From Neisseria cinerea (GTDB lineage Bacteria > Pseudomonadota > Gammaproteobacteria > Burkholderiales > Neisseriaceae), in contig NZ_LS483369.1 in the NCBI RefSeq assembly GCF_900475315.1, positions 558,001 to 622,000 on the forward strand: 64,000 bases of DNA, in the 5' to 3' direction. A program made the position numbers and the translations under genes. The notes under the pieces were generated by a model, which had not been told where the DNA came from, did no database searches, and saw only the letters and a list, made by a program, of their open reading frames with translations. Below, in pieces: positions 1 to 64,000 of the stretch; the first letter of the stretch is position 1, and every line of letters begins with the position of its first letter.

Positions 1-72
1 GAAATATCAAATTTCCAGATATCTAAGATTTATCATGCAAATTCAAGCGTTTTCATCTGTCTGCTTTTATTG

Positions 73-100
73 GTGCCACACAAACGTGCGGTACTTTTTT
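73..100 (+). terminator. Intrinsic terminator of an upstream transcript
   Basis: An imperfect 9-bp stem (73-81 with 86-94, loop 82-85, one mismatch and one G-U) is followed by six Ts at 95-100. No gene is visible in bases 1-72, so it probably ends a gene or small RNA that begins outside the window. Confidence 0.45.
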
Positions 101-139
101 GCGCTTGCTTGAAACACTTAGTATATTTACGCAAAACAG

Positions 140-165
140 GCCGCTCGGAACAGGGCGGCTTTTTT
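140..165 (+). terminator. Second tandem terminator
   Basis: GCCGCTC (140-146) pairs with GGGCGGC (153-159) with one G-U, followed by a run of Ts to 165. It lies 40 bases beyond the first terminator and ahead of the first CDS, so read-through from upstream is likely stopped here. Confidence 0.45.
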
Positions 166-221
166 GTTACCTCTCAAAGGCAGGTCGCCCGATTCGGACT
201 ACAGACGACAGAATCAGGAAT

Positions 222-728
222 ATGACCATGAATGCAATGCCTCAAACCGCCGAACAAAGTGAAATCCTTCATACTCTCAGCATTATTGTCGATGATGCGC
301 AAGATTTTTCCCCTGCGTTTCTTGATGCAGGTCAGTGTGGGACGCTTATTAGCGAATCGATGATTCCGCAAGTCCGTACCGTTGCAACTATGATTGCTGC
401 CGAACGGCATGATTTCAGCAGTACCAGCCCTGCCGAATTTACCGATGCCGCCGATTTTTTTGCCGCACGGATTTTGGTTTTAGGCGTACGCTGCTTTCAT
501 TTGGATGTATCTCTGTCCCAGGTTTTGAAAACTGCAAATAACCGTGCCCGCCGTTTTGCTGAAAAACACCATCTGTTTTTTATTCCAGCACAAGCCGAAT
601 TAAGCCTGAATAAGTGTAAAAACAGTCATCTGCTGACTGTCGAAACCGAAATTAAGGCAGAAAACAAGGGCAGCCTTGTTGCAAATAGTATTGAGTTTGC
701 TCGCAGGTTGAAACTACTGCCTCTGTAA
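222..728 (+). CDS. Hypothetical protein, 168 residues
   Basis: I do not recognise this protein. The frame is open from base 99, but that stretch runs through the terminator at 140-165. I therefore chose the ATG at 222, preceded by a weak CAGGA; ATGs at 228 and 237 are alternatives. There is no signal peptide, membrane helix or cofactor motif. The chain has a mixed soluble composition and a basic C-terminal third rich in Lys and Arg (ANNRARRFAEKHH). It stands alone between the tandem terminators and the next lipoprotein gene. Its base composition looks like its neighbours, so nothing suggests recent transfer. Confidence 0.6.
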   Translation: MTMNAMPQTAEQSEILHTLSIIVDDAQDFSPAFLDAGQCGTLISESMIPQVRTVATMIAAERHDFSSTSPAEFTDAADFFAARILVLGVRCFHLDVSLSQVLKTANNRARRFAEKHHLFFIPAQAELSLNKCKNSHLLTVETEIKAENKGSLVANSIEFARRLKLLPL

Positions 729-822
729 CGGCTTTATATAAATAAATTTTCCTGTCTGCATACTTGATAAATATGTCGGCAACGATACAATAAAACCGAA
801 TTCACAAATAAACAGGACATAC

Positions 823-1377
823 ATGAACAAACTGACCGCATCCGCACTTATCGCGATATTGACACTGACGGCCTGCAAAGACGATATGCAGGCGCAACTC
901 GAACAGCAGCAGAAACAGATTGAGGCTCTGCAACAGCAACTTGAGCAACAGGTAGACGATACGGTCTACCAATTGGCACCGGATGCAGTGAAAGAAACCA
1001 TCCCCGCCGATGCATTGGCAAACGGAAACAACGGGCAGCCTGTAACTGGAAAGGACGGGCAGCAGTATATCTATGATCAATCGACAGGAAGCTGGCTGCT
1101 GCAAAGCTTGGTCGGTGCGGCGGCGGGCGCGTTTATCGGGAATGCATTGTCAAGTAAATTTATGCAGGCAGGCAATCAAAACAGCCCTGTTGCCCGGCGC
1201 GCACGTGCAGCCTACCATCAATCTGCACGCCCCAATGCACGCACCAGCAGGGATTTGAACACGCGCAGCCTACGGGCAAAACAACAGGCGGCGCAACCGC
1301 AGCGTTACCGTCCGACAACACGCCCGCCCGCCAATTACCGTCGTCCGGCCATGCGCGGTTTCGGTAGGAGGAGGTAA
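823..1377 (+). CDS. Putative lipoprotein with coiled coil, glycine-zipper segment and Arg-rich tail
   Basis: The 184-residue product starts with a short lipoprotein signal ending in LTAC (Cys18), so it is probably lipidated and anchored in the envelope. Residues about 24-46 are Gln-rich and should form a coiled coil (EQQQKQIEALQQQLEQQ). Residues about 94-110 (LVGAAAGAFIGNALSS) resemble a glycine-zipper membrane segment. The last 60 residues are strongly basic and Pro/Arg-rich. This order recalls UPF0323/YgiB-type lipoproteins, but I see no diagnostic motif, so no function is assigned. A paired uptake-sequence terminator follows at 1391. CAGGAC lies ahead of the ATG. Confidence 0.7.
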   Translation: MNKLTASALIAILTLTACKDDMQAQLEQQQKQIEALQQQLEQQVDDTVYQLAPDAVKETIPADALANGNNGQPVTGKDGQQYIYDQSTGSWLLQSLVGAAAGAFIGNALSSKFMQAGNQNSPVARRARAAYHQSARPNARTSRDLNTRSLRAKQQAAQPQRYRPTTRPPANYRRPAMRGFGRRR

Positions 1378-1390
1378 ATCCGTTGCCTCA

Positions 1391-1425
1391 ATGCCGTCTG
1401 AAGGGTTTCAGACGGCATTTTTGTA
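1391..1425 (+). terminator. Uptake-sequence inverted pair, terminator
   Basis: ATGCCGTCTGAA (1391-1402) and its inverse (1407-1418) form a hairpin followed by Ts, 14 bases after the lipoprotein stop codon. Confidence 0.8.
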
Positions 1426-1489
1426 TTGTCTTCGCCGTCTGCCGGTAATCGTATGTTTAATCTGTCGGGTAAGAACAGTTGCCGAATAG

Positions 1490-1651
1490 CGCACTTACCG
1501 TGGCATGACACAAAGCGAAGCTGCCACAAAAGCAAGTATCAGCCAAGCCGCGTTAAGCCAAATCGAAAAACAAGGCTCACGCCCTCAAACATAAATGCAC
1601 GAATAATTCGCCAAAATATACGGTTGCCATTCCGACCAATTGGCCGGCTAG
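1490..1651 (+). pseudogene. Remnant of an XRE-type HTH regulator / antitoxin
   Basis: Reading from 1490 in one frame gives RTYRGMTQSEAATKASISQ, then AALSQIEKQGSRPQT, a stop (1592-1594), four residues, another stop (1604-1606), then FAKIYGCHSDQLAG and a stop at 1649. This is the helix-turn-helix core of the XRE/HigA type (MTQ..A...GISQ..LSQIE, then a KIA.ALGC..DQLA segment). An in-frame TAG sits just before it at 1487-1489. No intact partner toxin is nearby. The rest of the 345-base gap holds only the two uptake-sequence hairpins. The reading is mine; a homology search was not possible. Confidence 0.6.
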
Positions 1652-1655
1652 TAAA

Positions 1656-1691
1656 ATGCCGTCTGAAACGGAAATATGTTTCAGACGGCAT
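1656..1691. terminator. Uptake-sequence inverted pair behind rhlE
   Basis: A 14-bp perfect stem (1656-1669 with 1678-1691) made of two facing uptake sequences, just past the rhlE stop codon on the minus strand. Confidence 0.75.
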
Positions 1692-1722
1692 CTTATTTTC
1701 AGTAAGAAAGTATCAGGCGGAT

Positions 1723-3159
1723 TCAGCGGTCTTTATAGCGGCTGCTGCCTTTTCCGGTAAAAGAACCATTGTTTGGGCGTTTGCCTTTAAAGCCTTCGCC
1801 GCCTTTTTTGAAACCGTCGGATTTCTTGAAACCGTCTTTCTTAAAGCCGTCTTTTTTGAAACCGTCTTTTTTGAAACCGTCTTTTTTATGGCCTTCTCCG
1901 CGTGAATTTCCGCCGAAGCCTTCTTTACCCGGTTTCTTATCGCCGCGCCAGCCGCCGGATTTTCTCTCGCCCCAGCCGCCTTTGCCTTTCGGCTTGCCGC
2001 TTGCGGATTTGCGCTTGCGGGTCGGTTCCATGCCTTCGATGGTCAGCTCAGGCAATTTGCGGCCGATGTATTTTTCAATTTTGTGTACTTTGACGTATTC
2101 GTTTACTTCGGCAAAAGTAATCGCGATACCGGTACGGCCTGCGCGACCGGTACGGCCGATGCGGTGAACGTAGTCTTCCGCCTGTTTCGGCAGGTCGTAG
2201 TTGATGACGTGGGTAATGGTCGGTACGTCGATACCGCGTGCGGCAACGTCGGTGGCAACCAAAATTTTGCAGCGGCCTTTACGCAAATCCATCAGCGTGC
2301 GGTTGCGCCAGCCTTGCGGCATATCGCCGTGCAGGCAGTTGGCGGCAAAACCTTTTTCGTACAATTCATCCGCGATGACTTCGGTCATGGCTTTGGTGGA
2401 TGTGAAAATCACGCATTGGTCGATGTTGGCGTCGCGCAGGATGTGGTCGAGCAGGCGGTTTTTGTGGCGCATATCGTCGCAGTACAGCAGCTGCTCTTCG
2501 ATTTTGCCTTGGTCGTCCACGCGTTCGACTTCGATGACTTCAGGGTCTTTGGTCAGTTTGCGCGCCAGTTTGCCGACTGCGCCGTCCCAAGTGGCGGAGA
2601 ACAATAAAGTCTGACGGTCGGTCGGAGTGGCTTCGACGATGGTTTCGATGTCGTCGATAAAACCCATGTCCAACATACGGTCGGCTTCGTCCAAAATCAG
2701 CACTTCCAAACGGTCAAAATCGACTTTGCCGCTTTGCATCAAGTCCATCAGACGGCCCGGAGTGGCGACAATCAGGTCAACCGGTTTGCTCAGGGCACGG
2801 GTTTGGTAGCCGAAAGATGCGCCGCCGACGATGCTGACGGTTCGGAACCAACGCATATTTTTGGCATACGCCAGCGCGTTTTTCTCGACTTGCGCCGCCA
2901 ATTCTCGGGTCGGCGTTAACACCAACGCGCGCGGGCCTTTGCCCGGTTTTTCGCTGCGTTTGGTCAGCCGCTGCAACGTCGGCAGCAGGAAGGCGGCGGT
3001 TTTGCCGGATCCGGTTTGCGCCGAAGCCATAATGTCGCGGCCTTCCAAAGCAAACGGAATGGCTTGCGCCTGAATCGGGGTCGGACTTTCGTAACCCTCG
3101 CTGCTCACGGCGGACAAAATGTTTTTATCAAGGTTCAAATCGGCAAATTTAATAGACAT
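1723..3159 (-). CDS. rhlE: DEAD-box RNA helicase RhlE
   Basis: The 478-residue protein is a cytoplasmic ATP-dependent RNA helicase. It has the Q motif (TPIQAQAI, ~27-34), Walker A AQTGSGKT (47-54), PTRELA (~83), TPGR, the DEAD box (157-160), SAT, ARGIDVP and HRIGRTGRAGR. The two RecA-like domains fill about the first 370 residues. The last ~100 residues are a basic Lys/Gly/Phe tail with tandem KKDGF repeats (~425-460), as RhlE-type RNA-binding tails often are, but here built on a 15-base DNA repeat. The gene stands alone. A good minus-strand promoter at 3402-3430 would give a leader of about 235 bases. The likely role is ribosome assembly or RNA turnover, by family. Confidence 0.93.
   Translation of the reverse strand: MSIKFADLNLDKNILSAVSSEGYESPTPIQAQAIPFALEGRDIMASAQTGSGKTAAFLLPTLQRLTKRSEKPGKGPRALVLTPTRELAAQVEKNALAYAKNMRWFRTVSIVGGASFGYQTRALSKPVDLIVATPGRLMDLMQSGKVDFDRLEVLILDEADRMLDMGFIDDIETIVEATPTDRQTLLFSATWDGAVGKLARKLTKDPEVIEVERVDDQGKIEEQLLYCDDMRHKNRLLDHILRDANIDQCVIFTSTKAMTEVIADELYEKGFAANCLHGDMPQGWRNRTLMDLRKGRCKILVATDVAARGIDVPTITHVINYDLPKQAEDYVHRIGRTGRAGRTGIAITFAEVNEYVKVHKIEKYIGRKLPELTIEGMEPTRKRKSASGKPKGKGGWGERKSGGWRGDKKPGKEGFGGNSRGEGHKKDGFKKDGFKKDGFKKDGFKKSDGFKKGGEGFKGKRPNNGSFTGKGSSRYKDR
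1825..1888 (-). repeat. 15-base in-frame tandem repeat in rhlE tail
   Basis: About four to five copies of a 15-base unit of the type TTGAAACCGTCTTTT, with small differences. On the coding strand they give KKDGF blocks. The unit length is a multiple of three, so copy-number change alters tail length without shifting frame. Confidence 0.75.
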
Positions 3160-3254
3160 AGCTATCCTAAAGAGACAACAACGCGCACGTCTGAACGGTT
3201 TTCAGACGACCTGAAGCAAAGGAAAGTAACGATACGGAAAATGTGAAGTTACAG

Positions 3255-3298
3255 GGTTGTCGCAAGCATCTTGCTTGTGGTTAACATCGACGACAACC
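3255..3298 (-). promoter_or_regulatory. Structured element in the rhlE leader
   Basis: GGTTGTCG (3255-3262) and CGACAACC (3291-3298) form a perfect 8-bp outer stem. Inside it CAAGCA (3263-3268) and TGCTTG (3272-3277) form a perfect hairpin with a 3-base loop. It lies between the predicted promoter and the rhlE start, so it would be transcribed as leader RNA. A regulatory role is inference. Confidence 0.4.
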
Positions 3299-3401
3299 TG
3301 CACAGAAAGGCTTGGCAAATATGCAAGCAATAAAAGAAACGCGCCCGAAACGGCGGTTTAGGTTGGAAGACGATGGCTTCGTATAAAAAGGCGAACGGCC
3401 G

Positions 3402-3430
3402 ATAATATAGATTTTATAGACAACGGTCAA
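3402..3430 (-). promoter_or_regulatory. Sigma70-type promoter toward rhlE
   Basis: On the minus strand TTGACC (3425-3430), a 17-base spacer and TATTAT (3402-3407). The start site would be near 3395, about 235 bases ahead of the rhlE ATG. The rest of the 337-base gap (3160-3496) holds the structured element and one AGGCCGTCTGAA-type uptake sequence at the methyltransferase start. Confidence 0.55.
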
Positions 3431-3496
3431 GCAAAAAAGCATCAAGTGCGTTAAAATCCAAACCCTTCCCAATACTCATTCAGGCCGTCTGAAACC

Positions 3497-4444
3497 ATGA
3501 CCGACATCACTCCCTTCGCCAATCGCTTAGGTAAAAACATCAAACACCTCATGAAATGGGCGAAACGCAACGGCATCGAAGCCTGGCGCATTTACGACCG
3601 CGACATCCCGCAATTCCCCTTCGCCGTCGATGTTTACGGCGACCAAATCCACCTTCAGGAATACGATACCGGCTGGCTGATGCAGCCCGAAGAATACGAA
3701 GCATGGCTTACCGAAGTATTGGAAGCCCTCGCCTTCGTTACCGGCTTTGCGCCCGAACAAATCCACCTCAAACGCCGCGAACGCCAAAAAGGTTTGCAGC
3801 AATACGAAAAAACCGGCAAAACCGGCGACGATTTCGTCATCACCGAAAACGGCCGTAAGTTTTGGATCAACCTCGACAAATATCTCGACACCGGCCTTTT
3901 CCTCGATCACCGCAACACACGCAAAAAAGTCGGCGAAACCGCAGCGGGCAAACGCTTCCTCAACCTGTTTTCCTACACTGGCAGCTTCACCGTCTATGCA
4001 GCCACCGGCGGTGCGGTATCCAGCGAAACTGTCGATTTGTCCAACACTTATCTCGATTGGGCGAAACGCAATTTCGAACTTAACGGCATCAGCCCCGAAC
4101 AACACCAAATCGTCCGCGCCGATGTGTTCCAATACCTGCAAAACGCCGCCGCCGAAGGCAAACAGTTTGATCTCATCGTCATGGATCCGCCCAGCTTCTC
4201 CAACAGCAAAAAGATGCTCGACATTCTCGACATCCAGCGCGACCACAAAAAACTGATTGACGGCGCGATGAACCTGCTCGCATCAGACGGCCTTTTGTAT
4301 TTCTCCAACAACTTGCGCAGCTTCGTCTTGGACGACTCGGCATCGGAACAATACACCGTCAAAGACATTTCCAAACAATCCGTTCCCGACGATTTTCGCA
4401 ACAAAAAAATCCATCAGTGTTGGGAAATCCGCAAAAAGGCTTAA
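3497..4444 (+). CDS. Class I SAM-dependent rRNA methyltransferase, RlmK/RlmI-like
   Basis: The 315-residue protein resembles the C-terminal (RlmK) half of the enterobacterial RlmKL fusion, which makes m7G2069 in 23S rRNA. The N-terminal third is a mixed alpha/beta region (AWRIYDRDIPQFPFAVDVYGD). The Rossmann methyltransferase domain starts near residue 150, with the SAM loop LNLFSYTGSFTVYAA and the acidic DLS turn. MDPPSFSNSKKM near 230 is the substrate-side motif IV. The start follows an uptake sequence directly. The gene ends at a strong bidirectional terminator shared with trxA. The exact target nucleotide cannot be read from sequence. Confidence 0.8.
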   Translation: MTDITPFANRLGKNIKHLMKWAKRNGIEAWRIYDRDIPQFPFAVDVYGDQIHLQEYDTGWLMQPEEYEAWLTEVLEALAFVTGFAPEQIHLKRRERQKGLQQYEKTGKTGDDFVITENGRKFWINLDKYLDTGLFLDHRNTRKKVGETAAGKRFLNLFSYTGSFTVYAATGGAVSSETVDLSNTYLDWAKRNFELNGISPEQHQIVRADVFQYLQNAAAEGKQFDLIVMDPPSFSNSKKMLDILDIQRDHKKLIDGAMNLLASDGLLYFSNNLRSFVLDDSASEQYTVKDISKQSVPDDFRNKKIHQCWEIRKKA

Positions 4445-4447
4445 AAC

Positions 4448-4485
4448 AAAAAAAGCCGCCGGATTAAATTCCGGCGGCTTTTTTT
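4448..4485. terminator. Bidirectional intrinsic terminator
   Basis: A perfect GC-rich stem (AGCCGCCGGA with TCCGGCGGCT) flanked by A7 and T7 runs. It serves the methyltransferase on plus and trxA on minus. Unusually for this window it is not built from uptake sequences. Confidence 0.88.
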
Positions 4486-4495
4486 CATATTGCCG

Positions 4496-4828
4496 TTAGG
4501 CGATGGAAGCCTCAACAAAGGCAGTCAGCTGACCTTTTGCCAATGCGCCGACTTTGGTAGCGACGACTTCGCCGTTTTTGAATACCATCAGGGTCGGAAT
4601 ACCGCGTACGCCGAAACGGGACGGGGTGACTTCATTGTCATCGATATTGAGTTTGACCACTTTCAGACGGCCTTCGAATTCGGCGGCGATATCGTCCAAA
4701 ATAGGGGCAATCATTTTGCAGGGGCCGCACCAAGGAGCCCAAAAGTCCAGCAGGACGGGGGTATCTGCATTTAAAACGTCTTTTTCAAAAGCGGCATCGC
4801 TGGTGTGTACAATCAATTCGCTGCTCAT
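4496..4828 (-). CDS. trxA: Thioredoxin
   Basis: The 110-residue cytoplasmic thiol-disulfide reductase has the classic fold in full: [17 protein letters not shown] with redox cysteines in WCGPC (33-37) and the cis-Pro loop [11 protein letters not shown] near residue 75. Electrons would come from thioredoxin reductase, whose gene (trxB) lies at 54.8 kb. A TTG codon sits in frame just upstream, but the ATG at 4828 behind AAAGGAAAA fits thioredoxin length. It is transcribed away from dnrN, with about 300 bases of AT-rich DNA between the two. Confidence 0.95.
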
Positions 4829-5065
4829 CAAATTTTCCTTTTAGGTTTGGATTAGTGGGATAGTGTGCAGAATAGGGCTTGAACACAAAAATTTCAAGGG
4901 GGATGTTCGGATAATAGTTTTTTTGTACCGTCCCCATCGTCTTTGCAAATTCAGCCGACGGCACTGGTTGCATTATATTTCTGAAAATTACTTTTATTAT
5001 CAAAATGTAATAAATATGTTTGAGACTGTACAGAAGCGCGCGGGCGGTGTATGCTTTGTTCAAAT

Positions 5066-5086
5066 AGATTCTTAAAATATGAATGT
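5066..5086 (+). promoter_or_regulatory. Candidate NsrR operator of dnrN
   Basis: ATTCTTAAAATATGAAT (5068-5084) is a dyad with ATTC/GAAT arms and an AT-rich centre. It resembles the known NsrR target (AGATGCATTTAAAATACATCT type). It lies 42 bases ahead of dnrN, a gene known to be repressed by NO-sensing NsrR in Neisseria. Site identity is inferred from this resemblance. Confidence 0.5.
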
Positions 5087-5125
5087 TAAAAATAAACCCT
5101 AAAACCCTATAAAAGGAACCCTGCC

Positions 5126-5599
5126 ATGACTGATTTTTCCGTTTGGGAAACTGCTCCCTTTGGTGCGACTGTTGATCATATCCTGCAACGCTACCACAAT
5201 GTACACCGTGCACAATTTGAAGAATTGGTGCCGCTGGCGCAAAAAGTGGCCCAAGTTCATGCCGATACTTTTCCGGCGGAAATTGCCGAGCTGCTTGCCT
5301 ATATGCAGAACGAACTGCTGATGCATATGATGAAAGAGGAAAGGATGCTGTTTCCGATGATTAATCAGGGTGTCGGTCGGGGTGCGGCGATGCCCATCAG
5401 CGTGATGATGCACGAACATGAAGAACACGACCGCGCCATCGCACGGCTCAAAGAGCTGACCGATAATTTCCAAGCGCCTGAAGGAGCCTGTGGAAGCTGG
5501 ACGCGGCTTTACGCTTTGGCCAAAGAAATGGTGGAGGATTTGAACGACCACATTCATTTAGAAAACGATATTCTGTTTGCCCGCGTACTCGATTCTTAA
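5126..5599 (+). CDS. dnrN: Iron-sulfur cluster repair di-iron protein DnrN (RIC/YtfE family)
   Basis: This 157-residue protein repairs iron-sulfur clusters damaged by nitric oxide or peroxide. It is the short neisserial form with only the hemerythrin-like four-helix domain and its metal ligands: HIL..Y (residue ~19), H (~26), HMMKEERMLFP (~71-81), HEHEEHD (~95-101) and HIHLENDILF (~140-149). The N-terminal ScdA-type domain of longer homologues is absent, as in other Neisseria. A strong AAAGGAA lies ahead of the ATG at 5126. The gene stands alone, with a candidate NsrR site upstream and an uptake-sequence terminator downstream. Confidence 0.92.
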   Translation: MTDFSVWETAPFGATVDHILQRYHNVHRAQFEELVPLAQKVAQVHADTFPAEIAELLAYMQNELLMHMMKEERMLFPMINQGVGRGAAMPISVMMHEHEEHDRAIARLKELTDNFQAPEGACGSWTRLYALAKEMVEDLNDHIHLENDILFARVLDS

Positions 5600-5621
5600 G
5601 GGATAGGAGTCGGATATTTCA

Positions 5622-5662
5622 ATGCCGTCTGAAATACGGTTTTCCGTTTCAGACGGTATTTT
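5622..5662. terminator. Uptake-sequence inverted pair between dnrN and nadE
   Basis: ATGCCGTCTGAAA (5622-5634) faces TTTCAGACGGTAT (5647-5659). It sits between converging genes and can serve both. Confidence 0.7.
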
Positions 5663-5668
5663 CATGTT

Positions 5669-6460
5669 TCAGCCAAGCAATTCGGGCGGAATGCGGCACA
5701 CGGGAATCGGGTTGATTTTGTGCTGCATGGCGCGGTGAAGCCGCGTATAGATTTCCAGAACTTCGCGCTGCCGCCCTTCAAAATCTTCGGGTTTGCGCGT
5801 GCTGTACACGCCCATTGCCCACTCCAGTTCGGGATAGCTTGCGCCCATCTGTTCCTCGTCGGTGCGTTCCGTATCCCACAGGCCGTCGGTCGGCGGGGCT
5901 TTTTGAATCGCCTCGTCCACGCCTAATGCTTCGGCAAGCCGGTAAACCTGCGTTTTGGTCAGGTCGGCAATCGGGCTGATGTCCACGCCGCCGTCGCCGT
6001 ATTTGGTAAAAAATCCTACGCCAAAATCTTCAATTTTATTACCTGTCCCTGTAACTAGCAGTCCGTGTATCTGCCCGTAGTAGTACAGGGTCAGCATACG
6101 CAGGCGGCTTCTGGCGTTGGCGAGGGAAAGCGGCTGATTGTCAAATGCCGTCTGATGAGCGCCGACGGTTTGTTCAAAGGTCTGGAAGGTGTCGGTCAGG
6201 TCGACCGTTTGTGCGCTTACATTGGCATATTGCCGTTGCAGATTGCGGATGTGCAGCCTTGCCCGCTCAAGCTGGTCGGGGTGTTGGCGTATCGGCATAT
6301 CCAGAAGCAGCGTGGGGCGGCCGGTGCGGGCGGCGAGTGCAGAGACGACGGCGGAATCGATGCCGCCGGAAACGCCTACGACGAATCCTTTTACATTTGC
6401 CTGAGCGGCGTATTCGTCCAACCATCGGGCGATATGTGTGATAACCGCTTGCGTATCCAT
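5669..6460 (-). CDS. nadE: NAD synthetase, ammonia-dependent
   Basis: It makes NAD+ from nicotinic acid adenine dinucleotide, ATP and ammonia. The adenylating P-loop is GVSGGIDSAVVSAL (~residues 29-42). GNKIEDFGVGFFTKYGDGGVDISPI follows around residue 145, with the Asp/Gly-rich loop typical of NadE, then the LTKTQVY helix. At 263 residues it is the short form without a glutaminase domain, so it depends on free ammonia. An upstream ATG would add 16 residues, but AGGAGGA lies directly before the ATG at 6460, so I use that start. It is convergent with dnrN. Confidence 0.93.
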   Translation of the reverse strand: MDTQAVITHIARWLDEYAAQANVKGFVVGVSGGIDSAVVSALAARTGRPTLLLDMPIRQHPDQLERARLHIRNLQRQYANVSAQTVDLTDTFQTFEQTVGAHQTAFDNQPLSLANARSRLRMLTLYYYGQIHGLLVTGTGNKIEDFGVGFFTKYGDGGVDISPIADLTKTQVYRLAEALGVDEAIQKAPPTDGLWDTERTDEEQMGASYPELEWAMGVYSTRKPEDFEGRQREVLEIYTRLHRAMQHKINPIPVCRIPPELLG

Positions 6461-6686
6461 GGTTCCTCCTGTCGGAAATACCCGCATCATAGCTTGTCGG
6501 CGGTTCAATTTGAATAGATTGCAGGCAAATTTATGAACATTTTTTCTATCCTACGCTTAAAAAAGTCATATGGAAAAAAGCGGCCGCCAAGGTGGTGCAT
6601 GTTATAATATTGTTGACAATTTAGACGGTTTAATGCCGCCTTAGACTTCAAAATATATTCATATTTTTTACTATTTGATTGATTCG

Positions 6687-8042
6687 ATGTCTGATTTTTT
6701 TCATTCTGACGTGTTGTCTGTTTCCGAGTTGAACGCATTTGCCAAAAGTCTTTTGGAAAACCACCTTACCGGTTTGTGGATTGCCGGCGAAGTGTCCAAC
6801 CTGACCCGTGCCGTCAGCGGACATTATTATTTCTCGCTCAAAGACAGCCGCGCGCAGGTGCGTTGCGCGATGTTCAAAGGTGCGGCGGCGCGTTTGGCGA
6901 AGCCTTTGAAAGAAGGCGACCATATTGAGGTATCAGGAAAAATCAGTATTTATGAAGCGCGGGGCGAATTTCAAATTACCGTGAATGAGGTGCGGCTTAA
7001 AGGTTTGGGGCAGCTTTACGAAGCCTATGAGAGATTGAAAGCACAATTGCAGGCGGAAGGCGCGTTTTCAGCGGAACGCAAAAAACCGTTGCCTGCCCGT
7101 CCGCAATGTATCGGCATCGTCACCAGCCTGGCAGCGGCGGCTTTGCGCGATGTCGTGACCACCTTAAACCGCCGCGCGCCCGAAATCCCCGTTATCGTTT
7201 ATCCGACACCTGTTCAAGGCACAGGCAGCGAGTTACAAATCGCACAAGCGATTAAAACCGCATCGCAACGCGCCGAATGCGACGTGTTGATTGTCTGTCG
7301 CGGCGGCGGCAGCATTGAAGATTTGTGGGCATTTAATGAAGAGCCGGTCGTACGCGCCATTGAAGCCTGCGCGATTCCAATCGTCAGCGGCGTAGGCCAC
7401 GAAACCGATTTCACGCTTGCCGATTTTGTTGCCGACGTGCGCGCACCGACACCGACCGGCGCGGCAGAATTGGTCAGCCCCAACCGCCAAGAATCGCTAC
7501 ATCGTCTAGCCCAGGCGCAAGTCCGTCTGAAAATCGTTTTGGAACAACGCTATTTCGATGCCAGCCAAAAACTCGACTGGCTGGCGCGGCAAATCCGTCA
7601 TCCGCGCCAAAAACTCGACGAACAGCGCACCTACATCCACAAACTGGCGCAAACCCTGTCTTACTCGATGACGCAAAACGTCCGCGCCCACACTGCCCGT
7701 TTCGAACACCAAACCCAAGTCCTGCAACATTACCGTCCTGATGTTTCCGTTTACCGGCAAGACATCGACCGCTTTCAGACGACCTTGTCGCACGCCTTCC
7801 GCCAGCTGCTCGCCCGTCGCCGCCAAAGTCTGGCTGCCCAAGCTTCCCTGCTCGAAGCCGTTTCGCCGCAGCACATTCTGGAACGCGGCTTCTCCGTCGT
7901 CAAAAATACACGCGGACAAGTCATCCGTAACGCCGATGTTTTGAAACAGGGGCAGAAGCTGCACATTACCTTCGCCGACGGAGAAACCGACGTGCGCGTA
8001 ACCAAAGAACAAGGGCAGCAGGACTTGTTCGACTTCGCCTGA
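6687..8042 (+). CDS. xseA: Exodeoxyribonuclease VII large subunit
   Basis: The large catalytic subunit of ExoVII degrades single-stranded DNA in both directions. Residues ~1-100 form the OB-fold (LTGLWIAGEVSNLTRAVSGHYYFSLKDSRAQVRCAMFK). The catalytic domain has GIVTSLAAAALRDV, VIVCRGGGSIEDLWAFNEE (~210) and SGVGHETDFTLADFVADVRAPTPTGAAE (~235). A long coiled coil follows, then the C-terminal GFSVV segment. The ATG at 6687 is used; a TTG at 6675 is in frame. The gene is single here and the small subunit xseB is not in the window. Confidence 0.95.
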   Translation: MSDFFHSDVLSVSELNAFAKSLLENHLTGLWIAGEVSNLTRAVSGHYYFSLKDSRAQVRCAMFKGAAARLAKPLKEGDHIEVSGKISIYEARGEFQITVNEVRLKGLGQLYEAYERLKAQLQAEGAFSAERKKPLPARPQCIGIVTSLAAAALRDVVTTLNRRAPEIPVIVYPTPVQGTGSELQIAQAIKTASQRAECDVLIVCRGGGSIEDLWAFNEEPVVRAIEACAIPIVSGVGHETDFTLADFVADVRAPTPTGAAELVSPNRQESLHRLAQAQVRLKIVLEQRYFDASQKLDWLARQIRHPRQKLDEQRTYIHKLAQTLSYSMTQNVRAHTARFEHQTQVLQHYRPDVSVYRQDIDRFQTTLSHAFRQLLARRRQSLAAQASLLEAVSPQHILERGFSVVKNTRGQVIRNADVLKQGQKLHITFADGETDVRVTKEQGQQDLFDFA

Positions 8043-8091
8043 ACCGTTTATTTTAGTTTTCACCGTGTTTTACTGACAGAAAGAGGATGTT

Positions 8092-9633
8092 ATGAAGTTT
8101 TTAGACCGTGAGGCAAGCATTGCCAAGCCGGGTTTCAACCGCTGGCTCGTGCCGCCCGCAGCATTGGCGGTGCACCTTGCCATTGGGCAGATTTACGCCT
8201 ATTCCGTATTCAACGCGCCACTGACCAAACTTATCGGTATAACCGAATCGGCGGCCGGAGATTGGAAGCTGACGACCGTAGGTTGGATTTTCAGTATCGC
8301 ACTCGCGATGCTGGGTGCGTCGGCCGCCCTGTTCGGCACATGGATGGAACGGGTAGGGCCGCGCAAAGCCATATTTGCCGCCGCCTGCTGCTTCAGCCTG
8401 GGCTTCTTCGTATCCGCATTCGGCGTGAGTACGCACAACCTCTTCCTGCTTTATTTGGGCAACGGCGTCATCGGCGGCATAGGCTTGGGTTTGGGCTACA
8501 TCGGGCCGGTTTCCACATTGATGAAATGGTTTCCCGACAAGCCGGGTATGGCGACCGGTTTGGCGATTATGGGTTTCGGCGGCGGCGCAATGCTGGCCTC
8601 TCCGCTTTCCGTATCACTGATGAACGCCTTTTCAAACGCCACTTCAGTCGGGGTTGTTGAAACCTTTGCCGTATTGGGCCTGCTTTACCTCGCACTGATG
8701 ATGTTCGGCGCGTTTACCATCCGCGTACCTGCCGACGGCTGGAAACCTGAAGGCTATACCGCGCCGAAAACGCAAAACAAGCTGGTCAGCAGCAATCATG
8801 TCAACGTGTCCCAAGCCATGAAAACGCCGCAATTTTGGCTGTTGTTCTGGGTATTGTGCCTGAACGTAACTGCCGGCATCGGCGTATTGGGTCAGGCATC
8901 CGTGATGATTCAGGAACTCTTTTCCGAAACCTCCGTAGGCAGGCAGGCGGCAGTCGGCGCAGGTGCGGCGGCAGGCTTCGTCAGCCTCCTTAGCCTGTTT
9001 AACATGGGCGGACGCTTTTTATGGTCGAGCGTTTCCGACAAAATCGGACGCAAAAACACCTACACCATCTTCTTCGTACTCGGTTCGCTGCTGTATTTCG
9101 CCGTTCCCTCCATCGGCGAGGGCGGCAGCAAAGCCCTGTTCATCATCGGCTTTTGCGTGATTATTTCCATGTACGGCGGCGGATTTGCCGCCATTCCCGC
9201 CTACCTGAAAGACCTGTTCGGCACCTATCAGGTCGGTGCGATTCACGGGCGCATCCTGCTGGCCTGGTCAACCGCCGCCGTCATCGGCCCGGTACTGGTC
9301 AATTACATACGCCAAAGCCAAATCGACAGCGGCATACCGGCGGCACAGGCATACAGCGTAACCATGTACATCATGGCAGGCCTGCTGATTATCGGTTTGT
9401 TGTGCAACCTCGCCGTTAAATCCGTACACGAAAAACACCACGAAAAAGACATCAAGACAGCCGCACACAGCGGCAACCCCGATGACGAAACCGCCATATC
9501 CGACGCTTACCTTGTGGGTGAAAAAGTTTCCGGCGGCGGTATATCGGTCTGGTGGCGTTGGGCATTGGCCGTCATACCGCTCGCCTACGGCGTGGTGATG
9601 GTCTTTGTCAAAGCACTCGACCTTTTCTCCTGA
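8092..9633 (+). CDS. MFS transporter, OFA (oxalate/formate antiporter) family
   Basis: This is a 513-residue inner-membrane protein with about 12 predicted helices and a cytoplasmic loop after helix 6 (KPEGYTAPKTQNKL). The first helix region (FNRWLVPPAALAVHLAIGQIYAYSVFNAPLTKL) is the OFA signature, and MFS loop motifs (GRFLWSSVSDKIGRK) are present in the second half. OFA members exchange small carboxylates, but the substrate cannot be read from sequence. A second loop near the C-terminus (HEKHHEKDIKTAAHSGNPDDE) is charged and His-rich. A good AAGAGGA precedes the ATG. The gene ends at an uptake-sequence terminator. Confidence 0.85.
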   Translation: MKFLDREASIAKPGFNRWLVPPAALAVHLAIGQIYAYSVFNAPLTKLIGITESAAGDWKLTTVGWIFSIALAMLGASAALFGTWMERVGPRKAIFAAACCFSLGFFVSAFGVSTHNLFLLYLGNGVIGGIGLGLGYIGPVSTLMKWFPDKPGMATGLAIMGFGGGAMLASPLSVSLMNAFSNATSVGVVETFAVLGLLYLALMMFGAFTIRVPADGWKPEGYTAPKTQNKLVSSNHVNVSQAMKTPQFWLLFWVLCLNVTAGIGVLGQASVMIQELFSETSVGRQAAVGAGAAAGFVSLLSLFNMGGRFLWSSVSDKIGRKNTYTIFFVLGSLLYFAVPSIGEGGSKALFIIGFCVIISMYGGGFAAIPAYLKDLFGTYQVGAIHGRILLAWSTAAVIGPVLVNYIRQSQIDSGIPAAQAYSVTMYIMAGLLIIGLLCNLAVKSVHEKHHEKDIKTAAHSGNPDDETAISDAYLVGEKVSGGGISVWWRWALAVIPLAYGVVMVFVKALDLFS

Positions 9634-9648
9634 AAACGCCCGAATAAA

Positions 9649-9683
9649 ATGCCGTCTGAAACAGCAGATGTTTCAGACGGCAT
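9649..9683. terminator. Uptake-sequence inverted pair
   Basis: ATGCCGTCTGAAAC faces GTTTCAGACGGCAT between the convergent transporter and holin-like genes, followed by Ts. Confidence 0.78.
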
Positions 9684-9689
9684 TTTGTT

Positions 9690-10103
9690 TCAGGCCGGGT
9701 TGTCTTGGTTGGGAAGGGAATGTACTGTGTTGTCGGTGATGCCGTCTGCGTTTTGGCTTTCTTGGGGGATTTGGGGTTTGAGGAGACGGAACAGTGTTTG
9801 TCGGATGGCGGTTTCGATGCGCTTGCGTACGGATAGGAGGATGAGGAAAATCAGGATGAATAGGGCGGTAAAGATGAAGAGGCCGTACAGATAGCTGCCC
9901 AGCAGTTGTCCGATAAACAGGGAAAGGCTGAACAAGGCGAGGATAAGGGTGAAAATGCCGGTCAGTCCGGCAGTCAGCCAAAACAGTATGGTCGCAGCCC
10001 GTTCGGCGGTTTTGCGGGCAAGTGCTTCCTGTTTTTCGTGAACCATGCCGGTAAGGGGGTTGACGGCGTAGGTTTTGATTTTGTGTTTGAGGTAGTCGAA
10101 CAC
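9690..10103 (-). CDS. Holin-like (Phage_holin_3_6 type) inner-membrane protein
   Basis: The 137-residue protein has a basic N-terminus (FDYLKHKIKTYAV), a Lys/Glu helix, and two long hydrophobic segments (ILFWLTAGLTGIFTLILALFSLSL at ~41-64 and YLYGLFIFTALFILIFLILLSV at ~71-92). A basic amphipathic stretch and an acidic tail follow. This layout fits the chromosomal phage-holin-superfamily proteins that are common in proteobacteria and not tied to phage. No lysin or phage gene is nearby, so I do not infer lysis. A different frame covering the same DNA is discarded because only this one gives a sensible membrane protein. Confidence 0.7.
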   Translation of the reverse strand: MFDYLKHKIKTYAVNPLTGMVHEKQEALARKTAERAATILFWLTAGLTGIFTLILALFSLSLFIGQLLGSYLYGLFIFTALFILIFLILLSVRKRIETAIRQTLFRLLKPQIPQESQNADGITDNTVHSLPNQDNPA

Positions 10104-10131
10104 GGGGCATCCTCGGCATTATGGGGACATT

Positions 10132-10168
10132 ATGCCGTCTGAAGGTGTGGCGTTTCAGACGGCATTTT
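10132..10168. terminator. Uptake-sequence inverted pair behind rluB
   Basis: ATGCCGTCTGAA (10132-10143) faces TTCAGACGGCAT (10154-10165), just past the rluB stop codon. Confidence 0.78.
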
Positions 10169-10173
10169 TATTT

Positions 10174-11223
10174 TCAGGCTTTTTTGCGGCGGCGTTCGCC
10201 GGGCAGCAGCATGTCCGCCCATTTGATGATGTTGGCGACTTCGGCGGGGTTGAGTTCGTAGAACTGTCCGCGTTTGAGGCGGTTGGGCAGTCCGATGGGG
10301 CCGAAGCCGACGCGCACGAGGCGGCTGACGGTGAGGCCTTGGCTTTCGAATATGCGGCGCACTTCGCGGTTGCGGCCTTCTTTAATTACGACGTTGTACC
10401 ATTTGTTCGCACCTTCGCCGCCTTGTTCGTAGATGCGTTCGACTTTTGCCAAGCCGTCTTCGAGCATCACGCCTTCTTCGGTGAGGCTGCGCATTTGTTC
10501 GGTGGTCAGTCCGCCCAGTACGCGCACGGCGTATTCGCGTTCAACTTCGAAGCTGGGGTGGGCGAAACGTTGGACGAGTTCGCCGGAGGTGGTGAGAATC
10601 AGAAGTCCGCTGGTGTTGATGTCCAAGCGTCCGATGGCAACCCAGCGGCTGCTGGCAGCCTGCGGCAGACGGTCGAAAATGCTGACGCGGCCTTGCGGGT
10701 CGTCGCGGGAAACGATTTCGCCTTCTTGTTTGTAATACAGGATGATGCGCGGCAGGCGGTCGGCCCATTTGAGTTTGATGATGCTGCCTTTGACGGTAAC
10801 GTGGTCGTCGGGGGTGACTTTGTCGCCCAGTTGCGCGGTTTTGCCGTTGACCGTTACCCAGCCGTTGTTGATCCATTCTTCCATTTCGCGGCGCGAGCCG
10901 ACGCCGGACGCGGCAAGCACTTTTTGCAGGCGTTCGGGTTCCATGCGCGACAGGTCGCTGCGGCGTTCTTTCAAATCGCGCGCGTGTTCCATAATTTTTT
11001 GGTTGGGATTGCGGACGACGAGTTTTTTGGCTTTGGCGGCGCGCTGTTTGGGGACGTTTTGAGGCTTGATGCCGTCTGAAGCTTTTTGTCCGTAAGGTCG
11101 GGATGCAGTTTTGCCCGTTTCGTCTTTGGGATGGGCTTTGCTTTTGAAAGGTTTGGCGGTTTTCTTGGCAGACGGGGCTGCGCCGTCTCGCCATTGGCGT
11201 TTGCTGGTGGGCTGTTTGGACAT
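10174..11223 (-). CDS. rluB: 23S rRNA pseudouridine synthase, RluB-type (RsuA family)
   Basis: It isomerises a uridine in 23S rRNA to pseudouridine (position 2605 for RluB). The first ~95 residues are a very basic, disordered extension. An S4 RNA-binding domain follows (RLQKVLAASGVGSRREMEEWINNGWVTVNG, ~98-130). The catalytic domain has GRLDINTSGLLILTTSGEL with the catalytic Asp (~198) and the family-typical GRNREVRRIF near 285. At 349 residues it is longer than enterobacterial RsuA, as RluB is. The RluB rather than RluE/RsuA label rests on length and tail only. One exact uptake sequence lies inside the basic extension (11069-11080). Confidence 0.85.
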   Translation of the reverse strand: MSKQPTSKRQWRDGAAPSAKKTAKPFKSKAHPKDETGKTASRPYGQKASDGIKPQNVPKQRAAKAKKLVVRNPNQKIMEHARDLKERRSDLSRMEPERLQKVLAASGVGSRREMEEWINNGWVTVNGKTAQLGDKVTPDDHVTVKGSIIKLKWADRLPRIILYYKQEGEIVSRDDPQGRVSIFDRLPQAASSRWVAIGRLDINTSGLLILTTSGELVQRFAHPSFEVEREYAVRVLGGLTTEQMRSLTEEGVMLEDGLAKVERIYEQGGEGANKWYNVVIKEGRNREVRRIFESQGLTVSRLVRVGFGPIGLPNRLKRGQFYELNPAEVANIIKWADMLLPGERRRKKA

Positions 11224-11453
11224 AATTTTTCCTAACTCGCCTGATAAGGCGGTTCTTCTGCGGCGTGTGCGGCAGGACGGGTTGATAAAATGCCGTCCTC
11301 AGTCGGACGGTTCGATATTGTACCTTATGCGGCGTGTTTGTGGATGAAATCGTTGTGTCCTGAGGTTTGGAGAAGCGGGACAAAGTTTGTGCAACGGTTG
11401 AAATCGGTTTGCGTGCGGGAGTAGAATCTTTCAAATGACAAGAGGAGCGGTAA

Positions 11454-12086
11454 ATGGATTTGCACAATATTCGGGAAGATTACAGCAAACGGGAATTGTC
11501 GGAAGGCGATTGCGCCGACAATCCGATCGAGCAGTTCGAGCGGTGGTTGGACGAGGCGGTACGCGCACAGGTTAACGAGCCGACGGCGGTCAATGTGGCG
11601 GCGGTCGACGGACGCGGCAGACCCAACAGCCGTATGGTGCTGCTGAAGGAAGTTAATCCTGAAGGTTTTGTTTTCTTTACGAATTATCACAGCCGCAAGG
11701 GGCGTTCGCTGGATGCTCATCCATTTGCGGCGATGACGTTTTTTTGGCCGGAGCTGGAGCGTCAGGTGCGCGTGGAAGGGCGTGTTGAAAGGCTGGCGGA
11801 GAAGTTGTCGGACGAATATTTTGAGAGCCGCCCGTATCAGAGCCGTTTGGGTGCGTGGGCAAGTGCGCAGAGCGAGGTTATTCCGAACAAGGCGGTATTG
11901 GTGGCAAAGGCGGCGGCGGTCGGACTCAAACATCCTTTGCACGTGCCGCGTCCGCCGCATTGGGGCGGCTATATTGTGATTCCCGATTTGCTTGAGTTCT
12001 GGCAGGGCAGACCGAGCAGGCTGCACGACCGCATCCAATACCGTTTGCTAGATGGCGGCTGGATACGCGAGCGGCTGTCGCCTTGA
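11454..12086 (+). CDS. pdxH: Pyridoxamine 5'-phosphate oxidase
   Basis: FMN-dependent oxidase for the last step of pyridoxal 5'-phosphate synthesis and salvage. The 210-residue length is standard. Recognisable parts are the N-terminal [14 protein letters not shown], the FMN/substrate region [28 protein letters not shown] (~51-80) and [19 protein letters not shown]. The C-terminal signature [16 protein letters not shown] and the R.SP ending also match. AGAGGAG precedes the ATG. It stands alone, divergent from rluB and convergent with the reductase gene, with an uptake-sequence hairpin just after the stop. Confidence 0.95.
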
Positions 12087-12100
12087 ACAGGAAAAAACAT

Positions 12101-12142
12101 ATGCCGTCTGAAAACCGGAATCGGGTTTCAGACGGCATTTTT
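12101..12142. terminator. Uptake-sequence inverted pair behind pdxH
   Basis: ATGCCGTCTGAAAAC faces GGTTTCAGACGGCAT (to 12138), followed by T6. Confidence 0.78.
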
Positions 12143-12215
12143 TCATGGGAAAAATATGGACGGGAAGTTTTTTATGTTCCGAACGGAAAGCCCGAATCTT
12201 CTTTATACCGGGGAA

Positions 12216-13226
12216 TTATGATGCGGACGGCGTGAATGCGTCGGAGAAAAACAAGTTTTCCGGCAGCTTATGCTGTTGCACAAACAGATTTTTTGCTTGT
12301 TCGGTCATGACAGGGGAACCGCAGGCAAATACTTCGTATTCCGACAGGTCGGGGTGGTCTTGTGCTGCGATGTCTTGTACGTGCCCTTTTCTTCCCTGCC
12401 AGCCCTCTCCGGGGCGGGACAATACGGGGGTGAAGCAGGCGTTTTTCAGACGGCATGCCAACTCTTGTGCTTCTTCGAGGGCATACAAATCATCTTGATG
12501 ACGCGCGCCCCAGTAGAAATGGACGGCGCGGCTGCTGTCTTGGCGGATAAGGTCGAGCAGGATGCTGCGGATGGGGGCGTAGCCTGTGCCGGTTGCCAGT
12601 AGGATGACGGGTTTGCCGCTGTCTTCCTGCAAGGTAAACGAACCGAGCGGGCCTTTAACGCGGACGATGCCTTTTTCTTTGACTTTGGGTTCGCTGCCGA
12701 AAATCATTTCCGAGCAGACACCGTTTTCGCGCCTGCGGATGTGCAGTTCCAAAATGCCTTCTTGGTCGGGCGAATTGGCGATGGAGTAGCTGCGGCTGAC
12801 GTTGCCCGGCAGCAGTAAATCAATGTATTGCCCGGCGTAGAAGGTAAACGGCGGGGCTTTGGGCAGGGCAAGTTTCAGGAGGGCGACATCGTGTTTGAAA
12901 ATAATACTTTCGATGCGTGCGGGCAGGGTGCGGACGGGTAGGGCATCGGCTTTGTAGCCGGGGATGTTGATGCTGATATCGCTTTGCGCAGTGGTGCAGC
13001 ACATCAAAATCTTGCCTTGCGCTTTTTCTGCTTCGGATAAAGCCTGTTCCGAGTGTCCGCCCATTTGAATATCGCCGCTGACCAGTTCGGCTTTGCATTG
13101 TCCGCAGACACCGCTTTTGCAGGAATGGGGCAGATTGAGGTTTTGACGGGCGGCAGCGGCCAAAACGGTTTCACCGTCGCCGGCGGCAAAGGTGGTTTGG
13201 TCGGGCAGTGTAATGGTGTGGTTCAT
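12216..13226 (-). CDS. 2Fe-2S ferredoxin / FAD-NAD(P)H reductase (AscD-like)
   Basis: The 336-residue electron-transfer protein has two parts. A plant-type ferredoxin domain comes first, with cysteines in CKSGVCGQCKAE and MCC (~36-76). A ferredoxin-NADP reductase module follows, with FAD motif RSYSIANSP (~145), the NAD(P)-binding stretch LLATGTGYAPIRSIL (~206) and a C-terminal CGSPVMTEQA. This is the layout of CDP-6-deoxy-glucoseen reductases and of oxygenase reductase subunits. No dideoxysugar or oxygenase partner is visible nearby, so the physiological acceptor is unknown. It lies downstream of gatB on the same strand, separated by an uptake-sequence hairpin. Confidence 0.82.
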   Translation of the reverse strand: MNHTITLPDQTTFAAGDGETVLAAAARQNLNLPHSCKSGVCGQCKAELVSGDIQMGGHSEQALSEAEKAQGKILMCCTTAQSDISINIPGYKADALPVRTLPARIESIIFKHDVALLKLALPKAPPFTFYAGQYIDLLLPGNVSRSYSIANSPDQEGILELHIRRRENGVCSEMIFGSEPKVKEKGIVRVKGPLGSFTLQEDSGKPVILLATGTGYAPIRSILLDLIRQDSSRAVHFYWGARHQDDLYALEEAQELACRLKNACFTPVLSRPGEGWQGRKGHVQDIAAQDHPDLSEYEVFACGSPVMTEQAKNLFVQQHKLPENLFFSDAFTPSAS

Positions 13227-13258
13227 GTCTTGGTATGGTTCGAGCAGATTAAGTTAAA

Positions 13259-13319
13259 AGGCCGTCTGAAAGCTTATTTCCTGTTTTACCTTCGTTGGAA
13301 CTTTGCTTTCAGACGACCT
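13259..13319 (-). terminator. Long-loop uptake-sequence pair between gatB and reductase gene
   Basis: AGGCCGTCTGAAAGC (13259-13273) faces GCTTTCAGACGACCT (13305-13319) across a 31-base loop, with one mismatch in the right arm. It may attenuate transcription from gatB. No T run follows, so termination is uncertain. Confidence 0.4.
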
Positions 13320-13332
13320 GTGTGATAACGGA

Positions 13333-14763
13333 TTAAGCCAGTTTGGCTTTAATCAGTTCTTGAACTTGTGCGGGATTGGCTTTGCCTTTGCTGGCCTTCA
13401 TCACTTGCCCCACAATCGCATTCAGGGCTTTTTCGTTGCCGGATTTAAACTGTTCCACGGCTTTGGCGTTGTTGGCCAGCACTTCGTCCACCATGGCTTC
13501 AATCGCGCCGGTATCGGTCATCTGTTGCAAACCGTGTTTTTCGATGATTTCGGCAATGGTGGCTTCGGGTTCTGCCCACATGGCTTCAAAGGCTTTTTTT
13601 GCTAACTTGCTGCTTAATGTGCCGTCGGCGATTTTGCCAACCAGCGCGGCGAGGCGCAGGGCGGTAATCGGGCTGTCGGCAAGTTCCATGCCTTCTTTGT
13701 TCAGCGTGGCGGCGAGTTCGCCGATCATCCAGTTGGCAGTCAGCTTGCCTTGTCCGCTCTCTTTGGCGGCTTCTTCAAAATAGGCAGCCTGCACGCGGCC
13801 GGTAGTGAGCAGGCGCGCGTCGTAGTCGGATACGCCGTAGTCCGCCACGAAACGCGCCACCATTTCTTTTGGCAGCTCGGGCATTTCTGCTTTGGCTTTT
13901 TGCAACCGGTCGTCTGAAATGATGACGGGCAGCAAATCTGGGTCGGGGAAGTAGCGGTAGTCGTGCGCGTCTTCTTTCAAGCGCATCACGCGGGTTTCGC
14001 CTTTTTCAGGATCGAACAGCATGGTTGCCTGCTGTACTTTGCCGCCGTCTTCCAAAATCTCGATTTGCGCTTCCACTTCGTAATTAATTGCCTGCTCCAA
14101 GAAGCGGAAGGAATTGAGGTTTTTAATCTCGCGGCGCGTGCCGAACTCTGCTTGGCCTTTCGGGCGAACGGATACATTTGCGTCGACGCGGAATGAACCT
14201 TCCGCCATATTGCCGTCGCAAATGTCCAGCCAGGTTACTAAGCTGTGTAATGCCTTGGCGTAGGCAACGGCTTCGGCGGCCGAGCGCATTTCGGGTTCGG
14301 ATACCACTTCCAACAGCGGCGTGCCGGCGCGGTTCAGGTCGATACCGGTTGCGCCGTTCAAGCCTTCATGCACGGACTTACCTGCGTCTTCTTCCATGTG
14401 CGCACGGGTTACGTTGATGGTTTTCACATCGTCGCCGACTACGATTTCCAATTTGCCGTGTTCGACAATCGGTAAGTCCAACTGACTGATTTGATAGCCT
14501 TTTGGTAAGTCGGGATAGAAGTAGTTTTTACGGTCGAACACGTTTTTCTGATTGATTCTCGCATCTAAAGCCAAACCCAATTTGATGGCCTTTTCAACGA
14601 CTTCCCGGTTCATTACCGGCAGTACGCCCGGCAGCGCGCATTCCACTACGCTGGCGTGCGCGTTGGGTTCTGCGCCGAATGCGGTCGATGCGCCGCTGAA
14701 GATTTTGGATTTGGTGTTCAATTGGACATGGATTTCCAAGCCGATTACGGTTTCCCAGGTCAT
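13333..14763 (-). CDS. gatB: Asp-tRNA(Asn)/Glu-tRNA(Gln) amidotransferase subunit B
   Basis: GatB is the tRNA-binding kinase subunit that activates Asp or Glu on mischarged tRNA before amide transfer from GatA. The 476-residue length is standard. Recognisable are [22 protein letters not shown], the [10 protein letters not shown] segment with the zinc/kinase cradle, and [22 protein letters not shown] (~205). The C-terminal YqeY-like tail domain ([23 protein letters not shown]) ends in [13 protein letters not shown]. It starts 12 bases after the VirK/YbjX-like gene, so the two are co-transcribed. Confidence 0.96.
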
Positions 14764-14775
14764 GTTGAAGCTTTC

Positions 14776-15645
14776 TCAAACAAATTTCTGATTAATGGAA
14801 TTCTCGATATCATCGAGCATTTGATGGCGTTTCCTATACATCGAACGTTTTTTGCTCTCTATTTCTGCTTCTGATTTCCTAGGGAAGCTTTGCGGAAGAG
14901 ACCAATAACCGTTGCTTAGTTTTTGTCCTTGGACAGACTGCCAAAACTCATTGTAATTAATTAACACCCTTTTTTTTAATTTCCAGCGGATTTTAACATG
15001 ATGTTCCTGTGAAATCCCAAGCAGGCTGTTAATCCCAAAACGCGTGGCCAGCAGTTGTAAAACAATGATCATGAATTGCTGCGGGCGCAGGCCGTACATG
15101 GTTTTGGTTAAAGAGCGCACGATGTCTTTTGCGTCTTCACCGGCGGGGCCCTGTACCGAAGTAATGAGCAGCCCGTTGTCTTTTGTGAAAGCAAATGTCG
15201 ACGTGTAAAGGCGTTTTCCTGACTCGTCCCTTAAGGAAACAGCCCAAAAACCTTCATTGCTGCAGAGGTCGTTGCGATTCAGCTGCAAGGTTAAATGATC
15301 GGTTATTTGGGCTAAAACATAAGGTTGTTCCTGGTTGAATTTCTCAATTACAGAAGAACCGAATAATTTCTCCGCCCTTGTCAAATCGGTGATTAATGCC
15401 TCCAAACGGTCTGATGCAAAGATAAACCTCTTGTCCAAGTAGGTATGTATCAATGGATAGCTTACTGCTGCAAACTTTTGGAAAAAAGTGCGCCAGCATG
15501 GGGAGGCATTGATGAAGTTTTCAAATTGTTTAATTTGAGGAAGCGCGGCCAAGCAGCGTATTCTGAATTTTAAATGCTTAAATCCATAATACGAAGAGGT
15601 TGTAAATATTTCCTTAAAACGGGGAAAGGTATAGGGGGTCGTCAT
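14776..15645 (-). CDS. VirK/YbjX (DUF535) family protein
   Basis: The 289-residue protein matches the DUF535 family (Shigella VirK, E. coli YbjX), which has been linked to envelope traits and antimicrobial-peptide resistance with no known chemistry. Supporting stretches are LYTSTFAFTKDNGLLITSVQGPAGEDAKDIVRSLTKTMYGLRP and LQLLATRFGINSLLGIS (first half to middle). There is no signal peptide. The ATG at 15645 is used because earlier in-frame codons lie in the promoter region. It sits between gatA and gatB and is more AT-rich than either, which suggests later insertion into the gat operon. The stop lies 12 bases from the gatB start. Confidence 0.75.
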   Translation of the reverse strand: MTTPYTFPRFKEIFTTSSYYGFKHLKFRIRCLAALPQIKQFENFINASPCWRTFFQKFAAVSYPLIHTYLDKRFIFASDRLEALITDLTRAEKLFGSSVIEKFNQEQPYVLAQITDHLTLQLNRNDLCSNEGFWAVSLRDESGKRLYTSTFAFTKDNGLLITSVQGPAGEDAKDIVRSLTKTMYGLRPQQFMIIVLQLLATRFGINSLLGISQEHHVKIRWKLKKRVLINYNEFWQSVQGQKLSNGYWSLPQSFPRKSEAEIESKKRSMYRKRHQMLDDIENSINQKFV

Positions 15646-15777
15646 AAGTGTCCAACATAAGCATAATTGTTTACGGAGTATTACAGCGTGCAAGCGATAT
15701 GCACGGTGTAAGAATTATTCCATATAACCTTTTCAAATTGTTTTAAATTCCGGAGGACGGAATTTTTTAAGATGATT

Positions 15778-17223
15778 TTATTTACAGGTTTTTTGATGCC
15801 AATCGCTGTTGAGTTGGATTTGGTGTGCCGCACCGAGTATTCGGGCTTCGGAGAAATAGTTGCCGATAAGCTGAACGCCGATGGGCAGTCCGCCGCCGCT
15901 GAAACCTGCAGGCAGGGTCAATGCTGGCAGTCCGGCGAGGTTGACGGCGATGGTGTAGATATCGCTCAAGTAGGTTTCAACCGGCGAAGAATCCGCTCCG
16001 ATTTTGGGGGCTGCAGTGGGTGCGGTTGGCGCGAGGATGAGGTCGCACCGTGCAAATGCCGTCTGAAAATCATCGGCAACGAGGCGGCGCAGTTTTTGGG
16101 CTTTGAGATAGTAGGCATCGTAGTAGCCGTGCGACAGTACATAAGTGCCGATCATGATGCGGCGTTTGACTTCGCTGCCGAAACCTTCGGCGCGGGTTTT
16201 GCCGTACATTTCTTCCAAATCGCCGAATTGGGCGGCGCGGTGTCCGTAGCGCACGCCGTCGTAACGTGAAAGGTTGGTACTGGCTTCTGCGGAGGCGAGG
16301 ACGTAGTAGGCGGGAATGGACAGCTTGGTTTGCGGCAGGGAAACTTCGACCAATTCCGCGCCTTGCGCTTTCAGCAAATCAATGGTGTTTTGCAATGCCG
16401 TCTGAACATCGGGGCTGTTGCCTTCGCTGAAGTATTCTTTGGGCAGACCGATTTTCAAACCTTTGAGCGGTTGGTTCAAATCGCGGGTGTAGTCTTCTTT
16501 TTCGCGCTCTAGGCTGGTGGAATCTTTGGGGTCGAAACCTGCCATTGCATTCAACAGAATCGCGCAGTCTTCGGCGGTTTGCGCCATCGGGCCGGCTTGA
16601 TCGAAGCTGGAGGCGTAGGCGACCATACCGAAGCGGGAAACCGTGCCGTATGTGGGTTTGATGCCGGTAATGCCGCAGTGCGATGCGGGTTGGCGGATAG
16701 AGCCGCCCGTGTCCGAACCGAGCGCGGCAGGGGCGAGGCGCGCGGCAACGACGGCTGCCGAACCGCCGGACGAACCGCCGGGTACGTGCTCAAGATTCCA
16801 CGGATTTTTGGTTGCGCCGTAGAACGAGGTTTCGTTGGTAGAACCCATGGCAAACTCGTCCATATTGGTGCGGCCGAGCGTTACCATGCCTTCGTCGAGC
16901 AGGTTTTGGACGACGGTGGCCGTGTAGGGGGAGATGAAGTTGTCCAGCATTTTGGAGCTGCATGCGCTGCGCCAGCCGGTTTGGCAGAAAATATCCTTGT
17001 AGGCGACGGGTACGCCAGTAAGCGCGGAGGCGTTGCCCTGAGCGATGCGTTCGTCGGCGGCACGGGCTTCTGCAAGGGTTTTATCTTGGTCGATGGTGAT
17101 ATAGCCGTTGAGGGCGGGATTTTTTTCGGCGATGGCGGCAAGGTATGCGCTTGCCAGTTCGACGGCGGAAATCTGTTTGGACTGCAACAGGACGCTTGCC
17201 TGTTTCAATGTGTATTGTGTCAT
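15778..17223 (-). CDS. gatA: Asp-tRNA(Asn)/Glu-tRNA(Gln) amidotransferase subunit A
   Basis: GatA is the glutaminase subunit that frees ammonia from Gln for tRNA amidation. It is an amidase-signature enzyme with the Lys-cisSer-Ser triad: Lys in VPVAYKDIF (~78), the Gly/Ser-rich [32 protein letters not shown] (~150-182, nucleophile Ser in DTGGSIR). The 481 residues are the usual length. Two exact uptake sequences lie inside the gene (16056-16067 and 16395-16406), where they encode part of the protein. It lies 62 bases after gatC and 132 bases ahead of the VirK-like gene. Confidence 0.96.
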
Positions 17224-17285
17224 AAATCTTCCATCCCTAAAGGGTTTCAGGCGGTATTTCTGATGCCGTCTGAAGCATATTCGGA

Positions 17286-17576
17286 TTATTCTTCGATAAC
17301 TTGCGGTACGATATACAGACGGTTACGTACTTCCGGTGCGACTGCCTGATATTCGGCGGCGCGGTCGGTTTCGGTTACTTCGTCTTCACGCAGGCGCAGG
17401 GCGGCTTCGTAAGGATGCGCCATCGGTTCGATGCCGTCTGTATTGATGTTTTGCATCTGTTCGACCATAGAGAAGATGTCGTTCAATTCCTGAAGAGACT
17501 TTTCTTTTTCTTCGGAACTCAGGTGCAGTCGGGAGAGTCGGGCGATTTTGTCTACGTCGGCAAGTGTCAGTGCCAT
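17286..17576 (-). CDS. gatC: Asp-tRNA(Asn)/Glu-tRNA(Gln) amidotransferase subunit C
   Basis: This is the small GatC subunit, which holds GatA and GatB together. The 96-residue protein has the standard sequence: [53 protein letters not shown], then LREDEVTE near residue 75 and the VPQVIEE end. It is the first gene of the minus-strand gatC-gatA-(VirK-like)-gatB series. A TATAAT sits at 17648-17653 on the minus strand, but no good -35 matches it. The 62-base gap to gatA contains one uptake sequence (17263 region). Confidence 0.95.
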
Positions 17577-17727
17577 GAAAAGAATCCTTGTCTGATGGCA
17601 AAGAAACCATCGTTCGGGTATGATGGGGTGTATTGTTCGAATCTTTAATTATAACGGAAAAATCTGTTGTAGCGGCAATTCGCGGCATCGAATGCCTGCC
17701 GCACATGTGTGAAGACGGAGGAGGATT

Positions 17728-18381
17728 ATGGGATTGGGTGTGGAAATCGGCAAGCTGATTGTGGCTTTGTTGGTGTTGATCAATCCTTTCAGCGCATTGT
17801 CGATTTATCTTGACCTGACTCACGGACACAGTACGAAGGAGCGCAGAAGGGTTGCACGGACGGCCGCCATCGCCGTGTTTGCCGTGATTGCGGTATTTAC
17901 GTTGACCGGCGGTATGCTGTTGAAGGTTTTGGGAATCAGTGTCGGTTCGTTTCAGGTCGGCGGCGGAATTTTGGTGTTGCTGATTGCCATTTCGATGATG
18001 AACGGCAACGACAATCCGGCAAAGAAAAATATCGGCGAACAGCGTGATGCGGAACATACCCATGTCGGACGCAATGCCAAGGCGATTGCCGTCGTGCCCA
18101 TCGCCATACCGATTACCATCGGCCCGGGTGGTATTTCAACTGTGATTATTTATGCATCGGCGGCTAAAACATACGGCGATATCGCGCTAATTATTGCCGC
18201 AGGTTTCTTGGTCAGTGCCATCTGTTACGGCATTTTGATCGTCGCAGGCAAAATCAGCAGGTGGATGGGGGTGACGGGGCTAACGATTTTAAACCGTATT
18301 ATGGGTATGATGCTGGCGGCGGTATCGGTGGAGATTATTGTATCGGGACTAAAAACGATATTCCCGCAACTGGCAGGTTGA
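17728..18381 (+). CDS. MarC-family (UPF0056) inner-membrane protein
   Basis: The 217-residue protein has about six hydrophobic helices and the MarC pattern: LIVALLVLINPFSALSIYLDLT near the N-terminus, ARTAAIAVFAVIAVFTLTGGMLLKVLGISVGSFQVGGGILVLLIAISMMNG, then PIAIPITIGPGGISTVI in the middle. Its function is unknown, since the old multiple-antibiotic-resistance link for MarC was withdrawn. GAGGAGGA precedes the ATG. The stop lies 4 bases before the aldehyde dehydrogenase ATG, so the two genes form an operon. It is divergent from gatC. Confidence 0.85.
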   Translation: MGLGVEIGKLIVALLVLINPFSALSIYLDLTHGHSTKERRRVARTAAIAVFAVIAVFTLTGGMLLKVLGISVGSFQVGGGILVLLIAISMMNGNDNPAKKNIGEQRDAEHTHVGRNAKAIAVVPIAIPITIGPGGISTVIIYASAAKTYGDIALIIAAGFLVSAICYGILIVAGKISRWMGVTGLTILNRIMGMMLAAVSVEIIVSGLKTIFPQLAG

Positions 18382-18385
18382 TCAG

Positions 18386-19729
18386 ATGTTTCACAGTGTC
18401 AATGTATTTACGGGCGAAACGCTTTACCGCCGCCCCGCTCAAGATTATGCGGAGTTTGAACGGCAACTGGCGGATTTGAAAATGCGCGGCAGGGCGTTCG
18501 CACAATTGGGCGTAACCGAACGTGCCGCGCGTTTGAGGCGGTTTGCCGACCGTTTGGAGGCGGAGAAAGAGCGTTTTGCGGAAATGGTGTGTGAGGAAGT
18601 CGGCCGCTGCCTGCACGAATGCCGCGCGGAAATCGGCAAGTCTATCGAGCTGATACGTTATTACGCCCGCCTTGCCCCCGAACTGCTCGCCCACAAAACC
18701 ATTGCGACGCAGGCGAGCCTGAGCCAGGTAAGGTTTGAGCCTTTGGGCGTCGTGTTTGCCGTCATGCCGTGGAATTACCCCGTCTGGCAGGTATTGCGCT
18801 TTGCCGTACCTGCCGTTTGCGCGGGCAATGCGTGCGCCGTCAAACCTGCACCCAGCGTGGCGCGCGTCAGTCAAGCACTGTTCAATTTGGTTTCAGACGG
18901 CATTCCTTTGGCAGGCGCGTGGCTGGATGAGGCGGACACGCTCAAGGCGGTTGAAGATACCGATGCGATGGCGTTTACGGGTTCGACGGATACGGGGCGC
19001 ATCCTTGCGGCACACGCGGGCACAAACCTCAAGAAAACCGTGTTGGAGCTCGGCGGCAGCAACGCCTTTATCGTTATGCCCGATGCCGATTTGGCGCGTG
19101 CGGCCGCAGAAGCCTGTTATTCACGTTTCCGCGATGCGGGGCAATCGTGTAACGCCGCCAAGCGCATCATCGTAACCGAAGCCGCAGCCGATCGTTTTAT
19201 CCCGCTGTTTCTTGCCGAATGTGCCAAATTGAAAATGGGCGACCCCAAACATCCCGATACCACGCTTGCACCTCTGCACCGAGAAGATTTGCGGAACCGG
19301 GTTCACGGGCAGGTTGAAGATGCCGTTTCAAACGGCGCGGTATGCCTGACCGGGGGCAAAGTTCCACAGGGGCAGGGATGGTTCTACCCCGCGACTGTTT
19401 TAGACAGGGTAAATCCTGCCTGCCGGGTTTGGCATGAAGAAGTATTCGGGCCGGCCGCCCTGATTTTGCGTGCTGCAAACGAAGATCATGCCATCGCCCT
19501 TGCCAATGATTCCCCGTTCGGGCTAGGTGCCTGTATTTATACCGCCGATACTGACCGAGCATGGCAGTTTGCCGAGAAAATACAGGCGGGATCGGTGTTT
19601 ATCAACCGCCATACCAGCAGCGATTTGCGCCTGCCTTTCGGAGGGGTTAAAGATTCCGGTTACGGGCGCGAATTGTCCGAATTTGGGCTGTACGAGTTCG
19701 TCAACGTTAAAACCTACTGGCAGAAATAA
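18386..19729 (+). CDS. NAD(P)-dependent aldehyde dehydrogenase, succinate-semialdehyde type
   Basis: The 447-residue ALDH-superfamily enzyme has the nucleotide-binding Asn motif MPWNYPVWQ (~131), FTGSTDTGRIL (~200), the general-base Glu in LELGGSNAFIV (~223) and the catalytic Cys in FRDAGQSCNAAKRII (~257). EVFGPAALIL and VNRHTSSDLRLPFGG-like stretches follow. It resembles Sad/GabD-type succinate-semialdehyde dehydrogenases, but substrate choice is inferred. It is co-transcribed with the MarC-type gene. One uptake sequence (18892-18903, inverse) lies in the coding region. Confidence 0.82.
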   Translation: MFHSVNVFTGETLYRRPAQDYAEFERQLADLKMRGRAFAQLGVTERAARLRRFADRLEAEKERFAEMVCEEVGRCLHECRAEIGKSIELIRYYARLAPELLAHKTIATQASLSQVRFEPLGVVFAVMPWNYPVWQVLRFAVPAVCAGNACAVKPAPSVARVSQALFNLVSDGIPLAGAWLDEADTLKAVEDTDAMAFTGSTDTGRILAAHAGTNLKKTVLELGGSNAFIVMPDADLARAAAEACYSRFRDAGQSCNAAKRIIVTEAAADRFIPLFLAECAKLKMGDPKHPDTTLAPLHREDLRNRVHGQVEDAVSNGAVCLTGGKVPQGQGWFYPATVLDRVNPACRVWHEEVFGPAALILRAANEDHAIALANDSPFGLGACIYTADTDRAWQFAEKIQAGSVFINRHTSSDLRLPFGGVKDSGYGRELSEFGLYEFVNVKTYWQK

Positions 19730-19732
19730 ACA

Positions 19733-19763
19733 AACCCCGTGCCGTTTCAGACGGCATGGGGTT
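19733..19763. terminator. Terminator with embedded half uptake sequence
   Basis: AACCCCGTGCCGT (19733-19745) pairs with ACGGCATGGGGTT (19751-19763) over a 5-base loop, with one G-U, between converging genes. Only one of the two arms carries an uptake sequence. Confidence 0.65.
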
Positions 19764-19777
19764 TTCGATGAGGCTGC

Positions 19778-20209
19778 TCAACGGCAGTATTTGTTCACAT
19801 CGTTATTGTATTTCCGAATCAAATCATCCCTGTTTTTTGCATTCGAACTCCCTACCGATTTCAGGTTCATTTTTGAAATCCTGCAGTTTTCTTCTTTGTT
19901 TTGCCGCTCGAATTCGGCAACTTTTTTCTTTTCTTCCTCGATCTGCCTGTTTTTCTCGGCGATATCTTTTTCTTGTTCTTTCATGTCGGCAGAAATTTTT
20001 TCAGCAGCAGGTTTGACCGGCTTGGCTGCCGGCCTGGTCTGACGCGTCCTCAGGTTTACGATTTGGCTTTGGTCGGGATGGAGCTGTTTCGGCACATCCG
20101 AATAACTGTTGCCTCCACCGTCTTTCCAGGTAAAGACGGCGGCTTCGGCAGATGGTATGAGCAGGAAAGAGGCGAGGGTAAACATGATGACGGATAAAGA
20201 AAAGTTCAT
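19778..20209 (-). CDS. DUF4124-domain periplasmic or envelope protein
   Basis: The 143-residue protein starts with a signal peptide (MNFSLSVIMFTLASFLLIPSAEA). The DUF4124 motif follows (VFTWKDGGGNSYSDVPKQLHPDQSQIVNLRTRQ, ~24-56), with the W-D.....YSD core that occurs in many beta-proteobacterial envelope proteins of unknown role. Residues ~70-115 are a charged coiled coil (SADMKEQEKDIAEKNRQIEEEKKKVAEFERQNKEE). Upstream in-frame codons would add 40 unlikely residues, so I start at 20209. A DUS-type terminator follows. A short dyad (TTGTAT/ATACAA, 20312-20329) lies about 100 bases upstream. Confidence 0.75.
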   Translation of the reverse strand: MNFSLSVIMFTLASFLLIPSAEAAVFTWKDGGGNSYSDVPKQLHPDQSQIVNLRTRQTRPAAKPVKPAAEKISADMKEQEKDIAEKNRQIEEEKKKVAEFERQNKEENCRISKMNLKSVGSSNAKNRDDLIRKYNNDVNKYCR

Positions 20210-20502
20210 CGGGGTTTCCTTAAGGGTTGACTGCCGGGGCAGAATCAGGATTGGTCTGGCGGTGTCTTTTCCAGGTTGGGTGGAAGTAAGGAAGGAACCT
20301 CGCCTTATGTTTTGTATATTGAAATACAATGTATTCCCATAAATATCATTTGAATATGGTTATGCTACCGTATATTTCGACAAAGAAAAAGAAAATTGCA
20401 GGATAGTGCGCATAGGAATCGTCTTGATGAGCGTGATTCTGTCTTTGACCTGAATCGGTCGGATGTAAGTTGTCTGCGGTATTTGGTATCTTAATTTACG
20501 GG
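20210..20502. other. Gap upstream of the DUF4124 gene
   Basis: The 347 bases between 20209 and 20557 hold no convincing ORF. They contain the promoter area of the DUF4124 gene (AT-rich, 20300-20400, with an 18-base TTGTAT/ATACAA dyad at 20312-20329) and the rsmB-like terminator at 20503. I see nothing else. Confidence 0.5.
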
Positions 20503-20545
20503 ATGCCGTCTGAACGCTTTTAAGAGGGTTTCAGACGGCATTTTG
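20503..20545. terminator. Uptake-sequence inverted pair behind the methyltransferase gene
   Basis: ATGCCGTCTGAA (20503-20514) faces TTCAGACGGCAT (20530-20541), followed by Ts. Confidence 0.75.
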
Positions 20546-20556
20546 TTTAAACCGGT

Positions 20557-21813
20557 TTATTTGCGTTGCAATATAGCGGCAAAGAAGCCGTCGGTTTGGT
20601 GTTCTCCGGAGTTGAGGCGCAGGTATTTTCCGGTATCCAAATCAACCTTCAGGCCTTGCAGCAGTTCGGCGCAGTTGACGAGTTCAAATTCGGGATGTTC
20701 GGACAGGAAACGTTCGACTTGCAGTTCGTTTTCTTCCGGCAACACGCTGCAAGTGGCGTAAACCAAGCGGCCTTGCGGTTTTACCAGTTTGGAGGCGGCA
20801 TTGAGGATGCTGTGTTGCTGTGCTAAAAGGTTGGCCACGGTCTCGGCGGATTGGCGGTATTTGAGGTCGGGATTGCGGCGCAGCGTGCCTAAGCCGGAGC
20901 AGGGCGCATCCACCAACACGCGGTCGGCTTTGCCTGCCAGTCGGGCGATACGGGTATCGTGTTCGCTGCTGATGCGTTCGGGGTGGATGTTGGTCAGTCC
21001 AGCTCGGGTCATGCGCGGTTTGAGGTTGGCAAGGCGTTTTTCGGCAATGTCGAAGGCGTAGATTCTGCCTTTATTGGCCATTTGCGCACCGACAGCCAAG
21101 GTTTTACCGCCGGCTCCGGCACAGAAATCGACAATGATTTCGCTACGTTTTGCGCCTACCAATAAGGCAAGCAGCTGGCTGCCTTCGTCTTGGACTTCCA
21201 GCGTGCCGTCCAAAAACAGTTCGTGTTTGTTAAGCGCGATTTTGTTTTTCAGGCGGATGCCCCAAGGCGAATAAGGCGTTGCCTCTGCATCGGCCCTTTC
21301 AGCTTGCAATAATGGCAGCACTTTATCTCGTTTGCCTTTCAAGGTATTGACGCGGATGTCGAGCGGGGCAGGTTGGTTGATGCTGCGGCCGAAGGCGAGG
21401 ATTTCTTCTTCGCTCCAATGCTGTTGCAGCTGTTCCACCAGCCATTGCGGCAATTCTGCGGCGGTATTCAGGCCGTCTGAAAATTCGGTTTTACGGGCTT
21501 TCAAATTGCCGAGGAACTCTGTTTCTTCTTCATCAAGCAGGTCTTTGATTTGGCTGATGTTGGTGCTTCTGCCGAGAACCAGTGCGGCGAGTGCGGCTTT
21601 GCGCGGCTGCGCGTGCGGACGGCGCAGGGCGGTACTGATTTTTTGATAGTGGCGCAGCGCGGCAAAGGCGGTTTCGGCGATTTCGTGGCGGTCTTGGCGG
21701 CCGAGCTTTTTGTGTTCGCGGAAATAGGCGGAGAGGACGGCATCGGAAGGCTGTTTGAAAGTCAGCATTTCAGCCAAAACTTTGGCAGTATGGTCGAGTT
21801 GTGCGGCGTTCAT
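20557..21813 (-). CDS. rRNA cytosine-C5 methyltransferase, RsmB/NOL1-NOP2-Sun family
   Basis: The 418-residue SAM-dependent RNA m5C methyltransferase has an N-terminal helical NusB-like/PUA-type region (~1-145). The catalytic domain carries LDIRVNTLKGKRD, the SAM site VDFCAGAGGKTLAVG (~229-243), DAPCSGLGTLRRNPDLKY (catalytic PC, ~300) and YATCSVLPEENE (nucleophile TC, ~355). E. coli RsmB (sun) acts on 16S C967. Family members differ in target, so I leave the symbol empty. It is the last gene of a minus-strand group with the DUF1853 gene (36-base gap) and trmJ. Confidence 0.85.
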   Translation of the reverse strand: MNAAQLDHTAKVLAEMLTFKQPSDAVLSAYFREHKKLGRQDRHEIAETAFAALRHYQKISTALRRPHAQPRKAALAALVLGRSTNISQIKDLLDEEETEFLGNLKARKTEFSDGLNTAAELPQWLVEQLQQHWSEEEILAFGRSINQPAPLDIRVNTLKGKRDKVLPLLQAERADAEATPYSPWGIRLKNKIALNKHELFLDGTLEVQDEGSQLLALLVGAKRSEIIVDFCAGAGGKTLAVGAQMANKGRIYAFDIAEKRLANLKPRMTRAGLTNIHPERISSEHDTRIARLAGKADRVLVDAPCSGLGTLRRNPDLKYRQSAETVANLLAQQHSILNAASKLVKPQGRLVYATCSVLPEENELQVERFLSEHPEFELVNCAELLQGLKVDLDTGKYLRLNSGEHQTDGFFAAILQRK

Positions 21814-21849
21814 AATGTAATGGGTTTCTCTTAAAGTGGGTAAATGGTT

Positions 21850-22698
21850 TCAGACGGCCTTCATGATGCGTTCGATTTCGTGCCAAAAGCCGTCGGGGCG
21901 CAATTCCAAAATGGCAATCAAACCATTGTCGATACGGCGGATTTCGGTTGCGTTCAATGTTTCGGTTTCGGCAACACGCGCAGGCGCGAGGTAGGCCATA
22001 CGGTCGAGCAGGTGATAGCGTGCTTCTTGGCGTTCAAACCCGTATTCCGCCCAATCTTGAATATAGACGCCGCGCCAGCCGTATGGATTAAGTGGCGGCT
22101 CAAAAGCATGGAAATCTTGTGGAAAAAATCCGATGCCGCGCACGGTGGAAGCAGGAAGCGGATTTTCAGGCAGACCTTGTGCGGCTAAGGTTGCTTTGCC
22201 TTGCGGCGTATGCAGCAGCTGGGATTGCTGTACCAGTTTGGCGGCTTTGTCCGTCAGCGTGTCTTTAGGGTTGAGGCCGCGCAGGTTTTGCACTTGGTCT
22301 CCGCCGTAGTATTTACACGCCAGCTCGATATGGTAGGGCTGTTGGTTGAGGGAAGCGACAAAATCCGCGGCGCCTAAAGTTTGGCCGTCTGAAAAAACGG
22401 GCAGATTGTATGCGTGCAGTTTGGCGTGCGGCGCGTTGGCAAACCAAAAAGCCAGCAGTTCTTCGGCATAAATGCCGAGACGATGTCCGAACAGGGCGCG
22501 TTGGGCGAGGTAATCCGTCAGCCGCGTGGGATCGGCATCCAATGCCAAAAGGTAACGGAAACCGTGTTCTCCCAGTAGTTCTCGCACGCTCAATTCGCAG
22601 CCGCTTTGCCACAAAGGCGGCGCAGTCAGCAGCGAGGCAAGGTCGCGGACGGGTTGGCTGGTGAGTTTCCACCATAATGCGTCTAGGGCGTAATTCAT
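21850..22698 (-). CDS. DUF1853 family protein
   Basis: The 282-residue cytoplasmic protein matches the DUF1853 family (function unknown). It has VRDLASLLTAPPLW near the N-terminus, RLGIYAEELLAFWFANAPHAKLHAYNLPVF in the first third, then ADFVASLNQQPYHIELACKYYGG and GWRGVYIQDWAEY. The central part (E..LAFW ... D...... HIE..CKYY) has the spacing of a PD-(D/E)XK nuclease-like core, but I cannot verify this. Two ATGs are possible (22719 and 22698). The first falls within the uptake-sequence hairpin, so I use the second. It is flanked by two RNA methyltransferase genes on the same strand. Confidence 0.75.
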   Translation of the reverse strand: MNYALDALWWKLTSQPVRDLASLLTAPPLWQSGCELSVRELLGEHGFRYLLALDADPTRLTDYLAQRALFGHRLGIYAEELLAFWFANAPHAKLHAYNLPVFSDGQTLGAADFVASLNQQPYHIELACKYYGGDQVQNLRGLNPKDTLTDKAAKLVQQSQLLHTPQGKATLAAQGLPENPLPASTVRGIGFFPQDFHAFEPPLNPYGWRGVYIQDWAEYGFERQEARYHLLDRMAYLAPARVAETETLNATEIRRIDNGLIAILELRPDGFWHEIERIMKAV

Positions 22699-22717
22699 GC
22701 TTATCCGAATATCAGTC

Positions 22718-22756
22718 ATGCCGTCTGAAAAAGCTTGTAATGTTTTCAGACGGCCT
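22718..22756 (-). terminator. Uptake-sequence pair between trmJ and DUF1853
   Basis: GCCGTCTGAAAA (22720-22731) faces TTTTCAGACGGC (22743-22754). It sits just after the trmJ stop. No long T run follows on minus, so it may only weaken read-through. Confidence 0.5.
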
Positions 22757-22759
22757 TAA

Positions 22760-23575
22760 TCAGTCTTTTTTATGGATACGGTGGCTGACGGTATTGAAAA
22801 AACCGCGCAGGATGTCGATGTCTTCGGTTTGCGTGTTGGCGCGTCCGAACAGGCTCTGCATACGGCGCATCAGGCGTTCTCCGTTGCGGCGGTTGAAAAA
22901 GCCGATGTCGTTCATCACGCTTTCCATGTGGGCGACCATGCCTTTGATTTGCTCGTTGGTCGCGGCGTGGTCTTCCTGTTGCAGATGGGTCATGGGCGAA
23001 TCGGTTTGACTGAAGATTTCGTAGCACACGACCTGCACGGCTTGGGCGAGGTTGAGCGAGAAATAGTCGGGATTGCCGTTGATGGTCATCAGTCGGTTGC
23101 AGGCTTGGACTTCTTCGATGCTCAAACCGAAAGTTTCGTTACCGAAGACCAGCGCCACTTTCTCGCCGCGGTTGGCGGCCTGTAGTAATTCGGGCACCAA
23201 ATCGCGCGGGGTTTGCAGCGGCGCAGTAATTTCGCGGCGGCGGCTGGTCAGGGCGCAGGCGATGGTGGTGTCGGCAAGGGCTTCGTCCAAAGAGGCGGCA
23301 ATGGTGGCATTTTCCAAAACGTCTGCCGCGCCGGAAGCGAGGATGAAGCTTTCTTCCGGTAATTTAAACGATTGCGGATGCTCCGGATCGAACACGGGCG
23401 GATTTTCCGTCATCGGCGTTGCCATCAGATTGGGGGCGACGATGGTCAGATTGTGCAGGCCCATTGTTTTCATGGCGCGCGCGGCGGAGCCGATATTGGC
23501 GGGATGGCTGGTGCGCGTGAGGATGATGCGGATGTTGTCCAGATAAGCGGGCAGGGCGGGTTTTTCGGAAGTCAT
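22760..23575 (-). CDS. trmJ: tRNA (cytidine/uridine-32-2'-O)-methyltransferase TrmJ
   Basis: The SPOUT-class (TrmH family) enzyme methylates ribose 32 in tRNA anticodon loops. The 271-residue chain has motif 1 LTRTSHPANIGSAARAMKTMGL (~18-39), then VALVFGNETFGLSIEEV (~133-149) and NPDYFSLNLAQAVQVVCYE (~166-184), the knotted SAM site. The C-terminal helix-rich region carries FFNRRNGERLMRRMQSLFGRA. The long form of the frame would start at 23674, but the conserved protein begins at MTSEKPALPAYLDNIRII (23575). It is divergent from suhB. Confidence 0.9.
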   Translation of the reverse strand: MTSEKPALPAYLDNIRIILTRTSHPANIGSAARAMKTMGLHNLTIVAPNLMATPMTENPPVFDPEHPQSFKLPEESFILASGAADVLENATIAASLDEALADTTIACALTSRRREITAPLQTPRDLVPELLQAANRGEKVALVFGNETFGLSIEEVQACNRLMTINGNPDYFSLNLAQAVQVVCYEIFSQTDSPMTHLQQEDHAATNEQIKGMVAHMESVMNDIGFFNRRNGERLMRRMQSLFGRANTQTEDIDILRGFFNTVSHRIHKKD

Positions 23576-23626
23576 GTTTTGTTTTCTGTTTGTACGGGAA
23601 TCAGGTATAATGCACCATCTTTTTGT

Positions 23627-23658
23627 TTTCAGACGGCCTTTTTCCATGCCGTCTGAAA
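23627..23658. repeat. Uptake-sequence inverted pair in the trmJ-suhB intergenic region
   Basis: TTTCAGACGGC (23627-23637) faces GCCGTCTGAAA (23648-23658) in the divergent intergenic region, so it is not a 3' terminator for either gene. A plus-strand TATAAT lies just upstream at 23606-23611. Confidence 0.55.
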
Positions 23659-23750
23659 TGTTCTTTAACAGCATCGGAAACGATTAACAGCCTCTTGTGT
23701 GCCTTGTTCGGCGCATTCGGGCGTATTTTACCTGAATTAGGAAGAAAACC

Positions 23751-24536
23751 ATGAATCCGTTTTTAAATACCGCTTTCAAAGCCGCCCGTAAAGCAGGGCA
23801 AATGATGATTCGCGCCGCCGGCAATCTGGATGCCGTCAAAGTAGACAGCAAAGCATTCAACGACTTCGTTTCCGATGTTGACCGCAGCTCCGAGATGATT
23901 TTGGTGGAAGCGCTCAAAGAAGCCTATCCGCACCACAAAATCACTTGCGAAGAAGGCGGCTCCCACGGTAAAGCCACCGCCGAGTACGAATGGATTATCG
24001 ACCCGCTCGACGGCACAACTAACTTCCTCCACGGCCATCCTCAATACGCCATCTCTATGGCACTCTTGCACAAAGGCGTGTTGCAAGAAGCTTTGGTGTA
24101 CGCACCTGAGCGCAACGACGTGTACATGGCTTCCCGCGGCAAAGGCGCGTTGCTTAACGACCGCCGCATCCGCGTTTCCAACCGCATCGAATTGAACCGC
24201 TGCCTGATCGGTACCGGCTTCCCTGTTGTCGATCAAAGCATGATGGACAAGTATCTGGCGATTTTGAAAGATTTCTTGGCCAAAACCGCCGGCGGCCGTC
24301 GTGAAGGCGCGGCTTCTTTGGATTTGTGTGCCGTTGCGGCCGGCCGTTTGGACGGTTTCTTCGAGTTCAACCTCAAACCTTGGGATATTGCCGCCGGTGC
24401 ATTGATTGTCCAAGAAGCAGGCGGTATCGTTACCGATATGTCCGGTGAGGAAGCTTGGTTGGAAAGCGGCGATATTGTGGCTGCCAATCCTAAAGTATTG
24501 GCGCAGATGCTGAAAATCATTTCCGCGCATGTTTAA
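23751..24536 (+). CDS. suhB: Inositol-1-monophosphatase family protein SuhB
   Basis: The 261-residue Mg2+-dependent phosphatase also acts in E. coli with NusA in rRNA antitermination. It has all metal-site motifs: EEGG (~66-69), WIIDPLDGTTNFLHGHPQYAISMAL (~82-106) and KPWDIAAGALIVQEAGGIVTD (~206-226, with the W-D-..AG motif). The ATG at 23751 follows AGGAAGAAA. It stands alone and ends in an uptake-sequence terminator. Confidence 0.94.
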   Translation: MNPFLNTAFKAARKAGQMMIRAAGNLDAVKVDSKAFNDFVSDVDRSSEMILVEALKEAYPHHKITCEEGGSHGKATAEYEWIIDPLDGTTNFLHGHPQYAISMALLHKGVLQEALVYAPERNDVYMASRGKGALLNDRRIRVSNRIELNRCLIGTGFPVVDQSMMDKYLAILKDFLAKTAGGRREGAASLDLCAVAAGRLDGFFEFNLKPWDIAAGALIVQEAGGIVTDMSGEEAWLESGDIVAANPKVLAQMLKIISAHV

Positions 24537-24576
24537 ATTTCAGCCCTTTCCCGGAAATACGGGAAAACGGGCGGGT

Positions 24577-24620
24577 ATGCCGTCTGAAGTATCGAGCCGA
24601 TATTTCAGACGGCATTTTTA
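24577..24620. terminator. Uptake-sequence inverted pair behind suhB
   Basis: ATGCCGTCTGAA (24577-24588) faces TTCAGACGGCAT (24604-24615), followed by T5. Confidence 0.78.
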
Positions 24621-24859
24621 TTGGTAATAGGAGCAGGAAGGTGGAAACGGCTAAATGCCCAAAACTGCCGAGGATGGAAACCCATATCTAATTAAACGGA
24701 GAACCCTGTGCAATTTGTCCATTTCCCGCTCAGTCGTTTAAATGCAGTTTGATGGAAGCTAAATCGACTGTGGCAGAAAACAGACAACGGGGTATAAAAA
24801 ATAAACCAAGTTTTAACAGTCAGATAACTTTGACCCATAAAATTTTTCAGGAATAGTTT
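24621..24859. other. Gap upstream of the TonB receptor
   Basis: No ORF of interest is seen. The region becomes AT-rich toward the receptor gene. TTGACC (24830-24835) with AATAGT 16 bases on (24852-24857) is a possible promoter. Confidence 0.35.
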
Positions 24860-24860
24860 T

Positions 24861-24879
24861 GATTATCAAATATAATTTC
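24861..24879 (+). promoter_or_regulatory. Candidate Fur box ahead of the TonB receptor
   Basis: GATTATCAAATATAATTTC matches the 19-base Fur consensus at 11 positions and has an ATTAT/ATAAT dyad. It lies about 70 bases ahead of the receptor ATG, downstream of a possible promoter. Iron control is expected for such receptors but is inferred here. Confidence 0.4.
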
Positions 24880-24949
24880 CGAACCAAATATCTGACAAGT
24901 TTGTTTATTTTTATATTTATTCCTTAATACTTAAAAAGAGAGCGTTTTC

Positions 24950-27160
24950 ATGAACAAAAAACTTGCCTTAATGCCGCTGTTGATTTTGAGCGCGTTTTCA
25001 TCTACCGCCGACAATGTTCCGCAGCAGGGCGAACTCGGACAGGTTCATGTCCGTGCCGATGCCAAACGCGTTAAAGCCGCCCGTTCTTACTCCATTGCCA
25101 GCGACGGCGACTTGCGCGACCGCGTGAACTTGGGCGTATTGGGCAAAGCCAACGCCTTTACCGCACCGATTACCGTCGTCAACTATGACGAACAAGCCCT
25201 CAACAACACCGAAGCGCGTACTTTGGTGGATGCCGTAGCGAAAAAAGACGCTTCCGTTTGGCAGTTCGGCGGCGAAAGCAACACGCTGACCGGTCTGTAT
25301 TTCCGCGGTTATCAGCTTGATGCGCGCCAATTCAGCGTCAACGGTTTGGCAGGTATGTACGGCACGCAAGGCACGGCCAGCGTGCAAGTCGGATCCGCAC
25401 AACTGATTAAAGGCGCGTCCACTGCCGTAAACGGCATGGACCCCGAAGGCGCGGTATCCGGTTCCGTCAATATCGAAACCAAAAAAGCCGCCGATGAAGG
25501 CAACCGCAAAATCGGTTTGGGCTGGTTCAGCAACAACCGCGCCCAAGGTACGTTCGACTTGGGCCAACGCTTCGGCGAAAACAAAGAGTTCGGTGTGCGC
25601 GCCAACGGCAAACTGCGCCACGGCGACACTCCGCGTCACGGTTACAGCGAAGACAACAAAGAATTTGCCTTGAATGCTGATTATCGCGGCGAAACACTGC
25701 GCGTGGCGTTTGATTCCATCTACGCGAAACGCAAAACCAACGGCGGCCGCGCGCGTATGCAGGATATTCAAAACGCCAACGGACGCTTGTTTGACGCGCC
25801 TGAAGGCAAAGTGAATCTGGCACCGAGCTGGCAGGCTCAAAACACGCGCGGTCAGACCAATATGCTGACTTTTGAATGGGATGCGTTTGAAAATGCCCAA
25901 ATTACAGGCGGCATCGGCTACAACAATGCCCGCTATTACGGCAATTTCGCCTCTCCTACCGTTACAAGTAGCGGTTTGACTTACAATTCCGGTCGCGCGC
26001 GCCTGACCGACCAGCGTTTCAAAACGCTCAGTATGAATCTGACTGCACGCGGCGAATTTGAAACCGGTCCAGTGAGCCACAACTGGAGTGCCGCATTTGA
26101 CCGAATCGACCGCAAACGTACTACTTATCAAGGCGCACGCCAGACTCAAAACCGCGTTATTGATCCGAGCCTTGATATTCCGACTCAACTAGCGAAATTG
26201 GATTCCAACTTAGGCAGCGCTTGGAGCCCAACCCCTTCATTGGATACTGTGATCAAAGTAAACAGTTTGGCGGTATCTGACACGCTTGGTTTTGCCGACA
26301 ATAAATACCGTCTCACTTTGGGCGGACGTTTTCAAGCCGTCGAACAGAAAAACAAACTGAACGGCCGCAAAGCAGATGCGAGCCGTTTCAGTCCGATGTT
26401 AATGGCGGCATGGGTTCCACAGCCTGATTTGGTGGTTTACGGAAACTATATGGAAGATTTGGAGCCGTCCGACATCCGTGCCGATGACGACGGTCATGTA
26501 ACGATGGCAGATCCGCGTGTCAGCCGCCAATTTGAAGTCGGCGTACGCAAAAACTGGGGCGACTTTGTCACCACTTTAAACGCGTTCCAAATCAAACGCC
26601 CGGGCTACTGGCGCGGCAACACGACTTCAGGTACTGATTTCGCAGCGCGCAAAAATGCAGGCTTGGTTTATAGCGGTTCCGAACAAGGTATGGAACGCAG
26701 CCGCGGTATCGAGTTCAATACCTATGCCAACTTGTTGAACAAAACCCTACGTCCGACTTTCGGTCTGATGTATCTGCAATCAACCGTAAAAGATTATCCG
26801 AATTTCGCCGACAATCTGGTTAACGGCGTACAAGTCACCAATCCGCGCGTGATTGCCAAAGCGGGTGTGGAATGGGATGCACCGTTTGCCAAAGGCTTGA
26901 CTTTAAACGGTAATGTTTCGTATTTCGGCAAGTCTTACCAAGACACGCAAAAACAATACGTCCTCCCGTCCTACACTTTGGTTGACGTAGGCGCGCGCCA
27001 CAAAACCAAGCTGGGCAAAAATACTTTGACCGTCAGCAGCTCGGTGGAAAACCTGTTCAACAAAAACTATTGGCAGATACAGCGCGGCCAATACGACCGC
27101 AGCTTCGCCGTCGTCGGTATGCCGCGCACTTACTGGCTGAAAGCGGAATTGGATTTCTGA
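24950..27160 (+). CDS. TonB-dependent outer-membrane receptor, siderophore type
   Basis: The 736-residue protein has a signal peptide (MNKKLALMPLLILSAFSSTADN) and then a TonB-box-like stretch near residue 29 (ELGQVHVRAD). The plug domain (~50-180) includes ARTLVDAVAKKDASVWQFGG, YFRGYQLDARQFSVNGLAGM and QLIKGASTAVNGMDPEGAVSGSVNIETK. The remainder is a 22-strand barrel ending in the required aromatic residue (KAELDF). It imports a ferric siderophore or similar ligand with TonB energy. The plug resembles FhuE/FpvA-type receptors and neisserial Tdf proteins. I cannot say which Tdf. No homopolymer tract suggests phase variation. No periplasmic or ABC partner lies beside it. Confidence 0.85.
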   Translation: MNKKLALMPLLILSAFSSTADNVPQQGELGQVHVRADAKRVKAARSYSIASDGDLRDRVNLGVLGKANAFTAPITVVNYDEQALNNTEARTLVDAVAKKDASVWQFGGESNTLTGLYFRGYQLDARQFSVNGLAGMYGTQGTASVQVGSAQLIKGASTAVNGMDPEGAVSGSVNIETKKAADEGNRKIGLGWFSNNRAQGTFDLGQRFGENKEFGVRANGKLRHGDTPRHGYSEDNKEFALNADYRGETLRVAFDSIYAKRKTNGGRARMQDIQNANGRLFDAPEGKVNLAPSWQAQNTRGQTNMLTFEWDAFENAQITGGIGYNNARYYGNFASPTVTSSGLTYNSGRARLTDQRFKTLSMNLTARGEFETGPVSHNWSAAFDRIDRKRTTYQGARQTQNRVIDPSLDIPTQLAKLDSNLGSAWSPTPSLDTVIKVNSLAVSDTLGFADNKYRLTLGGRFQAVEQKNKLNGRKADASRFSPMLMAAWVPQPDLVVYGNYMEDLEPSDIRADDDGHVTMADPRVSRQFEVGVRKNWGDFVTTLNAFQIKRPGYWRGNTTSGTDFAARKNAGLVYSGSEQGMERSRGIEFNTYANLLNKTLRPTFGLMYLQSTVKDYPNFADNLVNGVQVTNPRVIAKAGVEWDAPFAKGLTLNGNVSYFGKSYQDTQKQYVLPSYTLVDVGARHKTKLGKNTLTVSSSVENLFNKNYWQIQRGQYDRSFAVVGMPRTYWLKAELDF

Positions 27161-27178
27161 TTTCTCCGCATCCGGAAA

Positions 27179-27212
27179 ATGCCGTCCGAACAGGTTTCAG
27201 ACGGCATTTCTT
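27179..27212 (+). terminator. Uptake-sequence pair behind the receptor
   Basis: ATGCCGTCCGAAC, with one base off the uptake consensus, faces GTTTCAGACGGCAT (to 27207), followed by Ts. Confidence 0.7.
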
Positions 27213-27283
27213 TTAAAGAAATATGGCGGGATATGCTCAAATAATGCTATTCTAGTACCTTTGAAACCTGCTTGTTTGAAGTG

Positions 27284-28834
27284 ATGAAAAAACCTTTGAT
27301 TTCAGTTGCGGCAGCATTGCTCGGCGTTGCTTTGGGTACACCTTATTATTTGGGTGTCAAAGCCGAAGAAAGCCTGACGCAGCAGCAAAAAATATTGCAG
27401 GAAACGGGCTTCTTGACCGTCGAATCGCATCAATATGACCGCGGCTGGTTTACCTCTACGGAAACGACGGTCATCCGTCTGAAACCCGAATTGCTGCATA
27501 ATGCGCAGAAATACCTGCCGGATAACCTGAGAACAGTGTTGGAACAGCCGGTTACGCTGGTAAACCATATCACGCACGGTCCTTTTGCCGGCGGATTCGG
27601 CACGCAGGCGCACATTGAAACCGAGTTCAAATACGCGCCTGAAACGGAAAAAGTTCTGGAACGCTTTTTTGGAAAACAAGCTCCGGTTTCCCTTGCCAAT
27701 ACCGTTTATTTTAACGGCAGCGGTAAAATGGAAGTCAGTGTTCCCGCCTTCGATTATGAAGAACTGTCGGGCATCAGGCTACACTGGGAAGGTCTGACGG
27801 GGGAAACGGTTTATCAAAAAGGTTTCAAAAGCTACCGGAACGGTTATGATGCCCCCTTGTTTAAAATCAAGCTGGCAGACAAAGGCGATGCCGCGTTTGA
27901 AAAAGTGCATTTCGATTCGGAAACTTCAGACGGCATCAACCCGCTTGCTTTGGGCAGCAGCAATCTGACTTTGGAAAAATTTTCCTTAGAATGGAAAGAG
28001 GGTGTCGATTACAACGTCAAGTTAAACGAACTAGTCAATCTTGTTACCGATTTGCAGATTGGCGCGTTTATCAATCCCAACGGCAGCATTGCACCTTCCA
28101 AAATCGAAGTCGGCAAACTGGCTTTTTCAACCAAGACCGGGGAATCAGGCTCATTTATCAACAGTGAAGGACAGTTCCGTTTTGACACGCTGGTTTACGG
28201 CGATGAAAAATATGGCCCGCTGGATATCCATATCGCTGCCGAACATCTTGATGCTTCTGCCTTAACCGTATTGAAACGCAAGTTTGCACAAATTTCTGCC
28301 AAAAAAATGACTGAAGAACAAATCCGCAATGATTTGATTACTGCAGTCAAAGGCGAGGCTTCCGGATTATTTACCCATGACCCGGTACTAAATATCAAAA
28401 CTTTCCGTTTCACCCTACCTCAGGGAAGAATTGATGTGGGCGGAAAAATCATGTTTAAAGACATGAAGAAGGAAGATTTGAACCAATTGGGACTGATGTT
28501 GAAGAAAACCGAGGCAGACATCAGAATGAGTATTCCTCAAAAAATGTTGGAAGATTTGGCGGTAAGTCAGGCCGGAAATATTTTCAGTGTAAATGCCGAA
28601 GATGAGGCGGAAGCCAGAGCAAGCATTGCAGATATTAATGAAACATTGCGCCTGATGGTGGACAGTACGGTTCAAAGTATGGCAAGGGAAAAATATCTTA
28701 CTTTAGACGGTAATCAGATTGATACGGTCATTTCCCTTAAAAACAACACCCTGAAGTTAAACGGGAAAACGCTGCAAAATGAACCCGATCCTGATTTTGA
28801 CGAGGGAGATATGGTTTCCGGCCAGCCACATTAA
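27284..28834 (+). CDS. YdgA-like DUF945 envelope protein
   Basis: The 516-residue protein starts with MKKPLISVAAALLGVALGTPYYLGVKAEESLTQQQ, a signal anchor followed by the motif typical of the DUF945/YdgA family (E. coli YdgA, function unknown, inner membrane or periplasm). The chain continues in a beta-rich pattern with HGPFAGGFGTQAHIETEF and repeated AsmA-like blocks (SNLTLEKFSLEWKEGVDYNVKLNELV). This fits a long periplasmic domain. TTG in frame at 27272 is ignored, and ATG at 27284 follows GAAGTG. One uptake sequence (inverse, 27925-27936) lies within the gene. Confidence 0.8.
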   Translation: MKKPLISVAAALLGVALGTPYYLGVKAEESLTQQQKILQETGFLTVESHQYDRGWFTSTETTVIRLKPELLHNAQKYLPDNLRTVLEQPVTLVNHITHGPFAGGFGTQAHIETEFKYAPETEKVLERFFGKQAPVSLANTVYFNGSGKMEVSVPAFDYEELSGIRLHWEGLTGETVYQKGFKSYRNGYDAPLFKIKLADKGDAAFEKVHFDSETSDGINPLALGSSNLTLEKFSLEWKEGVDYNVKLNELVNLVTDLQIGAFINPNGSIAPSKIEVGKLAFSTKTGESGSFINSEGQFRFDTLVYGDEKYGPLDIHIAAEHLDASALTVLKRKFAQISAKKMTEEQIRNDLITAVKGEASGLFTHDPVLNIKTFRFTLPQGRIDVGGKIMFKDMKKEDLNQLGLMLKKTEADIRMSIPQKMLEDLAVSQAGNIFSVNAEDEAEARASIADINETLRLMVDSTVQSMAREKYLTLDGNQIDTVISLKNNTLKLNGKTLQNEPDPDFDEGDMVSGQPH

Positions 28835-28849
28835 TGCCGTTTATGCCAA

Positions 28850-28880
28850 ATGCCGTCTAAAATGTTCAGACGGCATTTTT
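28850..28880 (+). terminator. Uptake-sequence pair behind the YdgA-like gene
   Basis: ATGCCGTCTAAAAT-type left arm (28850 on) and TTCAGACGGCAT right arm (to 28876), followed by T5. The left arm has one changed uptake base. Confidence 0.7.
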
Positions 28881-29204
28881 GTCGGTCTTAAAATAGGATG
28901 GATTTTCATGTTTCAAAGACAATTGATTGTCTCTAATCCGATATCAGGATACGCTTCCAGTGTTTAGATATGGAACTCAGACGGGATGGGGGAACGATTG
29001 AAAGTTGGTTGAAATCTGTGCTTGGAAAGCATGGAGGAAAAATAAAAGGCTGTATTTTAATATAGTGTTGATAATATAGTGTTGATAGGCATGCTTAGCT
29101 TCAAGGTATTCAATAGGATAGGTTTTTGCCTAACCGGAAAATAATCGTCTTTTCCCTTGCAGCCAGTTAAAATTGACAGATGGTTAAAACACAGCCAAAT
29201 AAAA
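28881..29204. other. Gap between the YdgA-like gene and lpdA
   Basis: About 320 bases with no ORF I would support. The only feature is a perfect tandem 14-mer (AATATAGTGTTGAT, twice, 29059-29086). TATAGTG recalls the ends of Correia elements, but the remaining consensus is absent. Confidence 0.4.
29059..29086. repeat. Perfect tandem duplication of a 14-mer
   Basis: AATATAGTGTTGAT occurs twice without gap (29059-29072, 29073-29086). Confidence 0.8.
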
Positions 29205-29235
29205 ATGCCGTCTGAAGGGTTCAGACGGCATTTGT
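29205..29235. terminator. Uptake-sequence inverted pair behind lpdA
   Basis: ATGCCGTCTGAA (29205-29216) faces TTCAGACGGCAT (to 29231). It ends the pyruvate dehydrogenase cluster on minus. Confidence 0.72.
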
Positions 29236-29271
29236 TCGGATAAACCTTATCGGCTGCTTAGAGCATCAGGT

Positions 29272-31056
29272 TTATTTTTTCTTTTGAGGAGGCAGGTCGG
29301 TACATACACCCAAGGCTACTTCCGCAGCCATACCGATGGATTCACCCAAAGTAGGGTGCGGATGGATGGTTTTGCCAATGTCGGCTGCATCACAGCCCAT
29401 TTCGATGGCCAAGCAGACTTCGCCGATCATATCGCCGCCGTTGGGGCCAACGATACCGCCGCCGACAACACGGCCTGTTTCGGCATCAAAAATCAGTTTG
29501 GTAAAGCCATTATCGCAGCCGTTGGCAATCGCACGTCCGGAAGCAGCCCATGGGAAGGTGGCTTTGGTGATTTTGCGGCCTGATGCTTTGGCAGACAATT
29601 CGGTTTCACCAACCCATGCCACTTCAGGAGAAGTGTAGGCAACACCCGGAATGACGCGCGCGTCGAAGTAGGCTTTGTGGCCGGCACAGTTTTCAGCGGC
29701 AACGTGGCCTTCGTGAACGGCTTTGTGTGCCAACATCGGTTGACCGACGATATCGCCGATAGCGTAGATGTGCGGCACGTTGGTGCGCATTTGTTTGTCC
29801 ACTTCGATGAAGCCACGATCGGTAACGGCAACACCGGCTTTTTCTGCGCTGATGAGTTTGCCGTTAGGCGCACGACCGGCGGCCACGAGTACGGCATCGT
29901 AACGTTGTGGCTCTTTAGGCGCATTTGCACCTTCAAAGGTAACGTAAACGCCGTCTTCTTTAGGCTCGACAGCAACAGTTTTGGTGTTGATCATGATGTT
30001 GTCAAAACGGTATTCGTTTTGTTTTTGCCATACTTTAACCAAGTCGCGGTCTGCGCCTTGCATCAGGCCGTCCATCATTTCAACCACATCCAAGCGAGAA
30101 CCCAGAGTGCTGTAAACCGTACCCATTTCAAGACCGATAATACCGCCGCCGATGATCAGCAGTTTGCCCGGTACTTCTTTCAGAGCCAAAGCGCCGCTGG
30201 AGTCGAAAATTCGAGGATCTTCAGGGATGAAAGGCAATTTGGTTACGCGGCTGCCTGCTGCAATGATACAGTTTTTAAAGGCAACGATTTTTTTCTCACC
30301 GGTAGGAGTCGCTTGTTCGTACACTTCGCTGGTCGTCAGAGAAACTTCCAAGTGGTGCGGATCTAAGAATTGGCCGTCACCTTGGATAATATCTACTTTA
30401 CGGCCTTTAGCCATGCCTGCCAAACCGCCGGTCAGACGGGAAACCACGCCGTCTTTGTAGGCGCGCAGCATGTCGATATCGAGTTCAGGCTCAGGGTATT
30501 TGATACCGTTGGCAGCCAAGTGGCGTACTTCATCGATAACGGCAGCATTGTGCAACAGGGCTTTGGAAGGGATACAGCCGACATTCAAGCAAACGCCGCC
30601 CAAAGTTTTGTAACGTTCAACGATGGCAACTTTCAAGCCTTCGTCAGCAGCAGCAAATGCAGCAGAATAACCGCCGGGGCCGCCACCCAATACGACTACG
30701 TCGTATTCGGCATCGGCAGAACCGCCGAATTGAGCAGCTTGAGGAGCAGGAGCGGCTGCTTTAGGTGCTTCTTGTGCAGGGGCAGCAGGTGCTTCGGCTT
30801 TAGGAGCAGCAGCTGCACCTTCGGCCTCAACGACAACAATCAAGCCACCTTCAGAGATTTTGTCGCCTACTTTAACTTTAACTTCTTTGACTACGCCTGC
30901 AACTTCGGCAGGTACGTCCATAGTCGCTTTATCGGTTTCCAAAGTAATCAGGGTATCGTCCACAGCAATGGTATCGCCCACATTTACGTCAACCGCAATA
31001 ATATCTACATTTTCGTGACCGCCAATGTCGGGCACTTTCAATTCAACTAAGCTCAT
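29272..31056 (-). CDS. lpdA: Dihydrolipoamide dehydrogenase with lipoyl domain (E3 of pyruvate dehydrogenase, P64k)
   Basis: FAD enzyme that re-oxidises dihydrolipoamide of the pyruvate dehydrogenase complex with NAD+. The 594 residues include an N-terminal lipoyl domain (~1-76, with lipoylated Lys in ETDKATMDVP) and an Ala/Pro linker (~80-110). The FAD site is VVLGGGPGGYSAAFAAADEG (~118-137) and the redox disulfide GGVCLNVGCIPSKALL (~152-167). The C-terminal His-Glu pair sits in TIHPHPTLGES. Having a lipoyl domain on E3 is a known neisserial feature: this is the P64k protein described from N. meningitidis. It is the last gene after aceE and aceF, with an uptake-sequence hairpin between it and aceF. 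Confidence 0.95.
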   Translation of the reverse strand: MSLVELKVPDIGGHENVDIIAVDVNVGDTIAVDDTLITLETDKATMDVPAEVAGVVKEVKVKVGDKISEGGLIVVVEAEGAAAAPKAEAPAAPAQEAPKAAAPAPQAAQFGGSADAEYDVVVLGGGPGGYSAAFAAADEGLKVAIVERYKTLGGVCLNVGCIPSKALLHNAAVIDEVRHLAANGIKYPEPELDIDMLRAYKDGVVSRLTGGLAGMAKGRKVDIIQGDGQFLDPHHLEVSLTTSEVYEQATPTGEKKIVAFKNCIIAAGSRVTKLPFIPEDPRIFDSSGALALKEVPGKLLIIGGGIIGLEMGTVYSTLGSRLDVVEMMDGLMQGADRDLVKVWQKQNEYRFDNIMINTKTVAVEPKEDGVYVTFEGANAPKEPQRYDAVLVAAGRAPNGKLISAEKAGVAVTDRGFIEVDKQMRTNVPHIYAIGDIVGQPMLAHKAVHEGHVAAENCAGHKAYFDARVIPGVAYTSPEVAWVGETELSAKASGRKITKATFPWAASGRAIANGCDNGFTKLIFDAETGRVVGGGIVGPNGGDMIGEVCLAIEMGCDAADIGKTIHPHPTLGESIGMAAEVALGVCTDLPPQKKK

Positions 31057-31090
31057 GTCTAATCTTTCTGAATGATGTTCGGACTTCTTT

Positions 31091-31124
31091 TTTCAGACGG
31101 CCTTTCTATACAGGCCGTCTGAAA
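31091..31124 (-). terminator. Uptake-sequence hairpin between aceF and lpdA
   Basis: TTTCAGACGGCCT (31091-31103) faces AGGCCGTCTGAAA (31112-31124), a perfect 13-bp stem with no T run in the minus direction beyond AAAA-type bases. It may reduce lpdA read-through or protect the aceF 3' end. Confidence 0.5.
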
Positions 31125-31133
31125 ATGCTCGGA

Positions 31134-32747
31134 TTACAGGGTAATGCGGCGGAAGTCTTTCAACAGGTTAGCCAGGAATACGGTGAAGCGCATACCGGCG
31201 GCACCGTCGATAACACGGTGGTCGAAGGACAGGCTCAACGGGCACATCAGGCGAGGAGCGAATTCTTTGCCGTTCCAAACCGGTTTGATTTGGGATTTGC
31301 ACACGCCCAAGATAGCAACTTCAGGAGCATTCACGATTGGTGTGAAGCCTGTACCGCCGATACCGCCCAAGCTGGAAATGGTAAAGCATGCGCCTTGCAT
31401 TTCTTGTGGTTTGAGCTTGCCTTCGCGGGCTTTTTTAGACAATTCGGTCAGCTCTTGGCTGATTTGTTTCAAGCCTTTTTGATCCACGTCTTTAATTACT
31501 GGAACAACCAAGCCGTTTGGCGTGTCTGCTGCGAAACCGATGTTAAAGTAGTTTTTCAGCACCAAGTTGTCACCATCCAGAGAAGCGTTGAATTCAGGGA
31601 AGGCTTTCAGCGCAGCAACAGAGGCTTTGATAATGAACGCCAATGGGGACAATTTCACGCCTTCGCGTTCCCATTCTTTGTTCAGTTGTTTGCGGAATTC
31701 TTCCAATTCGGTCATGTCCGCTTCTTCGTGTACGGTAACGTGAGGAATCACAACCCAGTTGCGAGACAGGTTTTGACCGGAGATTTTCTTAATGCGAGAC
31801 AGTTCTTTAACTTCGACGCTGCCGAATTTAGAGAAGTCAACTTTAGGCCATGGCAACAAGTCCAGACCGCCGCCCAAAGAGGCAGCGGCAGGTTTGCCTG
31901 CACCGCTTTGCATAACGGATTTAACGAAGGCTTTAACGTCTTCGCCCATGATACGGCCTTTCAGACCGGTACCTTTGACTTGACCCAAATCTACGCCCAA
32001 TTCGCGCGCTAGTTTACGGGCAGAAGGACCTGCATGGGCTTTGGCAAATGCAGCTTCGTCAATTTTGGCAGCAGCAGGAGCAGCCGGTGCAGGCGCAGCG
32101 GCTGGTGCGGGAGTAGCAGGAGCCGGAGCAGCGGCAGGAGCAGGTGCGGCAGCTTGAGCGGCAGGAGCAGGAGCAGCTGCGGCAGAGCCGGTAGTTTCTA
32201 CTTCGATAATGGCAGAACCTTCAGATACTTTGTCACCAACTTTTACAAATACGGCTTTTACCACACCGGCTTCGGTACATGGTACGTCCATGGTGGCTTT
32301 GTCGGTTTCCAAAGTAATCAGGGTGTCGTCAACGGCAACAGTGTCACCAACTTTAATTTCAACGGCAATAACGTCTACGTCAGAGTGGCCGCCGATATCA
32401 GGTACGACAACTTGTACGGTAGCGCCACCGGCAGGAGCGGCTGTAGGCGCAGCAACTGGAGCAGCAGGAGCTTCTGCTGCAGGGGCCGGAGCGGCATCAG
32501 CAGCGGCAGCACCAGTTTCAACGGTCAGAATAACGCCGCCTTCAGAGATTTTATCGCCAACTTTAACTTTAACTTCTTTCACAACACCGGCTGCATCGGC
32601 AGGTACGTCCATAGTGGCTTTGTCGGTTTCCAATGTAATCAGGGTGTCGTCAACGGCAATAGTGTCGCCTACTTTGACTTCTACAGCGATGATGTCGACG
32701 TTTTCATGACCGCCGATATCAGGGACTTTGATTTCTACGATACTCAT
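31134..32747 (-). CDS. aceF: Dihydrolipoamide acetyltransferase (E2 of pyruvate dehydrogenase)
   Basis: Core subunit that passes acetyl groups from E1 to CoA. The 537 residues start with two lipoyl domains (~1-76 and ~110-185, each with ETDKATMDVP). Long Ala/Pro linkers follow, then an E1/E3-binding domain (AGPSARKLARELGVDLGQVKGTGLKGRIMGEDV, ~250-283). The acetyltransferase domain ends with the catalytic SFDHRVIDGAAG (~513). The open frame reaches 32891, but the conserved N-terminus MSIVEIKVPDIGG starts at 32747 behind an AAAGGAA. It lies between aceE (145-base gap with uptake sequences) and lpdA. Confidence 0.96.
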   Translation of the reverse strand: MSIVEIKVPDIGGHENVDIIAVEVKVGDTIAVDDTLITLETDKATMDVPADAAGVVKEVKVKVGDKISEGGVILTVETGAAAADAAPAPAAEAPAAPVAAPTAAPAGGATVQVVVPDIGGHSDVDVIAVEIKVGDTVAVDDTLITLETDKATMDVPCTEAGVVKAVFVKVGDKVSEGSAIIEVETTGSAAAAPAPAAQAAAPAPAAAPAPATPAPAAAPAPAAPAAAKIDEAAFAKAHAGPSARKLARELGVDLGQVKGTGLKGRIMGEDVKAFVKSVMQSGAGKPAAASLGGGLDLLPWPKVDFSKFGSVEVKELSRIKKISGQNLSRNWVVIPHVTVHEEADMTELEEFRKQLNKEWEREGVKLSPLAFIIKASVAALKAFPEFNASLDGDNLVLKNYFNIGFAADTPNGLVVPVIKDVDQKGLKQISQELTELSKKAREGKLKPQEMQGACFTISSLGGIGGTGFTPIVNAPEVAILGVCKSQIKPVWNGKEFAPRLMCPLSLSFDHRVIDGAAGMRFTVFLANLLKDFRRITL

Positions 32748-32839
32748 TTGAGTTCCTTTAATATTTTCAGTTTGATGCCGTCTGAAAACTGTTGCACACG
32801 GCATCGGTACAGTTTGTTCAAACCATTCAAGCATTCGGT

Positions 32840-32885
32840 TTTCAGACGGCCTGATGTCTGAATGAAGCAAACAGGCCGTCTGAAA
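32840..32885 (-). terminator. Uptake-sequence pair behind aceE
   Basis: TTTCAGACGGCCTG (32840-32853) faces CAGGCCGTCTGAAA (32872-32885) just past the aceE stop. A further single uptake sequence at 32774 has only a partial inverse. They lie within an operon, so full termination is unlikely. Confidence 0.5.
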
Positions 32886-32891
32886 CATCAA

Positions 32892-35555
32892 TTAGCGTTT
32901 CCAGCTAGGAGCTGAATCGGCTTTAATACCATATTTTTCAATGGCTTGTTGAACGGTTTCTTTGCTGACTTTGCCTTGCTCGGCCAATGCGCTCAATGCG
33001 GCAACGGCAACGTTGTAGCGGTCAACTTCGAAGAAGCGGCGCAGGTTGGCACGGCTGTCGGAGCGACCGAAACCGTCAGTACCCAAGACGTGGTAGTCGT
33101 TAGGGATATAGGCACGGATACGGTCAGCATAGCTGCGGATATAGTCGGTAGCGGCAATAACCGGACCGTCATGACCTTGCAGCTGAGAAGTAACAAACGG
33201 TACTTTTGCAGTTTCCAAAGGATTCAGGCGGTTGAAGCGTTCCACTTCGATAGCGTCGCGATGCAACAGGTTGAAAGATGGGCAAGACCAGATGTCTGCT
33301 TCTACGCCGAAGTCGGCTTTCAGCAATTCGGCACCGGCAATGACTTCTTGCAGGATGGTACCAGAGCCCATCAACTGTACTTTCTTATCGCCTTTGCCGC
33401 CCGCTTTCAGCAGGTACATACCTTTCAGGATGTTTTCTTCTGCGCCTTCAGGCATATCCGGGTGAGCGTAGTTCTCGTTCATCAGGGTGATGTAGTAGAA
33501 CACGTCTTCGTTATTGGCATACATACGGCGCAGACCGTCTTGAACGATAACGGCTACTTCGTATTGGAAGGTTGGATCGTAAGTTACACAGTTTGGAATC
33601 AAATCTGCTTGAATATGGCTGTGGCCGTCTTCGTGTTGCAGACCTTCACCGTTCAGCGTTGTACGGCCGGCAGTACCACCCAACAGGAAGCCGCGTGCGT
33701 GCATATCGCCGGCAGCCCATGCCAAGTCGCCGATACGTTGGAAACCGAACATAGAGTAGTAGATATAGAAAGGAATCATCGCAAAGTTACTGTTGGCGTA
33801 GCTGGTTGCAGCTGCGATCCAGTCAGCCATTGCGCCCGGCTCGTTAATACCTTCTTGCAAGATTTGACCGTCGACGGATTCTTTGTAGAACATCAGTTGG
33901 TCTTTATCTTGAGGGGTATATTGTTGGCCTTTAGGGTTCCAAATACCGTATTGGCGGAACATGCCTTCCATACCGAAAGTACGGCTTTCGTCAGGAACGA
34001 TAGGTACAACGCGTTTGCCGATTTTTTTGTCTTTCAGCAAAGTGGACAGGATGCGTACGAAAGCCATGGTGGTTGAGAATTCGCGGTCACCGCTGGATTT
34101 CAGTTGGGCATCAAATGCTGATAGTTCAGGTACTTCCAGAACTTCTTGGGTCGGGTTGCGTTGAGGCAGGTAGCCACCCAAAGATTCGCGGCGTGCATGC
34201 AGGTATTTGTATTCTTCGCTGTCGGGAGCAAAAGTCAGGTAAGGCAGGTCGCCGCTGTCGATTTGTTCGTCAGTTACAGGAATGTCAAAGCGGTCACGGA
34301 ATTGTTTAAGAGACGCTTTGTCCATTTTTTTGGCTTGGTGGGCAACGTTTTGACCTTCGCCGGATGCGCCCATACCGTAACCTTTAATAGTTTTTGCCAA
34401 GATTACAGTAGGTTTGCCGTCCGCGTGGTTCGCAGCGCGGTCGTAAGCGTTGTACACTTTTTGAGGGTCATGGCCGCCGCGGTTCAATGCCCAAATTTCG
34501 TCATCGGTCATATCTGCGACCAATGCTTTCAGTTCAGGGGTATTGAAGAAGTGTTCGCGAACGTATGCGCCGTCTTTGGATTTATAAGTTTGGTAGTCAC
34601 CGTCCAGGCATTCTTCCATACGTTTGCGCAGGATGCCGTCTTTGTCTTTTGCCAAGAGGCGGTCCCAACGGCGACCCCAGATGACTTTCACAACATTCCA
34701 ACCGGCGCCGGCAAAGTTGCCTTCCAGTTCTTGAATGATTTTGCCGTTACCGCGTACTGGGCCGTCCAGACGTTGCAGGTTACAGTTGATGACGAATACC
34801 AGGTTGTCCAAACCTTCGCGTGCTGCCAGGGCAATAGCACCTTGGCTTTCAGGTTCGTCCATTTCGCCGTCGCCACAGAATACCCATACTTTGCGGCCTT
34901 TGGTTTTTGCGAGACCACGGGATTCCAAGTATTTCAGGAAACGTGCTTGGTAAATCGCCATAATCGGACCCAGACCCATGGACACGGTCGGGAACTGCCA
35001 GAAGTCGGGCAGAAGGTGCGGGTGAGGGTAAGAGGGGAGGCCGTGACCGTCGACTTCCTGACGGAAATTATTCAGTTGGTCTTCGGTCAGGCGACCTTCG
35101 ACGAACGCACGTGCGTAGATACCCGGCGCAACGTGGCCTTGGAAGAATACCAAATCGCCTTCTTCGCCTTCGCCTTTGGCTTTCCAGAAATGGTTGAAAC
35201 CCACTTCGTACATGGTTGCTGCGGATTGGAAAGATGCGATGTGTCCACCCAGTTCCAAATCTTTTTTACCGGCGCGCAATACGATGGCGGCAGCGTTCCA
35301 GCGCACGAATGCACGGATGCGGTGTTCGATGTTTTGATCGCCCGGAATACCTTTTTCGTTTTCAACAGAAATAGTATTCAAATACGGCGTGGTTGTGCCG
35401 TGAGGCATACGAACGCCTTTGTCGCGGCTGTATTTAACCAGATGTTCCAACAGGTATTGTGCGCGTTCGCCTCCTTCGTATTCGAGAACGGAGCTTAACG
35501 CATCCAACCATTCTTGGGTTTCGATAGGGTCAACATCATGTAATTGGGTGGACAT
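32892..35555 (-). CDS. aceE: Pyruvate dehydrogenase E1 component
   Basis: The thiamine-diphosphate enzyme decarboxylates pyruvate and acetylates the lipoyl groups of E2. At 887 residues it is the homodimeric E1 type of gamma/beta-proteobacteria. The N-terminus has DPIETQEWLDALSSVLEYEG, and the ThDP motif is GDGEMDEPESQGAI...DNLVFVINCNLQRLDGPVRGN (~230-275). FQGHVAPGIYARAFVEGRL (substrate site) and the C-terminal GTDGFGRSDSRANLRRFFEVD are also clear. Upstream in-frame codons to 35657 lack conservation. The ATG at 35555 follows AAAGGA. It opens the minus-strand aceE-aceF-lpdA cluster and diverges from proS over 693 bases. Confidence 0.97.
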   Translation of the reverse strand: MSTQLHDVDPIETQEWLDALSSVLEYEGGERAQYLLEHLVKYSRDKGVRMPHGTTTPYLNTISVENEKGIPGDQNIEHRIRAFVRWNAAAIVLRAGKKDLELGGHIASFQSAATMYEVGFNHFWKAKGEGEEGDLVFFQGHVAPGIYARAFVEGRLTEDQLNNFRQEVDGHGLPSYPHPHLLPDFWQFPTVSMGLGPIMAIYQARFLKYLESRGLAKTKGRKVWVFCGDGEMDEPESQGAIALAAREGLDNLVFVINCNLQRLDGPVRGNGKIIQELEGNFAGAGWNVVKVIWGRRWDRLLAKDKDGILRKRMEECLDGDYQTYKSKDGAYVREHFFNTPELKALVADMTDDEIWALNRGGHDPQKVYNAYDRAANHADGKPTVILAKTIKGYGMGASGEGQNVAHQAKKMDKASLKQFRDRFDIPVTDEQIDSGDLPYLTFAPDSEEYKYLHARRESLGGYLPQRNPTQEVLEVPELSAFDAQLKSSGDREFSTTMAFVRILSTLLKDKKIGKRVVPIVPDESRTFGMEGMFRQYGIWNPKGQQYTPQDKDQLMFYKESVDGQILQEGINEPGAMADWIAAATSYANSNFAMIPFYIYYSMFGFQRIGDLAWAAGDMHARGFLLGGTAGRTTLNGEGLQHEDGHSHIQADLIPNCVTYDPTFQYEVAVIVQDGLRRMYANNEDVFYYITLMNENYAHPDMPEGAEENILKGMYLLKAGGKGDKKVQLMGSGTILQEVIAGAELLKADFGVEADIWSCPSFNLLHRDAIEVERFNRLNPLETAKVPFVTSQLQGHDGPVIAATDYIRSYADRIRAYIPNDYHVLGTDGFGRSDSRANLRRFFEVDRYNVAVAALSALAEQGKVSKETVQQAIEKYGIKADSAPSWKR

Positions 35556-36248
35556 AGTATCTATCCTTTGTGTTGAGTGTTTAATCGGTAGGGCGGGTGT
35601 AGTTTGCCCCTTTATTTTCGTTTGTGAAAGAAAATAAGCAAAAACGAAAATTCTCAAACTAAACCGAAACGTGATAATTTAAGTTTAATGTTTTCAAAAA
35701 ATTAAAAAAATCTTGGAAACAAGGGAAAACTTGAAAAAACGTTTGGTCTGTTCCACATGAAATCCTATCAGCAATCGGGTCTGCTGGCAAATAACCGTGC
35801 TTCCTCGGACGAGTTTTCCCCTATAAAACAGGGGTACTAAATAAGTTTGTTTGATTTCGCAAATATTTTATCTATTTTTGATTTAAATTTTTCGAAAATT
35901 GAGTGAAATCGAATCATATCTGCCTAAGGGTAATTTATTTGGGATGGAAATCTATACACAAGCTTTGTGGATAACCGTGTTGATAAGCCAAGGGTAGTGT
36001 TAAAAAAGTCTTACACAACAAATGTACGGTTATTGTGATTAAAAATTAGGCATAATTTAATATATTAAAATCAATAAGTTATTATAATTTGATGTTTATT
36101 GGCGCATTTTTTGCAGGTTGGGAGTCTGGTTTGGTATTTATCATTGCGAATAGTAAAACCAAAATTTTGGCAGTTGATGCAAAATTTACTTTTTTCGCGT
36201 TACAATCCTGCTTTATTTTTTGAATTGCCTGTTTGGAAAAATACTTTT
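35556..36248. promoter_or_regulatory. Long AT-rich divergent control region aceE / proS
   Basis: This 693-base stretch without a supported gene is the largest in the window. It holds a small hairpin CCCCT/AGGGG (35818-35834), several A/T tracts, an exact DnaA-box 9-mer TGTGGATAA (35966-35974) next to CTATACACA (a 7-of-9 match, opposite strand), and a weak plus-strand promoter TTGTGA (36034-36039). Both promoters must lie here. No regulator site is recognised with confidence. Confidence 0.45.
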
Positions 36249-37961
36249 ATGAAAGCCAGCCAATTTTTCATTTCCACCCTGAAAGAAGCCCCTGCCGAAG
36301 CCGCGCTTGCCAGCCACAAGCTGATGATTCGCGCCGGTCTGATTAAGGCCAACGCGTCCGGCCTTTATACTTGGATGCCGATGGGGCTGCGCGTGTTGCG
36401 CAAAGTCGAAAACGTCGTGCGCGAAGAAATGGCGCGCGCAGGCAGCGTGGAGTTGCTGATGCCGGTGGTGCAGCCTGCCGAGCTGTGGCAGGAATCCGGC
36501 CGCTGGGAATTTTACGGTAAAGAACTGCTGCGCCTGAAAGACCGCCACGACCGCGATTTCTGCATGGGCCCGACCTGTGAGGAAGTCATCGCCGACATCG
36601 TGCGCAAAGAAATCAACAGCTACAAACAGCTGCCGAAAAATTTTTACCACATCCAAACCAAATTCCGCGACGAAGTGCGTCCGCGCTTCGGCGTCATGCG
36701 CGCGCGCGAGTTCGTCATGAAAGACGCTTATTCCTTCCATGCCGACTACGCCTCGCTTCAGACGACCTATGATGCCATGTACGACGCTTACTGCCGCATC
36801 TTCACCCGTCTGGGCTTGGAATTCCGCCCCGTCGCCGCAGACACCGGCAGCATCGGCGGCACTGGTTCGCACGAGTTTCAAGTGTTAGCGGAAAGCGGCG
36901 AAGATGTCATTGCGTACAGCGACACTTCCGATTACGCCGCCAATATCGAGCTGGCTCCAACCTTGCCGCTCAAAGGCGAACGCGCAACCGCTCAGGCAGA
37001 GCTGACCAAAGTACACACACCGAACGTCAAAACCATTGATTCATTGGTTGACTTCCTCAGCATTCCGATTAAAAAAACGCTGAAATCCATCGTGGTCGAA
37101 GGCGAAAATGAAGGTGAAATCGTTTTATTGCTGTTGCGCGGCGACCATGAGTTCAACGACATCAAAGCCGAAAAACTCGCAGGCGTGAAATCGCCGCTGA
37201 CCATGGCAGACCCTGCCGCCATCCGAGCGCAGTTCGGTGCAAATGGCGGCTCGCTCGGCCCTGTCGGCTTCACAGGCAAAGTCTATGCCGATTTCGCTAC
37301 TGAAAAAGGCGCAGACTGGGTTATCGGCGCAAACGAAGACGACTACCACTATACCGGCTTCAACTTCGGCCGCGACGCTGCAGAACCTGAGTTTGTCGAT
37401 TTGCGCAACGTCGTCGAAGGCGATGAAAGCCCTGACGGACAAGGCCGTCTGAAACTGGCGCGCGGTATTGAAGTCGGCCACGTTTTCCAATTGCGCGACA
37501 AATACACCCAAGCCATGAACGTCAGCTTCCTCGACAATAACGGTAAATCCCAAATCATGGAAATGGGCTGCTACGGTATCGGCATCACCCGCGTCGTTGC
37601 CGCCGCCATCGAGCAGAACAACGACGAAAAAGGCATTATCTGGACCAAAGCAATGTCGCCGTTTGAAGTCGTTATCGTGCCGATGAACTACAAAAAATCA
37701 GACGCCGTGCGCGAAGCCGCCGACAAAATCTACGCCGAACTGCTGGCGGCAGGTGCCGACGTCCTTCTTGACGACCGCGACGAACGCGCAGGCGTGCTGC
37801 TGAACGACTCCGAGCTTCTGGGCATCCCGCACCGCATCGTCATCGGCGACCGCGCCTTGAAAGAAGGAAACGTCGAATACGCCGAACGCCGCGATAACGA
37901 AGCGCAATTGGTTCCGATTGGAGAAGTTGTTGTGCGTGTAACAGATTCATTAAATGCGTAA
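36249..37961 (+). CDS. proS: Prolyl-tRNA synthetase
   Basis: Charges tRNA(Pro). The 570-residue protein is the bacterial type with an editing insertion. It begins [32 protein letters not shown]. Class II motif 2 is [19 protein letters not shown] (~146), motif 3 [17 protein letters not shown] (~439). The INS editing domain (~190-380) includes [25 protein letters not shown], and the anticodon domain starts near residue 470. The open frame extends to 36099, but homologues begin at 36249, which lies 10 bases after a weak GGAAAA. It ends in an uptake-sequence terminator. Confidence 0.97.
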
Positions 37962-37971
37962 GCTTGGTCAA

Positions 37972-38006
37972 ATGCCGTCTGAAAATAATTTCAGACGGCA
38001 TTTTTA
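37972..38006 (+). terminator. Uptake-sequence inverted pair behind proS
   Basis: ATGCCGTCTGAAA faces TTTCAGACGGCAT (37972-38001) with a short loop, followed by T5. Confidence 0.8.
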
Positions 38007-38023
38007 TTTAGGGAGAAAGTGAA

Positions 38024-38680
38024 GTGGCTTCAGTATTTTTAGAAGGAGAAGCAGTCGAGGTCGGCAATATTTTCTGTATCGGCAGGAACTATGCCGCACA
38101 TATCGAAGAGTTAAAAAACGAAATACCTTCCGAACCTGTGGTGTTTATGAAGCCGTCAGGCAGCATTTTGAACAGCGGCGGTACAATCTTGCTGCCCGAG
38201 TTCAGTAGGGATGTACATTTTGAGTGCGAGCTTGTGTTGCTGGTTGGTAAGGATTCAGACGGCATGGGAGAGGGTGAAGATATTTTGGGATGTGTCGCAG
38301 GATATGGTGTAGGGTTGGACCTTACGGCAAGGGATATCCAATGCCGTCTGAAGGAAAAAGGGCTGCCTTGGTTGAAGGCAAAGGGATTCAGGCATTCTGC
38401 ATGTGTTTCGGACTTCGTGGCGGCGAGCAAGGTTTCCTGCCAACCCTTCTTTTTTTCATTGAGGCAAAACGGTATATTGAAACAGAGGGGCAACACGGAA
38501 ATGATGATTTACCCGCTCAGGATGGTTTTATGCGAGCTGGCTCTGTCCTATGGCTTGAAAAAAGGTGATCTGGTATTTACCGGAACACCTTCAGGTGTAG
38601 GGAAAATCAGCGAGGGGGACAGATTGGAACTGGAATTGGACGGGCTTGCGGAAGCTTTTTTTACGGTAGCCCGAAAATAA
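38024..38680 (+). CDS. Fumarylacetoacetate hydrolase (FAH) family protein, GTG start
   Basis: The 218-residue soluble enzyme family cleaves C-C bonds or tautomerises diketo acids, and close bacterial members act on oxaloacetate enol or acylpyruvates. It has GRNYAAHIEELKNEIPSEPVVFMKPSGSIL (~23-52), the metal ligands in VHFECELVLLVGKD (~66-79), GYGVGLDLTARDIQ (~98-111) and LKKGDLVFTGTPSGVGKISEGD (~181-202). The start is GTG at 38024 behind AGGGAGAAA. The nearest ATG is further inside the fold. Substrate is not readable. An exact uptake sequence (38341-38352) lies in the coding part. Confidence 0.85.
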   Translation: MASVFLEGEAVEVGNIFCIGRNYAAHIEELKNEIPSEPVVFMKPSGSILNSGGTILLPEFSRDVHFECELVLLVGKDSDGMGEGEDILGCVAGYGVGLDLTARDIQCRLKEKGLPWLKAKGFRHSACVSDFVAASKVSCQPFFFSLRQNGILKQRGNTEMMIYPLRMVLCELALSYGLKKGDLVFTGTPSGVGKISEGDRLELELDGLAEAFFTVARK

Positions 38681-38687
38681 GGCAGAC

Positions 38688-39143
38688 CTATTCGTCCCGT
38701 CCGTTGAAAAATTCTTCCGAACCACCTTCAAAGAAACTTTGCAGGATTGCCTGTGCGGCTACTTGGTCGAGAACGGATTTCCGTTTTTTGCCAAAAACTT
38801 GTGCTTCTGAAAGCAGGCTTTCCGCATAGACGGAGGAGAGGCGTTCGTCCATCCAATAGACGGGAAGCCCGAATCTGCCGTGCAGCCTGCGTCCGAACTT
38901 GCGGGACAGATACGTCATTTCGTGTTCCGTGCCGTCGGTATGGACAGGCAGACCGACGACAAAATAACGCGGCTGCCACTCTTGAACCAGTTTGGCGATT
39001 GCCGCGAACTTTTCATCGTTGCTGCTGCCGGTAACGGTACTCAAAGGATGGGATAGCCCTAATTCCGCGTCTCCTTGTGCCACGCCGATACGCGCTTCCC
39101 CAAAGTCGAATGCCAGCGCTGTACCTTTGGGTGCTTTATGCAT
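38688..39143 (-). CDS. ruvX: Holliday-junction resolvase-like YqgF/RuvX
   Basis: RNase H-fold nuclease family needed for 16S rRNA 5' processing in E. coli. The 151-residue chain has [16 protein letters not shown] (first acidic residue, ~9-24), [17 protein letters not shown] (~60) and [14 protein letters not shown] (~95), with a final Asp in [18 protein letters not shown]. Its start codon overlaps the last 8 bases of yqgE, so the two are translationally coupled, as in many proteobacteria. Confidence 0.92.
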
Positions 39144-39684
39144 GGCCGACTCCGGAAATCAAGGCGATCGGATCGATACCGAGTTTGGCAAATGCGGCAG
39201 CATAGCGCTGTTCGTAAGGAATGTCGAACAGGATATGTTCGTCGGCAGGAACGGTAAGCCATGCATTGTCAGCAAGCTCGCGTTCGAGCTGGCCTTTTCC
39301 CCAGCTTGAATAGCCGATACTGACTAATATTTTGTCAACCGCGCCTTCACGTGAAATATTTTCAATCACATCTCGGGAAGAGGTCAGTGCGATATTGTCC
39401 GAAACGCCGATACTGCTTTGCCAGCTGCCGATAGGGGTATGCACGACATAACCTCGCTCGACTTGCACCGGGCCGCCCATCATAACGCTGTCGTGCTGCA
39501 TTCGGAAAGGGATGTTTTTGCCGGTGGCAGAGAAAATCAGATCCATGGTAATCGGGGAAGGTTTGTTGATGGCGATGCCGATGGCGCCGTCGTTATCATG
39601 TTTGCAGATATAGACGACCGATTGCGCAAAAAAAGCATCTTCCATATCGGGCATGGCAACAAGAAAGTGGTTGGACAGATTCAT
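39136..39684 (-). CDS. yqgE: YqgE/AlgH (UPF0301) family protein
   Basis: The 182-residue protein begins [42 protein letters not shown], the defining stretch of UPF0301. Later [20 protein letters not shown] and [24 protein letters not shown] also match. The AlgH name comes from an alginate-regulation report. The molecular function is unknown. It begins one base after the lipoprotein stop codon and overlaps ruvX by 8 bases, forming a three-gene operon. Confidence 0.92.
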
Positions 39685-39685
39685 A

Positions 39686-40243
39686 TCAGCGTTTGTCGGG
39701 ATTTTCTATCGGGTTGGAAATCATGCAGGCCCCGGAAATTATTTTGCCGGAAGTGTCCGCTTGAGGCATATCGGTTTGCAGGTTGCTGCCGAAACAGGAA
39801 ACCACACTTAAGGAATTTTTCGGAGAACCTTGGACGATTTTATCGCTGTAAACCAAATAAGCGAAAGTTTTACGTTTCGGATCGTAATAACGGATAATTT
39901 GCTGGCTTTTAAAAGCAAAGCTGGCGCTGCGTTTGAACACCTCTTTCGGTTTGCGTACGGCGGTTTCGTCAAAAGAAACCGAAGGCGCAGTCTGGGTACA
40001 TGAAACAGAAGCATCGGATGCGTCTTCTTCCAAATTGACCGTTTCCTTCAAGCCGCCTTTTTTTGCATATGAAATATAACAGGTAATGCCCTGGACGTCG
40101 GGATCGTCAAATCCTTCCACCTCGATACGGTCGTTTTTTCCCAGCATATTGAAAACGGTGCTTGCCCGTCCGATTTTATCGGTTTCATTACCGCCGCAGG
40201 CTGCCAATAAAAAAACGGCCGGCAAAAGGAGGAGTTTGTTCAT
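39686..40243 (-). CDS. Putative lipoprotein, 185 residues
   Basis: The signal [16 protein letters not shown] gives Cys16 as the lipidation site (LAAC followed by GG). Then comes a soluble domain with four further cysteines (ITCYISY, VSCTQT, VVSCFG, GACMIS), probably two disulfides. Parts such as [21 protein letters not shown] resemble CreA-family proteins (YjjA/CreA, periplasmic, function unknown), including the conserved [32 protein letters not shown]. The CreA match is from memory. The open frame reaches 40345, but AGGAGGAG lies right ahead of the ATG at 40243. It leads the yqgE-ruvX operon. Confidence 0.8.
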
Positions 40244-40436
40244 GATGTTTGCAGAATGATTAAAATTACACTTAGGCAATATAAGGCTGTTTGCGCCGAT
40301 TGCAAGTATCCTTGCAAAGAAGGTGCAATATTGGGCAAACGGCATTTTCAGACGGCATAACTGACAGTATAATCCGAGCGTCCGGCTGCTTTCGTGCAGC
40401 CTTCAGCGTTATCCAACTTTTCCTGAAAGTCGAACC

Positions 40437-42293
40437 ATGCAATACAAACCTCTTCTGCTTGCCCTGATGCTTGTTTTTTCCGCCCCCGTCATTGCTGCCG
40501 GCAATGCGGCGAATAGCCGTTCTGCCGAAGTAAAAAAACAGGAGAAAAATAAAAAGGAACACGCCAAGGCTGAGGAAGGCAAGAAAGAGAAAGGAAAAAA
40601 CGCCGTAAAAGATAAAAAATCAGACGGCAAAGAAGCGGTAAGGGACGGAAAGGAATCCAAGAAACCGCTTAAAAACAGTAAAGGCGCAGAAAAAGAAGCG
40701 GATGCATCCAAGCATTCGCAACGCGAAGGTCGGAATCGGGTCAAAGAACCGGAGGAGGAAAGTAAAAAAACACATGTCAAATCGGTTGCCGAATCCAAAG
40801 AAAAAAGCATAAAAGTACAAACCGAAAGCAAACAGGTCAAGAAAGAGGGCAAGGATGAGGGTGGCCGTCTGCATAAAGGTGGCAAAAAACCGGTAAAAGA
40901 CGATAAGGCGGCTGACAAGGATACTGACAATACGGTCCGGACAAATAAAAAAAACCATACCGTTAAAGAAGGCAAGGCCGTACGGCAAGATAAAAAGCCC
41001 GTGCAAGAGAAAAACGGCAAATCCGATAAGCAAAAAGCGGAAAACGCCGATTCGGACGAACTGAAGGCCGCCGTCGCAACCGCAACTAATGACGTTGAAA
41101 ACAAAAAAGCTTTGCTTAAACAGAGCGAAGGGCTTCTGATTCATGTCAGCACCTCGCTCAAGCAGCTTCAGGAAGAGCGCATCCGCCAAGAACGCATCCG
41201 TCAGGCCCGGGGCAGCCTTGCTTCCGTCAACCGCAAGCAGCGTGAGGCATGGGACGATTTTCAAAAATTAAATGCCGACCTGAACCGTTTGAAAACGGAA
41301 GTTGCCGGCACGAAGGCGCAGATTTCCCGTTTCGTGTCGGGCAATTATAAGAACAGCCAACCCAATGCGGTCGCCCTGTTCCTGAAAAACGCCGAACCGG
41401 GTCAGAAAAACCGCTTTTTGCGTTATACGCGTTATGTAAACGCTTCCAATCAGGAAGTCGTCAAAGATTTGGAAAAACAGCAGAAGGCTTTGGCGGTACA
41501 AGAGCAGAAAATCAACAATGAGCTTGCCCGTTTGAAGAAAATTCAGGCAAACGTCCAATCACTCCTGAAAAAACAGGGTGTAACCGATGCTGCGGAACAG
41601 ACTGAGAGCCGCAGGCAAAACGCCAAAATCGCCAAAGATGCCCAAAAAATGGTGGAGCAGAAAGAAAACGAGCAGCAGCTGAATAATCTTTTGAGCAATT
41701 TGGAAAAGAAAAAAGCTGCTAACCGTATCCAAGACGCCGAAGCAAAAAGAAAATTGGCTGAAGCCAGGTTGGCGGCAGCCGAAAAGGCCAGAAAAGAAAA
41801 AGAAGCGGTACAGCAGAAGGCTGAAGCGCGGCGTGCAGCAATGTCTAACCTGACTGCCGAAGATAAGAACATCCAAGCACCTGCAGTCATGGGTATCGGC
41901 AGTGCCAACGGTTTCGGCCGTATGCAGGGGCGATTGAAAAAACCGGTTGCCGGTGTGCCGACAGGGCTGTTCGGGAAAAACCGCAACGGTGGCGATGTTT
42001 GGAAAGGCGTATTTTATTCTACTGCTCCGGCACCTGTTGAAAGTATCGCGGCCGGAACGGTGAGTTATGCGGATGAATTGGACGGCTACGGTAAAGTGGT
42101 TGTGGTCGACCACGGCGAGAACTATATCAGCATCTATTCCGGCTTGAGTGAAATTTCAGTCGGCAAAGGATATTCCGTTGCGTCCGGAAGCAAAATCGGG
42201 ACGAGCGGATCGTTGCCGGACGGAGAAGAGGGACTTTACCTGCAAATACGTTATGAAGGGCAGGTATTGAACCCTTCGAGCTGGATACGTTGA
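40437..42293 (+). CDS. EnvC-like murein hydrolase activator with Lys-rich insert and degenerate LytM domain
   Basis: The 618-residue envelope protein has a signal peptide (MQYKPLLLALMLVFSAPVIAAG). A very long Lys/Glu-rich disordered segment (~25-205) follows, then a coiled coil (~205-460) and a C-terminal LytM (M23) domain (~505-618). The LytM part has VVVDHGENYISIYSGLSEISVGKGY and GLYLQIRYEGQVLNP. The metal-site HxH of active M23 enzymes is replaced by LYLQIR, as in EnvC (LYFEIR), so it should activate an amidase rather than cut peptidoglycan itself. The role is inferred. It precedes ctpA by 128 bases on the same strand. Confidence 0.82.
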   Translation: MQYKPLLLALMLVFSAPVIAAGNAANSRSAEVKKQEKNKKEHAKAEEGKKEKGKNAVKDKKSDGKEAVRDGKESKKPLKNSKGAEKEADASKHSQREGRNRVKEPEEESKKTHVKSVAESKEKSIKVQTESKQVKKEGKDEGGRLHKGGKKPVKDDKAADKDTDNTVRTNKKNHTVKEGKAVRQDKKPVQEKNGKSDKQKAENADSDELKAAVATATNDVENKKALLKQSEGLLIHVSTSLKQLQEERIRQERIRQARGSLASVNRKQREAWDDFQKLNADLNRLKTEVAGTKAQISRFVSGNYKNSQPNAVALFLKNAEPGQKNRFLRYTRYVNASNQEVVKDLEKQQKALAVQEQKINNELARLKKIQANVQSLLKKQGVTDAAEQTESRRQNAKIAKDAQKMVEQKENEQQLNNLLSNLEKKKAANRIQDAEAKRKLAEARLAAAEKARKEKEAVQQKAEARRAAMSNLTAEDKNIQAPAVMGIGSANGFGRMQGRLKKPVAGVPTGLFGKNRNGGDVWKGVFYSTAPAPVESIAAGTVSYADELDGYGKVVVVDHGENYISIYSGLSEISVGKGYSVASGSKIGTSGSLPDGEEGLYLQIRYEGQVLNPSSWIR

Positions 42294-42421
42294 TTGAGAC
42301 AATATGAAACGGCGGGTTTTGTGCGAACTGTCCGGTGCAACGCATTACGTTCCGCAAATCCTGCCGTTTTTAATAGTTGCGTTTCCGTTTTTAGGAAATC
42401 AAGAGAGAAAGTTAAAGAAGA

Positions 42422-43897
42422 ATGTCGAAACCTGTTTTTAAGAAAATCGCACTTTATACCCTAGGCGCAATCAGCGGCGTAGCCGCCAGTTTGGCCGTGC
42501 AGGGTTTTGCCGCCGAGAAGGACAAGCGGGATAACGAAGTCTTGCCGGTACAATCCATCCGCACAATGGCGGAGGTTTACGGTCAGATTAAGGCAAACTA
42601 CTATCAGGATAAACCCGATGCCGATCTTTTCGAAGGTGCGATGAAGGGTATGGTTGCCGATTTGGATCCGCATTCCGAATATATGGATAAAAAAGGTTAT
42701 GCGGAAATGAAGGAGTCTACCAGCGGGGAGTTTGGCGGCCTAGGCATGGAAATCGGTCAAGAAGACGGATTTGTCAAAGTTATCGCACCGATTGAGGACA
42801 CGCCTGCGGAACGGGCAGGGGTGAAAAGCGGCGACTTCATTGTCAAAATCGATAATGTTTCGACGCGAGGGATGACAGTCAGCGAAGCGGTTAAAAAAAT
42901 GAGGGGCAAGCCGGGTACGAAGATTACTTTGACACTGTCGCGTAAAAATGCCGACAAACCGGTCATTGTCAACCTGACGCGTGCCATCATTAAAGTGAAA
43001 AGCGTCCGCCATCATTTGCTTGAACCGGATTACGGCTATATCCGCGTCTCCCAGTTCCAAGAGCGGACGGTTGGAGGCGTGAACTCGGCAGCCAAAGAGC
43101 TGGTCAAGGAAAATAAAGGAAAACCGCTCAAAGGGCTGGTGTTGGATTTGCGGGACGACCCGGGAGGTCTTTTGAACGGCGCGGTCGGTGTATCGGCGGC
43201 ATTCCTGCCGTCCGAGGCGGTCGTCGTCAGTACGAAGGGGCGGGACGGTAAGGAAGGTATGGTGCTCAAGGCGGCACCGGAAGATTATATTTTAAGCATG
43301 GGTACCGACCCACTGGCGGGTATTCCTGCCGAGTTGAAAACGATTCCGATGACGGTATTGGTCAATTCCGGTTCGGCTTCCGCGTCGGAGATTGTCGCAG
43401 GTGCATTGCAGGATCATAAACGCGCGGTTATCGTCGGTACGCAGAGCTTCGGCAAAGGTTCGGTTCAGACTTTGATTCCCTTGTCCAACGGCAGCGCGGT
43501 TAAGCTGACAACGGCGCTGTATTATACGCCGAACGACCGTTCTATTCAGGCGCAGGGGATTGTTCCCGATGTTGAAGTAAAAGATAAGGAACGTGCTTTT
43601 GAAAGTCGCGAAGCGGATTTGGTCGGACACATCGGCAATCCTTTGGGCGGCGAGGATGTCAATAGTGAAACCCTTGCCGTGCCGGTTGAAGAAAATGCGG
43701 ATAAACCCGCTACAAAAGAAAAAGGCAAAAAGAAAAAGGATGAGGATTTGTCTTCAAGGCGGATTCCCAACCCTGCCAAAGACGAGCAGTTGCGTAAGGC
43801 TTTGGATTTGGTTAAGTCGCCCGAACAGTGGCAGAAGTCTTTGGGACTGGCGGCGAAAAAGCCGGTTTCAAATAAAGATAAGAAAGATAAGAAGTAG
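42422..43897 (+). CDS. ctpA: Carboxy-terminal processing protease, S41 family
   Basis: The 491-residue periplasmic or membrane-anchored serine protease begins with a signal anchor (KKIALYTLGAISGVAASLAVQGFAA). The PDZ domain (~95-175) contains GGLGMEIGQEDGFVKVIAPIEDTPAERAGVKSGDFIVKID. The S41 core has YIRVSQF and LVLDLRDDPGG (~235). The catalytic Ser is in NSGSASASEIVAGAL (~310-324) and the Lys in GTQSFGKGSVQTLIP (~336-350). The tail is Lys-rich and acidic, then basic (KKKKDEDLSSRR ... KDKKDKK). It follows the EnvC-like gene, and the pairing of EnvC and Ctp is common in proteobacteria. It ends with an uptake-sequence terminator. Confidence 0.94.
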   Translation: MSKPVFKKIALYTLGAISGVAASLAVQGFAAEKDKRDNEVLPVQSIRTMAEVYGQIKANYYQDKPDADLFEGAMKGMVADLDPHSEYMDKKGYAEMKESTSGEFGGLGMEIGQEDGFVKVIAPIEDTPAERAGVKSGDFIVKIDNVSTRGMTVSEAVKKMRGKPGTKITLTLSRKNADKPVIVNLTRAIIKVKSVRHHLLEPDYGYIRVSQFQERTVGGVNSAAKELVKENKGKPLKGLVLDLRDDPGGLLNGAVGVSAAFLPSEAVVVSTKGRDGKEGMVLKAAPEDYILSMGTDPLAGIPAELKTIPMTVLVNSGSASASEIVAGALQDHKRAVIVGTQSFGKGSVQTLIPLSNGSAVKLTTALYYTPNDRSIQAQGIVPDVEVKDKERAFESREADLVGHIGNPLGGEDVNSETLAVPVEENADKPATKEKGKKKKDEDLSSRRIPNPAKDEQLRKALDLVKSPEQWQKSLGLAAKKPVSNKDKKDKK

Positions 43898-43906
43898 GTT
43901 TTGACG

Positions 43907-43938
43907 ATGCCGTCTGAAAGGATTTCAGACGGCATATT
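43907..43938 (+). terminator. Uptake-sequence inverted pair behind ctpA
   Basis: ATGCCGTCTGAAA faces TTTCAGACGGCAT (43907-43935), a 9-base step after the stop codon. Confidence 0.7.
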
Positions 43939-44014
43939 ATGTTGGAAAATACGGATTATGACCGGTTTTTTACCGGAATATAAACCGTGCGGCATTTACT
44001 TGGGTAGCGATTGG

Positions 44015-44064
44015 GTTTCAGACGGCATACATTCAGGATTTCACCGCCTTATGCTGTCTGAAAC
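44015..44064. repeat. Long-loop uptake-sequence pair ahead of uvrB
   Basis: GTTTCAGACGGCAT (44015-44028) faces ATGCTGTCTGAAAC (44051-44064). One right-arm base departs from the uptake consensus. It lies about 55 bases before uvrB. Confidence 0.55.
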
Positions 44065-44119
44065 GTAGGCGCGTATCCTTTCACCTACTTCTCACGTCCT
44101 AGACATCACAGGCAAGATT

Positions 44120-46147
44120 ATGGAAGTCATCCAATACCCCGATTCCCCCTTCAAACTCCACCAACCCTTCCCACCCGCAGGCGACCAGCCTACCGCCATT
44201 GCCGGCCTGCTCGAAGGGCTTTCAGACGGCCTTGCCTATCAAACCCTGCTCGGCGTAACCGGTTCGGGCAAAACCTACACCATGGCGAACGTCATTGCTC
44301 AAAGCGGCCGACCCGCCATCATCATGGCGCACAACAAAACCCTTGCCGCCCAGCTTTATGCCGAAATGCGCGAGTTTTTCCCCGAAAACGCGGTGGAATA
44401 TTTCGTCTCCTACTACGACTATTACCAGCCCGAAGCCTATGTGCCCAACCGCGACCTGTTCATCGAAAAAGACAGCGCGATCAACGAACACATCGAGCAA
44501 ATGCGCCTTTCCGCCACCAAAAACCTGATGACGCGTAACGACGTGATTATCGTCGCCACCGTGTCCGCCATTTACGGTATCGGCGACCCGACCGAATATC
44601 AACAAATGGTATTGTCCGTCAAAGAAGGCGACACCATTGAGCAGCGCGACATCATCGCCACGCTCGTTTCCATGCAGTACGAACGCGGCGATTTGGACTT
44701 CAAACGCGGCAGCTTCCGCGTGCGCGGCGACGTGATTGACGTGTACCCCGCCGAAAGCTCCGAAAACGCCTTGCGCATCAGCCTATTTGACGACGAAATC
44801 GACCGCCTCGATATGTTCGACCCACTTTCAGGCAGCCTGCACCAGCGCGTCGGCCGCTATACCGTCTTCCCGTCCAGCCACTACGTTACCCCGCGCGACA
44901 CCGTATTGCGCGCCTGCGAGTCCATCAAAGAAGAATTGCGCGAACGCATCGAATTTTTCGCCCATGAACAACGCCCCGTCGAGCAACAACGCATCGAACA
45001 GCGCACCCGCTTCGACCTCGAAATGCTCTACGAAATGGGTTTCTGCAAAGGCATCGAAAACTACTCCCGCCACTTCTCCGGCAAAAAAGAAGGCGAACCG
45101 CCGCCCACACTGATGGACTACCTGCCCGACAACGCCATCATGTTCATCGACGAAAGCCACGTTACCGTTACCCAAATCGGCGGCATGTACAAAGGCGACG
45201 CATCGCGCAAGCAAAATCTCGTCGACTACGGCTTCCGCCTGCCTTCCGCTCGCGACAACCGACCGCTCAAATTCCACGAATTTGAAAAAGTCATGCCGCA
45301 AACCGTCTTCGTTTCCGCCACCCCCGCCAAATACGAAGAAGAACACGCCGGACAAGTCGTAGAACAAGTCGTCCGCCCCACAGGGCTGGTTGATCCCCAA
45401 ATCATCATCCGCCCCGTCGCCACCCAAGTTGATGACTTAATGAGCGAAATCAACGACCGCATCCAAAAAGGCGAACGCGTACTCGTTACCACCCTCACCA
45501 AACGCATGGCGGAGCAACTCACCGACTATTACAACGAACTCGGCATCAAAGTGCGCTACCTGCACAGCGACATCGACACCGTAGAGCGCGTTGAAATCAT
45601 CAGAGATTTGCGGCTCGGCCTGTTTGACGTACTCGTCGGCATCAACCTTTTGCGCGAAGGCCTCGACATCCCCGAAGTCTCACTCGTCGCTATCCTCGAC
45701 GCCGACAAAGAAGGCTTCCTGCGTTCCCACCGCAGCCTGATTCAAACCATAGGCCGCGCCGCGCGCAATGTGAACGGCGTCGCCATCCTGTACGCCGACA
45801 AAATCACCGACTCCATGAAAGCCGCCATCGACGAAACCGAACGCCGCCGCGAAAAACAGATTAAATTCAACGAAGAACACGGCATCGTGCCGCAACAGAT
45901 TAAAAAACAGGTCAAAGACATCATCGACGGCGTGTACCACGAAGAAGACAGCGGTAAAGGCCGTAGACAAGGCAAAAACAAGGTTAAAGTCGGCGAGATT
46001 CACAACGAAGAAGACGCGATTAAAGAAATCGCCAAACTGGAAAAAGCCATGCAGCAGGCGGCTAGGGATTTGCAGTTTGAAGAAGCGGCTGTTTTGAGGG
46101 ATAGGATTCGGGGGATTAAGGAAGGGTTGTTGTTTGGGGCAGAGTGA
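44120..46147 (+). CDS. uvrB: UvrABC excinuclease subunit B
   Basis: UvrB is the damage-verifying helicase of nucleotide excision repair, working with UvrA and with UvrC (encoded at 50.5 kb). The 675-residue protein has Walker [17 protein letters not shown] (~39-54), the beta-hairpin region [10 protein letters not shown] (~92-101), DESHVT (Walker B region), the helicase motifs [27 protein letters not shown] and QTIGRAARN, and a C-terminal UVR domain ([31 protein letters not shown]). Its last 82 bases are present again at 46853-46935 beyond an AT-rich two-gene insert. The stop codon is TGA here and TAG in the copy. Confidence 0.97.
46065..46147 (+). repeat. Direct repeat, left copy: 3' end of uvrB
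   Basis: This segment pairs with 46853-46935 at a constant offset of 788 bases. There are five substitutions before the stop codons, all synonymous. Both copies encode [20 protein letters not shown] then GLLFGAE. Confidence 0.9.
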
Positions 46148-46150
46148 AAA

Positions 46151-46180
46151 AAGCCGTCTGAAAACTCAGACGGCTTACTG
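46151..46180. terminator. Shared terminator of uvrB and the HTH module
   Basis: AAGCCGTCTGA (46151-46161) faces TCAGACGGCTT (46166-46176) between converging genes. It uses the core of the uptake sequence with altered flanks. Confidence 0.65.
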
Positions 46181-46381
46181 TTATTTAACCATTCTTAATT
46201 TACGTGGCTTTTCTTTTTGTATTTCGTTAGCCCTGTTGAAGGCATTCTCTGCTGCTTCGCGAGCAACAGCCTGCAAAATTTCCTCCATGCCACCACTCTG
46301 GCTAATCCGGACATTGCGAGCTGCTCCACCAGAGATTAATTTTCCTCTAAATTTTAGAGGCTTACACCAATTATCTTTCAT
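46181..46381 (-). CDS. Small basic protein of 66 residues, overlaps HTH gene
   Basis: I do not recognise this protein. It runs MKDNWCKPLKFRGKLISGGA, then a stretch with two Gly pairs, then a helix (MEEILQAVAREAAENAFNRANEIQ) and a basic end (KEKPRKLRMVK). There is no membrane segment. Its ATG lies inside the last codons of the HTH gene (11-base overlap), so translation is probably coupled. It is read toward uvrB and shares the terminator at 46151. Candidate roles are partner of the regulator, small toxin or antitoxin, or DNA/RNA-binding accessory, but none is shown by sequence. Confidence 0.6.
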   Translation of the reverse strand: MKDNWCKPLKFRGKLISGGAARNVRISQSGGMEEILQAVAREAAENAFNRANEIQKEKPRKLRMVK

Positions 46382-46718
46382 TTTTACCTTTCATATAATT
46401 GAAATCTTTTGAAACTTGACTTTGAGAAATACCAAGATACGAAGCAACTTCAGATTGAGTTAGTCCATCATCGTTAATTAATCGCTGAACCAAATTTCTG
46501 CGTTCATCTATTGATATTGAATTCTGATTAAAGCTACTCCATTGTTTTAATCCTTCTGCGTGCATCTTTTGGGTTAAAACCACCCCTGTCTCATTATCTT
46601 TAATTATTGCGATTGCTGTCTTACCTTTGATAGTCAGTTTTATATCGGTACTATCTCCAGCTTGAACAACTGTGGATAAGATTTGTGCCATGGTCTCAGT
46701 TGGTACTATATTTGCCAT
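46371..46718 (-). CDS. HTH DNA-binding regulator of an insertion module
   Basis: The 115-residue protein has an N-terminal beta-rich half (TDIKLTIKGKTAIAIIKDNETGVVLTQK, ~24-51). A typical helix-turn-helix follows at ~86-108 (GLTQSEVASYLGISQSQVSKD). The HTH suggests sequence-specific DNA binding, and I know no close family for the N-terminal half. Base composition is clearly more AT-rich than uvrB or trmB. It is the first gene of a two-gene unit, with promoter and dyad just upstream (46735-46778), so autorepression is likely. ATG at 46718 has a weak upstream AAGGAAT. Confidence 0.65.
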   Translation of the reverse strand: MANIVPTETMAQILSTVVQAGDSTDIKLTIKGKTAIAIIKDNETGVVLTQKMHAEGLKQWSSFNQNSISIDERRNLVQRLINDDGLTQSEVASYLGISQSQVSKDFNYMKGKNER

Positions 46719-46734
46719 TTAGATTCCTTGTTTG

Positions 46735-46778
46735 AAAGAATATAATTGAATTCTATTCTTTTAATTCTTTTCTGTGAA
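46735..46778 (-). promoter_or_regulatory. Promoter overlapped by inverted-repeat operator of the HTH module
   Basis: On minus, TTCACA (46773-46778), a 17-base spacer and TAGAAT (46750-46755) form a good sigma70 promoter. AAAGAATA (46735-46742) and TATTCTTT (46754-46761) form a perfect 8-bp inverted repeat that covers the -10 and start site. A further ATTCTTTT half-site lies at 46764-46771 within the spacer. This is a typical layout for autorepression by a dimeric HTH protein. Confidence 0.55.
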
Positions 46779-46791
46779 CTATTTTAGCAAG

Positions 46792-46842
46792 CCGTAGCAA
46801 CTGTATTTTTGCCCGACGGGGTGAAAAATACAGTTGCTACGG
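46792..46842. repeat. Perfect 19-bp palindromic element A
   Basis: CCGTAGCAACTGTATTTTT (46792-46810) is followed by a 13-base loop and then its exact inverse (46824-46842). It lies between the HTH module and the second uvrB tail. Its left flank AGCAA and right flank GGAAAACT recur at element B (47656-47758). Confidence 0.85.
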
Positions 46843-46852
46843 AAAACTGCGC

Positions 46853-46935
46853 GGGATTTGCAGTTTGAAGAGGCGGCTGTGTTGCGGGATAGGATTCGGG
46901 GGATTAAGGAAGGGTTGTTGTTTGGAGCGGAGTAG
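46853..46935 (+). pseudogene. Displaced second copy of the uvrB 3' end
   Basis: This encodes the last 27 residues of UvrB without any upstream uvrB sequence, with five synonymous differences from the intact gene and a TAG stop. It is the right-hand copy of the direct repeat. It most simply marks the original uvrB end, displaced by an insertion that brought or copied a new end. Confidence 0.85.
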
Positions 46936-46959
46936 TTTTGCAAAATTTAGGAGATCAAA

Positions 46960-47610
46960 ATGGATAAAATCTTAGAGATAATTATTAAATACCTTGAAGA
47001 AGGCAACTATAAGATCGCAACAATAATTATAGGATTATTGTTGCTAGTAGTTATTGTTTGGAAATCCAAAGATTTTTTAGAATACTGGTCTAATAGACAA
47101 AATTTTCGCCGGAGGCTTTTAGAGGAAATTATTAATAAAATACAAAAAACAGAAATAAAAAATTTCTTGGAGGGTGAGTTAATTAAAGAATATTTTGTCC
47201 GCGTATTTAAATTTAATGCGGAAGTTATATTTATAGAGAAATTGATTGATTTCCATTCCTTTTTAAATGGAGAGTTTACTTTTAATCAAATTATAAAGAG
47301 TAGGAGGTATATAAAATTCAAAGAAGGGAAACTTTCTATTAAGACTTCATTTGTTGATTGGGTAATGGATGCACTAATATACTATGTGATTGCTTTTATA
47401 TTATTTATATACGCTGCATCGATAATATTGATGTCAACTTTTGTATCTTGGCAATATAGTTTACGTGGGTTGTTTTTATTTATTGCAGGAGTAGTCATTT
47501 TGATTTTCAGTGTATTGATACAGATCCAAGCAATCCCATACAAAAATGCAAAAAAATTACAACGTAAATTAGAACAATTTAATAATCGACAATTAGACTA
47601 TCATATTTAA
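46960..47610 (+). CDS. AT-rich membrane protein of unknown function
   Basis: I do not recognise this 216-residue protein. It has three hydrophobic helices: TIIIGLLLLVVIVW (~22-35), LIYYVIAFILFIYAASIILMSTF (~139-161) and LRGLFLFIAGVVILIFSVLIQIQ (~168-190). A cytoplasmic or periplasmic basic/aromatic domain (~40-130, EIINKIQKTEIKNFLEGELIKEYFVRVFKF) lies between the first two. The start follows a good TAGGAGA. Base composition is the most AT-rich of any gene here, and codons are rich in A/T third positions, so it is probably acquired. It lies just behind the second uvrB tail and ahead of palindromic element B. Confidence 0.65.
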   Translation: MDKILEIIIKYLEEGNYKIATIIIGLLLLVVIVWKSKDFLEYWSNRQNFRRRLLEEIINKIQKTEIKNFLEGELIKEYFVRVFKFNAEVIFIEKLIDFHSFLNGEFTFNQIIKSRRYIKFKEGKLSIKTSFVDWVMDALIYYVIAFILFIYAASIILMSTFVSWQYSLRGLFLFIAGVVILIFSVLIQIQAIPYKNAKKLQRKLEQFNNRQLDYHI

Positions 47611-48051
47611 TAAATGTATATAATAAAGCAAGCGAGCGTAGGTTGGGTCAAGCAACCGTAGGTCGGATACTTGTATCCGACAAAACCTTTAATATTCCCG
47701 TTGTTGCAATCCATTGCAGCAATACCCAAAATGTCGGATTCGAGAGTCCGATCTACGGAAAACTAAAGATTTTATGTGGGCTACGGCTTACTTGTTGAGT
47801 TTAGATTTCATATGGGCTACGGCTTGCTGTAAATTTTGATAGAGATTACTTTTTAACTGTAAGCAAGCTGTATCCTTACCTACCGCGTGCGTGGCTGCGC
47901 CATACACCCTATCTGCGGGCGGCACAAACTTTAAAACCGATGCGCAGGTTAAAACCTACAAGGATGCGTGCGGTATACATGTGTTTTTGCCGTTCAAACC
48001 ATTGTTTTAAACCTTGTATCGAAACATCACTCGCGCTTTATCTTAAAAAAA
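47611..48051. other. Repeat-rich gap between membrane gene and trmB
   Basis: About 440 bases without a supported gene. It contains palindromic element B (47656-47758), two copies of GGGCTACGGCTT (47778-47789, 47814-47825), and a 13-mer GCTACGGCTTGCT (47816-47828) that is the exact inverse of 46786-46798. It looks like a mosaic of small intergenic repeats. Confidence 0.6.
47656..47758. repeat. Palindromic element B with imperfect terminal inverted repeats
   Basis: CCGTAGGTCGGA (47656-47667) and TCCGATCTACGG (47747-47758) are inverse with one mismatch. Inside is a perfect 9-bp hairpin GTCGGATAC/GTATCCGAC (47662-47681). A further short stem around TTGCAAT/ATTGCA lies near 47705-47720. The ends and the following GGAAAACT match element A. 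Confidence 0.7.
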
Positions 48052-48092
48052 ATGCCGTCTGTAAGCAAACATGCTTCAGACGGCATTTTTTT
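48052..48092. terminator. Uptake-sequence pair behind trmB
   Basis: ATGCCGTCTGTAAGCA (48052 on) faces TGCTTCAGACGGCAT (to 48086), followed by T7. The left uptake sequence has an extra T. Confidence 0.75.
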
Positions 48093-48105
48093 ATCCGGCG
48101 GTCTG

Positions 48106-48822
48106 TTATCCGATCCGTTTGAATACCAAGTCCCAAACGCCGTGTCCGAGGCGTTTGCCGCGCGCTTCGAATTTGGTTTCGGGGCGATAGTCCGGGGTGG
48201 GGGCGTAGTCTGCCGCCGTATTTTGCAGGCTGTTGAAGCCGCTGAGGACTTCAAGCATCTGCTGTGCATATGCTTCCCAGTCTGTCGCCAGGTGGATATA
48301 GCCGCCGGTTTTGAGTTTGGGCAGTAGTTTGGCGATGAAGGGGGCTTGTATCAGGCGGCGTTTGTGGTGGCGTTTTTTGTGCCACGGGTCGGGGAAGAAT
48401 ATGTGGATGCCGTCGAGCGAGCCGTCTTGCAGCATATTTTCGACAACTTCTACGGCATCGTGCCGCATCACGCGGATATTTTCCAAATGGTTTTCTTCTA
48501 TGAGTTTGAGCAGATTGCCTACGCCGGGACCGTGTACGTCGATGGCGAGAAAGTCGGTTTCGGGCAGCCTGCAGGCGATTTCTGCGGTTGCCGTCCCCAT
48601 ACCGAAGCCTATTTCGAGGATTTTGGGTCGGCTGCTTCCGAAACGGGCATCGAGATCGGCCGGTGTTGCTTGGTAGTCGATGCCGAAGCTGTCCCATAAG
48701 GTATCGATGGCGCGTTGCTGTGCGGCGGTCATGTGGCTTTGGCGGAGGACGAAACTGCGGATGCTGCGGGGATGTTCGGCTTGCCAGTTGTTTTGTGTTT
48801 GGTTTTCGGCGGTGTCTGTCAT
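48106..48822 (-). CDS. trmB: tRNA (guanine-46-N7)-methyltransferase
   Basis: It makes m7G46 in tRNA. The 238-residue enzyme has the SAM motif KILEIGFGMGTATAEIA (~69-85), AIDVHGPGVGNLLKLIEE, and the TrmB signature IHIFFPDPWHKKRHHKRRLIQAPFI (~148-172). The C-terminal catalytic-region stretch TKFEARGKRLGHGVWDLVFKR also matches. The N-terminal RSIRSFVLRQSHMT is typical. It is the last gene before the accessory patch and is read toward it. Confidence 0.94.
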   Translation of the reverse strand: MTDTAENQTQNNWQAEHPRSIRSFVLRQSHMTAAQQRAIDTLWDSFGIDYQATPADLDARFGSSRPKILEIGFGMGTATAEIACRLPETDFLAIDVHGPGVGNLLKLIEENHLENIRVMRHDAVEVVENMLQDGSLDGIHIFFPDPWHKKRHHKRRLIQAPFIAKLLPKLKTGGYIHLATDWEAYAQQMLEVLSGFNSLQNTAADYAPTPDYRPETKFEARGKRLGHGVWDLVFKRIG

Positions 48823-48943
48823 AATGCTTTCGTGCGGTTGTGCAATCAGGATGCCGTCTGAATGTGAAATGTCTGTTCGGACAGCGGGAAGGGAAAGGGG
48901 CGATTATACCTGTTTCGTTTTTGCGAGGTAAATGTACTGGTGT

Positions 48944-50347
48944 TCAGACGGCATTTTGCCACTGTTGTAACAGTTCTTGCAGAAAGCTTTTTTGTTCGTG
49001 TCCGCTGTTTATGGCTTCTTGCAGGTAGAGGCAGGCTTTTTCGTTGTCCGGTTCGACGCCTTGTCCGTTGTAATGGATGCAGGCGAGGTTATAAAGTGCC
49101 ATGCTGTCTTTTTGCGCGGCGGCTTTTTCAAACCATTTGCGTGCTTCATTGTAGTCAGTGTCCATACCCTGTCCGAAGTAATACATGCTGCCCAGATTGG
49201 TTTGGGCTTTGCTGTGGCCGAGTTCTGCTGCTTCTGTGTAGAGTTTGAGCGCTGCTGCGTATTCGGGTGTGCATTGTAATCCGTAATGCAGTGCTTGGGC
49301 TTTTTGATAAAGCTGCTCTGCCCTTTGGCATTTGATGGCGGAATCTTTTATGCCGCCATATTGCTCGGGATGGTTTAACGCGCTGTCGGATACGAGTTTC
49401 TGATGCGCGGCAAGGCTGCCGGCTTCGGCTGCCTGCCGGTAATAATGCCGGGCTTTTTCTTTATCGGAAGCGATGCCCAGACCGTAGCGGTAGATGTCGC
49501 CCAGTATCCGCAAACCTTCGGGATGGCGTTCGGCTGCGGCTGCTTCGGCATGACGTAGGGCAAGTTCGTGGTTTCTTTCCAGATGCTTGCCTTGTAGGTA
49601 GATGTCGGCAAGTGCGGCATGAGCTTTATGGTCATTTTCCTGTGCGGCCTGTTGGAACCAGTGAATGGCTTCATCAGGAGCCGTAGGTAGGATGAGCTCG
49701 GCAAGCGGGGTGTAGGCGGGAATGTATCCTTGTTGTGCGGCGGCGCGCAAATGATTGATGGCTTGGGTCGTGTCGGTTTGTGTCCCTTGTCCGAAACGGT
49801 ATTGAAGGCCGAGCTGCCATTGTGCCGCCGCCAAGCCTTGTGCTGCAGCCTCGCGGTAGAGAAGATGTGCCGTTTCAAAATCCGGTGGCGTACCGTACTG
49901 GCAGTATTGGGCAAGCAGATATTGTCCGTGGGGGTTATTGTTTTTTGCGGTTGTTTTTGCCCATTTCAGGGCTTCTTCAAAATGCCGGGACGCATACAGC
50001 AGGTACATCAGGTGGACTTGTGCTTCAGGCAGCCCTTCCTCTGCCAACGGTCTGTAAAGCAGTTTCAGGGTTTCAGGGGGTGCACCTTCCAATTCTTGGA
50101 TATATGCCAAATTGTAACGTGCATAGGGATGCCCCTGTTCGGCGGCGATGCGGAGCATTTCTATACCCTGTTTGCAGTCTTGGTACGGGCTGTTTGTATC
50201 AAGCAGGTGTTTTGCCAACTCGAATGCGGCGGCCGTATGGCCTGCCGATGCTGCCTCTGTAAGCAGGCGGTGGACTTCGCTAAAGTCAAATTGTTCTTGA
50301 GACAGGCATTCTAAGGCTTGATGATAGAGTAAGTCGGAATTATTCAT
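48944..50347 (-). CDS. Sel1-repeat (TPR-like) protein
   Basis: The 467-residue protein is nearly all Sel1-like repeats of about 36 residues, with pattern A...Y..AA..G...A...LG..Y..G.G, such as AINHLRAAAQQGYIPAYTPLAELIL and EARKWFEKAAAQKDSMALYNLACIHYNGQGVEPD. I count about ten to eleven. Such solenoids bind partner proteins. No signal peptide is present, so it is probably cytoplasmic. Upstream in-frame codons to 50377 add ten residues, and I chose MNNSDLLYHQ at 50347. Its partner is unknown. It lies between uvrC and trmB. Confidence 0.85.
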   Translation of the reverse strand: MNNSDLLYHQALECLSQEQFDFSEVHRLLTEAASAGHTAAAFELAKHLLDTNSPYQDCKQGIEMLRIAAEQGHPYARYNLAYIQELEGAPPETLKLLYRPLAEEGLPEAQVHLMYLLYASRHFEEALKWAKTTAKNNNPHGQYLLAQYCQYGTPPDFETAHLLYREAAAQGLAAAQWQLGLQYRFGQGTQTDTTQAINHLRAAAQQGYIPAYTPLAELILPTAPDEAIHWFQQAAQENDHKAHAALADIYLQGKHLERNHELALRHAEAAAAERHPEGLRILGDIYRYGLGIASDKEKARHYYRQAAEAGSLAAHQKLVSDSALNHPEQYGGIKDSAIKCQRAEQLYQKAQALHYGLQCTPEYAAALKLYTEAAELGHSKAQTNLGSMYYFGQGMDTDYNEARKWFEKAAAQKDSMALYNLACIHYNGQGVEPDNEKACLYLQEAINSGHEQKSFLQELLQQWQNAV

Positions 50348-50465
50348 GTCAGATGGTTCTCCGCTGTGCCGAATCATTATTATTTGTTATCAAGTTAGCT
50401 TTAGGGTGGTAACCTAGTTTTACTATATCATATTTTTACAGACGGATTTTGTCTTTGACAGCATG

Positions 50466-52319
50466 CTAATGCAGATGCTCGTAAATGATTTCCGCCAGTG
50501 CTTTGCTGATGCCTTCGACTTGTTCCAAATCCTCTTTGCTGGCGGCAACGACGCCGCGCAGGCCGCCGAAGCGGGTGAGTAGGGCTTGGCGGCGTTTGCT
50601 GCCTACGCCGGGGATGTCGCTGAGTGATGAGGTAACGCGGGCTTTGTCGCGTTTTTTGCGGTGGCCGGTGATGGCGAAACGGTGCGATTCGTCGCGCACG
50701 GTTTGCAGGAGGTGCAGGGCGGGGCTGTTGGGCGGCAGGCGGAAGGTTTCGCCGGTGAACGGGAGGATGAGTTCTTCCATACCGGCCTTGCGTTCGGGGC
50801 CTTTGGCAATGCCGACCAAGGGGATGTGCAGCCCGAGTTCTTCCCATACGGATACGGCGATGCCGATTTGTCCTTTGCCGCCGTCAATCAACACGACATC
50901 CGGCCATTTGACGGTCTCGCCGTTGGCTTCGGCTTCCTGCATTTTGCCGTAACGACGGGTGAGGACTTCACGCATGGCGGCGTAGTCGTCGCCGGGTTTG
51001 GCGGTGGTGATGTTGTAGCGGCGGTATTGCGAGGGTTGGATGTTTTGTTCGTCGTACACGACGCAGGAGGCGATGGTGGCTTCGCCTTGAGTGTGGCTGA
51101 TGTCGAAGCATTCGAGGCGGTTGAGGTCGTCTGAATTCATGTTTAGGATTTTTGCCAACTCGTCGATGCGGTGTTGCTGGCTGCTTTGTTGCAGGCGGCG
51201 TTGGGCTATTGCCATCTGTGCGTTTTGTTCCGCCATTTTCAGCCAGACTTTGCGTTCGCCTATGGTTTTGGTTACGAACTGCATTTGTTTGCCGTGCTCA
51301 CCCTCTAGGGCTTCTTTCAATGCGTCGGGGACGGGGAAGTTGCTGATGATGATGTCGGGTTTGCTTTTGCCCAGATAGTGTTGGGCGACGAAGGCTTCGG
51401 CGTAATCTTGCCCGTTTGGTTCGGGGTCGTTTTTGGTGTCGGGGAAGAAGCTTTTGTCGCCGACGTGCCGCCCACCGCGTATGCTGACCCAGTGTACGCA
51501 GACAAGGCCGTCTGAAACGGCAAGCGCGAGCAGGTCGATGTCGTTGGGGTTATTCGGGTTTTTGCTGTCGATGAACTGGTTGCTCTGCATGATGCCGAGT
51601 GCTTGGATTTGGTCGCGGTAGCGGGCGGCTTCTTCAAATTGTAGGTTGGCGGCGGCGGTCTGCATTTTGTGTTGCAGGGTGCGGGTCAGTTCGTCGGTTT
51701 TGCCGTTGAGGAAGGTGGCGGCTTGGCGCACGCTGTCGCGGTAATCTTCTTCGCTGATGTGGCCGACGCAGGGCGCGGTGCAGCGTTTGATTTGATACAG
51801 CAGGCAAGGGCGATCGCGGTGTTCGAACACGCTGTCTTCGCAGGTGCGCAGCATAAAGACTTTTTGCAGGACTTGGATGCTGTCGCGCACGGCGTTGCTG
51901 TTGGGATAAGGGCCGAAGTATTGGTTCGGCTTTTTCAGCGTGCCGCGGTAATACGCCATCTGCGGATATTGATGTCCGCTGAGCATGAGGTAAGGATAGC
52001 TTTTGTCGTCGCGGAAGAGGATATTGTATTTGGGCGACAGGGCTTTGATGAAGTTGTTTTCGAGAATCAGCGCTTCGGCTTCGGAGCGGGTGATGGTGGT
52101 TTCGATGTGGTGAACCTGTTTCACCATCAAGGCGATGCGCGGAGAATGGTCGTTTTTCTGGAAATAGCCGGACACGCGTCGCTTAAGGTTGACGGCTTTG
52201 CCGACGTATAAGACGTTGCCGCCTTCGTCGAAAAAACGGTATACACCGGGCAGATTGGGCAGGTTTTTGAGGAAAAGTGGGATGTCGAAGTGTTCCGGAA
52301 AACGGGTTTCTGTATTCAT
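50466..52319 (-). CDS. uvrC: UvrABC excinuclease subunit C
   Basis: UvrC makes both incisions in nucleotide excision repair. The 617-residue chain has an N-terminal GIY-YIG nuclease (GVYRFFDEGGNVLYVGKAVNLKRRVSGYF, ~25-53), a UVR domain (MQTAAANLQFEEAARYRDQIQAL, ~200-222) and the RNase H-like endonuclease region (RLECFDISHTQGEATIASCVVYD, ~397-419, with DGGKGQIGIA). C-terminal helix-hairpin-helix motifs (LSDIPGVGSKRRQALLTRFGGLRGVVAASKEDLEQVEGISKALAEIIYEHL) follow. The start MNTETRFPEHFDI at 52319 is preferred to the ATG at 52352, which is part of an uptake sequence. Confidence 0.96.
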   Translation of the reverse strand: MNTETRFPEHFDIPLFLKNLPNLPGVYRFFDEGGNVLYVGKAVNLKRRVSGYFQKNDHSPRIALMVKQVHHIETTITRSEAEALILENNFIKALSPKYNILFRDDKSYPYLMLSGHQYPQMAYYRGTLKKPNQYFGPYPNSNAVRDSIQVLQKVFMLRTCEDSVFEHRDRPCLLYQIKRCTAPCVGHISEEDYRDSVRQAATFLNGKTDELTRTLQHKMQTAAANLQFEEAARYRDQIQALGIMQSNQFIDSKNPNNPNDIDLLALAVSDGLVCVHWVSIRGGRHVGDKSFFPDTKNDPEPNGQDYAEAFVAQHYLGKSKPDIIISNFPVPDALKEALEGEHGKQMQFVTKTIGERKVWLKMAEQNAQMAIAQRRLQQSSQQHRIDELAKILNMNSDDLNRLECFDISHTQGEATIASCVVYDEQNIQPSQYRRYNITTAKPGDDYAAMREVLTRRYGKMQEAEANGETVKWPDVVLIDGGKGQIGIAVSVWEELGLHIPLVGIAKGPERKAGMEELILPFTGETFRLPPNSPALHLLQTVRDESHRFAITGHRKKRDKARVTSSLSDIPGVGSKRRQALLTRFGGLRGVVAASKEDLEQVEGISKALAEIIYEHLH

Positions 52320-52415
52320 ATCAATTATTTGAAAAACGGCTTCAGACGGCATATTACCATATCGCTGGGGGCAGCCTTATCTGTTCGGACAAGGCTGCAG
52401 GGCGGTTACATGCTG

Positions 52416-54578
52416 CTAATCGATTTTTACCCGTTTCAGGCGCAAGGCATTGCTCAACACCGAAACCGAGCTTGCCGCCATTGCCGCGCCTGCGATGACG
52501 GGGTTTAAAAAGCCAAGTGCAGCGAGCGGAATGCCCAAGATATTGTAGAAGAAGGCGAAAAACAGGTTTTGCTTGATGTTTTTCAAAGTCACCTGCGATA
52601 CCAACAGGGCATCGGCTAGTTGGTTGACCGAATGCTGCATCAGCGTGGCGGATGCGGTGTGTTCGGCAACGTCTGCGCCGCCTTTCATGGCGAAGCTAAC
52701 GTTGGCGGCGGCTAGTGCGGGCGCGTCGTTGATGCCATCGCCGACCATTGCAACGGTTTTACCGGCAGCTTTGAGTTTCTGCACTTCGGCGGCTTTGTCA
52801 CGCGGACTCATGTTGCCGAAGGCGTGTGCGATGCCCAGTTGTTTGGCGACGTATTCGACCGTGCCTTGGTTGTCTCCGCTCATGATGTAAACGTCGATGC
52901 CGTGTTTTTTCAGACGGCCTATGGCTTCGGCGGTATCGGCTTTCAACGCGTCGGCAAGTGCAAATGCGCCAATTGGTTTGTTATCGACTGAGACTGCAAC
53001 AATGCTTGCAATATCCCAAACGCCGTCTGAAAACTTCGGCAAGGTCAGTTCGGCAAAATCAAGTTTGCCCGCTTTCACTAAGCCAACGCCTTCGACTTCG
53101 GCGGTAATGCCTGCGCCGACAACGGTTTGTGCGTTTTGTGCGGCGGGGATGTCCAAGCCGCGCGCTTGGGCGGCGGAGACGATGGCGCGGGCAAGCGGAT
53201 GGGCGGCGTTTTGTTCGACGGCGGCGGCAATGAGGTACAAATCGTCTTCGTCAAAGCCGCTGTCGGGAACGCAATAAACGGCAGCAACCTGCGGCCTGCC
53301 TTCGGTCAGCGTGCCAGTTTTGTCCAACACGACGGCATCGACATGGGCGGCTTCTTCCATCGCCGCCGCGTCTTTAAACCAAATGCCGTGTTTCACCGCT
53401 TTACCCATGCCGACCATAATCGCGGCGGGCGTCGCCAGGCCGAGCGCACACGGGCAGGCAATCACCAAAACGGCAACGGCGTGCATCAGCGCAACCGTCC
53501 AATCGCCTTTAATCAGCCAAGTAACAATAAAAGTCAAAAGCGCGATGCCCACAACAGTTGGCACGAATACCGCCGCCGCTTTATCGGCTACGCGCGCAAT
53601 CGGTGCTTTACTACCTTGTGCTTCAGAGAGCGCATTCATCATGTCGCCGAGTAGGGTTTGGCTGCCGAGCTGCGTAGCGCGGTACACCACGCTGCCTTCG
53701 GTCATCAGCGCACCGGCCAACACTTTGCCGCCCGCCTTTTTCTCTTCAGGATTGGATTCGCCGGTGAGATGGCTCTCGTCTGCCCAACCGCTGCCGCTTT
53801 CAATAATGCCGTCGGCGGCAATGCGTTCGCCGTGATTGGCGCGGATAAGGTCGCCGATTTGTACTTGGTCGATGGGAAGCTGTTTCCATTCGCCGTTGCG
53901 TTGCACGTTGACTTGGGTCGGCGTGAGTTTGAGCAGCAAGCCCAAGCTGTTCAGGCTGGATTTTTTGGTGCGGTGTTCCAAAAATTTACCCAGCGACACA
54001 AAACCAATCACCATCACGCCTGCTTCAAAATACACATGCGCCATGCCGTGAGCCGCGTGCGGGCTGAAAAACAGCATATAAACGGAATACAGATAAATCG
54101 ACACCGTGCCGATGGTAACGAGCACGTCCATATTCGCCAGTCCGCCCTTGATGCTTGCCCACGCGCTTTTGTAAAACGGGATGGCCAGCCAAAGTTGCAC
54201 TATGCTTGCCAGTACAAATTGCCATACAGGCGGAATCATCCAATCGTGCCGCCCGATCATCATGCCTGCCATGCCGATAAGGAACGGGATGTTTATGGCG
54301 AACAGCAGCCACAACCGCCAGCCGATATGGTGTTCTGCTTCGGGTTGCGGCAATGTATCTTCCATTTTTTCCTTCGCGCCGTAACCAGTTTTCTCAATGA
54401 TTTTGGCGATGTCGCTGGCGGAGATTTGGCTGTCGTCAAACGTAACCTGCGCCTCCTCGCTGGCGAAGTTCACCCCCGCCGATTCGACAAAATCTTTTTT
54501 GTTCAACACTTTTTCAATACGCGAAGCGCAGGCCTGACAGGTCATGCCTTCGATTTGGAAACGGACTTTTTGTTGCAT
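52416..54578 (-). CDS. copA: Copper-translocating P1B-type ATPase
   Basis: The 720-residue inner-membrane pump exports Cu+. It has one N-terminal metal-binding domain (GMTCQACASRIEKVL, ~11-25) and eight membrane helices. The metal-transport motif is CPCALGLATPAAI (~370), the phosphorylation site DKTGTLTEGRPQ (~414), with HPLARAIV (~455) and GDGINDAPALAAANV (~620). The last helix carries the P1B-type MAASSVSVLSNALRLKR ending. The upstream frame to 54620 is not conserved. Copper rather than silver or other soft metal is inferred from the CPC and family. It is divergent from trxB over about 190 bases, in which no CueR site was identified. Confidence 0.92.
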   Translation of the reverse strand: MQQKVRFQIEGMTCQACASRIEKVLNKKDFVESAGVNFASEEAQVTFDDSQISASDIAKIIEKTGYGAKEKMEDTLPQPEAEHHIGWRLWLLFAINIPFLIGMAGMMIGRHDWMIPPVWQFVLASIVQLWLAIPFYKSAWASIKGGLANMDVLVTIGTVSIYLYSVYMLFFSPHAAHGMAHVYFEAGVMVIGFVSLGKFLEHRTKKSSLNSLGLLLKLTPTQVNVQRNGEWKQLPIDQVQIGDLIRANHGERIAADGIIESGSGWADESHLTGESNPEEKKAGGKVLAGALMTEGSVVYRATQLGSQTLLGDMMNALSEAQGSKAPIARVADKAAAVFVPTVVGIALLTFIVTWLIKGDWTVALMHAVAVLVIACPCALGLATPAAIMVGMGKAVKHGIWFKDAAAMEEAAHVDAVVLDKTGTLTEGRPQVAAVYCVPDSGFDEDDLYLIAAAVEQNAAHPLARAIVSAAQARGLDIPAAQNAQTVVGAGITAEVEGVGLVKAGKLDFAELTLPKFSDGVWDIASIVAVSVDNKPIGAFALADALKADTAEAIGRLKKHGIDVYIMSGDNQGTVEYVAKQLGIAHAFGNMSPRDKAAEVQKLKAAGKTVAMVGDGINDAPALAAANVSFAMKGGADVAEHTASATLMQHSVNQLADALLVSQVTLKNIKQNLFFAFFYNILGIPLAALGFLNPVIAGAAMAASSVSVLSNALRLKRVKID

Positions 54579-54630
54579 AATTTCGTTCCTCCTTTGATGT
54601 TCAGGCGGTATAAAATCCAAATGTGTCTAA

Positions 54631-55710
<1,080 letters not shown>

Positions 55711-55757
55711 TTCTGATTAAAGCTTAAAGTGCAACCAAGGTTTTTGTATCAAATTCC

Positions 55758-55786
55758 TTGATTTATTTTCCAAAGGCCAATATAAT
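55758..55786 (+). promoter_or_regulatory. Sigma70 promoter of the rpsF operon
   Basis: TTGATT (55758-55763), a 17-base spacer and TATAAT (55781-55786). The transcript should start near 55793, giving a leader of about 65 bases with a hairpin. Confidence 0.7.
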
Positions 55787-55804
55787 GCCTGCTCTTTGAA
55801 CCTT

Positions 55805-55838
55805 GCCTTCTGCTTTCGCATGGCAGAAGGCTGTTTTT
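55805..55838 (+). promoter_or_regulatory. Attenuator-like hairpin in the rpsF leader
   Basis: GCCTTCTGC (55805-55813) pairs perfectly with GCAGAAGGC (55823-55831), loop of 9, followed by TG and T5 (55834-55838). It lies between promoter and rpsF. It may act as an intrinsic attenuator or as an S6:S18-responsive leader. The known S6:S18 CCG loop motif was not seen. Confidence 0.55.
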
Positions 55839-55858
55839 ACCATCCATAAGGAGATAAC

Positions 55859-56227
55859 ATGCGTCATTACGAGATCGTGTTTATCGTTCATCCTGATCAA
55901 AGCGAGCAAGTGCCCGCTATGGTTGAGCGTTACAAAACCATGATTACCGAGGCAAACGGTAAGATTCACCGTCTGGAAGATTGGGGTCGCCGCCAACTGG
56001 CTTACCCGATTAACAAAATCCATAAAGCACATTATGTTTTGATGAACATTGAAACCACTCCCGAAGTTGTTGAGGAGTTGGAAACCGCGTTCCGTTTCAA
56101 TGATGCGGTATTGCGTCATCTGACCATCAAAACCAAACACGCCGTTACCGAAGCATCCCCTATGTTGGGTGGTGAAAAGGCTAAGAACCTGTTGAGCGGT
56201 GCGTCTGAAGAAGCGGCTGCCCAATAA
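55859..56227 (+). CDS. rpsF: 30S ribosomal protein S6
   Basis: The 122-residue small-subunit protein pairs with S18 on the platform. The sequence starts [25 protein letters not shown] and includes [32 protein letters not shown] (~36-67), the conserved S6 core. It is the first gene of the rpsF-priB-rpsR-rplI operon. AAGGAGA precedes the ATG. Confidence 0.97.
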
Positions 56228-56530
56228 TTGGGATTCAATAATCTTGTTTCGCTTGCAGCGTTGATTGAAAAGGCTTTACCTATTCGATATACGCCTGCCG
56301 GAATCTCTGTCTTAGATATTATTTTGAAGCATGAATCATGGCAGAAAGAAAATGGGCAGCAATGTCTTGTCCAATTAGAAATTCCGGCACGGATTTTAGG
56401 CAGGCAGGCGGAAGAGTGGCAGTATCGGCAGGGTGTATATGTTCACGTCGAAGGTTTTTTAGCTCAAAAAAGCAGACGTTCCCTTATGCCGATGCTCAGA
56501 ATACAAAATATTAAAGAATATAAAGGTTAA
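56228..56530 (+). CDS. priB: Primosomal replication protein N (PriB), TTG start
   Basis: PriB is an OB-fold protein of replication restart that binds single-stranded DNA and PriA. The 100-residue protein has [36 protein letters not shown] and the ending [15 protein letters not shown], as in the studied gonococcal PriB. The start is TTG at 56228, immediately after the rpsF stop, so translation depends on coupling. The placement between S6 and S18 genes is conserved in beta- and gamma-proteobacteria. Confidence 0.93.
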
Positions 56531-56536
56531 ACGACA

Positions 56537-56767
56537 ATGGCTCGTCAATCATTCAAACGTAGAAAATTCTGCCGTTTTACGGCTGAAAAAATCCAAGAAG
56601 TCGATTACAAACAAGTTGATTTGCTGAAAGACTTTATCTCTGAAAACGGTAAAATCATTCCTGCCCGCATTACAGGAACGAAGGCATTCTACCAACGTCA
56701 ATTGGCTGTTGCAGTAAAACGTGCACGTTTCTTGGCGCTCCTGCCTTATACCGACCAACACAAATAA
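56537..56767 (+). CDS. rpsR: 30S ribosomal protein S18
   Basis: The 76-residue protein has the standard S18 sequence: [64 protein letters not shown]. It carries the C-x-F start (CRF) of the family with only one Cys, so no zinc site. It lies 6 bases after priB and 16 before rplI. Confidence 0.97.
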
Positions 56768-56783
56768 TTTTGGAGTTTAAATC

Positions 56784-57236
56784 ATGCAAATTATTCTGTT
56801 AGAAAAAATCGGCGGTTTGGGTAATTTGGGCGACATCGTTACTGTAAAAAACGGTTATGCCCGCAACTTCTTGATTCCTGCTGGTAAGGCAAAACGTGCT
56901 ACTGAAGCGAACATGAAAGAGTTTGAAGCACGCCGCGCAGAACTGGAAGCCAAACAGGCTGAAATTTTGGCAGATGCCCAAGCCCGTCAGGAAAAATTGG
57001 ATGGTCAAACCATTACAGTTGCCCAAAAAGCAGGTGTGGACGGCCGTCTGTTTGGTTCTGTTACCAATGCTGACATTGCAGCTGCAATTGTTGCGGCCGG
57101 CATCGAAGTTGCTAAAGCGAATGTACGCCTGCCAAACGGTCCTTTGAAAGCCGTTGGCGAGTATGAAGTAGAAGTTGCTTTGCATACTGATGCTGTTGCT
57201 AAAATTACTGTTGCCGTCGTTGCTGCAGCTGAGTAA
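56784..57236 (+). CDS. rplI: 50S ribosomal protein L9
   Basis: The 150-residue protein has the N-terminal rRNA-binding domain ([36 protein letters not shown]), a central helix and the C-terminal domain ([17 protein letters not shown]). It ends the rpsF operon and is followed by an uptake-sequence terminator. Confidence 0.97.
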
Positions 57237-57251
57237 TTGAAATTATCAGAA

Positions 57252-57306
57252 TGCCGTTTGAAACCATGTTCCGATTATCGGTAAGGTTTCAGACGGCATT
57301 TCTTTT
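57252..57306 (+). terminator. Terminator of the rpsF operon
   Basis: ATGCCGTTTGAAACC (57252 on) faces GGTTTCAGACGGCAT (to 57300), followed by T-rich DNA. The left arm has one changed uptake base, and the loop is long. Confidence 0.65.
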
Positions 57307-57438
57307 ACTTTTAAATTTCCAATGAGGAAAGTGCGCAGTTTTTTTGCTGCTTCCGCATATCGGTATCGTCGGTGTGTCGGTTAATAATGTTATGTTGCCG
57401 TAACTGTTTTTATTTTCTGTATCTGTTTGGGGTTTTCT

Positions 57439-58491
57439 ATGAAAACGATAAAAATACTTCCGTTGGCAATTTGTTTGGCAGCTTTGTCTGCCTGTACGAC
57501 GGTTAAGACAATTGAGAAAGAAGGAAATGAACGTCCGCAATTTGATGTTGTGGCAGAATCAGTATCCAGCAGCGGATTTGCTGCCAATGCCAATGTCCGC
57601 CGTTTTGTGGATTATGAGGTTGAAAAGGGAGATTTTTCCCGAGTGGAATTAGGGAATTTTTTTGATAATGCGGTTTATAAGGCAAACATTATCAATATCG
57701 TGTACAAACCTTCTACATCCAGACCGTGGTATGAATTTAAGGTTGGTAATTCGGGAGCTGCAAAATTTAACGGGGCCCGAAAGTTTTATTCTGAAAATCA
57801 GGCGGTAATTGAAAGAGTGGCGGATGAATATGGCGTACCTGCCGAACTTATCGTGGCGATTATAGGGATTGAAACGAATTACGGTAAGAATATGGGCAGT
57901 TTCCGGGTTGCCGATGCATTGGCAACTTTGGGCTTTGATTATCCCCGCCGTGCCGAGTTCTTCCAAAAAGAATTGGTTGAGCTTTTGCGGTTGGCAAAGG
58001 AAGAGGGCAGTGATGTTTTTGCTTTTAAGGGCAGTTATGCGGGTGCAATGGGTATGCCACAATTTATGCCTTCGAGCTACCGGAAATGGGCGGTAGATTA
58101 TGACGGAGACGGACATCGGGACATATGGGGCAATGTTGGCGATGTGGCAGCCTCTATTGCCAATTATATGAAACAGCACGGTTGGGCGACCGGAGGAAAA
58201 ATGCTGGTACCCGTTACGCTGACGCCGAGTGCGGATATTCAAGCCATAATTGGAGAAAAAACGGCATTGGTGCGGACAGTTGCAGACCTGAAGGCTTATG
58301 GTATCAAACCTCAGGAAGAGGTTGCAGATCATGAAAAGGCAATCTTGTTTAGCTTGGAGGTTAAACCCGGCGTATTTGAATATTATTTAGGTTTAAACAA
58401 TTTTTATACGGTTTGGCAATACAATCACAGTCGGATGTATGTAACGGCAGTCAGGGATATTGCCAATTCGCTTGGAAAGCCTAAATTGTAA
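57439..58491 (+). CDS. mltB: Lytic murein transglycosylase B (MltB-like lipoprotein)
   Basis: Cuts the glycan of peptidoglycan at the outer-membrane inner face, leaving 1,6-anhydroMurNAc ends. The 350-residue protein has a lipoprotein signal (KTIKILPLAICLAALSAC, Cys18). The catalytic Glu is in AIIGIETNYGKNMGSFRVADALATL (~137-161). SYAGAMGMPQFMPSSYRKWAVDYDGDGHRDIWGNVGDVAASIANYM (~205-250) is the family core with a Ca-loop-like DYDGDGHRD. ATG at 57439 is used, and TTG at 57427 is in frame. It stands alone. Confidence 0.93.
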   Translation: MKTIKILPLAICLAALSACTTVKTIEKEGNERPQFDVVAESVSSSGFAANANVRRFVDYEVEKGDFSRVELGNFFDNAVYKANIINIVYKPSTSRPWYEFKVGNSGAAKFNGARKFYSENQAVIERVADEYGVPAELIVAIIGIETNYGKNMGSFRVADALATLGFDYPRRAEFFQKELVELLRLAKEEGSDVFAFKGSYAGAMGMPQFMPSSYRKWAVDYDGDGHRDIWGNVGDVAASIANYMKQHGWATGGKMLVPVTLTPSADIQAIIGEKTALVRTVADLKAYGIKPQEEVADHEKAILFSLEVKPGVFEYYLGLNNFYTVWQYNHSRMYVTAVRDIANSLGKPKL

Positions 58492-58510
58492 GTTTTAATT
58501 TGTGGTATCA

Positions 58511-58552
58511 ATACCGTCTGAAACGTTGATCTGTTTAAGGCGGTATTTTTGT
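58511..58552. terminator. Degenerate uptake-sequence pair behind mltB
   Basis: ATACCGTCTGAAAC (58511-58524) faces GTTTAAGGCGGTAT (58533-58546), with paired mutations at the outer ends and two mismatches, followed by T5. It lies between converging genes. Confidence 0.6.
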
Positions 58553-60565
58553 TTATGGAATTTTGGTTTGTTTTTTTGTTATATTTTTGTTTTCTAACTC
58601 TGTGGAGATAGGGAAAAATAGTATAAAGGGATTGGTTTTAATCTGATTCCAGAAACTTTTGATTAGGTTGCGGATGCTGCTGATTTTTGTGCCTCGTGCC
58701 CTGAGGGCGACAAATAGTGCAAGGCTAAAACTCACGCAGAGGTTGACCAGACCGATGGCAAGAATGTTTAGAATGCCAAGGGTGAAGCTGATAATACCGA
58801 TATTGCCGCTGACGGAGGCATAGCCGAGGTTGGCGGATGAAAATGCGACGTGGCGGATGTCCAGGGGGAGGCCGATAAGTTGGCCGATGTAACCCGTCAT
58901 ACCCAGCAGCATCCCGAAGATAAAGTTGCCGGCTAAGGAGCCGTAGTGTTTGTGTATGTAGGAAGCAAGGGCCCGACGGGGTTTGGGGCGCATGATTTTG
59001 CGCAGCAGCGGGTTAAAGGGAAGACGCTGGCGAAGGTTGAGGTAGTCGGCACGGTTATCGAAAAAACCTGCGATGATTCCGGAACAAAAGAGCCATACCC
59101 CTGCGATAGCGGCATACCAGAGGGTGGGTTGGGTAAAAATATCGATTGATTTGAATTGGTAGGCGGTGGTATGTGCATCGAGTATGGGTTGTCGGTACAG
59201 ATAGGTATAGCCGATTGATATGGTACATGCCAAAAGGATGGCGACGGAGACATTGCCGAAAACGGCGACACTTTGCGAGCGGCATACGTCGATTAGGAGT
59301 TTGGCAAGTTTATTGTCCGCTGCTTTGCCTCCTTCGTTGAGATCGACCTGTTCGGCGAAGCTGGCGGCGGTCATGGCGGGCTGTTTCGTTGCAACAGTGC
59401 AATGCAGTATGTGGATGAGCATGAAGCCTATGCCGTAGTTAAGCCCGGATAGGAAGGCTGTGGCAAAGGGGCTGAAACCAAGTGTGCCGATATGGATTTT
59501 GTGCAGTGCCATCAGGGAGATGATGACGCCGCCACCCGCTGCGGAGTAGAACATTTTGAAATATTCTTTGCGGTTGCGGGTAATGTAGTGTTCGCCGTGG
59601 TTGCTTTTATTTTCAGTAATGCTGCGGGCGAGCATCCTGATGCTGCTGCGGCGCAGGTGGCGGGTGCTGTATTGTTCGACTGCGGCATAGATGAGGGAGT
59701 TCATCAGGGCAATGGTAAGCCGGCTGTGGTTGCTGATATCGGTTTGAATGTCGGTCAGGAGTTTCAGACGGCATAGGGTCTGTTGGAGTCGTTCGAGCAG
59801 GTGGGCAACCTTTACGGATGATCCCGAACCTGCACCCGTACCTCGACGGCGCAAGTAGTCGATTTGGGTTCCGCATTGGTCGAACATAACTTCAAGATGT
59901 GCGGTATCGTAAGGATTGTGCTCTTTTCGGTAGTGTTCGACCAGCTTGGCAGTTTCGCGTTGGAGGGCGACAAAAGGTGAGTCTGCCTCAAGCAGGCGAG
60001 GTGCAATGCGGATGAGGTCGGGTTCGATGGCTTCGGAGGCAATCCAAATGGCAAGCATTTCAATAGCGCGCAGCCGGGCATCGGCAAGTTGTCGGCATGC
60101 TGTTTGCAACAGTGCGGGTTCGGCATTGGCGCGGATAAGCTCGTATAGTCCCAGCCACTGGCGGATATGGAGGGTTTGCAGCCATTTGTCGTCGTTTTCG
60201 GAGTGGAAAAGGTAGAGGAATACTTCACGCAGGTTGGCAAAGTCTTTGTAGGATGGGCTGAAGCGTTCGTATATGCGTATACCCATTTCCCGGGAAAAGC
60301 TGTGGCGCGAGAAAATACCGAGTTTGATAAGGGCGGGGTAGATGTGGACTTGGGAAAGCCATGTATAGAAGCGTCGGCTGAAATGGCGGCAGAGCACTTC
60401 GTCTTGTTTGAGCGTGGTAATGATTAAATCGAAGTGTTCCGCAGCCTGTTTTTTGCCGCCGCGGCGGATGAATTTGATTAACGCATTCAGGATGAGGACG
60501 AAATCGGTATCGTTCAGACTTTCGGAAAGGAGCGGATGCAGGTTTTGCCGGGTAATTTTCTTCAT
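58553..60565 (-). CDS. COG4389 'site-specific recombinase' family membrane protein
   Basis: The 670-residue protein has a soluble N-terminal half (~1-340, helical, with LRRRGTGAGSGSSVKVAHLLERLQQTLCRLKLL). The C-terminal half has about six or seven membrane helices (GVIISLMALHKIHIGTLGFSPFATAFLSGLNYGIGFMLIHILHCTVATKQPAMTAASFAEQVD, later AGVWLFCSGIIAGFFDNRADYLNLRQRL). This matches the family annotated as site-specific recombinase (Gcr-like). The membrane helices and lack of any recombinase catalytic motif make that name doubtful. Its true role is unknown. It stands alone, facing mltB. Confidence 0.75.
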   Translation of the reverse strand: MKKITRQNLHPLLSESLNDTDFVLILNALIKFIRRGGKKQAAEHFDLIITTLKQDEVLCRHFSRRFYTWLSQVHIYPALIKLGIFSRHSFSREMGIRIYERFSPSYKDFANLREVFLYLFHSENDDKWLQTLHIRQWLGLYELIRANAEPALLQTACRQLADARLRAIEMLAIWIASEAIEPDLIRIAPRLLEADSPFVALQRETAKLVEHYRKEHNPYDTAHLEVMFDQCGTQIDYLRRRGTGAGSGSSVKVAHLLERLQQTLCRLKLLTDIQTDISNHSRLTIALMNSLIYAAVEQYSTRHLRRSSIRMLARSITENKSNHGEHYITRNRKEYFKMFYSAAGGGVIISLMALHKIHIGTLGFSPFATAFLSGLNYGIGFMLIHILHCTVATKQPAMTAASFAEQVDLNEGGKAADNKLAKLLIDVCRSQSVAVFGNVSVAILLACTISIGYTYLYRQPILDAHTTAYQFKSIDIFTQPTLWYAAIAGVWLFCSGIIAGFFDNRADYLNLRQRLPFNPLLRKIMRPKPRRALASYIHKHYGSLAGNFIFGMLLGMTGYIGQLIGLPLDIRHVAFSSANLGYASVSGNIGIISFTLGILNILAIGLVNLCVSFSLALFVALRARGTKISSIRNLIKSFWNQIKTNPFILFFPISTELENKNITKKQTKIP

Positions 60566-60617
60566 ATTCGTAATTATACCGTATTGATTTCCAGTAGACC
60601 CTAATAAGAGGGGTTTG

Positions 60618-62171
60618 CTAATCTAATATATGCTGGAACTTCATCAGATGGCGCGTATAATCGCTGGAAGGATTGGCAAATACGGTTTCACAGCCGCCCT
60701 CTTCGACGATTTTTCCGTCTTTCAACACCATCACGCGATGCGACAGGGCGCGGATGACGGCAAGGTCGTGGCTGATGATGATGAGGCTGAGACCGTGTTT
60801 TTTCTGCAAATCGGCGAGCAGCTCCAGAATCTGTTGCTGCCATTGTACGTCGAGCGCGCTGGTGGGTTCGTCCAACACGAGGATTTTCGGGCGGACGATG
60901 ATGGCGCGGGCGATGGCGAGCCGCTGGCGTTGTCCGCCGGAAAAGGCGTGCGGATAGCGTTCGAGCGCGTCTTCGGGCAGACCGACCTGCTGCAATACGT
61001 CTTGCACGCGCTGCCGCATTTCTGCATGGGACAAATCGGGTTCATGGACGCGCAAGGCTTCGGAAACGATATTAAAGACGTTCATGCGCGGGTTGAATGC
61101 GCCGAACGGGTCTTGAAACACCATTTGGATGTCGCGCCTCGATTCGCGTGTCCAGGCTTCGCCGTTGATTTTCAGACGACCTTCCGCGTCAATAAGATGC
61201 ATGACGGCTTTTGCCAGCGTGGTTTTGCCGCAGCCGCTCTCGCCGATGATGCCTAGCGTTTCGCCCGCTTTCAAATCGAAGGACACCGGCTCCAGCAAGG
61301 TTTTGCTGCGTTTTTTGAACCAGCCCGCCGTTTCTTTGACGGCAACGGAAAGCTGCTCCGCCTGCAAGACGGTGGCAGGGTTGTCCGCCAAAGGGACGAC
61401 CTTGCGCGCGGCGCCGGCGTTCAACAGCATTTTCGTGTATTCGTGTTGCGGACGGGCGAACACTTCCGCCGCTGCACCCGTTTCGACAATGCGTCCACCG
61501 CGCATCACGGCAACGTCGTCTGCAAAGCGGCGGACAAGGTTCAGGTCGTGGGTGATGTAGAACATGGTCATGTTGTGCGCCTGCTGCAAACGCGCCAACA
61601 AATCGAGAATCTGAGCCTGTACGGCGACATCCAAGGCGGTGGTCGGTTCGTCGGCAATCAGGAGTTTGGGTTCGGCGGCAACCGCCATTGCAATCATCGC
61701 CCGCTGCCGCTGCCCGCCGGAAAGCTGGAAGGGATAGGCAAAGGCTTTCTGCTCCGGCTCGCGGATGCCGGTTTCCGCCAAGAGTTCGACCGCCCTCGCC
61801 CATGCCTGTTTTTTGTCCAAACCCAGATGCAGGGTCAGCACTTCGGCAATCTGCGCGCCGACGCGCATCACGGGGTTGAGCGCGGTCATCGGCTCTTGAA
61901 ACACCATACCGATTTCCCGCCCGCGCAGCTTTTGTAGGGCGCGTTCGGATTGGATTAGCAAATCGTTGCCGTTGAATTTCAAACGACCTTCAAACGACAC
62001 CAGCGGATTCAGCCGCATAATGCCCTGCGCCAACACGGTTTTACCGCTGCCGCTCTCGCCGACCAATGCCAGTTTCCTGCCGGTCTGTACGGTCAGGCTG
62101 ACATCGTGCAGGACTTGCTTGCCGGGGAAAAAGGCGTTTAGGTTTTTAATCTCAAGGATGGGGCGGGTCAT
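60618..62171 (-). CDS. Oligopeptide/microcin-type ABC transporter ATP-binding protein, fused domains (YejF-like)
   Basis: The 517-residue protein has two complete ABC ATPase domains in tandem, like YejF/DppD-DppF fusions. Each has Walker A (GESGSGKTV ~36, GESGCGKTT ~311), the signature (LSGGQRQR ~149, FSGGQRQR ~416) and Walker B (LLIADEPTTALD, ILVLDEPTSALD). It would energise peptide import. No permease or binding-protein gene lies within the window on either side, so its partners are encoded elsewhere. A 137-base gap separates it from the fadD-like gene upstream on the same strand. Confidence 0.88.
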   Translation of the reverse strand: MTRPILEIKNLNAFFPGKQVLHDVSLTVQTGRKLALVGESGSGKTVLAQGIMRLNPLVSFEGRLKFNGNDLLIQSERALQKLRGREIGMVFQEPMTALNPVMRVGAQIAEVLTLHLGLDKKQAWARAVELLAETGIREPEQKAFAYPFQLSGGQRQRAMIAMAVAAEPKLLIADEPTTALDVAVQAQILDLLARLQQAHNMTMFYITHDLNLVRRFADDVAVMRGGRIVETGAAAEVFARPQHEYTKMLLNAGAARKVVPLADNPATVLQAEQLSVAVKETAGWFKKRSKTLLEPVSFDLKAGETLGIIGESGCGKTTLAKAVMHLIDAEGRLKINGEAWTRESRRDIQMVFQDPFGAFNPRMNVFNIVSEALRVHEPDLSHAEMRQRVQDVLQQVGLPEDALERYPHAFSGGQRQRLAIARAIIVRPKILVLDEPTSALDVQWQQQILELLADLQKKHGLSLIIISHDLAVIRALSHRVMVLKDGKIVEEGGCETVFANPSSDYTRHLMKFQHILD

Positions 62172-62308
62172 ATCGGATGCCGTCTGAAAAGGAGGTTTGC
62201 CAAAATGATGGAAGCGGTATTTGCCAGCATAAGGGGCAGGTAAGATGTTGTCTCCGATATAAAAAACGGAGCGGTATCCGTATGCCCCTTGCCTTTAGGC
62301 GGTATTTT

Positions 62309-63856
62309 TCATTTCCCTTGCTCGAACTGTTCTTTCAATACCCGTTTCAGAACCTTGCCTGTGGCGTTGCGCGGCAGCTCGTCTTTGAAGTAAATCTGTT
62401 TGGGAACTTTGAAATTTGCCAATTGTGCGCGTACATGGTTGCGGACGGTGGCTTCATCCAGTTCGGCCCCTTCTTTGAGCTGGATAAAGGCGATGATTTC
62501 TTCATCAGCGTATTGGTCTTTCACGCCGATGACGGCAGCGGCTTCGACGGCGTCGAGTTTGTAAATTGCCTCTTCGATTTCGCGCGGATAAACGTTTTGC
62601 CCTTTGGAAATAATCAGGTCTTTTTTGCGGTCGACGATAAAGATGAAGCCGTCTTCGTCTATCGTGACAAAATCGCCTGTTTTCAGCCAGCCGTTGACGA
62701 TGGCTTCGTCCGTGGCATCGCGCATATTCAGGTAGCCCTGCATGACAGAACCGCCCTTGACGATGAGTTCGCCTACTTCGCCCGTCGGTACTTCGACCAA
62801 TTCGTCGTTGACGGCTTTGACTTCCAATCCGGGCAAGGCGATGCCGACGCTGCGGGCTTTCTGCCTTTCGGGCGTGTTGACGGCGACGACAGGCGAGCAT
62901 TCGCTCAAGCCGTAGCCTTCCAAAAGCTTGGCACGCGGGAACTTCGCTTTAAAATCAAGGATGGTTTGTTCCGCCAAAGGCGCGCCGCCGCTGATAAACA
63001 GACGGACGCGGTTGAACCATCTGAAATACCAAGGGATTTTCGCTTTGCTCATGGCGGTGTAAATCGCGGGCACACCCAAAAACACGGTCGCGCGTTTGAG
63101 CAAAACCTGTTTCAAAACGTTGGAAAACGGGAAAACGGATTTCACCAAAATAATCGAACACGCCATATAAATCGGCAGCAATACCATGGCCGTCAGCGTA
63201 AAGCTGTGGAACATTGGCAGAAAAACAACAAAGCGGTCGCGTTTGGTAATCTTAAAGATGCGCTCGATGCCTTCAAGGTTGGAAAACAGGTTGCCATAGC
63301 TGATTAATGCGCCTTTGGGGTGGCCTGTCGTGCCGGAAGTGTAAATAATATGCGCCAAATCATTGATTTTCGGCTGGTGGCTCAAATCGGGCGTACCCGA
63401 AAAACGGCGCGCTTCTTCAAAACGCACATCGGCTTCGTCTGCCGCTTTTGCCTCATCTATCCAAATGATTTTCTCGACGCGGGTCTGTTTTTTCAGCCCC
63501 TTCAATTCTTTCTGCAAACCTGCCGAAGCAAACATGAACCGCGCTTTGCAGTCGTTCAAAATATACGCGTATTCGTTGTTTTTCAAAAACGTATTCATCG
63601 GTACGGCAACTGCGCCGATGGCGGAGATGGCAAAATAGGCACTGATAAATTCCGGCGAATTGGATACCGCCAAAGCGACTTTGTCGCCGAATTTGACGCC
63701 CATATTTTGCAGATACGCCGCTACGGCATCGACTTCCCGCTTGAGCGCATCGTAAGTGGTTTTTTCTTTGTCGTTGAACACTGCCGTGCCGTTGCCGTTT
63801 TTACGGCAGGCAGCGGTCAGCATTTCGTAGAAGTTGGTGTTGTTTGTTTGATTCAT
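62309..63856 (-). CDS. AMP-dependent acyl-CoA ligase (long-chain fatty acid type)
   Basis: The 515-residue enzyme activates carboxylic acids, probably fatty acids, to CoA thioesters through an acyl-AMP. Motifs are AHIIYTSGTTGHPKGALISYGN (P-loop, ~168-189), LLEGYGLSECSPVVAVN (~305-321), GWLKTGDFVTIDEDGFIFIVDRKKDLIISKGQNVYPREIEEAIY (~397-440) and the final catalytic Lys in LPRNATGKVLKRVL. At 515 residues it is shorter than E. coli FadD (about 560). Fatty-acid use is inferred, as Neisseria has no complete beta-oxidation. The start is ATG at 63856. The rest of the window beyond it holds one uptake-type sequence and the beginning of the next region. Confidence 0.88.
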   Translation of the reverse strand: MNQTNNTNFYEMLTAACRKNGNGTAVFNDKEKTTYDALKREVDAVAAYLQNMGVKFGDKVALAVSNSPEFISAYFAISAIGAVAVPMNTFLKNNEYAYILNDCKARFMFASAGLQKELKGLKKQTRVEKIIWIDEAKAADEADVRFEEARRFSGTPDLSHQPKINDLAHIIYTSGTTGHPKGALISYGNLFSNLEGIERIFKITKRDRFVVFLPMFHSFTLTAMVLLPIYMACSIILVKSVFPFSNVLKQVLLKRATVFLGVPAIYTAMSKAKIPWYFRWFNRVRLFISGGAPLAEQTILDFKAKFPRAKLLEGYGLSECSPVVAVNTPERQKARSVGIALPGLEVKAVNDELVEVPTGEVGELIVKGGSVMQGYLNMRDATDEAIVNGWLKTGDFVTIDEDGFIFIVDRKKDLIISKGQNVYPREIEEAIYKLDAVEAAAVIGVKDQYADEEIIAFIQLKEGAELDEATVRNHVRAQLANFKVPKQIYFKDELPRNATGKVLKRVLKEQFEQGK

Positions 63857-64000
63857 TGAAATTCTTTAAAAATGAAGTGGGTAAAATATTATAGAGGTCG
63901 TCTGAAACTCCTGAAGGCACGGGTCGCGCATTGATGTACGCCCGCAAAGGCTCCGTGCTTATACTATCCCCTTGCGCGCACGTCAAACGCCTGCCGCAGG
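63857..64000. other. Window-end intergenic region
   Basis: 144 bases upstream of the acyl-CoA ligase gene. An incomplete uptake sequence GTCGTCTGAAA lies near 63898. No supported gene reaches into the window from the right edge. Confidence 0.4.

Follow-up and report, generated by a model that had tools for sequence, protein, structure and literature searches.

Toxin loci of the CDI, Rhs and maf kinds carry displaced C-terminal modules, and in homology-facilitated illegitimate recombination one joint is formed at homologous DNA and the other at short or no homology. Minimal mobile elements (MMEs) of Neisseria were reportedly described by Saunders and Snyder in 2002 and by Snyder in 2007. In the descriptions that citing papers give of them, MMEs are differing whole-gene cassettes which lie between two conserved genes and are incorporated by homologous recombination (PMC3898611, PMC3082526), and an excerpt of PMC2784325 treats the MMEs of Neisseria as well. 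The excerpt of PMC3733652 deals with REP/RAYT elements and GTAG-tagged palindromes, and that of PMC2649163 mentions a repeat 5′ of uvrB. In a limited literature search, with the original MME papers outside it, we found the 3′ side of uvrB nowhere named as a cassette site, and no account of gene ends that travel or are doubled at sites of this kind.

Here we analyse the DNA behind uvrB in Neisseria cinerea and compare it with its relatives. The window is a stretch of 64,000 nucleotides (contig NZ_LS483369.1, forward-strand positions 558,001 to 622,000), and positions are counted from its first letter.

Doubled uvrB end in the window

The initial annotation reported that the 3′ end of uvrB recurs 788 bases downstream with five synonymous differences and the peptide kept. 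Base-by-base comparison bears this out: the last 83 bases of the gene occur again, with a 94% match over 81 nt (46065–46145 versus 46853–46933). The second copy is not due to chance, since it is found with an E value of 3.9e-29 when the window's genome is searched with the uvrB end. The two tails differ at 7 of 83 nucleotides. Five of these changes are synonymous (GAA/GAG, GTT/GTG, AGG/CGG, GGG/GGA and GCA/GCG) and the remaining two alter the stop codon as well (TGA versus TAG). Hence, both tails encode the same 26-residue peptide; they also have in common an identical 40-bp block at 46098–46137.

Table 1. Features of the uvrB locus in the window
Feature	Position	Strand	Remarks
uvrB, conserved left anchor of the proposed cassette site	44120–46147	+	UvrB Pfam domains
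First uvrB tail (tail 1), unbroken 3′ end of the intact gene	46065–46147	+	Base-by-base comparison
Hairpin with 11-bp stem and DNA-uptake-sequence core GCCGTCTGAA at 46153	46151–46176	.	Between convergent uvrB and cassette 1
66-aa basic ORF, cassette 1	46181–46381	-	15 K/R, 7 D/E
115-aa HTH-like ORF, cassette 1	46371–46718	-	HTH matches below Pfam curated cut-offs
R3, dispersed palindrome with two perfect 19-nt arms CCGTAGCAACTGTATTTTT	46792–46842	.	Right end of cassette 1
Second uvrB tail (tail 2); its homology may start a few bases earlier	46853–46935	+	
216-aa ORF, putative cassette 2	46960–47610	+	A single relative (G023) among the 82 other family genomes
R1, dispersed repeat, right edge of putative cassette 2	47650–47803	+	Overlaps 41-aa ORF
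R2, dispersed repeat (query stretch)	47866–47955	.	Matches cover about 47878–47948
trmB-like methyltransferase, right flank	48106–48822	-	Conserved in five close relatives

The insert between the tails (46148–46848) has a GC content of 36.8%, versus 55.2% for uvrB and 50.9% for the window, and holds two minus-strand ORFs, the 115-aa HTH-like one and the 66-aa basic one, which overlap by 11 bases (cassette 1). At the thresholds used, the 66-aa ORF gave no match in the Pfam, NCBIfam and PHROG family libraries. For the 115-aa protein no relative was found, at the sensitivities of these searches, in 82 other family genomes, genome_contigs, plasmids, phages or viral contigs, the genome_contigs and viral-contig scans reaching close relatives only. 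An AlphaFold model predicted from its single sequence (pLDDT 69.9) had no Foldseek hit at E ≤ 0.001, and DeoR/LsrR-like HTH fits are weak. A weak IetA match (1.2e-4) and weak sigma/HTH matches were set aside as not credible. The Rfam search returned two matches only, both far below gathering scores. The insert DNA matched nothing in the uvrB regions compared except R3, and in 83 family genomes the matches listed outside the window's own genome comprise only R3 and the uptake-sequence hairpin.

Behind the second tail, 46936–47649 has a GC content of 27.6% and carries the 216-aa ORF. This stretch looks like a second cassette, which was missed in the initial annotation. The relative of its ORF in G023 sits directly behind a single uvrB end, and the alignment of cassette 2 between the window and G023 stops at 47652, with R1 starting at about 47650. 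Neither window cassette gave a convincing match to a defence model in PADLOC. Further to the right, trmB and a TPR gene come next in the window and in G005, G014, G019, G022 and G039, and the right neighbour differs in other species.

We searched 46 genomes of the genus at the DNA level with the last 448 bases of uvrB, and 45 of them matched. A second uvrB end beside uvrB is present in the window's genome only; the tail is single in the other 44, as far as a DNA search detects, in line with the earlier prediction of single-tail sites. Shorter matches to the uvrB end were seen in G032 (41 bases) and in G004, G006 and G045 (27 bases each). With one genome per species compared, tail 1 is nearest to G012 (3 differences) and tail 2 to G012 and G018 (4 differences each). 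The initial annotation derived the end of the intact gene from a different strain or species, an origin that these distances neither favour nor disfavour.

Cassettes behind uvrB across the genus

The downstream region was examined in 38 of the 45 relatives, with G003 and G028–G033 left out; in G011, G015, G026 and G034 the contig gives just 0.8–4.4 kb behind uvrB. In most relatives the sequence switches completely at the uvrB stop codon or within a few codons of it. The exceptions are G005/G039 and G007/G036, which share a cassette, and G021/G004 and G001/G009, which have the initial 33 bases and about 66 bases in common, respectively. Among 17 close species, DNA starting within 150 bp of the stop is common to 2 of 136 pairs, or 3 if the second cassette of the window is counted. 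The same test at five control gene ends gave 34/136, 22/105 (15 species), 60/136, 31/120 (16 species) and 26/136, that is 19–44%. Over all 29–30 species the count is 3/435 for uvrB versus 41/435, 31/406, 78/435, 85/406 and 42/435 for the controls. The next 500 bp have a mean GC of 0.32 behind uvrB versus 0.45–0.49 behind the controls. The control genes all come from the same window and are, judging from their sequence, presumably rhlE, xseA, gatB, lpd and trxB. This comparison suggests a hot spot for cassettes directly behind the stop codon of uvrB. Low GC is also met behind uvrB in other genera (30 loci from 31 genomes, one locus having ended at the gene): it is 0.25–0.28 in G049, G065, G066, G082 and G080, and many other loci have 0.42–0.56.

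In 31 of the 38 relatives a plus-strand ORF no shorter than 90 aa starts within 320 bp of the stop, and in 24 it does so within 100 bp; these first ORFs, called mechanically, fall into 29 BLAST clusters. A hairpin with a stem of at least 8 bp within 110 bp of the stop is found at 5 of 39 loci: in the window, in G006 and G026, where the first ORF is on the opposite strand, and in G009 and G021, where the first plus-strand ORF of at least 90 aa is 240–296 bp away. Most cassette genes may therefore be read through from the uvrB transcript, as their ORFs lie on the uvrB strand and no hairpin intervenes.

Among 30 cassette proteins from relatives, Pfam matches above cut-offs comprise FRG, HEPN RiboL-PSP, HEPN, DUF4917, KilA-N, YniB and DUF2459, and the remaining proteins have no Pfam match above cut-off. 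PADLOC was run on 28 first-cassette proteins from relatives and two from the window, 10 of the 38 relatives being unrepresented. At ≤1e-5 it assigned 5 of the 30: AbiLi (G002), PDC-S15 (G011), PDC-S21 (G041), BstA (G019) and HEC-07 (G009). The G019 protein is BstA also by PHROGs (3.6e-55). From at least 4 kb downstream 1 of 34 control proteins was assigned, in a small sample which seems to be made up mostly of genes that are not accessory. We consider defence a plausible theme of the predicted cassette proteins.

The right edges of the cassettes are marked by dispersed repeats. R1, R2 or R3 occurs within 1.5 kb downstream at 24 of 30 uvrB loci (window included) versus 3, 1, 0, 0 and 0 of 30 at the five controls and 1 of 30 at murI, a comparison biased toward uvrB by the choice of R1–R3 from the window's own uvrB region. 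Their density falls from 0.63 to 0–0.03 per kb beyond 4 kb. The cassette shared by G007 and G036 ends where the R2 block starts.

The left edge, the uvrB end itself, is unusually variable among close species. In 16–17 of them the last 28 codons diverge by 0.115 versus 0.049 for the preceding codons, a ratio of 2.36, compared with 1.05–1.24 in four controls (gatB, lpd, trxB and xseA). Along the whole gene the last 28-codon stretch is the highest (0.114); the uvrB end is not unique in this respect, since the first 28 codons are raised too (0.100). In part, the divergence near the stop could reflect relaxed constraint. In both cassette-sharing pairs the tail diverges no more than the gene body does (tail 0.013 and body 0.038 in G007/G036; 0.038 and 0.046 in G005/G039).

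Of 39 uvrB genes, 23 carry an uptake-sequence core within their final 400 nt; with both strands counted, the rest of uvrB contains 38 such cores in 62,286 bases. Such a core is also met at another locus, where a uvrB end of 168–184 bp follows, in G036 and G013, about 10 bp after a gene which we take to be murI. Between these two genomes murI is 96.0% identical, the DNA beyond 96.6% and the uvrB ends 89.9%, and the cassettes between uvrB end and R2 have no long match: one holds a 134-aa ORF with no Pfam match, the other an Xre-type HTH (HTH_3) with small ORFs. The initial annotation had proposed to look for other cassettes bounded by the same repeat, and the murI site provides them. The G036 copy is 94% identical to uvrB of G005, G039 and G021 versus 91% to its own uvrB. 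G035 and G037 have the empty site, where murI is followed directly by the next gene and no uvrB end is present. The left joint falls in AAAGGCCGTCTGAAA, the uptake-sequence core of the empty murI terminator, which in many species also lies within uvrB, some 188 bases ahead of the stop codon; on the right side of the insert the uptake-sequence terminator appears again. In the simplest account of these sequences, the uvrB end would have been inserted once behind murI and the cassette between it and R2 changed later.

Proposed exchange mechanism and its alternatives

Hence, we suggest that the site behind uvrB is probably an MME-like exchange site, which would work by transformation and homologous recombination with the uvrB end as its left arm. 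A minimal mobile element driven by natural transformation was among the options raised at first, and it fits best the differing cassettes, the tail divergence and the murI copies. From these comparisons, together with the hot spot and the repeat edges, we infer transformation as the route, and likewise the joining step.

Step 1: DNA taken up by natural transformation would pair with uvrB on the left, and a cassette can therefore travel with its own uvrB end. On the right the pairing would involve the dispersed palindromic repeats or the next gene.

Step 2: The gene between the two pairing arms would be swapped.

Step 3: In the window, the exchange would have added a cassette rather than replaced one, because one joint was short of full homology. 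One crossover would lie in or near uvrB and the other joint some 85 bases short of the point where a uvrB copy ends, giving the order uvrB, tail 1, cassette 1 with the HTH pair, tail 2 and cassette 2 with the 216-aa ORF. Thus, the uvrB end would be present twice because the site behind uvrB exchanges cassettes, the second tail being an apparent scar. If tail 2 was already in place, cassette 1 might have entered on its left; if cassette 1 was there first, tail 2 might have entered behind it together with cassette 2. Both orders give the same structure, so that either cassette could be the later arrival. Integration of a circle with a uvrB end through a single crossover would also yield this structure.

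Several observations count against this reading. The tail is doubled at uvrB itself in just 1 of 45 genomes, and the window's own uvrB has no internal uptake-sequence core. The G023 tail is no nearer to tail 2 (8 differences) than to tail 1 (7), although cassette 2 is common to the window and G023. Neither a donor molecule nor the right-hand joint in its parental form was found. Exchange within a species is not seen in our data, because one genome per species was compared.

An alternative which we regard as unlikely is that a RAYT-like (IS200-like single-strand) transposase mobilises DNA beside its palindromes and so carries the cassettes, the doubled tail being a by-product. A cluster of ORFs with RAYT-like members does lie within 10 kb behind uvrB at 13 of 39 loci, one member matches Pfam Y1_Tnp at 6.5e-9, and Y1_Tnp is also among the families found in the neighbour proteins (4 of 91). 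R1 stands at the right edge of a cassette, and R3, which closes cassette 1, ends in GTAG. Against this, the cluster is absent from the other 26 loci, and a 78-aa fragment belonging to it matches nothing in Pfam. No palindrome is seen at the left edge, formed by the uvrB end, and R3 ends about 10 bases before tail 2 instead of at it. An intact Y1 transposase flanked by its palindromes was not found in the window, which has just a 41-aa ORF (47714–47839, overlapping R1) whose start resembles the RAYT-like ORF of L036; in L036 there is a 185-aa Y1_Tnp match.

Still less probable, in our view, is site-specific integration at the uvrB end in the manner of insertions at tRNA genes, with the integrase lost or located elsewhere and the second tail as the displaced original end. 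The initial annotation had likened the locus to such insertions, and the edges at the gene end, the peptide common to both copies and the identical 40-bp block would agree with it. Nevertheless, no conserved attachment core emerges at the uvrB end: the synonymous codon identity of the tail is ordinary (0.74 versus 0.68–0.87 for 28-codon stretches of uvrB in 38 genomes), and among close species the tail is the most divergent stretch of the gene. In 44 of 45 genomes just one tail is seen at uvrB, and the copy behind murI begins at an uptake-sequence core some 188 bases upstream of the stop. No integrase appears in the two cassette 1 ORFs, and the 25 most frequent of the 100 Pfam families matched by 91 neighbour proteins (150–700 aa) of the relatives include no integrase family. 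The comparison with tRNA-like sites thus finds no support. A chance tandem duplication or an assembly error is very improbable: one assembly of the window's genome was examined, but the copies differ at 7 of 83 bases, different AT-rich ORFs lie behind each tail, and the second tail with the 216-aa ORF matches the single-tail arrangement of G023.

Returning to cassette exchange by transformation, we propose tentatively a wider role, which is less certain than the exchange itself. The uvrB end might be the portable left arm of a genus-wide gene-capture platform, often with an uptake sequence, whose cassettes, rich in single-gene phage defences, would be expressed from the uvrB transcript, exchanged by transformation, and able to seed sites such as that behind murI. 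The murI copies suggest that the uvrB arm can found a new exchange site. The locus gives a concrete and testable picture of a possible integrase-free exchange of small foreign genes in a naturally transformable genus, in which the end of a housekeeping gene would serve as the left arm and dispersed repeats as the right edge. It also offers a compact list of candidate defence genes, as predicted from their sequences.

Comparison with described systems

REP/RAYT elements resemble the locus in that the R3 palindrome ends in GTAG and a Y1 transposase adjoins R1 in some loci. The window differs in having no intact transposase of this kind beside R1, and R1–R3 are likened to the published families by their features only.

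With the CDI, Rhs and maf loci the uvrB site has in common that a repeated gene end would provide homology for exchanging what lies behind it. In contrast, uvrB is a repair gene, the encoded end is the same in both copies, and the cassette is a separate gene which brings no new C-terminus. Homology-facilitated illegitimate recombination is similar in its joining, as its two joints would yield the structure of the window.

MMEs are alike in having different whole-gene cassettes of low GC at one conserved site, for which homologous recombination in the flanks has been proposed, as citing papers describe them. Behind uvrB such cassettes are found as 29 clusters in 31 of 38 relatives, compared between species, not strains. 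Set against these partial descriptions of MMEs, the uvrB site has features that may be its own: a cassette can take along the flanking gene's end, which occurs twice in the window and recurs at murI with different cassettes; on the right, dispersed repeats form the edges, and distant species differ in the neighbouring gene there. We conclude that the uvrB site fits the MME kind, and it may itself be among the published MMEs.

UvrB ends and the genes behind them

The final residues of UvrB vary with the cassette, as seen in the uvrB ends of three regions from relatives' genomes (L046, L049, and L050). In place of LLFGAE, the protein ends in LLFGA in the relatives G007 and G036 and in LLF in G013. 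In G014 the first ORF behind uvrB is, judging by its sequence, presumably carbonic-anhydrase-like; G004 carries a member of the same ORF cluster at a distance of 748 bp from its uvrB, on the same side. Among the 91 proteins neighbouring uvrB in relatives (alignment A2), four match SMI1_KNR4 (SUKH, immunity-like) and four match Y1_Tnp. Behind uvrB of G018 and G017 there are ORFs which we take to resemble ordinary insertion-sequence transposases.

In the window an ORF, presumably uvrC-like, begins 4.3 kb beyond uvrB. Hence, in this genome the cassette site would lie between uvrB and a second, presumed excision-repair gene.

Repeats at the cassette edges

The R1 repeat, at the right edge of cassette 2, is overlapped by an ORF of 41 aa, the start of which resembles the RAYT-like transposase of the relative's region L036. 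R3, at the right end of cassette 1, is a palindrome of about 50 bp scattered through many species of the family (L077–L099), with one copy detected in the window genome.

uvrB ends behind murI

In two species murI is followed by a uvrB 3′ end, and the cassettes there differ. The corresponding murI sites in L396 and L397 are without the uvrB end.

Coordinates of the features in the window and in regions (L) of relatives' genomes
Feature	Window	Relatives
R1 repeat and overlapping ORF	47650-47839	
R3 palindrome	46792-46842	
Presumed uvrC-like ORF	50466-52352	
Presumed carbonic-anhydrase-like ORF and the member of its cluster		L040:3266-4024; L051:8424-9182
Presumed insertion-sequence transposase-like ORFs		L038:9417-10071; L071:8536-9498
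uvrB 3′ end behind murI, with cassette		L074:4197-4875; L075:4614-5129
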